Assembly: GCA_903889915.1 (NCBI GenBank)
Contig: CAISZK010000093.1
Coordinates: 1 to 35,314, forward strand
Length of the DNA stretch: 35,314 bases
Direction: 5' to 3'
DNA from: an uncultured Bacteroidota bacterium
Lineage (GTDB): Bacteria; Bacteroidota; Bacteroidia; Bacteroidales; CG2-30-32-10
The notes beneath the pieces are model-generated. The model was not told where the DNA came from. It worked only from the letters and a program-made list of their open reading frames with translations, and did not search any database. The translations under genes and the position numbers were made by a program. Position 1 is the first letter of the stretch. Each line of letters begins with the position of its first letter. Positions 1 to 35,314 of the stretch are shown in pieces.

Positions 1-80
1 AGCCTAGATTGATGCTCCCCAAATCCAGTTTACACAATCTACTTTATGCTACCCAAGTTTGTGAACTCTTTTATAAAATT

Positions 81-206
81 TAATAGGTACATTGCTTTCT
101 TTTTTCGCAAAGACCTATTACCAAAACGCATTGTGTATGCGTTCTGGTATAATTGCGGATATTCAAATAATTTTTAGAGAATTGAATATTGATTGATCCA
201 ATATTC
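81..206. repeat. Three consecutive inverted repeats
   Basis: Three hairpins lie in a stretch without a convincing gene. The first has outer arms TAATAGGT (81-88) and ACCTATTA (113-120) with an inner TTGC/GCAA pair. The second abuts it: ACC..AACGCA (120-130) with TGCGTT..GGT (138-148). The third is a perfect 8-bp pair, GAATATTG (184-191) and CAATATTC (199-206). They could be the terminator region of a gene left of the window, a structured RNA or a small repeat element; nothing here decides. The rest of 1-464 holds a 7-bp repeat and a promoter-like site, both listed. Confidence 0.45.
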
Positions 207-247
207 CCCAATGACTGATTAATCCATTCCTCTTTACCTCTGTTTAT

Positions 248-275
248 CCAATTTCCAATTTCCAATTTCCAATTT
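248..275. repeat. 7-bp tandem repeat CCAATTT x4
   Basis: Four perfect head-to-tail copies of CCAATTT, followed by a degenerate fifth (CAAAC). It is noncoding and likely to vary in copy number by slippage. Confidence 0.85.
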
Positions 276-408
276 CAAACTTTCATTCTATTTTTTGTCC
301 ATATTCAGGCAAAACCTGTCCCAAATTGAATCAAATCTCCTTATCTTAAAATTTGGCATACAAAGCTATTGTTTTGGTTTTCAACAAAAGTAACCTGAAA
401 AATTTCTT

Positions 409-425
409 GTGGCACGAGTATTGAA
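409..425 (+). promoter_or_regulatory. Sigma-54-like promoter upstream of the DUF4402 gene
   Basis: The sequence reads TGGCACG (410-416), A, GTA, then TTGAA (421-425). This fits the sigma-54 consensus TGGCACG-R-N3-TTGC-W except that the -12 C is A. The implied transcription start, near 436, leaves a leader of about 30 nt before the ATG at 465. No TAnnTTTG element was found in this gap, which supports an alternative sigma factor. The -12 mismatch is the main weakness, and no activator-binding site was identified. Confidence 0.4.
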
Positions 426-464
426 AACTGTTATCGCAGTATAAACCATAAAAAAAACAAAACA

Positions 465-1052
465 ATGAAAAAATCAATTCTTATTATCGCAGTAGCGCTT
501 GTTTCGATGCTAAGCTTCAACACAAACGCTCAACAATCACACTTATCAACAGGCATGCACATAAATTCAGGCCTAGATGATCCAGCCGGTTTGATAATAC
601 CAAGCCAGGGAGGTGCAACTGCAACCGCCACAGCAAGTGCAACAGCAGACATTGTAATCCCTTTGGAAATCTCTAAAGATGTTGACCTGGTTTTTGGAAA
701 AATCGCCGCAGGTCCAAGTGCAGGTTCAGTTATCATCGCAACTGATGGTTCAAGAACTGGCAATGGTGGAGTAACCCTGATTGCTGCCGGTAACGTTAAC
801 AGCGCTGCCCAGTTTTCACTCATTGGTTATCCTGAAGCAACTTTCAGCATTGAACTGCCCGCTCTGATCACAATCACCAATGGCGGTTACCAGATGAACG
901 TGACTGATTTTGTTTCAAGTCTTGGCAACACATCAGCATTGGATGTCAATGGTGTTTCAACTCTTTCAGTTGGCGCTACCCTGAATGTTGACGCCGACCA
1001 GCAACCGGGATTATACACCGGTTCATTCGACATTACTGTTGCTTACAACTAA
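465..1052 (+). CDS. DUF4402 domain-containing secreted protein
   Basis: A 195-residue protein with a clear Sec signal peptide (about residues 1-22, ending ..NTNAQQ). A beta-rich domain follows, from about residue 50, that resembles DUF4402: ATATASATADIVIPLEI near the start, an alternating Gly/Ser/Thr/Val body, and the typical ending PGLYTGSFDITVAYN. DUF4402 proteins are small exported proteins whose function is not established; an appendage or surface role is sometimes proposed. The start is fixed by the signal peptide. The gene has its own sigma-54-like promoter and is followed by a hairpin terminator, so it appears monocistronic. TTATCGCAGTA occurs both in the leader (431-441) and in the coding start (484-494). 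Confidence 0.85.
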   Translation: MKKSILIIAVALVSMLSFNTNAQQSHLSTGMHINSGLDDPAGLIIPSQGGATATATASATADIVIPLEISKDVDLVFGKIAAGPSAGSVIIATDGSRTGNGGVTLIAAGNVNSAAQFSLIGYPEATFSIELPALITITNGGYQMNVTDFVSSLGNTSALDVNGVSTLSVGATLNVDADQQPGLYTGSFDITVAYN

Positions 1053-1090
1053 GGCAAGGTTAATCATACTAACCCTGATTATAATTGCTG

Positions 1091-1119
1091 AAAAGGCTGC
1101 ACAAGGTGCGGCTTTTTTT
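1091..1119 (+). terminator. Rho-independent terminator after the DUF4402 gene
   Basis: GGCTGCAC pairs with GTGCGGCT (8 bp, two G-T wobbles) around the 3-nt loop AAG. It is flanked by AAAA on the left and seven T residues on the right, 39 nt after the stop codon. Confidence 0.8.
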
Positions 1120-1191
1120 GTTATTTACTTTCCGTTGAAAGCAATTTCTTTTAAAATTTCAAACTCGTTAACCGAATGAGAGATTTTTTTA

Positions 1192-1222
1192 ATTGTTCAA
1201 GGCAAGGAATTTTGTAATTTTG
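1192..1222 (+). promoter_or_regulatory. Bacteroidota-type promoter of the DUF4160/DUF2442 pair
   Basis: A -33 element ATTG (1192-1195), a 19-nt spacer and a perfect -7 element TAATTTTG (1215-1222; consensus TAnnTTTG). The transcription start expected at about 1227-1230 coincides with the first in-frame ATG, so translation must begin further down, at 1263. Confidence 0.65.
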
Positions 1223-1262
1223 AGAAATGTTTGGTATTTCGGATTGTTTCAAAAAAATAACT

Positions 1263-1475
1263 ATGTCATCAACTCTTTTTATTTATAAAAAGTATCGTTT
1301 CTTTTTTAACAGCAGGGAAGAACAACGAAAACATGTTCATATTGCAACATCTGAAGGAACGGCGAAATTTTGGCTTGAACCGATAGTCAGCCTTGCTGAC
1401 TACTATAACATATCTACTAAAGAATTAAACATTCTAATGAAAATTGTTGAGGAAAAACAAAATGAAATCATTTAA
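1263..1475 (+). CDS. DUF4160 domain-containing protein
   Basis: From the ATG at 1263 the product has 70 residues. It shows the DUF4160 pattern: YRFFFNSREEQRKHVHI, then TAKFWLEP, then a helical end LNILMKIVEEKQNEII. An upstream in-frame ATG at 1227 sits on the predicted transcription start, so 1263 is preferred. DUF4160 genes are very often paired with DUF2442 genes, as here, and such pairs are suspected toxin-antitoxin or defence-related units, though the biochemistry is not established. The conserved HVHI histidines and the Glu/Lys of the AKFWLEP segment are candidate active or binding residues (inference). It overlaps the next gene. Confidence 0.85.
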   Translation: MSSTLFIYKKYRFFFNSREEQRKHVHIATSEGTAKFWLEPIVSLADYYNISTKELNILMKIVEEKQNEII

Positions 1476-1722
1476 TACTGGGACAGACACTTTAACCAAT
1501 AGTGTAACTTCAATTTCGAAATTCGGATTTTGGGTAATTTGTGGAAACAATGAATATTTTATTGCTTTCAAAAACTATCCGGCTTTTCAAAATGCTTCAG
1601 TTGAACAAATATTAAACTTGAAATTCCTTTCTCCGAAACAATTATCCTGGCCCGATCTTGATGTTGATATTGAAATTGACGCTCTTGAACAACCGAATGG
1701 ATTTCCATTAATTTTTAAGTAA
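1462..1722 (+). CDS. DUF2442 domain-containing protein
   Basis: An 86-residue protein with the DUF2442 hallmarks: an N-terminal strand region, FKNYPAFQNASVEQ in the middle (family: fP.L..at.e), and the closing motif LSWPDLDVDIEIDAL. The start at 1462 is preferred because GAGGA (1449-1453) precedes it at a fair distance; an ATG at 1444 in the same frame is possible. It overlaps the DUF4160 gene by 14 nt, suggesting translational coupling. In this family arrangement the DUF2442 protein is usually presumed to be the DNA-binding or antitoxin partner; that is inference. Confidence 0.85.
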   Translation: MKSFNTGTDTLTNSVTSISKFGFWVICGNNEYFIAFKNYPAFQNASVEQILNLKFLSPKQLSWPDLDVDIEIDALEQPNGFPLIFK

Positions 1723-1733
1723 CCCACATTTGT

Positions 1734-1752
1734 AAACAATAATAAATTGTTT
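1734..1752 (+). terminator. Possible weak hairpin terminator
   Basis: AAACAAT (1734-1740) and ATTGTTT (1746-1752) form a 7-bp A/T-rich stem with loop AATAA, 12 nt after the DUF2442 stop. No long T run follows beyond the arm itself, so its strength is doubtful. Confidence 0.3.
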
Positions 1753-1808
1753 CCTTCACCAATTATTGTTCAATGCTTTCCAATCTAAGCGCTCTTATTA
1801 ATTTTTCA

Positions 1809-1816
1809 TACCTTCG
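1809..1816 (+). promoter_or_regulatory. -7-like element upstream of recQ
   Basis: TACCTTCG, one mismatch from TAnnTTTG, lies 22 nt before the recQ start codon. No matching -33 element was found at the usual spacing. Confidence 0.3.
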
Positions 1817-1837
1817 TATCATTCAAATTATCCACAC

Positions 1838-3745
1838 TTGGACATTCACAAGATATTATTGAAGTATTGGGGGCATCTTGCTTTCCGCCCGTTGCAGGAA
1901 GAGATCATCAACTCTGTTTTGCAGGGTAACGATGCGCTTGCCTTACTGCCCACAGGCGGGGGAAAGTCTGTTTGTTTCCAGGTTCCCGCTCTTGCTGTTG
2001 AAGGTTTATGCCTTGTCATTTCACCCCTCATCGCATTGATGAAAGACCAGGTGGAAGGCCTCCGGAAGAAAGGCATCAAAGCAGTGGCGATCTATTCGGG
2101 CATGCATTACAGCCAGATTGACCTTGCTCTCGAAAACTGCATGTTTGGCGATATCAAATTCCTTTATCTTTCACCCGAGCGACTGACATCCGACACTGTA
2201 CGCCTTCGATTAAAAAAGATGAAAGTTAACCTCATCGCTGTTGACGAAGCTCACTGTATATCGCAATGGGGTTATGATTTCAGGCCACCATATCTGAACA
2301 TTGCCGAGATCCGCGAATTACTTCCCAACACTCCACTCCTTGCATTGACAGCTACAGCCACACCGGATGTGATCAATGACATACAGGACAAACTAAAGTT
2401 TAAAACAAAAAATGTTTTCCTGAAAAGTTTTGAAAGGAAGAATCTCACTTATGCAGTGATTGAAGAAGAGGATAAATACAACCGTTTGCTGCGCATTATT
2501 TCGAAGGTTAGTGGCAGTGGAATTATTTACGTAAGAAACCGCAGGAAGACCAAAGACATTTCGGAATTCCTGAATAAAAATGCAATCACATCAACATTCT
2601 ATCATGCAGGTCTTGATTCTGAAATAAGAAGTGCACGCCAGGATCAATGGATGAGTGGCGACAAAAGATTTATTGTTGCAACCAATGCTTTCGGCATGGG
2701 CATTGACAAACCCAACGTGAGAATAGTTATTCATTTCGATCTGCCAGATACACTCGAAGCATATTTCCAGGAGGCTGGCAGGGCTGGTAGAGATGACAAA
2801 AAAGCTTTCGGCATTTTGCTTTACAACGACGATGACATTATTACTGCTAAATATAATCTCGAAAATTCCTACCCGCCCATTGACGAAATAAAAAATGTTT
2901 ACAAATGCATAGGCAATTTCTTTAACCTTGCACTGGGCAGCGGCAGAGATGTCAGTTTCGATTTCGACATCGCCGCTTTTTCGGGCGCTTATAATTTAAA
3001 ACCACTTACAGTTTACAATTCTCTCAAGTTTCTCGAGAAAGAAGGATATGTTATGTTGTCTGATGGATTTTACCAATCATCTATGGTGCATATCAAAGCA
3101 GCCAAAGAGACTTTGTACAGATTCCAGGTTGAGAATAAAATGTATGATGGGTTTATTAAAACCATGTTGAGATCGTATGGCGGTATTCTCAATGATTTTG
3201 TAAAGATCAGCGAATCGGATATTGCATTCATATCCACCGGGATCACAAAAGATAAAGCCGCAGAATACCTGAGGAACCTTGACAAACTTGGCATTGTTTC
3301 ATACATTCCACAGAAGAACAGTCCGCAGGTTGTGTTTTGCAAAGAAAGAATTGACGAGCGGGATATTTACATTTCGCAGGAGCATTATCATTTGAGAAAA
3401 AAGATTGCTGAAGCCAAGCTGGAAGCGGTGATCCATTATTGTTCTTCCCGGCTTAAATGCAGAAGCCAGATACTGCTAAGTTATTTTGGTGAAGAATATC
3501 CTCAAAGATGCGGACAATGCGATGTGTGCCTCGAAAGAAACAAACTTGACCTTAGCGAAATTGAATTTGATTCTGTGATCGCACAATTGAAACCAATTTT
3601 AATGAAAGAGCTGAAGACATACGATGAAGCAATTCAAATGATCAAAGGTATCAGCGAAGAAAGGATAATCAATGCAATACGGTGGCTGATGGACAATGAC
3701 AAAATTGAAGCGAACGAAGACGGGAAACTATTCTGGAAGAAATAA
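1838..3745 (+). CDS. recQ: ATP-dependent DNA helicase RecQ (Bacteroidota long-linker form)
   Basis: A 635-residue superfamily 2 3'-5' DNA helicase of recombination and repair. Visible motifs: FRPLQ Q-motif region (17-20), Walker A LLPTGGGKS (36-44), DEAH (136-139) followed by CISQWGYDFRP, motif III LTATAT (170-175), and motif VI QEAGRAGRD (from 311). The zinc-binding cysteines C541, C558, C561 and C564 have the same spacing (x16, x2, x2) as E. coli RecQ C380-C403. About 150 more residues separate motif VI from the zinc site than in E. coli, and no typical HRDC domain is visible at the C-terminus. Translation appears to start at a TTG, giving MDIHKILLKYWG, which matches the family N-terminus; no ATG fits. 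Confidence 0.95.
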   Translation: MDIHKILLKYWGHLAFRPLQEEIINSVLQGNDALALLPTGGGKSVCFQVPALAVEGLCLVISPLIALMKDQVEGLRKKGIKAVAIYSGMHYSQIDLALENCMFGDIKFLYLSPERLTSDTVRLRLKKMKVNLIAVDEAHCISQWGYDFRPPYLNIAEIRELLPNTPLLALTATATPDVINDIQDKLKFKTKNVFLKSFERKNLTYAVIEEEDKYNRLLRIISKVSGSGIIYVRNRRKTKDISEFLNKNAITSTFYHAGLDSEIRSARQDQWMSGDKRFIVATNAFGMGIDKPNVRIVIHFDLPDTLEAYFQEAGRAGRDDKKAFGILLYNDDDIITAKYNLENSYPPIDEIKNVYKCIGNFFNLALGSGRDVSFDFDIAAFSGAYNLKPLTVYNSLKFLEKEGYVMLSDGFYQSSMVHIKAAKETLYRFQVENKMYDGFIKTMLRSYGGILNDFVKISESDIAFISTGITKDKAAEYLRNLDKLGIVSYIPQKNSPQVVFCKERIDERDIYISQEHYHLRKKIAEAKLEAVIHYCSSRLKCRSQILLSYFGEEYPQRCGQCDVCLERNKLDLSEIEFDSVIAQLKPILMKELKTYDEAIQMIKGISEERIINAIRWLMDNDKIEANEDGKLFWKK

Positions 3746-3748
3746 AAA

Positions 3749-3772
3749 AGTAGCAGTGGCAGTAGCAGTGGC
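3749..3772. repeat. 12-bp tandem duplication
   Basis: AGTAGCAGTGGC occurs twice in tandem just after recQ and before the glycosylase gene. It lies in noncoding DNA and is probably a slippage product. Confidence 0.8.
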
Positions 3773-3796
3773 AATAAGAAACCCGAAATTTATCCA

Positions 3797-4378
3797 ATGA
3801 GCAAACTTCAAAAATCATTTTACCTTAGAGAGGATGTAGTTCAAATTGCAAAGGAACTGCTGGGAAAATATCTTTTCACAAATCTTTATGATGAAGGAAA
3901 GACAGGAGGAATTATTGTCGAAACAGAAGCCTATGCCTGAGCAATTGACAAGGCATCCCATGCATATGGAAACCGCAGAACAAATCGCACTGAAGTAATG
4001 TTTATGGAGGGCGGTGTGGCTTATGTCTATTTATGCTATGGTATTCATTCCTTATTCAACATTGTCACGAATGTGAGAGATGTTCCGCATGCTGTTCTTA
4101 TTCGCGGGATAAAACCTGTTGAAGGAATTGAAACCATGTTGATGCGGTCAAATAAAACAAAGGTGAATGATCGCATAGGTATTGGTCCGGGCAATGTTTC
4201 AAAGCTGCTGGGGATCCATTTTTTTCAAAGCGGAGAATCATTAAACGGAAAGAAAATATGGCTTGAAGATAGGGGAATAAAAATACAGGAATCTGATATT
4301 GTCTCTGGTCCTCGTGTTGGAGTAGATTATGCAGGAGCAGATGCTTTGCTTCCTTACAGGTTCAGGTTATCTATATAG
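3797..4378 (+). pseudogene. mpg: DNA-3-methyladenine glycosylase (Aag/MPG family) with one in-frame TGA
   Basis: Read through one TGA, this is a 193-residue alkylated-base DNA glycosylase of the Aag/MPG family (base excision repair; removes 3-methyladenine and hypoxanthine). Seen: IIVETEAYA-(TGA)-AIDKASHAYG, then NRRTNRTEVMF, YVYLCYGIHSLFNIVT, HAVLIRGIKP and RIGIGPGNVSKLLGI. The motif residues E44, Y46 and H55 align with human AAG E125, Y127 and H136, and the stop (codon 48, 3938-3940) falls on the invariant glycine (G129). Nothing else is broken. Without readthrough, the peptide ends after 47 residues; an internal ATG at 3998 would give 126 residues lacking the catalytic glutamate. It could be a fresh nonsense mutation, a sequencing error or recoding. 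Confidence 0.88.
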
Positions 4379-4408
4379 AGAGTAATACCAATTGACACTT
4401 TATGGGAT

Positions 4409-4441
4409 ATTGCATTTCGCAATAAAAATTACTTACCTTTG
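4409..4441 (+). promoter_or_regulatory. Bacteroidota-type promoter
   Basis: A perfect -7 element TACCTTTG (4434-4441) with ATTG (4409-4412) 21 nt upstream. It would give a leader of about 85 nt for the gene at 4531. Confidence 0.55.
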
Positions 4442-4530
4442 TTTTCAGTTAGGTGAATCATCATTCAATTTACTTTAAACATTATTTTGAATTCAGACCC
4501 TAAGTAAGATCACAAGAATTAAAGGACTTC

Positions 4531-5190
4531 ATGAAAAAGAAAATGCAAATACTTTTACTGAGGAATGCTCAAATTATAACATTTCTATTTTTTCCCTTTA
4601 TTTCGTTTTCTCAAACTGATACGGCAGGCAAGATTAAATACACAAGTGATTTTGTCTTTAATGATGGCATCTACAAATCCTTTCAGGAATTTAAAAACGA
4701 TAGCCCTTCGGTTAAAAAATTCAACATTAAAAAAGTCACTCCTTATTCAAATCCAAACAACATCCGGCTGGAATATGTTTGTCCCGATTCTGCAACAACA
4801 GGACATAACTGTGAGCTGACTGATGTTTGGGGATACACCAAAAATGGTTCGGTTTACATTGCCCATGATTACTATGCATATTATTTCAAGCTTATGGTGA
4901 TAGGTGCACTCTGTCATTTCAGTGGTCTATCAGGCACCGGTTCAGTAATAGATGCAAATCAAATGACGCTGAGCAATGATGGCGAAAGTGATTATCAGCA
5001 ATACATGCTCGATTTTGAAACTGGCGATGTGAAACTTTTTAACTATAAAAATTTCTCAGCTTTCCTGTTGTCACACGATAAGGATCTCTACAATGAATTG
5101 CTGAAACAAAAGAAAAAAAGGAAGATTATTTTCAAATATCTTCTCAAGTATAACGAGAAACATCCGATTTGGTTTAAGGATAGAAGTTAG
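4531..5190 (+). CDS. Secreted protein of unknown function
   Basis: A 219-residue protein with an N-terminal signal peptide (positively charged start, hydrophobic IITFLFFPFISF, cleavage near FSQTD). The mature part is polar and ends in a lysine-rich stretch (about residues 188-207). No family was recognised. An alternative start at the fifth residue (4543) is possible. It has its own promoter and is separated from the convergent minus-strand gene by a two-way hairpin terminator, so it is probably a single-gene unit. Exported, probably periplasmic. Confidence 0.75.
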   Translation: MKKKMQILLLRNAQIITFLFFPFISFSQTDTAGKIKYTSDFVFNDGIYKSFQEFKNDSPSVKKFNIKKVTPYSNPNNIRLEYVCPDSATTGHNCELTDVWGYTKNGSVYIAHDYYAYYFKLMVIGALCHFSGLSGTGSVIDANQMTLSNDGESDYQQYMLDFETGDVKLFNYKNFSAFLLSHDKDLYNELLKQKKKRKIIFKYLLKYNEKHPIWFKDRS

Positions 5191-5210
5191 AGATTAGAAG
5201 ATAGCCATTA

Positions 5211-5237
5211 AAAAAGAGAATTGCCTCTTTACTTTTT
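5211..5237. terminator. Bidirectional terminator between convergent genes
   Basis: AAAAAGAG, loop AATTGC, CTCTTT, then a further T-rich stretch; T/A runs on both sides make it usable on either strand. It sits between the stop of the plus-strand gene (5190) and the stop of the minus-strand gene (5236-5238). Confidence 0.55.
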
Positions 5238-6975
5238 ACAAATCATAGTACCTGTTGTCAAGAGAGGTTTTTATTCCAAGGAAAAAATAATTTGTGGTTT
5301 TGTTTTCTATGATTGATTTTTGAGTACGGTAAATATAGCCTGCCTCAATTCTGAGATTCATTGGAGGCCATATCAGATAAGATGTTTTGAGACTAATAAA
5401 ATTCACAGTGGTTTTTATTCCCTGCCCGACTTTGTTGTAGAATTCTGGAACAACAATATTATGAACATCGGGCATGTAAGTATCATAAGTGGGTTTAAAA
5501 ATATCCTGCCCGAAATGAGTTCCATTGCTGTCAAGACCTGTCAGGTAATGCATGTATTCAACTTCAAAATACCATTTATCAACTGAATATTTCAGGAACG
5601 AAACACTTTCCCAGAAATTAGAACCGAGCGGGTCGGCCAAAGGTTGGTTGAAATGTGCGTAATTCTCCAACACCTCTCGATGTGAATAAGTGTAAGGACG
5701 GACATAATTAAACTCAGTTTGGAAATTCAGGTATTTGATTCCTGCAACATCAAAATATTTATAACCCAATTGCCATGCCTGCTTGTTGAACCATGAGCCC
5801 CATTTTATTGTAGAATCCTTTGGATGTAATAAATGTTTGAAGCCTTCCTTTACATCATTTAATACAAAATCATCAATCAGTAATTGCCCATAAAAGACAT
5901 GTTTTTTGCCAATTTTATAATGAGTACCTAAACCGAGCAAATCATTGTCCGGTGACCCGAGTGAGAATTCAACAGGGCGGTAAAATATAATCGGGTTGAA
6001 ATAATTTACATCAAACCCTCTGTTATGGTTACCCGATTTGCCTGCCATAATAACGGCTTCAAAGAGATTGATGTTAAGTCTTTTTGTAGCATCCCAACTC
6101 AGGAAATGAAAAGCGCCATACTTATTTTCCGCTTTAAACCAATTATCATATCCGGCCGTAATATCTTTAAAATTGGTGTAGAGGTTCACATATTTTATTT
6201 TCCAGATAGTAGTAGTGATCTTTAAATAAGGATAGCTGCATGCCGCGTCCGACAGGAAAAGCGAGCGAAAGCCGTCACCGAAGAAATTCTTTCCATACCC
6301 GCCTTCAAAGGTGAAATATTTCCCTGCATTTTTAGCAATATAAAACGACAGGTTGTTGTAACTATTTCCAGATTTATTGAAATGTGCATATCCTTGCCCG
6401 GGCACAACATGACTTTTGTTAATGATTGATTGAAGATAATCAGGAAAATTGGAAGCGGAATAATAATAAGACAGGCCTATCCCAGGTGTCTTGCTATCAG
6501 GTTTCAGCCAATACAAATTTGAAACATTAAAACCAAAGTTGTTTTCTGAAATAAAATTATCGTTAGCAACATTGATTCCCGGTGATACATCAACGAATAA
6601 ATTCATCGTTTTTAAAAATGACCAGGGGGCTAAGATGGTGCTATAGCAGGGATGATAACCATATTTTTCATAGCGAATGTTCAGTCTGAATTTCCCACTT
6701 ATTACCGGTATGTGCAGTTCCTTATAATAACACGGCTTTATCTCAGGATGCAGATTTTGGGGAACAATGCTATCCTCATTTCTCACATTGAAATAAAACT
6801 CTCTCGAAAACTTATTCACATTGCAGGGAATGCTTGAATAATGAATTAGCTGAGCTGAAACCGGTAGGGGAAATAAAAATGGGATAAACAATATGATGCT
6901 GAAAACACAGAGAAACACAGCGATTTTTCTCCGATGAACTCTGTATTCTCCGTGTCTCTGTGTTAAACTTTTCAT
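5236..6975 (-). CDS. RemB/Wzi-like outer-membrane beta-barrel protein (second of a tandem pair)
   Basis: About 579 residues from the ATG at 6975. It is clearly homologous to its upstream neighbour. Shared blocks include KNFFGDGFRSLFLSD followed by YPYLKI, FNPIIFYRPVEFSLGSPDN, and NQPLADPLGSNFWES. These blocks are typical of Bacteroidota proteins annotated as gliding-motility RemB or capsule-assembly Wzi family, predicted to be outer-membrane beta-barrels. The ATG follows the upstream stop codon by one base, so the two genes are surely cotranscribed. The first ~35 residues, including the signal-peptide core, are encoded by an intergenic-type repeat (6899-6968). A start at 6996 would overlap the upstream gene and is less likely. 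Confidence 0.75.
   Translation of the reverse strand: MKSLTQRHGEYRVHRRKIAVFLCVFSIILFIPFLFPLPVSAQLIHYSSIPCNVNKFSREFYFNVRNEDSIVPQNLHPEIKPCYYKELHIPVISGKFRLNIRYEKYGYHPCYSTILAPWSFLKTMNLFVDVSPGINVANDNFISENNFGFNVSNLYWLKPDSKTPGIGLSYYYSASNFPDYLQSIINKSHVVPGQGYAHFNKSGNSYNNLSFYIAKNAGKYFTFEGGYGKNFFGDGFRSLFLSDAACSYPYLKITTTIWKIKYVNLYTNFKDITAGYDNWFKAENKYGAFHFLSWDATKRLNINLFEAVIMAGKSGNHNRGFDVNYFNPIIFYRPVEFSLGSPDNDLLGLGTHYKIGKKHVFYGQLLIDDFVLNDVKEGFKHLLHPKDSTIKWGSWFNKQAWQLGYKYFDVAGIKYLNFQTEFNYVRPYTYSHREVLENYAHFNQPLADPLGSNFWESVSFLKYSVDKWYFEVEYMHYLTGLDSNGTHFGQDIFKPTYDTYMPDVHNIVVPEFYNKVGQGIKTTVNFISLKTSYLIWPPMNLRIEAGYIYRTQKSIIENKTTNYFFLGIKTSLDNRYYDL
6899..6968 (-). repeat. CACAGAGA-type imperfect palindrome, inside coding DNA
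   Basis: AACACAGAGA (6904-6913) is perfectly repeated in inverted orientation as TCTCTGTGTT (6955-6964), with related CACAG/CTGTG words between. Elements of this wording are usually intergenic in Bacteroidota; here the whole unit lies in the 5' end of the second RemB-like gene and encodes its N-terminus. Confidence 0.7.
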
Positions 6976-6976
6976 T

Positions 6977-8647
6977 TTAAAAATCAAAATACTCATTCCT
7001 CAACGAAGTGCGGAAACCGAAATAAACAAATCTGTCATGCGTATTTTCAAAGCTGTTCTTTTCATTTCTATAAGTTGCTCCTATAAAAATGTTCATATTG
7101 GTTGCGGGATTCAGTAACCAGCTAAAGCAAACATCCACGTATTTCATTTTGGTCATTACACCCTGCCCTATTTTATTTGCGCCGGTTTGAGAAGCAGACA
7201 AATCTGTAAGAAATAGATTTTTCCCCCAATTTGAATTTAAAGAATCAGCACCATAGGTTGCAACATTGAATTGAGCACGTACAAAATATTTTCTAATCCT
7301 GTACCTGATTATACCTATACCTTCCTTAAAGTTTGCACCCAATGGGTCTGCCAGCGGTTGATTGTAGTGGGTAAAACTTTCGGAAGGACTTTTATCCGAA
7401 TACATGTAAGGTTGCGCCTGATTATATTCTGTCTGTACACTCAGGTTTTTAAACCCGAACATATCAAATGCTTCAATTCCCACCTGTATTCCTTCGCGGT
7501 TATGGAAGTATCCCTTTTCTGATATTTTATTTAACCTGAGATCATCAATGGCGAGTTGTCCATAGAAATGAATATTATTAGAAGCTTTAAAAAGCAGGTT
7601 CAAACCAAGCAAGCAATTGTTTTTTCCATTCAGTCCGAACTCAGCGCTGTTAAATCCGATTATAGGATTGAAGAAATCAGGATTGAAATGTTTACCGCCA
7701 GAATCAGCCACCTGCCAGATGGTTGATTCAAAAAGCGAGAGATCAAGACGGTTATTTACAAAATAACTCAGGTAATGGAATGTGCCGGTCTTCTTCTGGT
7801 AGCCTGCATTCCAGACTATGGTATCATAGTGTATGACGTTGCCATCTGAAATATTCTGAAAAGAAGAAAAAAGACAAGTGTAACTAAGCTTTTTGTATTT
7901 CCAGTTTATTTTCAGAAATGGATAGGGAGCTGAACAATCGGAAAGCAACAATGAGCGATAACCATCACCAAAGAAATTCTTGTCATTACCAATCTGAATA
8001 TTCAGTGATGTCCATGCTTTGCTTAAAGGAGTGTATGAAAGCAGCCCATAAGCAATCCCATAATCGTAAGAAGAAGACTTAAAATTTTTCACAGTTATCA
8101 GTCCGGGTACAACAGCATAAGTTTGGATGTAGTCATTTACATAATTCACAAAATTTGTCTGATTCTCGTAAAAACTTGTTTCGAAGTACAATTTATCTGT
8201 AATGCTTCCCCTAAGTAACAAACCTCTTGTATTTTGAAAATGATTTTTTCTGCCTTTTCCGAAACTACGTTTATAATTCAAATCAAATAATGGGTCCACA
8301 GCAAGTTTAAAATCCTTTACACTCACAATAAACAGGTTTTCTTTGGTGAGCTTTCTCAACAACCAAGTTGAACTTTTTCCATAGTGCCCGGCTAAGTATA
8401 ACCTGTCATCATAATCATTGGCAAGAGGAAATGATACAAGTTCATTATTTACCTGCCATCGTTTGTCAGAAGTTTGCAGATTTATTTTTAAGGCTTTCCC
8501 ACTAGTATCATTTATCAGGTAATAGGTTTTCTTTAAAGTCAGCGCGTAATCGAGATTGTGGGGATAAAGCTCCTGTGCAGGCAATATCCTTGCAAAGCTT
8601 AAAAACAATGCACAAGTGACAATAATATTTCTGAGCAATAATTTCAA
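6977..8647 (-). CDS. RemB/Wzi-like outer-membrane beta-barrel protein (first of a tandem pair)
   Basis: A 556-residue protein with a clean signal peptide (MKLLLRNIIVTCALFLSF..PAQE) and the same conserved blocks as the next gene: DKNFFGDGYRSLLLSD followed by YPFLKI, FNPIIGFNSAEFGLNGKNN, FYGQLAIDDLRLN, and NQPLADPLGANFKEG. It is predicted to be an outer-membrane beta-barrel. RemB is associated with gliding and surface polysaccharide in flavobacteria, and Wzi anchors capsule. The role here is unproven. It heads a two-gene operon and diverges from the gene at 8874. Confidence 0.75.
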   Translation of the reverse strand: MKLLLRNIIVTCALFLSFARILPAQELYPHNLDYALTLKKTYYLINDTSGKALKINLQTSDKRWQVNNELVSFPLANDYDDRLYLAGHYGKSSTWLLRKLTKENLFIVSVKDFKLAVDPLFDLNYKRSFGKGRKNHFQNTRGLLLRGSITDKLYFETSFYENQTNFVNYVNDYIQTYAVVPGLITVKNFKSSSYDYGIAYGLLSYTPLSKAWTSLNIQIGNDKNFFGDGYRSLLLSDCSAPYPFLKINWKYKKLSYTCLFSSFQNISDGNVIHYDTIVWNAGYQKKTGTFHYLSYFVNNRLDLSLFESTIWQVADSGGKHFNPDFFNPIIGFNSAEFGLNGKNNCLLGLNLLFKASNNIHFYGQLAIDDLRLNKISEKGYFHNREGIQVGIEAFDMFGFKNLSVQTEYNQAQPYMYSDKSPSESFTHYNQPLADPLGANFKEGIGIIRYRIRKYFVRAQFNVATYGADSLNSNWGKNLFLTDLSASQTGANKIGQGVMTKMKYVDVCFSWLLNPATNMNIFIGATYRNEKNSFENTHDRFVYFGFRTSLRNEYFDF

Positions 8648-8680
8648 AATATCCTACAAAACTCTGATTGGTTGAAAACA

Positions 8681-8688
8681 CAAAATTA
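8681..8688 (-). promoter_or_regulatory. -7 element of the RemB-like operon
   Basis: On the minus strand this reads TAATTTTG, a perfect TAnnTTTG match, 34 nt upstream of the ATG at 8647. No clear -33 TTTG was found at 17-21 nt spacing. Confidence 0.4.
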
Positions 8689-8768
8689 TGAAGTTATTTC
8701 GAGGGTGAGTAAAAAAAAATCAATTCGTATGGAACAATCAACCTCATCAGAGTCTTAAATTGAATTGA

Positions 8769-8798
8769 TTTGAGATGCTGAAATTTTACTTACATTTG
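8769..8798 (+). promoter_or_regulatory. Consensus Bacteroidota promoter
   Basis: TTTG (8769-8772), 18-nt spacer, TACATTTG (8791-8798): full matches to both consensus elements. The predicted start near 8804 leaves a leader of about 70 nt for the gene at 8874. Confidence 0.75.
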
Positions 8799-8873
8799 CT
8801 TTGATTGCCGAACGCAATATGAATTGAAGAATTGAAATTAACGAATAATTTTCAACCTAAATAGAAACAAGCT

Positions 8874-9248
8874 ATGAAGAAGATCTTTTTTGTTTTACTG
8901 TTTATTCAAAGTCTATCCCTAAATTCATTCAGTCAGATAAACGCTTTGAGCGGAAAGTGGAAAGAAATTTGGGGCTACGCACAAAAGTCGGATATAAATT
9001 ACAATGATGTGTTCACGCTCAGTGTTGTTGATGGGAACAAATTAAATATAAGTTGCGAAAGCAAACCAAATTATTCTTTCAATAATATTGATATCAAAGG
9101 CGACTCACTCAGCTTTGAGTTGAGGAATGCCGGATATGTTCTTCCGTATAAATTGGTTCTAGATGAAAACAAAACTGATTTTTGGGGTACGGCAGTCAAC
9201 ATTCACGGAGAAGCTGTAAACATCAAATGGGAAAAGATGCCCAATTAA
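8874..9248 (+). CDS. Small secreted protein, possibly lipocalin-like
   Basis: A 124-residue protein with signal peptide (MKKIFFVLLFIQSLSLNSFSQ). The mature part is about 100 residues, beta-rich, beginning ALSGKWKEIWGY, which resembles the GxW entry of lipocalin-like folds, and ends GEAVNIKWEKMPN. The fold call is tentative and no binding residues can be named. It has a consensus promoter, and the phosphatase gene follows after 22 nt, so the two probably form an operon. Confidence 0.65.
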   Translation: MKKIFFVLLFIQSLSLNSFSQINALSGKWKEIWGYAQKSDINYNDVFTLSVVDGNKLNISCESKPNYSFNNIDIKGDSLSFELRNAGYVLPYKLVLDENKTDFWGTAVNIHGEAVNIKWEKMPN

Positions 9249-9270
9249 AAAGTCAACATAGAGACACAGA

Positions 9271-10017
9271 ATGAAAAACATTCATAACTTTCGTGACATC
9301 GGGGGTTATAAAAATATTGAAGGAAAGCAATTCAGAAAAGGGCTCATTTTCCGTTCAGGAAAGCTTGACAATGCAAGTAAAGAAGAGATTGACTTTCTGA
9401 AATCTTTAGGTTTAAAAACCATCATTGACTTTTATCCCCAAAACAGACAAAGAAGGAATCCGGGGAAATTCATAGAAGACAAAAAGATAAATCTTCCTGT
9501 TCCTGTTGATGAAGCAAACAAGGAAATGCTGAAACCTTTGCTCAAAAAGAAAAATGCGGAACAGGAAATTATTGAGTGTGCCAATTTTTTTTACACTAAC
9601 ATGCCCGACCTGATGTATGATAGAATATCAGAAATTTTCAGAATCTTATTAAAAGAAGAATACTATCCTGTTCTTTTCACCTGCAATATGGGCAAGGACA
9701 GAACAGGTTTTATCATTGCAATTATTCAATGGGCGGTGGGCATTGAAAAGGAAACTATCATCAAAGAATATCTGAAAACAAATGATGTTTACATTCCAAA
9801 AGCCAGGAGGATATTGAAGATAATTAAATTTCTTTCATTTGGATTTATTCATGCAGAAAATTATCTGACTGCGTTTATGATAAGAGAAAAATACTTACAG
9901 ACAGTTTTTGAAAGAATAAATAAAGATTACGGAGGAATTGAAAAATATCTTGAAAGCTGCGAAGTGAGTGAAAAGGATATTGAAATACTAAAAAAAATTC
10001 TTTTAGAAGATTACTAA
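9271..10017 (+). CDS. Tyrosine-protein phosphatase (Y_phosphatase3 family)
   Basis: A 248-residue cytoplasmic protein. The N-terminus has the family signature HNFRDIGGY followed by KGLIFRSG and LKTIIDF. The catalytic loop is CNMGKDRTG, with C138 and R144 giving the CX5R phosphatase signature. The residue before the cysteine is Thr (FTC) where HC is usual, a conservative oddity. Members dephosphorylate phosphotyrosine, or sometimes phosphoinositides or serine; the substrate here is unknown. There is no signal peptide although the upstream operon partner is secreted. Confidence 0.85.
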   Translation: MKNIHNFRDIGGYKNIEGKQFRKGLIFRSGKLDNASKEEIDFLKSLGLKTIIDFYPQNRQRRNPGKFIEDKKINLPVPVDEANKEMLKPLLKKKNAEQEIIECANFFYTNMPDLMYDRISEIFRILLKEEYYPVLFTCNMGKDRTGFIIAIIQWAVGIEKETIIKEYLKTNDVYIPKARRILKIIKFLSFGFIHAENYLTAFMIREKYLQTVFERINKDYGGIEKYLESCEVSEKDIEILKKILLEDY

Positions 10018-10058
10018 AATAATTCACTTAAATTCCGTTACTCTCATTAATGTTTTTT

Positions 10059-10066
10059 TACTTTTG
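10059..10066 (+). promoter_or_regulatory. -7 element upstream of the Tricorn-family gene
   Basis: TACTTTTG fits TAnnTTTG exactly, 38 nt before the ATG at 10105. No good -33 element was seen at the expected distance. Confidence 0.45.
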
Positions 10067-10104
10067 TGAAGTCTAAAATCTATTTCTAACTTAATTCAAT
10101 ATTT

Positions 10105-13100
10105 ATGAAAAAATCTGTTCTCATTTTGGTTTTTCTGTTATCAGTGATCATACTCTTTGCACAGCAGGAAGCCCGTTTGATGCGATTCCCTGCCATCCAC
10201 GGAAAGCAGGTAGTTTTCTCGTATGCCGGCGATCTTTACACTGTTGACACCACAGGCGGTATTGCACGAAAACTTACCAACGACATCGGTTATGAAATGT
10301 TTGCACGTTTTTCACCCGATGGAAAACAAATTGCTTTTACCGGCCAATATGATGGCAACACTGAAGTTTATGTGATGCCTTCCACCTGAGGTGTTCCAAA
10401 GAGATTGACTTATACAGCAACCCTGAGTCGTGATGATGTTTCCGACAGAATGGGACCAAACAATATAGTGATGACATGGAAAGATGATTCAACAATCATT
10501 TACCGCTCCCGCAAACAATCATTCAATTCTTTCAAAGGTCAACTTTTCTCGGTGACAACGAGCGGCGGACTTTCTGAGGAGCTTCCCCTCCCCTGCGGTG
10601 GTTTTTGTTGCTACAGCAAAGACAAATCAAAACTCGCCTACAACAGGGTTTTCAGAGAATTCAGAACATGGAAATACTATAAAGGCGGCATGGCTGACGA
10701 TATCTGGATCTATGATTTCAAAACAAAGAATACCGTTGACATCAGTAACAATGTTTCGCAGGACATCATGCCAATGTGGGTTGGCAATAAAATTTATTTC
10801 ATCTCTGACCGCGACAGGACAATGAATATTTTCTGTTATGACACAACTGCAAAGACCACCAGCAAGGTCACTACTTTCACAGAATATGATGTGAAGTTCC
10901 CCTCTCTTGGCGACAATGGTATTGTGTTCGAAAATGGCGGATTTATTTATTACTTTGATTTCGCAACCCAAAAATCAAACAAAATAAAGATCATCATTGC
11001 CGACGATGAGGTTTCAGGCAGAAGCGAGCTGAAAGATGCCAGCAAAGACATCAATTCAGCAAGCATTTCCTGCGATGGCAAAAGAGTGGCTTTTGATGCA
11101 AGAGGCGATGTGTTCTCGGTACCTGCAAAAACCGGCATCACCCGCAATCTCACAAAATCTTCCAATGCCCACGACCGCGATGTTAGCTGGTCACCGGATG
11201 GAAAATATATTGCCTTTATTTCAGACACCACCGGCGAAGATGAAATTTTTATTGCCGATCAGGAGGGCACAACCAGACCTGTGCAGATAACTAAAGGCGG
11301 TGATACTTATAAATATGCTCCTGTGTGGTCGCCCGACAGCAAAAAGATATTGTGGGCTGACAAAAAATTGCGCCTGCAATATGTTGATATAAATTCAAAA
11401 GTTGTCACACAGGTTGACTCTGATCCTGATTGGGAATTCTCTGATGTTTCCTGGTCGCCCGACAGCAAATGGATTTCATATACCCGCCCGACAAAGGTCA
11501 AGATGAACACCATTTATATTTATGAGCTTGCTTCAAAAACAAAAACCGAAGTCACCGAAGGCTGGTACGAATCAAGCAGCCCTGCTTTCAGTAGCGATGG
11601 CAAATATCTTTTCTTTGTTTCAAACAGGGATTTCAATCCTACCTACAGCGAAACAGAATGGAATCACTCCTATTCCGACATGAGCAAGGTTTATTTTCTT
11701 ACTCTTGCCAAAGCCACAGCCAATCCTCTGAAACCCGAAAACGATGAAGTTTCGGTAACCAAAGACACCACGGCTGTAAAATCAAAAGAAAAAGAAAAAG
11801 CCAAAAAAGAAGATATTGTTGCCAAAACCGATGTAAAAATTGATACGGCAGGAATAAAGGACCGTATCGTTGTATTGCCCGTCAGTGCAGGGAATTATTA
11901 TGCGATCATGTCGGTTGATGACAATGTTTATTACCTTACAAATTCAGAAAGCGATTCAAAAACCTCACTCAAAACTTTTGATCTGAAAGAAAAAAAGGAA
12001 ACCAAACTCGGCAGTTGCAGCGGATACGATATAAGCGCCGATAAGAAAAAGATGCTTGTGATCAAAGATGGTTCATACTATATCACCGACCTCCCAAAAA
12101 CTTCAATGGAGCTTAAAGACAACGTTGACCTGAGCAATATGAAAGTTCTGGTTGACCAAAAAGCTGAATGGAAAGAGATCTATACCGAATGCTGGCGTCA
12201 GATGCGCGACTTCTTCTATGATCCCAACATGCATGGTGTGGACTGGAAAAAGATGTACACCAAATATTCCGTGTTGCTGCCTTATGTTAACCACAGGGCC
12301 GATCTCACTTATGTGATAGGCGAACTCATTGGCGAATTGAGCGTAGGTCATTCTTATGTCGGTGGTGGCGACAAGCCTGATGTTCCAAAGGTAAAAACAG
12401 GTTTGCTTGGCGCCCGTTTGTCGAAAGACAAATCAGGATATTTCAAAATTGATGAAATACTGAAAGGCGAAAATTGGACAACAACAACCCGTTCACCTCT
12501 CACAGAAGTTGGCGTGGATGTAAAAGAAGGCGAATATATTATTGCCGTTAATGGCACTTCGGTAAAAAACTACAAGGACATCTACGAATTGATGGTGAAC
12601 AATGCCGACAAACAGGTTGAGTTGACTGTTAATTCAACAGCATCAGACAAAGGCAGCCGCAAGGTGATCGTTACTCCTATCAATGACGAAGCCGACCTGT
12701 ATTACTATAACTGGGTACAGAATAATATTAAGAAAGTAACTGCAGCCACTGGCGGAGAAGTTGGATATATCCACGTTCCCGATATGGGCGTTGAAGGCTT
12801 GAATGAATTTGTAAAATATTTTTACCCGCAGATAAGCAAGAAAGCCCTCATCATTGACGACCGCGGCAACGGAGGAGGCAATGTTTCGCCTATGATCATC
12901 GAACGTTTGTTCAGGCAGGTTGCCATGATGGAAATGTCGAGAAATACCACACCCAACAAGAATCCCGAAGCAACAATTGTTGGTCCCAAAGTTTGCCTTA
13001 TTGATAATTATTCAGCTTCAGACGGCGACCTTTTTCCTTACCGTTTCAAGAAACTTGGCATTGGCAAAGTGATTGGAAAGCGCAGTTGGGGTGGAGTTGT

Positions 13101-13362
13101 GGGCATTCGCGGTTCTCTTCCCCTGGTAGATGGCGGATACCTGATGAAACCCGAATTTGGTCACTATAGCAGCGAAGGCAAAGGGTGGATCATTGAAGGT
13201 CATGGCGTGGATCCCGACATTGAAGTGGACAACGACCCTGCAAAAGAATATGCCGGCGAGGATGAACAACTCAACATGGCTATCAAAACAGTGCTCGAAG
13301 AAATGAAAACTATGAAACTGGATCTGCCGGCTGTTCCTAAGTTCCCTGATAAAAGCAAGTAA
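10105..13362 (+). pseudogene. Tricorn-family S41 peptidase with one in-frame TGA
   Basis: Read through one TGA (10387-10389), this is a 1085-residue secreted peptidase of the Tricorn/S41 family, close to normal length. Order: signal peptide (1-20); beta-propeller blades with repeated FSPDGKQIAF / WSPDGKYIAF motifs; a linker rich in K/E (about residues 550-575); a helical core (CWRQMRDFFYDPNMHGVDW); a PDZ domain (KEGEYIIAVNGTSVKNYKDI); and the S41 domain with DDRGNGGGNVSPM and nucleophile S972 in SASDGD. The stop replaces the first glycine of a blade motif (ST-TGA-GVPKRLT); the previous blade in the same protein reads TTGGIARKLT. No other lesion is present. If the TGA is a true stop, the 94-residue start peptide is useless and the 3' part lacks export. 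Confidence 0.9.
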
Positions 13363-13367
13363 ATACA

Positions 13368-13408
13368 AAAGGGCCTACAAAAGTTTCTAAAACTTTTGTA
13401 GGCCCTTT
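13368..13408. terminator. Strong bidirectional hairpin terminator
   Basis: A perfect 19-bp stem (13368-13386 with 13390-13408) around the 3-nt loop CTA. The arms begin AAAGGGCC and end GGCCCTTT, giving a T run on either strand. It separates the Tricorn-family gene from lpxD. Confidence 0.9.
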
Positions 13409-13474
13409 AAACCGAAATGATAGCTTAATAATTTTTCTTAATCTTGCAAATTATTTAAACAAACCCTGAATCAA

Positions 13475-14491
13475 ATGGAATTTACCGCTCATCAGATAGC
13501 GTCTTTGCTTAATGGCACTATTGAAGGAAACGCCGATGTTTCCGTTACAACTTTATCGAAAATTGAAGAAGGAACAAAGGGATCGCTTTCATTCCTCGCC
13601 AATCCTCTATACACACAATATATTTACACTACCGATGCTTCGATAGTGATCGTAAATAAAACTTTCGTTGCCGAACAGCCGGTAAAATGTACGCTGGTAA
13701 GGGTTGAAAGCGCTGAGATGGCTTTTGCAAAACTGCTTGAACTTTACAACCAGATCAAACTGAACAAAACCGGCATTTCAAAACAATCTTGCATTGAAGA
13801 ATCGGCTAAAATTGGCGAGAATGTTTATGTGGGCGCCTTTGCTTATATTGGCGAGAATGCTGTCATCGGTAATAATGTAAAAATATATCCGCAGGTCTAT
13901 ATAGGCGATAACACCACGGTGGATGATAATACCATTATTTTTGCAGGAGCAAAAATCTACTCTGATAATAAGATCGGAAAGAACTGCATTATTCATTCGG
14001 GCGTGGTGCTTGGCAGTGACGGATTCAGGTTTGCACTGCAAAATGAAGGCAACTCCAAAGTGGCACAAATAGGAAATGTGGTGATTGAAGACGATGTTGA
14101 AATCGGCGCCAACTGTGCCATTGACCGTGCAACACTCGGTTCAACAATTTTGCATAAAGGTGTGAAATTCGACAATCTTATTCATATTGCACACAATGTT
14201 GAAATCGGCGAAAACACTTACATTGCTGCCGCCAATGTGGTTGCAGGCTCAACGAAGATTGGCAAAAACTGCATGTTCAGCGGACAAGTGGGAATTGTGG
14301 GCCATCTGAAAATTGCCGATGGTACTATCATTGCTGCACAATCAGGCATATCTAAAAGCATTACAAAAAGTGGCGAAGCCTATATGGGCTCACCGGCTTT
14401 TGAAGTAGGCAAATACCGCAAATCGCACATTCATTTCCGCAACCTGCCTGACCTGGTGGAAAGAGTTGACAAACTCGAGAAAAAGGGTTAG
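13475..14491 (+). CDS. lpxD: UDP-3-O-(3-hydroxyacyl)glucosamine N-acyltransferase LpxD
   Basis: A 338-residue enzyme of lipid A synthesis (third step: transfers a 3-hydroxyacyl chain from acyl-ACP to the 2-amino group of UDP-3-O-acyl-glucosamine; cytoplasmic). The N-terminal uridine-binding domain (1-100) includes SLSFLANPLY. A left-handed beta-helix of hexapeptide repeats follows (about 105-300: IGENVYVGAFAYIGENAVIG). The catalytic histidine is H240 in HIAHNVEIG, equivalent to E. coli H239. DGFRFA and the C-terminal helix (LPDLVERVDKLEKK) are as in the family. A -7-like TAATCTTG lies at 13439-13446. It stands alone behind a strong terminator rather than in an lpxD-lpxC-fabZ-lpxA cluster. Confidence 0.95.
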   Translation: MEFTAHQIASLLNGTIEGNADVSVTTLSKIEEGTKGSLSFLANPLYTQYIYTTDASIVIVNKTFVAEQPVKCTLVRVESAEMAFAKLLELYNQIKLNKTGISKQSCIEESAKIGENVYVGAFAYIGENAVIGNNVKIYPQVYIGDNTTVDDNTIIFAGAKIYSDNKIGKNCIIHSGVVLGSDGFRFALQNEGNSKVAQIGNVVIEDDVEIGANCAIDRATLGSTILHKGVKFDNLIHIAHNVEIGENTYIAAANVVAGSTKIGKNCMFSGQVGIVGHLKIADGTIIAAQSGISKSITKSGEAYMGSPAFEVGKYRKSHIHFRNLPDLVERVDKLEKKG

Positions 14492-14544
14492 TGGTTTGAA
14501 GGGTTTGTATTTTGTGAAAGAATTTAGGCATATATAAACATTTC

Positions 14545-14937
14545 TCAAAGAACAAAACGTATTTCAGCCAATTCACGACCAAGTTTCTGCACTCCATTCA
14601 ATATTCTTTGCGCTTGTGAGGGCGAGGGTTTCTTAATGCCTTTTACATATTGCGCCAAGAGGCTTTGGTTCATACCAATTCTTTCAGAAAGCGCCTTTGC
14701 ATTAATTATCTTGTAAAAATTAAAGAAGCTTTCCATATCAAAAGTGAATTTGATTTCTTCTAAAGTATAAGCAAAACCACTGTCTTCAAAAGCAAGGTTT
14801 ACAGCTTCCAGTATGTTTATTTTAAGTTCATCAAAATTGTCGCCTTCAGTATTAATGAAAATATTGTGAACAGTGCCATTTGCGCTATATCCTGAATCCT
14901 CTTTGGTGATTTTTACTTTAATGTTCGGCTTTTTCAT
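14545..14937 (-). CDS. hicB: HicB-type antitoxin with C-terminal HTH
   Basis: A 130-residue protein. The N-terminal part (about 1-70) resembles the HicB partial RNase H fold: KVKITKEDSGYSA, NTEGDNFDELKINILEAVNLAFEDSG. The C-terminal part (about 80-125) is a helix-turn-helix, AKALSERIGMNQSLLAQYVKGIKKPSPSQAQRI, that would bind the operon promoter. It neutralises the HicA RNase and autoregulates the pair in characterised systems. It follows hicA with a 4-nt ATGA overlap and ends with TGA. Confidence 0.85.
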   Translation of the reverse strand: MKKPNIKVKITKEDSGYSANGTVHNIFINTEGDNFDELKINILEAVNLAFEDSGFAYTLEEIKFTFDMESFFNFYKIINAKALSERIGMNQSLLAQYVKGIKKPSPSQAQRILNGVQKLGRELAEIRFVL

Positions 14938-15131
14938 CTCTTACTGATTTTAATATTTGCATCCTTCAGAATCGCTCCCAGCATACCTTTTTTTACTTCT
15001 TTACTTGAATGAAATGGAACAATGAGTTTGTTATGTTTTTCAGGATTCGCCATTATTATATGGCTTCCTTTTTGTCGTACTTCAAACCACCCATCCTTTT
15101 TTAAGATTCTGAAAAGTTCACTGTATTTCAT
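14934..15131 (-). CDS. hicA: HicA-type mRNA interferase toxin
   Basis: From the ATG at 15131 the product has 65 residues, the standard HicA length: MKYSELFRILKKDGWF, then QKGSHIIM with the putative catalytic His24, then NKLIVPFHSSKEVKKGMLGAILKDA. HicA folds like a double-stranded RNA-binding domain and cleaves mRNA. The reading frame stays open upstream to 15278, but that extension lies upstream of a consensus promoter (15149-15179) and has no HicA similarity, so 15131 is chosen. It is the first gene of the toxin-antitoxin pair, overlapping hicB by ATGA. Confidence 0.88.
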   Translation of the reverse strand: MKYSELFRILKKDGWFEVRQKGSHIIMANPEKHNKLIVPFHSSKEVKKGMLGAILKDANIKISKR

Positions 15132-15148
15132 TTCATCAAATAACACCA

Positions 15149-15179
15149 CAAAGGTAATAATTTTATTACTTATTTCAAA
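15149..15179 (-). promoter_or_regulatory. Consensus promoter of hicAB
   Basis: On the minus strand: TTTG (15179-15176), 19-nt spacer, TACCTTTG (15156-15149), full matches to both elements. The predicted start is near 15142, leaving about 10 nt before the hicA ATG. This decides the hicA start. Confidence 0.75.
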
Positions 15180-15310
15180 AACTTTTAGTAAATTTTTTAG
15201 TTCATTATTACGAGAATTATGACAAATTAAATTTAACCAATCCAAAAGTTCAGGGTATTTTTGCAGGAAAATTTTCATTTAAATTAATTTAGTCTTTAGT
15301 TCCTAAAACT

Positions 15311-16663
15311 GTGCAACGTCATCTCTCTCTTTTATTATTTTTGCTTTTATGCATTTTTTCCTGCAAAGAGAAGCATGAGGAAATGCCAGGTCCTACCAAA
15401 CAAATCCAAAAAGAATCACAGGTATTGCTATTGGCAAGTGGCTATTACAGCAGGTTTGAAAGTTTCACCACAAAAGAACTTATTGCAAAACTACGTTATG
15501 ACACAGTGAACACTTACATTATAGACAGTGTCAGGATGGAATTATCTTCGATCATTCCCGGCATCAAAGCTAAAATTGTAAAGGATATTCATGATGTTCC
15601 CTGGTCCGACACAGTCCTGCTGCTTACCAACCTTAATCATCTCAATCCTGCCATGAAAACTTTGAAGATTGATGGTAAGGATTTTTTTGACGAGCCTGCC
15701 TCCTACCCTCTTGTTTCCGACATTTCAGTAGCTGCGAACCTCAGAGAAAAAATCACACTCATGAATCTCACCGGGACTACCGCGATCACCCGTGGAGTTT
15801 GCTATGCTATCGAGACAAACGGGGTTGATTACCTTACTCAGGAAATACAGCCCTATTTTGATAAAGCAGATTATGTGCATGTGAGTAATGAAGTGAGCAT
15901 AGCAAAGGATTGTGAATGTGAAGCCCACACCATGCGCTTTTGCAGCAAGGAAGCCAACTTTCAGGTATTGCTCAACCTGCATGTGAACGTTGTAGAGCTA
16001 ACCGGAAACCACAACCGTGATTATGGCGAAGCTCCTTTTAAAGCAACTATGCAGTGGTATAAAGATCATAACATAAAAACTTTTGGTGGTGGCAATACCC
16101 CAGAAGAAGCAAACACACCACTGGTGATAACTTTAAAAGACAGTACCCGTCTTGGTTTTATCGGATTCAATGAAGTCTGCCCTTGTGGAGAATGTGCCGA
16201 TTATGAATGGAAGTGTGGCGCCAACCGCTACGATTCGGTGAAAGCAAAAGCTGTGTTATTGAAAATGCGGAAAGAATTGAAATGTGATTTCATTATTTCA
16301 TCCGTGCAGTTTAGCGAAATTGATAGCTATCTGCCTCATGAGGCACAAAAGAAAATTTGCAATTATCTTCTTAAATGCGGCGCAGATATGGTCTATGGCT
16401 CGCAGGCACATCAGGTGCAGCAGATCACTTTCATCAATGGAAAACCGGCGTTTTATGGGCTTGGTAACTTCCTGTTTGATCAGGTGCACAAAATTGGACT
16501 GCGACAATCGTACTTCCTGCAAATGTATTTTTATAAAGGAAAACTCATCCAGGCACGACCTGTGTTCACCTTTTATGAAAACGACCGCCGGCTGCACATT
16601 GCCACAAAACAGGAAGCAGAGGATATCAGGAAAGAGATTTTCTTAGGAAAATTCCAACCTTGA
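15311..16663 (+). CDS. CapA-family (PGA_cap) metallophosphatase-like lipoprotein
   Basis: A 450-residue protein starting at a GTG, as no ATG precedes the signal sequence. The lipoprotein signal ends IFSC (C18), so it is probably membrane-anchored on the periplasmic or outer face. CapA-like blocks: ELTGNHNRDYGEAP (metal-binding NHxxDxG), NIKTFGGG, RLGFIGFNE, and near the C-terminus MVYGSQAHQVQ and FYGLGNFLFDQ. CapA relatives act in poly-gamma-glutamate or capsule production, but many Bacteroidota members are of unknown role. It is cysteine-rich (CECEAH, CPCGEC). It stands alone, divergent from hicA and convergent with the giant adhesin, with only 24 nt to that gene's stop. It ends with TGA; an in-frame TAA follows seven codons later. 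Confidence 0.8.
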   Translation: MQRHLSLLLFLLLCIFSCKEKHEEMPGPTKQIQKESQVLLLASGYYSRFESFTTKELIAKLRYDTVNTYIIDSVRMELSSIIPGIKAKIVKDIHDVPWSDTVLLLTNLNHLNPAMKTLKIDGKDFFDEPASYPLVSDISVAANLREKITLMNLTGTTAITRGVCYAIETNGVDYLTQEIQPYFDKADYVHVSNEVSIAKDCECEAHTMRFCSKEANFQVLLNLHVNVVELTGNHNRDYGEAPFKATMQWYKDHNIKTFGGGNTPEEANTPLVITLKDSTRLGFIGFNEVCPCGECADYEWKCGANRYDSVKAKAVLLKMRKELKCDFIISSVQFSEIDSYLPHEAQKKICNYLLKCGADMVYGSQAHQVQQITFINGKPAFYGLGNFLFDQVHKIGLRQSYFLQMYFYKGKLIQARPVFTFYENDRRLHIATKQEAEDIRKEIFLGKFQP

Positions 16664-16687
16664 TCTCAGCTTAAAATTCAATAAAAT

Positions 16688-19600
16688 TTATGGCGTTATT
16701 GAATAAACTCCCAGCAGATAATTATCATACTGAAGGTACACATCATCAATATCAACCATGCCATCACCATTGAGATCAGAAACTTTATAACCAAGGTCAC
16801 CATTCAGATATGAGCTGTAGATGTAATATTCATCATCAATGTCAATAATTCCATCCTGCACCGAAGCCGAAGGATATGCATAAGCAGATCCGTTTTGACT
16901 GACATCACCGCAATAAATACCATAGACACCACTTCCGATTTGTTTCAAATTATTCCCGTATGCTTTCGAGACATTGTCTGAAAAATTGTATGTAATGACT
17001 GCGCCGGCAAAAGAAACAGGCAAACTGCTTACGGTTAAAAGATGATTGCGATGCTTTATGGTTATGTAATAATGTCCATTCAAAGCAGGAGGAATGCTCA
17101 CATTTGCATGTCCTGACGTATCCAGAATAACACCATGTATCCTGCAGAGGACATTGGCATACGTTGTCGAATCATGCAATTCAATTCCAAAAGTATCAAC
17201 AATATTTGAACCGAAATTTGGAATGAAACTGCTGTTCAATGTGCGGTTCATGTGACCATGAGAATTATAAAATCCTTCAAAAAACACTGTCAGGTCAAGA
17301 GTTTTGGCAGAATTGATTATTGTCAAAACCTGTGTAGCATTGTCTGAGCATGTCCCGTTATTATAACTGTATTTCACCGTTACTGTTCCTGCTGACAGCC
17401 CTGTTACCACACCTCCGGAATTCACACTTGCTGTGCCGGTACCGGGTACTATTGACCATGTTCCTCCTGTAGTTGCATCTGTAAATGCAGGAGTTGTTGC
17501 ATTCACCGCTACTGTTGAAGAACCACCACCAATAGCTGCTACATTTGGCAATGCATTTACCGTCAATGCCTGTGTTGAAGTGTTTGAGCAGGATCCATCA
17601 CTATATGTATAAACTACGGTTACAGTACCTGCAGAAATTCCTGTAACTACTCCTGCTGTGGTTATGCTTGCCGAGCCTGTACCGGCATTTATTGACCAGG
17701 TTCCGCCTGTTGTTGCATCAAGAAATGCAGGTGTGGCGGCATTCACACAAATATTGTTTGAACCACCTGTTATAGGAGCAACAAATGGTATAGCGATCAC
17801 TTTTAATGAAAACGAGACGCTATTCGAACATCCACCTGTGCCAATTGTATAAACTACAGAAACTACGCCCGGTGTCAATCCGGTAGCAACTCCATTGGTT
17901 GCAATGCTTGCGGTCCCTGTGATAGGCACAACAGACCAGACGCCACCTGTGGTGGCATCAGTAAATTGAGGGGTTGATGAATTTACACACACAGTTGCTG
18001 CTCCTCCACCAATAGCGTATAATGTCTGTAAAGCGTCAACAGACAATGGTTGTGTAACAGTATTTGAACATCCGCCTATGGTAACAGTATAAACAACCGT
18101 CACTGTGCCCAGTGATACTCCAGTTGCTACGCCACCTGTTGAGATACTTGCAGCACCGGTTCCGGCTGTTATTGACCAAATACCACCGAAGGATGCATCA
18201 ATAAATGCTGGAGTTGTTGAACCGAGACAAACATCAGAAGCGCCACCTGAAATTGGATTGATCGCTGGCAATGCATTAATGATTAAAGATTGCGTTGAGG
18301 TAGTTGAACAAGTTCCGTTATTATAAGTATAAACTACAGTCACATTTCCTGCCGTTAATCCTGTTACAATTCCACTTGCTGTGATGCTTGCTGTGCCAGT
18401 GCCTGCAGTTATTGACCATACACCTCCTGATGTTGCATCAGTAAATGCAGGCGTCATCGTATTGACACAAACAGAAATTGCACCACCAGCTATCGGAGCA
18501 ACAACAGGAAGTGCATTCACTGTTAAAGATTGTGTTGAAGTATTTGAACAAGTTCCGTTATTATAAGTATAAACTACAGTCACATTTCCTGCCGTTAATC
18601 CTGTTACAATTCCACTTGCTGTGATGCTTGCTGTGCCTGTACCAGCAGTTATTGACCATATTCCACCCAATGTTGCATCAGTAAATGGAGGAGTTGTCGC
18701 ATTGACACAAACCGAAGTTGCACCGCCTGCTATTGGAGCAACTACAGGAAGTGTATTTACCGTCAAAGATTGTGTTGAAGTATTTGAACAAGTTCCGTTA
18801 TTATAAGTATAAACTACAATCACATTTCCTGCCGTTAATCCTGTTACAATTCCACTTGCTGTTATACTTGCCGTGCCAGTGCCTGCAGTTATTGACCATA
18901 CACCTCCTGATGTTGCATCAGTAAAAGCGGGCGTTGTTGCATTGACACAAACAGAAGTTGCACCACCAGCTATCGGAGCGACAACAGGAAGTGCATTAAC
19001 AGTTAAAGATTGCGTTGAAGTGTTTGAACAAGTTCCGTTATTATAAGTGTAAACTACAGTCACATTTCCCGCTGTTAGTCCCGTTACAATTCCACTAGCA
19101 GTTATGCTTGCTGTGCCTGTACCAGCAATTATTGACCACATTCCACCCAACGTTGCATCGGTGAATGCAGGAGTTGTGGCATTGACACAAACCGAAGCTG
19201 CCCCGCCAGCAATTGGAGCGACAACAGGAAGTGCATTCACTGTCAAAGATTGCGTGGAAGTATTTGAACAAGTTCCGTTATTATAAGTATAAACTACTGT
19301 CACACTACCTGCTGTTAATCCTGTTACAATTCCACTTGCTGTTATGCTTGCTGTGCCAGTGCCAGAAATTATAGACCACACTCCACCCATTGTTGCATCA
19401 GTAAATGCAGGCGTCGTCGCATTGACACAAACAGAAGTTGCACCACCAGCTATCGGAGCGACAATAGGCAATGCATTAATGATTAAAGATTGCGTTGAGA
19501 TATTTGAACAAGTTCCATTGTTATAAGTGCAAACAACAGTCACGTTGCCGGCTGTTAATCCAGTTACAATTCCACTTGCGGTAATACTTGCAGTACCTGT

Positions 19601-22600
19601 GCCAGATGTTATGGACCATACTCCTCCAGATGTTGCATCAGTAAATGCAGGCGTCGTCGCATTGACACAAACAGAAGTTGCACCACCAGCTATCGGAGCG
19701 ACAATAGGCAATGCATTGATGATTAAAGATTGCGTTGAGATATTTGAACAAGTTCCATTGTTATAAGTGTAAACAACAGTCACGTTGCCGGCTGTTAATC
19801 CAGTTACAATTCCACTAGCTGTAATACTTGCAGTACCTGTGCCAGATGTTATGGACCATACTCCTCCAGATGTTGCATCAGTAAATGCGGGAGTTGTGGC
19901 ATTGACACAAACAGAAGTTGCACCACCAGCTATCGGAGCGACTAAAGGAAGGGGATTAACTATTAAAGATTGTGATGTTGAATCTGAACATCCTCCATTG
20001 ATCACAGTATAAACTACCGTTACAGTTCCAGCCGTTAAACCTGTCACTATTCCTCCCGATGTGATGCTTGCAGTGCCCGTACCCTGAGTAATTGACCATG
20101 TTCCACCTGAAGTAGCATCTGTGAAGGCCGGTGTTGTAGAATTAATACATACTGAAGAAGCACCATTTGCTATCGGAGATATAGAAAGTGTGGTATTAAC
20201 TGTTACAACACGGGTAACAAAATTTGTACAATTTCCATCATTATAAGTGTAAACCAAAGTAATTGTTCCTGCTGTTAAACCAGTCACTAAACCACCTGCT
20301 GTTACGCTTGCTATACCGGTACCAGCCGTAATTGACCATGTACCACCGATGGTCGCATCAGTAAATGCAGGTGTTGTTCCATTTACACACACTGAAGAAG
20401 CACCACCGGCAATAGGAGCTATTGTTGGCAGATCATTCACAGTTAATAATTGTGTTGCCGAATTTGAACATCCTCCACTAAAAACCGTATAAATAATTGT
20501 AACAGTTCCGGGAGAAATTCCTGTCACGACACCTGCCGTTGTAATGTTTGCAGTACCTGTACCGGGAGTTATTGACCATGTTCCTCCTGAAGTGGCATCA
20601 GTAAATGCAGGTGTGCTCTCATTAATACAAACTGAAAGTGCTCCATCAGCAATTGCTGCAACATTCAACAAAGTATTTACAGTTAATATCTGGGTTGCAG
20701 TATTGCTACAGGTTCCGTCAGAATAGGAATACACAACAGTAACTGTACCGGTGGTCAGTCCAGTCACTACACCACTCGTCGTAATACTTGCCGTTCCTGT
20801 ACCGGGAGTTATTGACCACGTTCCTCCGACTGTTGCATCTGTAAAAGCCAGGGTAGTTGCATTCACGCATACAGTAGTAACGCCTCCCGAAACCGGGTTT
20901 ACCACCGGCAATGGATTTACTGTTAAAGTCTGTGTTGATGAATTGGTGCATCCACCGGTAACAACCGTATATACTACACTTACCGTTCCTGCAGACAATC
21001 CTGTTACTATGCCTCCTGTAGAAATGCTTGCTGTTCCTGATCCGGGAGTTATAGACCAGGTTCCTCCTGCCGTGGCATCAGTAAAAGCAGGTGTGTTTGC
21101 ATTCACACATACTGATGAGGCTCCGTCTGCTACTGGTGCTACTGTTACCGTTGCTATAGTAACCGATGGTGTTCCTCCGGCACCCAGATGCCCATTTACC
21201 TGAATGTAATAATTGACACCCGCCGTCAATGTCAGACAGGGCAATGCAGCGCCTGTACTTGAACCAACATTGCTGTATGAACCTGCCAATAAATTGGCAG
21301 CGGAAGTTGCAGAATAAACTCCAAGTTCAAAACTATTACCCGTAGTCGCGCTTATAGAATAGTTCCCGGAAACCGATGGTGTGAACAAAAACCATTCAGT
21401 ATTGGCAAGGGTTGCAGGATTTGAATCGGGGTCAAAGTTCCAGTTTGGTCCGCTTGGCTCACCCACTTCCATTCCGTAATTAGCAAATGAAACTCCCGGC
21501 GAATTTGTTCCGACACTCGCAATATATGCATTGGCTACGTTATCGTAAGTCCCCGGCGTGTATCCTGTGTTATTTACAGCCACTGTAAATGTACCTTCTG
21601 AACTTAATCCTGAATTATAGGAAAACACCCTGATTCCATAACTGGCTCCATTTGTAAGGTTACTTACTTTTATACTTTCCGCAGAACCGGTACCAACGAA
21701 ATCATGATCTACTATTTTTGTGCCGTTGCATATTGTTTTTCTCAATTGCAACACACCATCAATACCCGAACAATTCAAAATTATCTGAGCATTGTTACCC
21801 GAAGCAGTGAAATTATACCAGACATCGTCATCGTCATAGCCTGTGGAATAATAATCACTCAGAGATTGCGAAGCATCCACCGTGGTTCCACTTGTTGCGG
21901 CTGCTCCAAGTGTAAGTGTGGTACCTGAACAATCATCATTTACGGGTGGAATAACTACACAAATGGTAAAGGTTGTATTGCCCGGTATGGTTGATGAACT
22001 GTGATAAACGCGAACATAATAAGTAGTGCTGCCTGTTAAACCTGTCAGATGCAGGGTTTCTGTTCCACCATAAAAATACTGACGACATCCGATACTTGTC
22101 AACGATCCACACGCACCAGAGTATGCCTGTATTACGGCATCATAAGATCCGTTACTTACGACAATCACATTCGCGCTTGTCCCGCCCGCATTCGTGGTGA
22201 ACATATACCAGACATCACGGGCCACAGAGGCATTATCACAAGCGGAGTGAGCATAAGTTTGTGTTGCAAGTGCAGCATCACCTGCAACAGCGTTGCAGGT
22301 TGTGGTAATAGTACCAAGGTCAACAGCTCCGCAAGGTTCATCATTTGCAGGCGGTTTAATTACACAAATAGTAAAGGAAGTTGTAGTATTGGTTGAGTAA
22401 TAATTTGAAGCATACACTCTGACATAGTATGTCGAAGCTACAGTCAATCCTGTTAATTGAAGACTTGCGAGGCTACCTGTTGATGAAGCCGAATAGCATC
22501 CTATTGATGTAAGTGTTCCGCTGCAGGAGGTTCCGGAATAAGCCTGAACAACCGCCTGGAAATCGGCGCTACCCTGAACATTTATCAGATGAGAAGTATT

Positions 22601-25600
22601 TGTGGCAACAAAAGAATACCAAACATCATTGGAAGATGAAGTATAGTTGTAATCACAGCTACCATAAGGCTTGGTCTGTGATGCAAGATTTACATCTCCA
22701 GTTGTTGGTGAACAGGTAACTCCGGGTGTTAAAGGAACAGCGCCACATGGCTCATCATTTGCAGGAGCAGTGAGTATGCAAACGGTGAAGGTTGTTGTTG
22801 CAGGAATACTTGAGGATGCATGATAAACTCTGAAACGATAAGTGTTCCCAACTGTAAGTCCCGACAAAGTTAAAGATGCCGTTCCACCGGTTGATGAAGC
22901 ATAAGCACATCCAATGGCAGTCCCCGGTGATGCACAGGTACCGGCGAAGGCCTGCACAACCGCAGAATAAGATGAACTTCCAACGATGTTTATCTGATGA
23001 CTTGTTGCTGTTGCCACAAATGAAAACCATACATCGCGTGTATTGCTGGTATAATTGTAATCACAACTTGCGTATGAACCTGGTGCAGGACTTTGCGATG
23101 CAAGATTAGAACTGTATGCAGGAGGACTTGAACAGGCAGCAGTTCCGGGCGTATTAGGAGTTATTGAAATTGCTCCTGAGCACTCATCATTTGTCGGCGC
23201 TGTAAGTATGCAAACGGTGAATGTTGTCGTTGCAGGCACACTCGATGATTCATGATAAACCCTGAAATAATATATATGCCCTACTGTCAGCCCCGTCAAT
23301 GTTGCAGATGCTGTTCCTCCTGTTGAAGAAGCATAAGCGCAGCCTATAGCAGTTCCAAGTGAACCGCAGGCACCAGTGAATGCCTGTACGACCGGCTGAT
23401 AAGATGTACTTCCGGCTATGTTTATCTGATGACTGGTGGCTGTTGCAACAAAGCTAAACCACACATCACGGGTGGTACTTGTATAGTAATAATCACAAGA
23501 AGCATAAGTTCCGGGTGAAGCGCTTTCGGTAGCCAAATTTGCATCAAAGCTGGGTGGGATAGTACAAGCTGCTGCTCCTGGCGCTGCCGGTGTTATTGAT
23601 ACTGCGCCGGCACATTCATCATTTGCAGGTGCGCTTGTATATTTATATGCGAGTGTGTAGGTAATAGCAGCTGAGCTATAGCCAACCACCTTCAGATAAT
23701 AAACCCCAATTGATGGCGGCTGCCATGATGCATAAGACGACCCAATTGTTGAAGCATCATAACTACATCCCGAGAGTCCGTCAATATACCAAATATTGGT
23801 TCCTGAAGAATTGTACAAATACAAGTCTCCATCGCCAACCGGACAGGAGCCACCAACTCCATCATTGGCACAAATACTAAAATCATAACCATTCGATGTG
23901 ACCATATTGATCTTATAAATGCGGCACTCAGATGAAGCAAGTGCATTGGGGCCGTCTGTTTGCCAGGAAGTGGTTGGAGTAATTGTATAATCGAAGGTGG
24001 GCGGAGTATTGCAATGCGGAGGTGCTAAAGTTGTAATTGCTGATGAAGAACCGGGAGTTTTATAACAGGTGTTTGTGGAATTGTATTCATACACTGTGAA
24101 AGTGTAACCTGTACTTGCCACTAAATTTGTAACAGAAACCGTTGTGCCTGTTCCGGTATAAACGACATAATTGCCGGTACCCGTAACATCTCCTGAACCA
24201 AAAGTTGAACTTGCATTATACGTTATCCCACCTGACGGATCAACAGCGCTGGTTGATGTCAATCTGCCAACAACAATTACGCCGCCTGTTCCGTTTCCTC
24301 TTGCCCAGTTGACAGTTGTTCCAGTGGAAGTGGTAGAAGTATAAGCGCTCATCGTTGCCTGTGTTGTTGGCTGCGTGCATGCCAGTGTAGTGACAGTAGA
24401 TGATGAACCGGGAATATCATAACAGTATGTTGAATTATTATACTCGTACACAGTGAAAGTATAGCCCGTGCTTGATGCCAGTCCGGATACAGTAACACTG
24501 GTGCCAGTGCCATTGTAAACGATATAATTTCCTGTTCCCGTACTGTATCCTGTTGTATTGTTTCCAAAAGTTGAACTGGAATAATAGTAAGTTCCCTGAA
24601 CCGGATCAACCGCTGTTGTTGAAGTCAACCTTCCAACGACGATCACATCATCTCCATTTCCTCTTGTCCAATGCACCGTTGTGCTGCTGGCGGTGGTGGC
24701 AGTGTAGGCAGTTATTGTTGCCTGTGTTGTTGGCTGTACACAGGGCGAGTTGCAGACACAAAGTGTGAATGCTCCTGCCGTTCCAGTTATAGCAAGACTG
24801 CTGTAGGAATATACACGGATATAATAAGTACTGCCAATAGTCAATCCTGTCCATGCCTGGTTTGCCGGATCAGTGTCATAACATCCTGCACTCACCTGCG
24901 AGCCACAAGCCCCAGTGAAAAACTGAGTGACAAGATCACTTCCTCCTGTGTTTCCCAAAGAAATATATTCTGTAGTCGCAGCGGCAACGAACTTAAACCA
25001 TACATCATCATCAGCCGTACCGGTACATCCGCTGATACCTGAGTTTGTAGCTCCCGAAACAGTGCTGCTCACCTGCGAACCTGCGGTGCAGGTATTGGCA
25101 GGTGTGATCACAGTTGCATTGGCGCAATTATCATTTGCCGGTGCCTGCGTTAATCCTGTAAAATCATTTCCGCCCAAAGGATTGGCAGCATAGGTTGTTG
25201 AAGTAACTGATAAAGTCGGTGCACTCATTGTTCCCGGTAAAATATTCCACGCACTTCCGTTCCATCGGTTAGGAACAATTGAACTTACAGTTCCAACAAC
25301 ATCTTCCGAACTGTTGATGAATTTGAAATCTGCCGTGTAAGTATAAGCTGCAGTTTGGTTATCGGTGAACTGCCAGTAACGGGTAAGATAATTTGCAGCC
25401 GTCCCCCCTGTATTGATATTGGGATGTGCCGCATCAACAACTCTTGTGGCAATCACTCTTGAAGAAGTACCCGATGCTCCGGAAAAGTACAGATCAACCG
25501 GAGAATATTGACTTGTTCCGACATTGTCACCAACAGGATAAATAAAATCAGTGTAAATAGTATTGCCTACTGTAAACCCAAAATAACCCGAAGTTCCTGA

Positions 25601-26917
25601 TGTAACATACATCATCGTGTTGCTATACGATGAGCTTGCCGTAGGGCTTATGTATAATGTTGTAAAATTTCCTGTTCCCAAAACAACCAATCCGCTGGTT
25701 AAAGTTGCAGTATTTGAAACGGTAATATTTTGTGCATTTAAAGTAAGTGAGCCGCCGCTTCCCATTGCTGAAGTAAAGTTGCTTAAAATCGGATCAGAGG
25801 TAAAAGTACTTGCAGGAATTGCCCAGTTTGCCGCTGATGTGGGGCTAAAGCTTAATGCAGGTGTTGATGTACATGTAATAGTCCCGGTAGTTCTTACAAT
25901 CGGTGCTACAGAACCGTCACCATTAAAAGTAAGAACATTGCCTGATCCGCTAAGGGTTAAAACACCTGCAGTCAATGTCAGCGTTCCCTTTATCTGACGA
26001 CCTGAAGTGGATGTTATTGTTACGCCATTCGGTGAATTTATGGTCACATTGGTTGGTCCATTTGTACCTGTTGGCCACACAACAGAATTCTCAGGAATAG
26101 CTGTGCAGTTAAGATAGATCAGGGTCGAACCTGCTGCATAAACAGGTGATGAACCGCTGGCAGATATAGCCGTTGATCCAGTACTGTTGATGGAGAGAGT
26201 GCCAGCCATCGCAATAGCGCTGAGTGTAACAGTATTTGTTGAAGTGATATTTAACACACCACCTGTTTGAACACTCATTAATGGGATAGTTGCAAGTGTA
26301 GCGCCGCAGGCATAATTAATAATGCCACCATTGGGTACAACCATTCGTGTTGTAGCGCCGGTGACTATAGGAGTTGTTGCCGCAGAGGTTGTGGTAATAG
26401 ATCCATTCACTGTAAAAATGCCGCCACTACCAATGGTCAATGTGGAAGCGCTGCTGATGGTTAAGGTTTTTCCGCTGGCAATATTGCTTCCAGTTCCACT
26501 AGAGTTGATACTAATTACACCTGTTGTTACATTGACTGATGAAATAAAATTCGAAGTGATGGTCAATGTGCTTGCACCGCTTGACCAGGTAACGCTGCCT
26601 GTGGTTCCTGATATTGTGAGGGAATTAATCGTGTAGGACGACATGCCGGTGAATGTCATCACGCTGGTGCCTGCGCTGATAGTTACATCATCCGTTGTAT
26701 GACCTGAAGAACCCGGATAGGCGCCAAGACTCCAGTTTGTAGTGGTTGTCCAGGCTCCTCCTCCTGCAGCTCCTATCCAGTTATTTGTCGCTGCCCTGCT
26801 TTGAAAAGCGCCAAAAATAACCAGCAAAAAAGCAAGAAAAATTGTCTTCAAAGCATTATACTTCGCAGCACTGTTGCAGGAATGACACCTGTTTTTCGAT
26901 TGTGTAAACACCACCAT
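16688..26917 (-). CDS. Giant repetitive secreted adhesin-like protein (3409 aa)
   Basis: Signal peptide (1-43, LAFLLVIFGAFQSRA). Residues ~44-590 are a low-complexity Thr/Ser/Gly beta region starting NNWIGAAGGGAW. A PPC-like domain follows (~592-722: NDNCANATVI..DDVWFKF..YYIRVYSYS), then two Fn3-like repeats (~727-965, TVYEYNN). About seven more PPC-like domains follow (~970-1920), several starting NDECxGA with DVWFSFVATATSHQI. Sixteen Ig-like repeats of exactly 80 residues come next (~1926-3205), then a beta module with AYGNNLKQIG. The dockerin-like Ca-binding end has DLNGDGMVDIDDV. Such proteins act outside the cell in adhesion or matrix; no enzyme domain was seen. No standard T9SS type A tail follows the dockerin-like end, so the export route is uncertain. 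It ends with TAA. Confidence 0.9.
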   Translation of the reverse strand: MVVFTQSKNRCHSCNSAAKYNALKTIFLAFLLVIFGAFQSRAATNNWIGAAGGGAWTTTTNWSLGAYPGSSGHTTDDVTISAGTSVMTFTGMSSYTINSLTISGTTGSVTWSSGASTLTITSNFISSVNVTTGVISINSSGTGSNIASGKTLTISSASTLTIGSGGIFTVNGSITTTSAATTPIVTGATTRMVVPNGGIINYACGATLATIPLMSVQTGGVLNITSTNTVTLSAIAMAGTLSINSTGSTAISASGSSPVYAAGSTLIYLNCTAIPENSVVWPTGTNGPTNVTINSPNGVTITSTSGRQIKGTLTLTAGVLTLSGSGNVLTFNGDGSVAPIVRTTGTITCTSTPALSFSPTSAANWAIPASTFTSDPILSNFTSAMGSGGSLTLNAQNITVSNTATLTSGLVVLGTGNFTTLYISPTASSSYSNTMMYVTSGTSGYFGFTVGNTIYTDFIYPVGDNVGTSQYSPVDLYFSGASGTSSRVIATRVVDAAHPNINTGGTAANYLTRYWQFTDNQTAAYTYTADFKFINSSEDVVGTVSSIVPNRWNGSAWNILPGTMSAPTLSVTSTTYAANPLGGNDFTGLTQAPANDNCANATVITPANTCTAGSQVSSTVSGATNSGISGCTGTADDDVWFKFVAAATTEYISLGNTGGSDLVTQFFTGACGSQVSAGCYDTDPANQAWTGLTIGSTYYIRVYSYSSLAITGTAGAFTLCVCNSPCVQPTTQATITAYTATTASSTTVHWTRGNGDDVIVVGRLTSTTAVDPVQGTYYYSSSTFGNNTTGYSTGTGNYIVYNGTGTSVTVSGLASSTGYTFTVYEYNNSTYCYDIPGSSSTVTTLACTQPTTQATMSAYTSTTSTGTTVNWARGNGTGGVIVVGRLTSTSAVDPSGGITYNASSTFGSGDVTGTGNYVVYTGTGTTVSVTNLVASTGYTFTVYEYNSTNTCYKTPGSSSAITTLAPPHCNTPPTFDYTITPTTSWQTDGPNALASSECRIYKINMVTSNGYDFSICANDGVGGSCPVGDGDLYLYNSSGTNIWYIDGLSGCSYDASTIGSSYASWQPPSIGVYYLKVVGYSSAAITYTLAYKYTSAPANDECAGAVSITPAAPGAAACTIPPSFDANLATESASPGTYASCDYYYTSTTRDVWFSFVATATSHQINIAGSTSYQPVVQAFTGACGSLGTAIGCAYASSTGGTASATLTGLTVGHIYYFRVYHESSSVPATTTFTVCILTAPTNDECSGAISITPNTPGTAACSSPPAYSSNLASQSPAPGSYASCDYNYTSNTRDVWFSFVATATSHQINIVGSSSYSAVVQAFAGTCASPGTAIGCAYASSTGGTASLTLSGLTVGNTYRFRVYHASSSIPATTTFTVCILTAPANDEPCGAVPLTPGVTCSPTTGDVNLASQTKPYGSCDYNYTSSSNDVWYSFVATNTSHLINVQGSADFQAVVQAYSGTSCSGTLTSIGCYSASSTGSLASLQLTGLTVASTYYVRVYASNYYSTNTTTSFTICVIKPPANDEPCGAVDLGTITTTCNAVAGDAALATQTYAHSACDNASVARDVWYMFTTNAGGTSANVIVVSNGSYDAVIQAYSGACGSLTSIGCRQYFYGGTETLHLTGLTGSTTYYVRVYHSSSTIPGNTTFTICVVIPPVNDDCSGTTLTLGAAATSGTTVDASQSLSDYYSTGYDDDDVWYNFTASGNNAQIILNCSGIDGVLQLRKTICNGTKIVDHDFVGTGSAESIKVSNLTNGASYGIRVFSYNSGLSSEGTFTVAVNNTGYTPGTYDNVANAYIASVGTNSPGVSFANYGMEVGEPSGPNWNFDPDSNPATLANTEWFLFTPSVSGNYSISATTGNSFELGVYSATSAANLLAGSYSNVGSSTGAALPCLTLTAGVNYYIQVNGHLGAGGTPSVTIATVTVAPVADGASSVCVNANTPAFTDATAGGTWSITPGSGTASISTGGIVTGLSAGTVSVVYTVVTGGCTNSSTQTLTVNPLPVVNPVSGGVTTVCVNATTLAFTDATVGGTWSITPGTGTASITTSGVVTGLTTGTVTVVYSYSDGTCSNTATQILTVNTLLNVAAIADGALSVCINESTPAFTDATSGGTWSITPGTGTANITTAGVVTGISPGTVTIIYTVFSGGCSNSATQLLTVNDLPTIAPIAGGASSVCVNGTTPAFTDATIGGTWSITAGTGIASVTAGGLVTGLTAGTITLVYTYNDGNCTNFVTRVVTVNTTLSISPIANGASSVCINSTTPAFTDATSGGTWSITQGTGTASITSGGIVTGLTAGTVTVVYTVINGGCSDSTSQSLIVNPLPLVAPIAGGATSVCVNATTPAFTDATSGGVWSITSGTGTASITASGIVTGLTAGNVTVVYTYNNGTCSNISTQSLIINALPIVAPIAGGATSVCVNATTPAFTDATSGGVWSITSGTGTASITASGIVTGLTAGNVTVVCTYNNGTCSNISTQSLIINALPIVAPIAGGATSVCVNATTPAFTDATMGGVWSIISGTGTASITASGIVTGLTAGSVTVVYTYNNGTCSNTSTQSLTVNALPVVAPIAGGAASVCVNATTPAFTDATLGGMWSIIAGTGTASITASGIVTGLTAGNVTVVYTYNNGTCSNTSTQSLTVNALPVVAPIAGGATSVCVNATTPAFTDATSGGVWSITAGTGTASITASGIVTGLTAGNVIVVYTYNNGTCSNTSTQSLTVNTLPVVAPIAGGATSVCVNATTPPFTDATLGGIWSITAGTGTASITASGIVTGLTAGNVTVVYTYNNGTCSNTSTQSLTVNALPVVAPIAGGAISVCVNTMTPAFTDATSGGVWSITAGTGTASITASGIVTGLTAGNVTVVYTYNNGTCSTTSTQSLIINALPAINPISGGASDVCLGSTTPAFIDASFGGIWSITAGTGAASISTGGVATGVSLGTVTVVYTVTIGGCSNTVTQPLSVDALQTLYAIGGGAATVCVNSSTPQFTDATTGGVWSVVPITGTASIATNGVATGLTPGVVSVVYTIGTGGCSNSVSFSLKVIAIPFVAPITGGSNNICVNAATPAFLDATTGGTWSINAGTGSASITTAGVVTGISAGTVTVVYTYSDGSCSNTSTQALTVNALPNVAAIGGGSSTVAVNATTPAFTDATTGGTWSIVPGTGTASVNSGGVVTGLSAGTVTVKYSYNNGTCSDNATQVLTIINSAKTLDLTVFFEGFYNSHGHMNRTLNSSFIPNFGSNIVDTFGIELHDSTTYANVLCRIHGVILDTSGHANVSIPPALNGHYYITIKHRNHLLTVSSLPVSFAGAVITYNFSDNVSKAYGNNLKQIGSGVYGIYCGDVSQNGSAYAYPSASVQDGIIDIDDEYYIYSSYLNGDLGYKVSDLNGDGMVDIDDVYLQYDNYLLGVYSITP
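17303..21142 (-). repeat. 16 x 240-bp coding tandem repeat array
   Basis: Sixteen units of 240 bp encode the Ig-like domains. The anchor word ATTGACCA (or a one- to two-base variant) occurs at 17451, 17691, 17931 and so on to 21051, always exactly 240 bp apart, so there is no insertion or deletion in 3.8 kb. The seven central units (about 18263-19942) are nearly identical; outer units are diverged. Most units hold two cysteines (SVCVN and GTCSN), probably one disulfide per domain. Confidence 0.95.
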
Positions 26918-27085
26918 AATGATTATTTTTTTTTATAGTAAAAGTGATAATAATTTGCCAAATAATTTAAGAAAGGCGAACAACAAAAATAACAATTAAA
27001 ACGAAACGATAATGAAATTAGGGTTATTTAAAAAAAGTAATAATTTAAATTGCAGGATGGCAAATCAGGAACAATCGCATAGCGC

Positions 27086-27661
27086 TTATGAAAAGCTTTT
27101 AAGGTCATTTATTATCTCAACACTCTCCTTGAATAATCTTATCACATCATTCATTTTGGTTTTATCAAGTTCGATAATTGCCACATTCAGTTCAAGTGTA
27201 GAACTTTCATTTGCATTCTCCAGTTTGAAGTTGGCAACATAATTTTCCAGTAAAAACTTTTTCAGATCGAAAGTCAAAACCTTTTTTAATAATCCATCAT
27301 CGTCGCACTTGATCATGAATTTTTTATCAAAATCAACATCACCTGTTTCAATATCCGTTGCGCCAAAAAGCTTTCCGATTTTATCAGCATAATCTTCCTC
27401 ATAGATCAGGAATTCATCAGCAATTACTTTATTGAAAATGTAGTAAATTTTCAGAGGTTTGAATTCAGTGGTAATGATGAATATTTGTCCATCCAAAAAA
27501 GGTATTGTAATTTCAAATCTTCTTAAAAAAGGATCATCATTATTCGCAAAAGAATGAACATTTACAACCTTAAATTCGCCGGAATTTTCCCTTGCAATAT
27601 CTTTCCAACTTTCTATGAGATTGATCATGTCGGACCATGAATATTTATAACCTAATGCCAT
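27086..27661 (-). CDS. Hypothetical cytoplasmic protein
   Basis: A 191-residue acidic protein without signal peptide or membrane segment. The start, MALGYKYSWSDMINLIESWKDIA, is helical; the centre is beta-rich (FLRRFEITIPFLDGQIFIITTEF), followed by DFDKKFMIKCDDDGLLKKVL and an amphipathic C-terminal helix. No family could be assigned with confidence; the DFDKKFMIKCDD segment faintly recalls DUF3137-like proteins. It is spaced 82 nt from the ferredoxin gene in the same direction and may be cotranscribed. Confidence 0.65.
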   Translation of the reverse strand: MALGYKYSWSDMINLIESWKDIARENSGEFKVVNVHSFANNDDPFLRRFEITIPFLDGQIFIITTEFKPLKIYYIFNKVIADEFLIYEEDYADKIGKLFGATDIETGDVDFDKKFMIKCDDDGLLKKVLTFDLKKFLLENYVANFKLENANESSTLELNVAIIELDKTKMNDVIRLFKESVEIINDLKSFS

Positions 27662-27743
27662 TTGAGTTGTTCGTTTAAACGTTTTAAACTACAAAGAATA
27701 ATAACTTCAAGAATTTCTTTTTCACACCATCTTCCATTACTTT

Positions 27744-27983
27744 TCAATCCTTGATCTTTTCTGCTTTTCTTATCGCATTCTTTTCGCAAGCCTTGATGCA
27801 TTTCAAACACCCGTTGCACTTTTCCCCATGTCTTATACGGGCATGTTTGTGAAAAAAAATATCAATTTTTCCAATCACCATTTTGGGGCATGCAGGTATG
27901 CATTTCCAACACGCATCACAATTTTTTCTTTCAATTTCAATATACGCTGTAGCTTGCTTTCTCTGTCGTCGTTCGCGTCTCAT
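27744..27983 (-). CDS. 2[4Fe-4S] ferredoxin-like protein
   Basis: A 79-residue protein with two bacterial-type cluster motifs: CDACWKCIPACP (first CxxCxxCxxxC) and CNGCLKCIKACEK (second), separated by about 27 residues. Each half would bind one [4Fe-4S] cluster for low-potential electron transfer. The N-terminus is unusually basic (MRRERRQRKQ). The second motif lacks the usual proline after the last cysteine (CEK instead of CP). The redox partner is unknown. It ends with TGA. Confidence 0.85.
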   Translation of the reverse strand: MRRERRQRKQATAYIEIERKNCDACWKCIPACPKMVIGKIDIFFHKHARIRHGEKCNGCLKCIKACEKNAIRKAEKIKD

Positions 27984-28023
27984 AACAATTGTATTTTTGA
28001 TCTGGCATTTCTCAACAAACTCT

Positions 28024-29037
28024 CTATTCTTTCAACATTTTCTCGTTGATAACAAACTGTTTATTGTAAATTTTCAATGCATAAAATCCATTCGTCAGTT
28101 GTCTTAAATCAATATTCAAGGTCTTGCCCGAATCGTTCATGATGACCTTGTAAAAAACTATTTTCCCAACAATGTCCGATATTTCAATTGTCAGGGTTCT
28201 CTTGTCAATATTTTTCAAGTCAATAAAAATTATTCCGGTAGTCGGATTTGGGAAAACCGAAACATTTTCGCTATTGTCAATTTCATTGATCGCCGCACCG
28301 TCATGAACTGTCGCAGAATTCGTGCAACAGCAATTATTCACATCGCAAACAGTAACAGTATAGGTGCCTGCCGGAACATTTGCAGCAACTGAATCCGTCT
28401 GAGCCGGAACTGTGTTCCATAAATAAGTGTAAGGTGGAATTCCTCCCGACGGTGTTACAAAAACAAAACCATCAGCCCCGCCAACATCCGACACTTCTAT
28501 GATGTTTGTGATTGCACAATTTACCTCCTGCGTATCTGAAATTACAACAGGAGCCCACCCCTGGCAATAAACCGAATCAGTCACAGTCACAGTATAAGTT
28601 CCTGCCATGACATTGACAAGGCTGGTTCCATTTTGCCCGTTCGACCAATGAAATGTATATGGTGGAACTCCTCCGCTTGCTGTAACTGTTGCTCCACCGT
28701 TTGCCGCACCACAAACGGAATGTGTAACACCTGAAACGATAACCATTGGTCCGGGCATATTCATTACACTGGCTGATGTTATACACGTTTGCGCCCCACA
28801 TGTAATCGTAACCGTGTATGTACCGGCAGGTAAATTTACGGCTGTAGCTGTTGTCTGAACAGGAGTCGTATTCCAAAAGTAGGTGAAACCCGTCGGACAA
28901 GTATCCACCGGAACAGCGGTTGCAGTTCCATTTGCATGGCCACAATACTCGTTTGTACTTGTGGCCGAACATAACATTTGCCCGATTGACGAAAGTGAAA
29001 TCGTCATGCACAATAACAGGATAATTTGTTTTTTCAT
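28024..29037 (-). CDS. SprB-repeat protein with T9SS C-terminal sorting domain
   Basis: A 337-residue secreted protein. Signal peptide MKKQIILLLCMTISLSSIGQ. Three SprB/Ig-like repeats follow (about 25-245), each with Cys pairs and the pattern GGVPPYTFHWSNGQ / AGTYTVTVTD, characteristic of Bacteroidota adhesins such as SprB. Residues ~255-337 are a type A T9SS sorting domain: VSVFPNPTTGIIFIDL, ISDIVGKIVF, LTNGFYALKIYN. It is therefore exported across the outer membrane by the type IX system and likely attached to the surface. This is the clearest evidence in the window for T9SS. Downstream of, and in the same frame as, the gene at 29083-29505. Confidence 0.88.
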   Translation of the reverse strand: MKKQIILLLCMTISLSSIGQMLCSATSTNEYCGHANGTATAVPVDTCPTGFTYFWNTTPVQTTATAVNLPAGTYTVTITCGAQTCITSASVMNMPGPMVIVSGVTHSVCGAANGGATVTASGGVPPYTFHWSNGQNGTSLVNVMAGTYTVTVTDSVYCQGWAPVVISDTQEVNCAITNIIEVSDVGGADGFVFVTPSGGIPPYTYLWNTVPAQTDSVAANVPAGTYTVTVCDVNNCCCTNSATVHDGAAINEIDNSENVSVFPNPTTGIIFIDLKNIDKRTLTIEISDIVGKIVFYKVIMNDSGKTLNIDLRQLTNGFYALKIYNKQFVINEKMLKE

Positions 29038-29082
29038 GGGATTGGATTTAACGATGAATATCTGCGAAAACCGGGTACAAAA

Positions 29083-29505
29083 TCACTTAATTTTTATCAT
29101 TTCCTTTGTTAATGCTTCTGTTGAGAAATTGGAAGTACTGGTTTGGATGTATGAAATTTCTTTAACCTCAATAATTGTCACAGTCAAAACACCATCTTTG
29201 GGTAAATTCGGATTTTTCCTCATAGTCTTTTTTGTCGGTGTCAATGTATAAGTGCAATCATCTATCCATTTCACAATAAATTTCATTTTTTTATCAGCAT
29301 AGCTTTCCGTCTGATGTTTTCCTTTACGTACAATAATATAATTCTCCAGTTTTGAATCCACCAATTTGAAAGTGCCGTTTTTAAATTTGCTGCAATCCTT
29401 ACTCTGTCCAAACAAATTTGGTGATATCACCAACAGATGAAACAATAATCCCACAAATAGAATTTGAAGGAATTTTGCATAATTTCCATTTTCTTCTCTC
29501 TTCAT
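29083..29505 (-). CDS. Small secreted protein of unknown function
   Basis: From the ATG at 29505: 140 residues with a signal peptide (FLQILFVGLLFHLLVISPNLFGQ). The mature part begins SKDCSKFKNGTFKLVD and contains a beta-strand pattern with DDCTYTLTP. An ATG at 29532 is possible but delays the signal peptide. No family was recognised. It ends with TGA, and the following 15 codons plus the ATG of the next gene are in the same frame with no other stop: reading this TGA as an amino acid would fuse two signal-peptide-bearing proteins, so TGA must terminate here. Confidence 0.65.
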   Translation of the reverse strand: MKREENGNYAKFLQILFVGLLFHLLVISPNLFGQSKDCSKFKNGTFKLVDSKLENYIIVRKGKHQTESYADKKMKFIVKWIDDCTYTLTPTKKTMRKNPNLPKDGVLTVTIIEVKEISYIQTSTSNFSTEALTKEMIKIK

Positions 29506-29558
29506 AGTAATCCAAATTTGAGTCAACTTCAATAAGTTTATATTACCACTAAAACTCT

Positions 29559-29637
29559 AAAACACAAAAATACACGAAAAACTATTTTATTAGTGTTTAT
29601 TAATTTGTGTAGTTTCGTGTATTGGTGTTTTCGTGGC
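29559..29637. repeat. Imperfect inverted repeat with CACGAAA / TTTCGTG words
   Basis: The left arm (29559-29584; AAAACAC..AATACACGAAA..ACTA) matches the inverted right arm (29610-29631; TAGTTTCGTGTATT..GTGTTTT) with small gaps; CGTGGC follows. It belongs to a type of short intergenic repeat common in Bacteroidota. It lies upstream of the small secreted protein gene. Confidence 0.6.
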
Positions 29638-29746
29638 ATTTTTTCTTTTTTAACTTTTCAGAGTAACCTCAAGTTTAATTTACTTTTAAATAACGGTAAC
29701 TACAATAATTCACAAATTTTTCCCATCCATTCCCCTTATCATTTCC

Positions 29747-30949
29747 TCACCCTTCCAGCCTCACCCCGCCCCTCCAAACACTCAGAATATTCAATGTGTC
29801 CCCGATATTGATTGTCGGATCACCATCCACCAAGAGCAGGTCCGCACGTGCTCCGGCAACAATTCGTCCACGGTCAGTAAGTCCAAACCTTCTTGCAGGC
29901 ACCGAAGTAGCCGCACGCAGAGCCTCCACAGGTTTCAAGCCTGCCGCAACCAAAAGTTGCAACTCATGATGCAGACTGGCCCCGTGCGCAAGTCCGCCAA
30001 GCATCGGTATAGGCTCCGACACATCGCTGCCTGCCAAAATATCCACACCTGCCCTATGCAGTGCAAGCACACTCGCATAAGCATCGTCCAGCTTTCCCTG
30101 TGGGTAAACATTCATGCTTCTTGAAAGTGAGTCCAGCCACTTTTTTCTCAGCCTTGCACTCACACGTTTGTCAGCAGCCAGCCATGCAGCGTTGTTGCCA
30201 AAGGCAGACGAAAGCGTCACCAGTGTAGTGATCACAAACGTTCCCGATGCAGCAATGCCACACGTCATTTTTTCGTCAGGCTGCTTGTCAAAAAACAAAT
30301 GTGCCAACCCATCCACACCGGCCCTGATGGCCCGCTGCCCTCCTTCAAGTGTTGTTACATGTGCGATGGCCATTTTGCCGAGGCGATGAGCTTCGTTCAC
30401 GGCAACCAAAAGTATCTCATTGCTGATCACCTGAAGCCCGGGACTTCCTATTGTGCTACCATCTTCAATAAATATCTTCACATAGTCCGCTCCCTTGTCA
30501 ACCTGTTTATTCACGAACGTCACAGCCTCCTCAACAGTAGAAACAAAAGGATAGTGAAAGAAAAATCGCAACAGCAGGTTGCCGCTCGATTTTACATACT
30601 GCGAAGGATGCCCTCCCGGAGGTGTGACGCCCATTCCCGGTGAGCGAATGTCAGCCACATCATGACGCCCTGCAATTTCCTTGCGCTTCTTCTTCGTCCA
30701 TCGCCCCATCATCTCCAGCTCCGTAGTAACGCCAAACATCAGCGCATCACGAAGACCTTTAACATCCGTATGCACATGCGAATCAATAAGTCCGGGCAGC
30801 AGCGTGGCATCATGCACATCTATGACCTTTGCATCTGCAGGCACCTCTCCCCCAACACTGAGGATTTGCCCATCTTCAATTAAAATTGACTTTTCTCCGA
30901 TAAGGTTTTCTCCATCAAAAATGCGGGCGTTGGTTATGACGGTGAGCAT
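29747..30949 (-). CDS. Amidohydrolase family protein (imidazolonepropionase/prolidase-like)
   Basis: From the ATG at 30949: 400 residues. Standard amidohydrolase features: an N-terminal strand cap (ITNARIFDGENLIGEKSILIEDGQI), LLPGLIDSHVHTD with metal-binding HxH, YVKIFIEDG with the probable carboxylated lysine, AHVTT and LAHLFFD with metal-binding histidines, and AGSDVSEPIPMLGG with the catalytic aspartate. The C-terminal strand RGRIVAGARADLLLVDGDP is typical. The substrate cannot be told from sequence. The longer start at 31015 adds residues with no family match. Base composition is visibly richer in G and C than its neighbours, and Arg/Ala content is high, suggesting transfer. It ends with TGA. 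Confidence 0.88.
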   Translation of the reverse strand: MLTVITNARIFDGENLIGEKSILIEDGQILSVGGEVPADAKVIDVHDATLLPGLIDSHVHTDVKGLRDALMFGVTTELEMMGRWTKKKRKEIAGRHDVADIRSPGMGVTPPGGHPSQYVKSSGNLLLRFFFHYPFVSTVEEAVTFVNKQVDKGADYVKIFIEDGSTIGSPGLQVISNEILLVAVNEAHRLGKMAIAHVTTLEGGQRAIRAGVDGLAHLFFDKQPDEKMTCGIAASGTFVITTLVTLSSAFGNNAAWLAADKRVSARLRKKWLDSLSRSMNVYPQGKLDDAYASVLALHRAGVDILAGSDVSEPIPMLGGLAHGASLHHELQLLVAAGLKPVEALRAATSVPARRFGLTDRGRIVAGARADLLLVDGDPTINIGDTLNILSVWRGGVRLEG

Positions 30950-31115
30950 GGTATTTTGTGATTTTTGTTGTGAACAATAACGATTAAGCATTGCAAAAAA
31001 TAGCGAACATGTCATTAGGAGTCTTACGTATCCAACCCACTATTAAGTTACTCTCAAAACACATTACTTATAACTCCTAACTCAAACTGCCATTTAAGCA
31101 ATGCTATAGTAGCTA

Positions 31116-31646
31116 TTAGAATAAGTTTTCTGAGATAAATACATTATGTCCAATTTCATTAATTTGTTTTAAGAGCCGATTCAAAATATCATAATCTTGA
31201 ATAGTTTCAATTTTAATTTCAAAATTGATTTTTTTTTCTTTTGTCGCTATCTCAAAAGTATTTCCAGTTCCTGAAGCTGAAACAGCCGCCCCCTTTCCAA
31301 TCATAGTAGATAAAGGTGCTTCGCCTTCGAACGCTTTATAAACAAACTTTATGTACTCATACTTATCCGTACCAATTTCGATAATATCAACATTATTATT
31401 AATTTCAATCTTTAATTTTGTCAAAGAAATTGAAAATTTACCAATCACTTTATATGTGCAAATAAAGTTCAAGGAAACTATGATACCTATAAGAATCAGC
31501 ATGAAAATTACTCCAAATAAAGTAACATTAAAAATCTTGTAATTTGTTTGAATCAAAACAAGAATCACACACGAGATTGTTAGCATAGTAATAACTATTG
31601 TTCTCTTTCTCAAATCATTTTCAGTTATTAGATAATCTTTTGTCAT
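31116..31646 (-). CDS. Two-pass membrane protein of unknown function
   Basis: A 176-residue protein. Two closely spaced transmembrane helices are visible (about 16-33 IVITMLTISCVILVLIQT and 42-66 LFGVIFMLILIGIIVSLNFICTYKV), followed by a soluble beta/alpha domain (FSISLTKLKIEINN..NFEIKIETIQDYDILNRLLKQI). This resembles the layout of PH-like or DUF-type membrane-anchored proteins, but no family was recognised. It has no close partner in the same direction. Confidence 0.65.
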   Translation of the reverse strand: MTKDYLITENDLRKRTIVITMLTISCVILVLIQTNYKIFNVTLFGVIFMLILIGIIVSLNFICTYKVIGKFSISLTKLKIEINNNVDIIEIGTDKYEYIKFVYKAFEGEAPLSTMIGKGAAVSASGTGNTFEIATKEKKINFEIKIETIQDYDILNRLLKQINEIGHNVFISENLF

Positions 31647-31898
31647 AATTTATTTCTTTTTAAATGCCTGCAACTAATTATGGTGCTTTTATAGTTACCG
31701 ATTGTAAAGTGTGTTCCTATCAAGGTACAATTAATTTAATTCTTGCTACGTACCTTGAAATACCAGCAAAAACGGTAATTATATGTAGTGCCCATATTGT
31801 ATATTCGTTTTTATCTATCCAAATATTTTCATCCAAAATCCGTCTGTCCTTTTTGGTTTATCTTGTTTGACAATTCTGACTAATGTGTATATTTCCGT
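31647..31898. other. Intergenic stretch, nothing recognised
   Basis: AT-rich DNA between the membrane protein and the composite repeat at 31899. No gene, hairpin or full promoter was recognised; CAAGGTA at 31721-31727 (TACCTTG on the minus strand) is only a near match to the -7 element. Confidence 0.4.
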
Positions 31899-31960
31899 CG
31901 GCAGGGATTTGCAATTTCTGCCGTTTTACTATTATGATTTTTTAATCCGATTTATAAAAT
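31899..31960. repeat. Composite palindromic repeat, copy A
   Basis: CGGCAGGGATT, loop TGC, AATTTCTGCCG (31899-31923; two G-T pairs), followed by a T-rich block containing GATTTTTTAATCCGATT. The same two-part arrangement, in the same orientation, occurs at 32621-32690 on the other side of the lipoprotein gene. Confidence 0.6.
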
Positions 31961-31968
31961 TTTTATCA

Positions 31969-32553
31969 TTATTGCTTACTCCATGTTTCCCCGTTTAACA
32001 TGTAAAAACGTATAAAACCTCTTGTTCTACTATACTCAAGTTTCCAGGGCACTTTAAGTCTATCTCCAATAGAATCTATCGCTGTAGAATCGGTCTGAAC
32101 TCTATAAACATCATTATAAGTTATGCTATTTACAGTAATGGTTTGAGTCGGAACACTTAATTGAAAATAATAAAAAGGAGCATCGAAATAGGATGATGCC
32201 GTCTTATAAAAACCTATAAAAGGAGTACCTCCAGCCGTAGCATATACACTCCCAAAACTTAAATGGACAAAAGAAAATGGTGAATAAGCAGAAGACGCAC
32301 CTTTCTCACAAGGATCAGAACAATTTGATGCATTTCTAAAGATACCAGAAACAGATAGTGTGTCAAGGAAATTTGTAACATCATTTTTGAAAATTATTTT
32401 CTCGTATTGTGAATAACAGATTGATTCTTCCTCCGGTGTAAGTTTACACCCCGGACAAGTAATTTCTGTAAAGCATGAGGAATTTAAAAGAATTCCAAAC
32501 AATACAACCACAAATAGTACCAGAAGTGTAATTTTAATTGATTGTGTTCTCAT
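31969..32553 (-). CDS. Lipoprotein of unknown function
   Basis: A 194-residue protein with a lipoprotein signal sequence: a long hydrophobic LLVLFVVVLFGILLNSSC, with C27 as the likely lipidated cysteine. The mature part is rich in Ser, Tyr and Phe with several cysteines near the N-terminus (CPGCKLTPEEESICY) and mid-region (NCSDPCEKG). No family was recognised. It is flanked on both sides by direct copies of the same composite palindromic repeat. Confidence 0.65.
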   Translation of the reverse strand: MRTQSIKITLLVLFVVVLFGILLNSSCFTEITCPGCKLTPEEESICYSQYEKIIFKNDVTNFLDTLSVSGIFRNASNCSDPCEKGASSAYSPFSFVHLSFGSVYATAGGTPFIGFYKTASSYFDAPFYYFQLSVPTQTITVNSITYNDVYRVQTDSTAIDSIGDRLKVPWKLEYSRTRGFIRFYMLNGETWSKQ

Positions 32554-32620
32554 GGTAACCTATATTTTATTTTAGCATTACTAATAACAGTCATGTTAGA
32601 GCAACTATAAAACTCCACAA

Positions 32621-32690
32621 GCAGAGATTGACAATCTCTGCATTATTACAATCGGATTTTTTTTATCCGATTATAATAATTCCGATAAAC
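32621..32690. repeat. Composite palindromic repeat, copy B
   Basis: GCAGAGATT, loop GAC, AATCTCTGC (32621-32641, a perfect 9-bp stem), then AATCGGAT (32650-32657), seven T residues and ATCCGATT (32665-32672, a perfect 8-bp stem). It is a better-preserved version of copy A at 31899-31960. Confidence 0.7.
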
Positions 32691-32804
32691 ACTGGAATTA
32701 TGTAAATTTATTTTCACGATGTAAAAGTACATAAAAAAATTATTGGATGGATGAATTGTTTAATTGTTGGATTGTTTTTTTTGCTTGGGATGACACGCGT
32801 TGGG

Positions 32805-32909
32805 AAACGCGCGCCAACTGGAGTTTAATTGTTTGCAGGATTGCAAATCCTTTTGATATAACCTGACGGATTACAAATCCGTCAGGACGCGAAAACGCGC
32901 GCCAACTGG
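32805..32909. repeat. REP-like palindromes bounded by a 17-bp direct repeat
   Basis: AAACGCGCGCCAACTGG occurs at 32805-32821 and 32893-32909, 88 bp apart. Between the copies are two palindromes with the same core: AGGATT-GCA-AATCCT (32837-32851) and an 11-bp stem CCTGACGGATT-ACA-AATCCGTCAGG (32862-32886). These look like repetitive extragenic palindromes of the kind mobilised by REP-associated transposases; no transposase gene is in the window. The stretch 32554-32977 otherwise contains only copy B above. Confidence 0.7.
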
Positions 32910-32977
32910 GGTAAGTACCGGTATTGCACATATCAGCATATTGAAAAATTTCCGAATTTCCCCGAAAATTTAATTCT

Positions 32978-33214
32978 ATGGAAAAACAGGAAATGAAAGA
33001 ATACGTCGAACTTTTTGGCGAGGAAAAAATTTTGAAAGCTCTCGAAATCTCTGAAAAATACGGAAATAAGAGGTTTTCCTTTTCAAAACTTGTAAAGTAT
33101 ATCAAGGCGGAAAAAATCAAAAAGGCTGTGGTTGAAAATAAATCCACGGCGTATATTACCCGTAATTTTAAGGTAAACAGGATGGTTGTATGCCGTTTGA
33201 AAAAGGAAGAATAA
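32978..33214 (+). CDS. Small helix-turn-helix protein (Mor/resolvase-HTH-like)
   Basis: A 78-residue basic helical protein. The N-terminal half (MEKQEMKEYVELFGEEKILKALEISEKYG) is helical. The C-terminal part, KKAVVENKSTAYITRNFKVNRMVVCRLKKEE, has a helix-turn-helix pattern (KSTAYITRNFKVNRMVVCR). A longer open frame on the opposite strand (32740-33300) overlaps but looks like a shadow. Its neighbour, a 256-residue unknown protein, starts 106 nt downstream, after a dyad that overlaps a promoter element. The protein may regulate that promoter (inference). Confidence 0.6.
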   Translation: MEKQEMKEYVELFGEEKILKALEISEKYGNKRFSFSKLVKYIKAEKIKKAVVENKSTAYITRNFKVNRMVVCRLKKEE

Positions 33215-33247
33215 TTTTGGTGTAACAAATCTGCCATTTTTGTTACA
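33212..33247 (+). promoter_or_regulatory. Promoter element with overlapping dyad operator
   Basis: TAATTTTG (33212-33219), a perfect -7 element, overlaps the HTH gene's stop codon. It is followed at once by a perfect dyad TGTAACAAA-N9-TTTGTTACA (33221-33247). The predicted transcription start (~33226) lies inside the dyad, a classic position for repressor control. A TTG lies 23 nt upstream of the -7 element, at the edge of accepted spacing. No T run follows, so a terminator role is less likely. Confidence 0.45.
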
Positions 33248-33319
33248 GATAAGGATATTGCTTGATTTCCGATTGAAGGAAATTTATTTCCTTTGCCCAA
33301 ATTTTAAAATCGAAACAAC

Positions 33320-34090
33320 ATGGCAAAGAACCTACCAAAAATCAAAGCCTCAAGAGGCTATCACAAACTTGCATCAAATGATCTGGCAGCAAAAATAAAG
33401 GGAATGTCCTTCGCAGGAGATCCAGACGCGACTACACCGATGTACGCTGATACTGTGGTGCATCCCAAGTGCAACGATCTGGGGGCGGCAGTAGTTACTC
33501 ATCTTGCCGACCCGACGCCTGCCAATACCACCCTGGTTGAAGGACTGCGTATCCAGGTTTTGGACATGGCCGACGCCAACGTTGGCTATGCTGAGTCAAT
33601 AGCTAATAAAGTGGCAAGGTCAACAGGAGACGTGGCACATGGGTTAAATGTGTTGCGCCGCCTGGCAATTGATATTGCAGGCAAAGGCGGTGGCAAACGT
33701 ACCACCGGCATTGTTGATTCCGGTGAAGGCTGGGCTCATGCTCATGAAGACAAAGCAAAGAAAGGTAACGAGGGTCATGTTTGGAATTGCGGTACAACCA
33801 GTGCAAAAGACGTTCCGCCTGAACCTGCCACTACCAAACAATTTTTTAGCCTTGCAGCCGATTATGTTTGGACATTTTCGAGACACAACTTTTATTTCGC
33901 CTACCAACATGGAAGCGTAGTACCTGTATCTAAAAAAGCACCAACTTTAATAGCACCCAACCCAAAATCGGGAAAAGTTAAAAAAGGCGCCCCGGTGGTT
34001 CCTTCAAGCAAAACAAAACACCCGCTTGGTGATTTCGATGCAGGTCCTCAAATTGTATTCGGACCCTGGCACTATGTTTACATTCCTTAA
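33320..34090 (+). CDS. 256-residue protein of unknown function
   Basis: No signal peptide. The N-terminal half (about 1-130) is helical and alanine-rich (LVEGLRIQVLDMADANVGYAESIANKVARSTGDVAHGLNVL). It is followed by a glycine/lysine segment, a histidine-rich stretch (WAHAHEDKAKKGNEGHVW), a Tyr/Phe-rich strand region (YVWTFSRHNFYFAYQHGSVVPVSKK) and a Pro-rich tail ending FGPWHYVYIP. The helical-then-beta layout recalls a loosely defined group of Bacteroidota proteins sometimes annotated with Fn3-like C-termini, but identity could not be established. Composition is richer in GC than the flanking noncoding DNA. A long hairpin follows, then a 21-bp repeat array. Confidence 0.7.
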   Translation: MAKNLPKIKASRGYHKLASNDLAAKIKGMSFAGDPDATTPMYADTVVHPKCNDLGAAVVTHLADPTPANTTLVEGLRIQVLDMADANVGYAESIANKVARSTGDVAHGLNVLRRLAIDIAGKGGGKRTTGIVDSGEGWAHAHEDKAKKGNEGHVWNCGTTSAKDVPPEPATTKQFFSLAADYVWTFSRHNFYFAYQHGSVVPVSKKAPTLIAPNPKSGKVKKGAPVVPSSKTKHPLGDFDAGPQIVFGPWHYVYIP

Positions 34091-34118
34091 GTAAAAATTC
34101 AAGATAAAATAATCAAAA

Positions 34119-34170
34119 ACATTATTCCACCGAAGTACGAACAAAAATACGTACTTCGATGAAATAATGT
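34119..34170. repeat. Long near-perfect hairpin downstream of the 256-aa gene
   Basis: Arms 34119-34139 and 34150-34170 pair over 21 bp with two C/T differences that become G-U pairs in one strand; the core is CGAAGTACG/CGTACTTCG. The loop is AACAAAAATA. It lies 28 nt after the stop codon. No T run follows, so it may be an mRNA end-stabiliser, a processed structure or a small mobile element rather than a plain terminator. Confidence 0.7.
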
Positions 34171-34390
34171 GGGGAAGTTATTTTAAAAGCTACCAAAACT
34201 GACAAATTTTCCGGCCCGGCTGCCTTCAATCATCAGAAAAAGCCATTCAATTGCAATTGTAGCAACGCCTTTTGTTAAAAAAACAGCAGGTTTTGCAACT
34301 TACTGAGCTTTTCTCGCCATCGAAGTTGCAATATATACTGAAATTGATCAAACAATCATGATTATCGTGCCTTAAAATGTCATTGGTGAT
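34171..34390. other. Intergenic stretch, nothing recognised
   Basis: Noncoding DNA between the hairpin and the 21-bp array. A 12-bp palindrome CAATTGCAATTG near 34248 is the only structure noticed. Confidence 0.4.
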
Positions 34391-34702
34391 GCAACTCTCA
34401 CGGTTGGTAATGCTTCAATCACGGTTGAAGCATCACGAATTATGGTTGGAGCATTACCAACCGTGATTGGAGCATCACGAATCATGGTTGGAGCATCACG
34501 AACCATGGTTGGAGCATCACGAACCATGGTTGGAGCATTACGAATCATGGTTGGAGCATCACGAACCATGGTTGGAGCATTACGAATCATGATTGGAGCA
34601 TTACGAACCATGGTTGGAGCACTACCAACCGTGATTGAAGTAACGTCAATCACAATTCGAGCATCACCAATCACAGTTCGGGCATCACCAATTGCAATAA
34701 AT
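34391..34702. repeat. 21-bp tandem array with palindromic cores
   Basis: About 15 head-to-tail units, nearly all exactly 21 bp (one of 18 bp at 34412-34429). A consensus unit begins GCATCACG, continues through the core AACCATGGTT, and closes with GGA. The best-preserved units lie at 34472-34618; the ends are degenerate. The cores AACCATGGTT and AATCATGATT are perfect palindromes; mixed cores (AATCATGGTT, AACCGTGATT) are near-palindromes. Because 21 is divisible by 3, both strands stay open and give spurious ORFs encoding 7-residue repeats. Confidence 0.9.
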
Positions 34703-35077
34703 GGTACGGTACTGACAATACTTGTCAGTTTCACACCAGGAAAAGAAGAAAAATTAACAACTCCGGAAATGCTAACGAAAAAAACAGCCTAAATTTAACA
34801 AATAGTTACGGAAAATGAGTGAAAAACTGCTGATTTTTTTTAAAATTGAAAGGGAAAATAGAGGAAAAATAGGATTTAAGAGGGAAAGAGGTGACAAAAT
34901 GACAGCATGCAGGAGGTAATTGACGGATAACCAAGGGGAAGTGGGTGAAATGTAAAATGTTGAAAGAAGTGAAATCCAGCCGATGGGGATGCAATGGAAA
35001 ATGCGCGCCATCATAAGCAAACTATATGCATTGCTTTCGGAGGAGGTTGCAAATCCTGCTTGGCGAAAAATAATTTC
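34703..35077. other. Noncoding stretch with purine-rich segment and REP-like remnant
   Basis: About 34855-34990 is strongly A/G-rich on the plus strand, with no credible protein on either strand. At 35041-35060, AGGAGGTT-GCA-AATCCTGCT resembles the palindromes at 32837-32886 in degraded form. No promoter or gene was recognised. Confidence 0.45.
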
Positions 35078-35314
35078 TCAAAGTTTAATTTTAATAATGT
35101 CACTATCATCCCTGATATAAGCCGGCAAATTATCATCATCGCGGATTGCAATTTTATAAGTTTGTTTCTTTATTTTTTCAATCTGTTCTGCTGTCGGGAT
35201 AAAATCATAAGCAATATAATCTGTGTAGAACATAACCGGAATATGCCCGTACAAACGCAGGGCTGCGTTGAAGACAACCCATTTATCATTACTCAAATTT
35301 GTTGATAGTTTGTC
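35078..35314 (-). CDS. 3' end of a gene running off the window, unknown function
   Basis: The reading frame is open from the right edge of the window to a TGA at 35078-35080: 78 visible residues, beginning DKLSTNLSNDKWVVFNAALRLYG and ending AYIRDDSDIIKIKL. The true start lies outside the window; the TTG at 35296 is probably internal. It is hydrophilic, with YKIAIRDDDNLPAYIRDDSDI near the end. No family was recognised. Reading through its TGA would give a long nonsense tail, so the TGA acts as a stop. Confidence 0.6.
   Translation of the reverse strand, partial: DKLSTNLSNDKWVVFNAALRLYGHIPVMFYTDYIAYDFIPTAEQIEKIKKQTYKIAIRDDDNLPAYIRDDSDIIKIKL

Follow-up and report, generated by a model that had tools for sequence, protein, structure and literature searches.

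The window analyzed here, a stretch of 35,314 nucleotides from an uncultured Bacteroidota bacterium, carries close to its 3′ end a regular array of short tandem units, and the question that this locus raises is what such an array does and what keeps its period. A sequence-only reading had proposed about 15 units of 21 bp with palindromic cores. The array itself was borne out, its earlier coordinates being correct to about 10 bp: positions 34383–34697 consist of 15 head-to-tail 21-bp units without indels (consensus TTGGAGCATYACGAAYCATGG, no strand assigned; TRF score 300–333 and unit-by-unit read-out). At lag 42, its autocorrelation reaches z = 18–19, whereas none of 72 control windows exceeds 5.0. 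As that reading had also concluded, the absence of spacers between the head-to-tail units led to the rejection of a CRISPR, and no cas domains were found among the window neighbor genes looked up. Likewise, the window and nine further loci gave no match in Rfam.

The palindromic cores are present in only part of the array. By hand count, the 10-mer palindrome is perfect in five of the 15 units (AACCATGGTT four times, for example at 34501–34510, without assigned strand, and AATCATGATT once) and near-perfect in three, which pair at four of five positions, whereas the remaining units pair poorly, at two to three of five positions or fewer. The most degenerate units are the first ones (34383–34424) and the last three. 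Overall, the palindrome excess of this array has a p-value of 0.018 relative to column permutation. The related proposal that changes within units preserve symmetry did not hold, since 61 complementary pairs within units were observed for 61.3 expected under shuffling between units. As for similar arrays genome-wide, period 20–22 arrays recur, but the unit sequence of the window has no further match in the 5.55-Mb genome, even with up to three mismatches allowed, which indicates that it is not a scattered operator. Elsewhere in the window, a perfect heptamer array (TCCAATT, four copies; seven being one third of 21) is located at 247–276, and a 3409-aa ORF (16688–26917, minus strand) includes a 240-bp (80-aa) repeat present about nine times at 18272–20419.

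The partner of the array had been sought in a neighboring HTH protein. Relatives of this ORF (32978–33211) are absent from the other loci, and it does not match any Pfam family. The partner which travels with the array is instead the 256-aa gene P0001 (33320–34090, plus strand), supported by its translation, its homologs and the purifying selection acting on its relatives, and ending 292 bp upstream of the array. P0001 has no match in Pfam, NCBIfam or PADLOC, including the 23S IVP four-helix bundle families (PF05635, TIGR02436). Its structure model is confident only at residues ~20–115, predicted to form a helical N-terminal domain, and the fold of its C-terminal half is uncertain. Compared with solved structures, the helical domain retrieved only low-Z unrelated bundles (best Z 7.1), within helical-bundle noise. 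Between the P0001 stop codon and the array, a strong terminator-like hairpin without clear T-run was identified (34119–34170, plus strand; score 39 for a shuffled maximum of 26).

A search with P0001, based on protein sequence only, retrieved two paralogs from the genome of the window and four further ones from a second genome. At each of these first seven loci, a 21-bp array follows the gene directly on its 3′ side, and the units are unrelated in sequence from one locus to another. A DNA match in another genome (G083, locus L003) was dismissed as fortuitous, the region being unrelated. The wider search reached Bacteroidota, Ignavibacteriae, Verrucomicrobia, Planctomycetes, Acidobacteria and one Methylococcaceae MAG, these names being taken from the records, in which MAG labels may be wrong. 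The family comprises proteins of ~200–260 aa, with two subfamilies of ~250 aa and of ~205 aa, the latter with a C-terminal FN3 domain. The FN3 domain is usually a protein-binding fold. Its assignment, which applies to the ~205-aa type only, is predicted from the AlphaFold model of the L043 protein, a helical N-terminal bundle followed by a clear FN3 domain (pLDDT 90) which superimposes on an integrin beta4 FN3 domain with a Z-score of 16.6 and an rmsd of 1.3 Å over 90 residues; the Pfam fn3 matches of this type (E 5e-5 to 0.017) do not reach the cut-off. No DNA-binding domain was recognized in the family, whose pI ranges from 5 to 10 with many members not basic, and no signal peptide was evident by eye. 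The genes are under purifying selection, with differences at the three codon positions of 6/9/38, 1/2/25 (L043/L044) and 22/21/63 in the compared pairs.

Is the array a constant companion of this gene? For the 39 family loci found by protein sequence alone, the strongest self-match at any lag of 8–45 was sought within the 900 bp flanking either side, the 72 control windows being drawn from the same loci. The best lag was 20, 21, 22 or 40–42 at 39 of 39 loci (z 4.4–20.6), and 37 exceeded the highest control value of 5.0, the exceptions being L038 (4.4) and L055 (5.0). The arrays contain about 9–30 tandem units of 20–22 bp. They lie downstream of the gene in 15/15 loci of the ~250-aa type and upstream in 24/24 of the ~205-aa type; near-duplicate loci (L043/L044 and L041/L054) make the number of independent cases somewhat lower than 39. 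Five further members found by profile in sampled DNA (L094, L114, L132, L146 and L147) also carry an array, and its side tracks protein length (downstream for at least 225 aa, upstream for ~205–208 aa), a rule which was noticed after the fact. No array was found for a truncated family copy (L024), nor within the available sequence of a borderline profile hit at a contig end (L145 10532–11233, E 0.003). Gene and array form one stand-alone cassette, in which the family gene is flanked by the array on a subfamily-specific side. A separate observation concerns the stretch from array to start codon at L037 (3860–3990), which is 90–98% identical between L037 and L040, above parts of the gene, and shows with L040 and L038 conserved inverted repeats (AGTAAACAAAGTGCACTTGTTTGCT).

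What is conserved in these arrays is their period. Among the 90 TRF rows with at least five copies and a period of 15–30 in all DNA examined, where one array may count twice or more, 70 have a period of 21, nine of 20 and three of 22, all others accounting for eight. Periods other than 21 include 20 (L013, L042, L045 and L147), 20.5 (L049) and 22 (L050 and L051). These values bracket twice 10.5 bp, and since several are not divisible by three, the period is not a codon effect. At the family loci, the unit letters are private to each locus, and the period is kept across phyla. For instance, L030 and L031 encode proteins 85% identical and have unrelated arrays, the DNA homology covering the gene and ending where the array begins, and L031 and L032 share a downstream flank 89% identical with different arrays. 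Array pairs diverged by ~11–34% align with at most one gap per side, which is terminal, and the 21-bp register persists even in degenerate arrays with only about 50% identity between copies. The earlier idea that a 21-bp period places every core on the same helix face gains support from the TRF counts and from the recurrence of this period, with unrelated sequences, beside one protein family in several phyla.

Taken over all arrays, palindromes within units are more frequent than under column permutation (Fisher p = 1e-5); individually, 9 of 36 arrays are palindromic (p < 0.05), and several are not palindromic at all. Folding is better than for column-permuted arrays on both strands (mean z of −1.79 sense and −1.37 antisense), as expected for inverted repeats functioning as DNA sites. 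Within-unit covariation was considered and rejected: a few arrays score high, which register-shifting indels can cause, and the overall p-value is 0.22. Symmetry therefore resides in the consensus, and the arrays show no trace of RNA pairing or of compensation from unit to unit.

The pitch locked at 20–22 bp with free sequence favors DNA geometry as the simplest explanation, and the reading that we tentatively prefer, at a little under an even chance, is that of a DNA platform of helically phased sites bound by a protein, with sequence turnover under a fixed pitch. The array would act as DNA, its units placing sites two helical turns apart on one helix face, and a protein would line up cooperatively on these sites to form a nucleoprotein patch. 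The binder would most simply be the protein encoded by the neighboring gene, possibly as a dimer at palindromic half-sites. With constraint on pitch and internal repetition only, letters could turn over quickly, and protein and array could co-evolve at each locus. Such a patch may serve in anchoring, marking, maintaining or spreading the cassette. Several points weigh against this mechanism: no recognized DNA-binding domain, the FN3 half, the many members which are not basic, and palindromy that is significant in only a quarter of the arrays. In addition, arrays also occur beside unrelated proteins, and many have only ordinary or housekeeping genes nearby, which weakens the case for one cognate binder per array. 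Finally, mutation proceeding in fixed steps of 21 bp would equally hold the pitch constant.

This last point underlies the main rival, which we consider unlikely: a functionless satellite that replication or repair in these genomes would generate in steps of roughly two helical turns, the genes merely marking prone sites or cassettes. It would account for the arbitrary unit sequences, for the arrays located beside housekeeping genes only, and for the very high number of arrays, which in sampled DNA of four Bacteroidota genomes amounts to 43 period 20–22 arrays per Mb in the genome of the window (0.67 of 5.55 Mb), 72 and 37 per Mb in two further family-carrying genomes and 19 per Mb in a relative of the same GTDB family. 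For Borgs, tandem repeats of ~20 nt have likewise been described as arising quickly and independently (PMC9879509). However, two control genomes from this order lack such arrays in the 0.2 Mb sampled from each. Moreover, the linkage to a gene family weighs against this rival, the array being on the side typical of the length class at all 39 family loci and the five found by profile. So do the register kept in half-identical copies and the nearly gap-free alignment of diverged pairs, as slippage products should alter copy number.

Less probable still is an array acting as RNA, in which a transcribed chain of small hairpins would bind or control the neighbor protein in the manner of type III toxin–antitoxin modules. 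The ~205-aa type does combine a small gene with an upstream tandem array, and the folding excess is slightly stronger on the sense strand (p = 0.04). Nevertheless, T.G and C.A mispairs over all arrays stand at 190:217, which leaves no mark of selection on a transcribed strand and no sense-strand excess of G.U-type pairs. In the other subfamily, the array lies downstream, often behind a terminator-like hairpin: hairpins comparable to that of the window were found in the gene–array interval at 7 of 14 loci tested of the ~250-aa subfamily, which places the array outside the gene's transcript and argues against a 3′ UTR role. In the upstream type, the interval from array to gene generally lacks a hairpin stronger than expected from shuffling. 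The family has no match to ToxN-, CptN- or TenpN-type toxins in Pfam, NCBIfam and PADLOC, and the narrow pitch of 20–22 is not expected of RNA hairpin chains.

It is slightly more doubtful that the whole unit is a mobile cassette with the array as its recombination or transposition site, a proposal compatible with the DNA platform. One genome contains two copies of a 1.5-kb unit of gene and array, which are 94% identical and lie in unrelated contexts (L043 3107–4615 and L044 3107–4615), adjoining a type IIG-like restriction-modification gene at one copy and a Cas9 gene at the other (both named by eye). Several dispersed copies exist per genome, and the neighbor genes of cassettes elsewhere are unrelated from locus to locus in the inspected sequences. 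Against mobility, inspection by eye revealed neither terminal repeats at the two ends of the 1.5-kb unit nor a recombinase next to the cassettes, and no relatives of the family protein were found on plasmids, phages or viral contigs. The conserved leader of the L043/L044 unit was also considered as a structured RNA and rejected, as its folding does not stand out (z −1.0) and the 175-bp piece at its start also recurs alone in the same genome (L067).

That the arrays encode seven-residue repeats, as 21 bp corresponding to seven codons and the ORFs of 116–120 aa spanning the window array on both strands could suggest, is very improbable and refuted for the family as a whole: besides the periods of 20, 20.5 and 22, the coding-type bias that was looked for is missing between the two 94%-identical copies L043 and L044, whose arrays differ by 12/11/14 over the three codon positions, for 1/2/25 in the gene, no frame is open in both members of L041/L054, and the open strand and frame differ from locus to locus.

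Among known systems, iterons and ParR-parC centromeres combine a small gene with tandem direct repeats, ~10, 11, 17 or 20 bp long and of a sequence private to each system. In ParR-parC, a cooperative DNA-binding adaptor recognizes arrays such as the 20-bp repeats of pSK41 parC, and repeats strongly differ between related systems (PMC9426499); the cassettes resemble them by architecture, with repeats next to the gene of a putative binder. In contrast, the cassettes are chromosomal, many per genome and without ParM or Rep partner, and no Rep initiator, ParM-like NTPase or ribbon-helix-helix adaptor domain was found in their conserved neighbor, a helical plus FN3 protein where the ParR-parC adaptor is ribbon-helix-helix. 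Their pitch is also narrowly 20–22 bp, whereas parC repeats vary. Type III toxin–antitoxin modules have repeat units of ~34–48 nt compared with 20–22 in the cassettes. In these modules (ToxIN, CptIN and TenpIN; PMC8860590), tandem repeats also adjoin a small protein gene, but the array is upstream with a terminator in between, whereas the cassettes show no toxin homology, have the array downstream at 15/39 loci and, when upstream, generally lack such a hairpin.

The Borg repeats are similar in being pervasive and fast-evolving, some with 20–21-nt units, with an independent origin at each site; they differ in being archaeal and extrachromosomal, with near-perfect units of varied lengths, about half within ORFs, and the passages considered mention no linked gene family (PMC9879509). 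TAACTGA heptamers form numerous sets of intergenic direct repeats in each genome, also in some Bacteroidetes, and were proposed as protein-binding sites (PMC4679880), but they have one fixed 7-bp sequence while the cassettes combine free sequence, fixed pitch and a linked gene family. A perfect heptamer array (AACCCAG, 16 copies) at L032 841–954 may be compared with them. REP palindromes are also short palindromic intergenic repeats (PMC3733652), but dispersed copies of few sequence families, whereas each cassette array has its own sequence, head to tail. No description of such gene-plus-array cassettes was found in the openly accessible literature that was searched.

Four more protein families recur beside arrays in the sampled DNA and co-occur in several of the same genomes: family II, helical with a carboxypeptidase-regulatory-like domain (L076, L107, L139 and L145), family III (L110 and L172), family IV (L138 and L140) and family V (L142 and L190). 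Their members were picked via their arrays and are not independent evidence of linkage. In the genome of the window, the same 20-bp array sequence is present at two loci (L105 1–195 and L108 6740–6988; CCTCAAGGTTGTCGCTCCTA and its complement). Beside the first, the gene at 392–964 encodes a 23S IVP-type four-helix bundle with a TIGR04258 suffix domain, the sole match to PF05635 and TIGR02436 (E 2.6e-5 and 4e-6). One genome also contains arrays of 43-bp units (L139 15074–15324, L143 1–186 and L129 7612–7827), which look like another repeat type.

A broader reading, of nearly the same probability, is that prokaryotes possess a large and so far overlooked class of cassettes, in which several unrelated families of small proteins are each paired with a private array of fixed two-turn pitch and free sequence. 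Such arrays would have expanded to hundreds per genome in some Bacteroidota and spread to other phyla, as the bacterial equivalent of satellite DNA, with a period that would be set by the protein structure assembled on it. If the scaling from the sample holds, about 240 arrays would be present in the genome of the window, of which they would be a major and unannotated component. A protein family tied, on a fixed side, to DNA conserved in period and free in sequence represents a rare kind of constraint, which directs attention to the geometry of DNA, or to a fixed-step copying mechanism, as what is selected or built.
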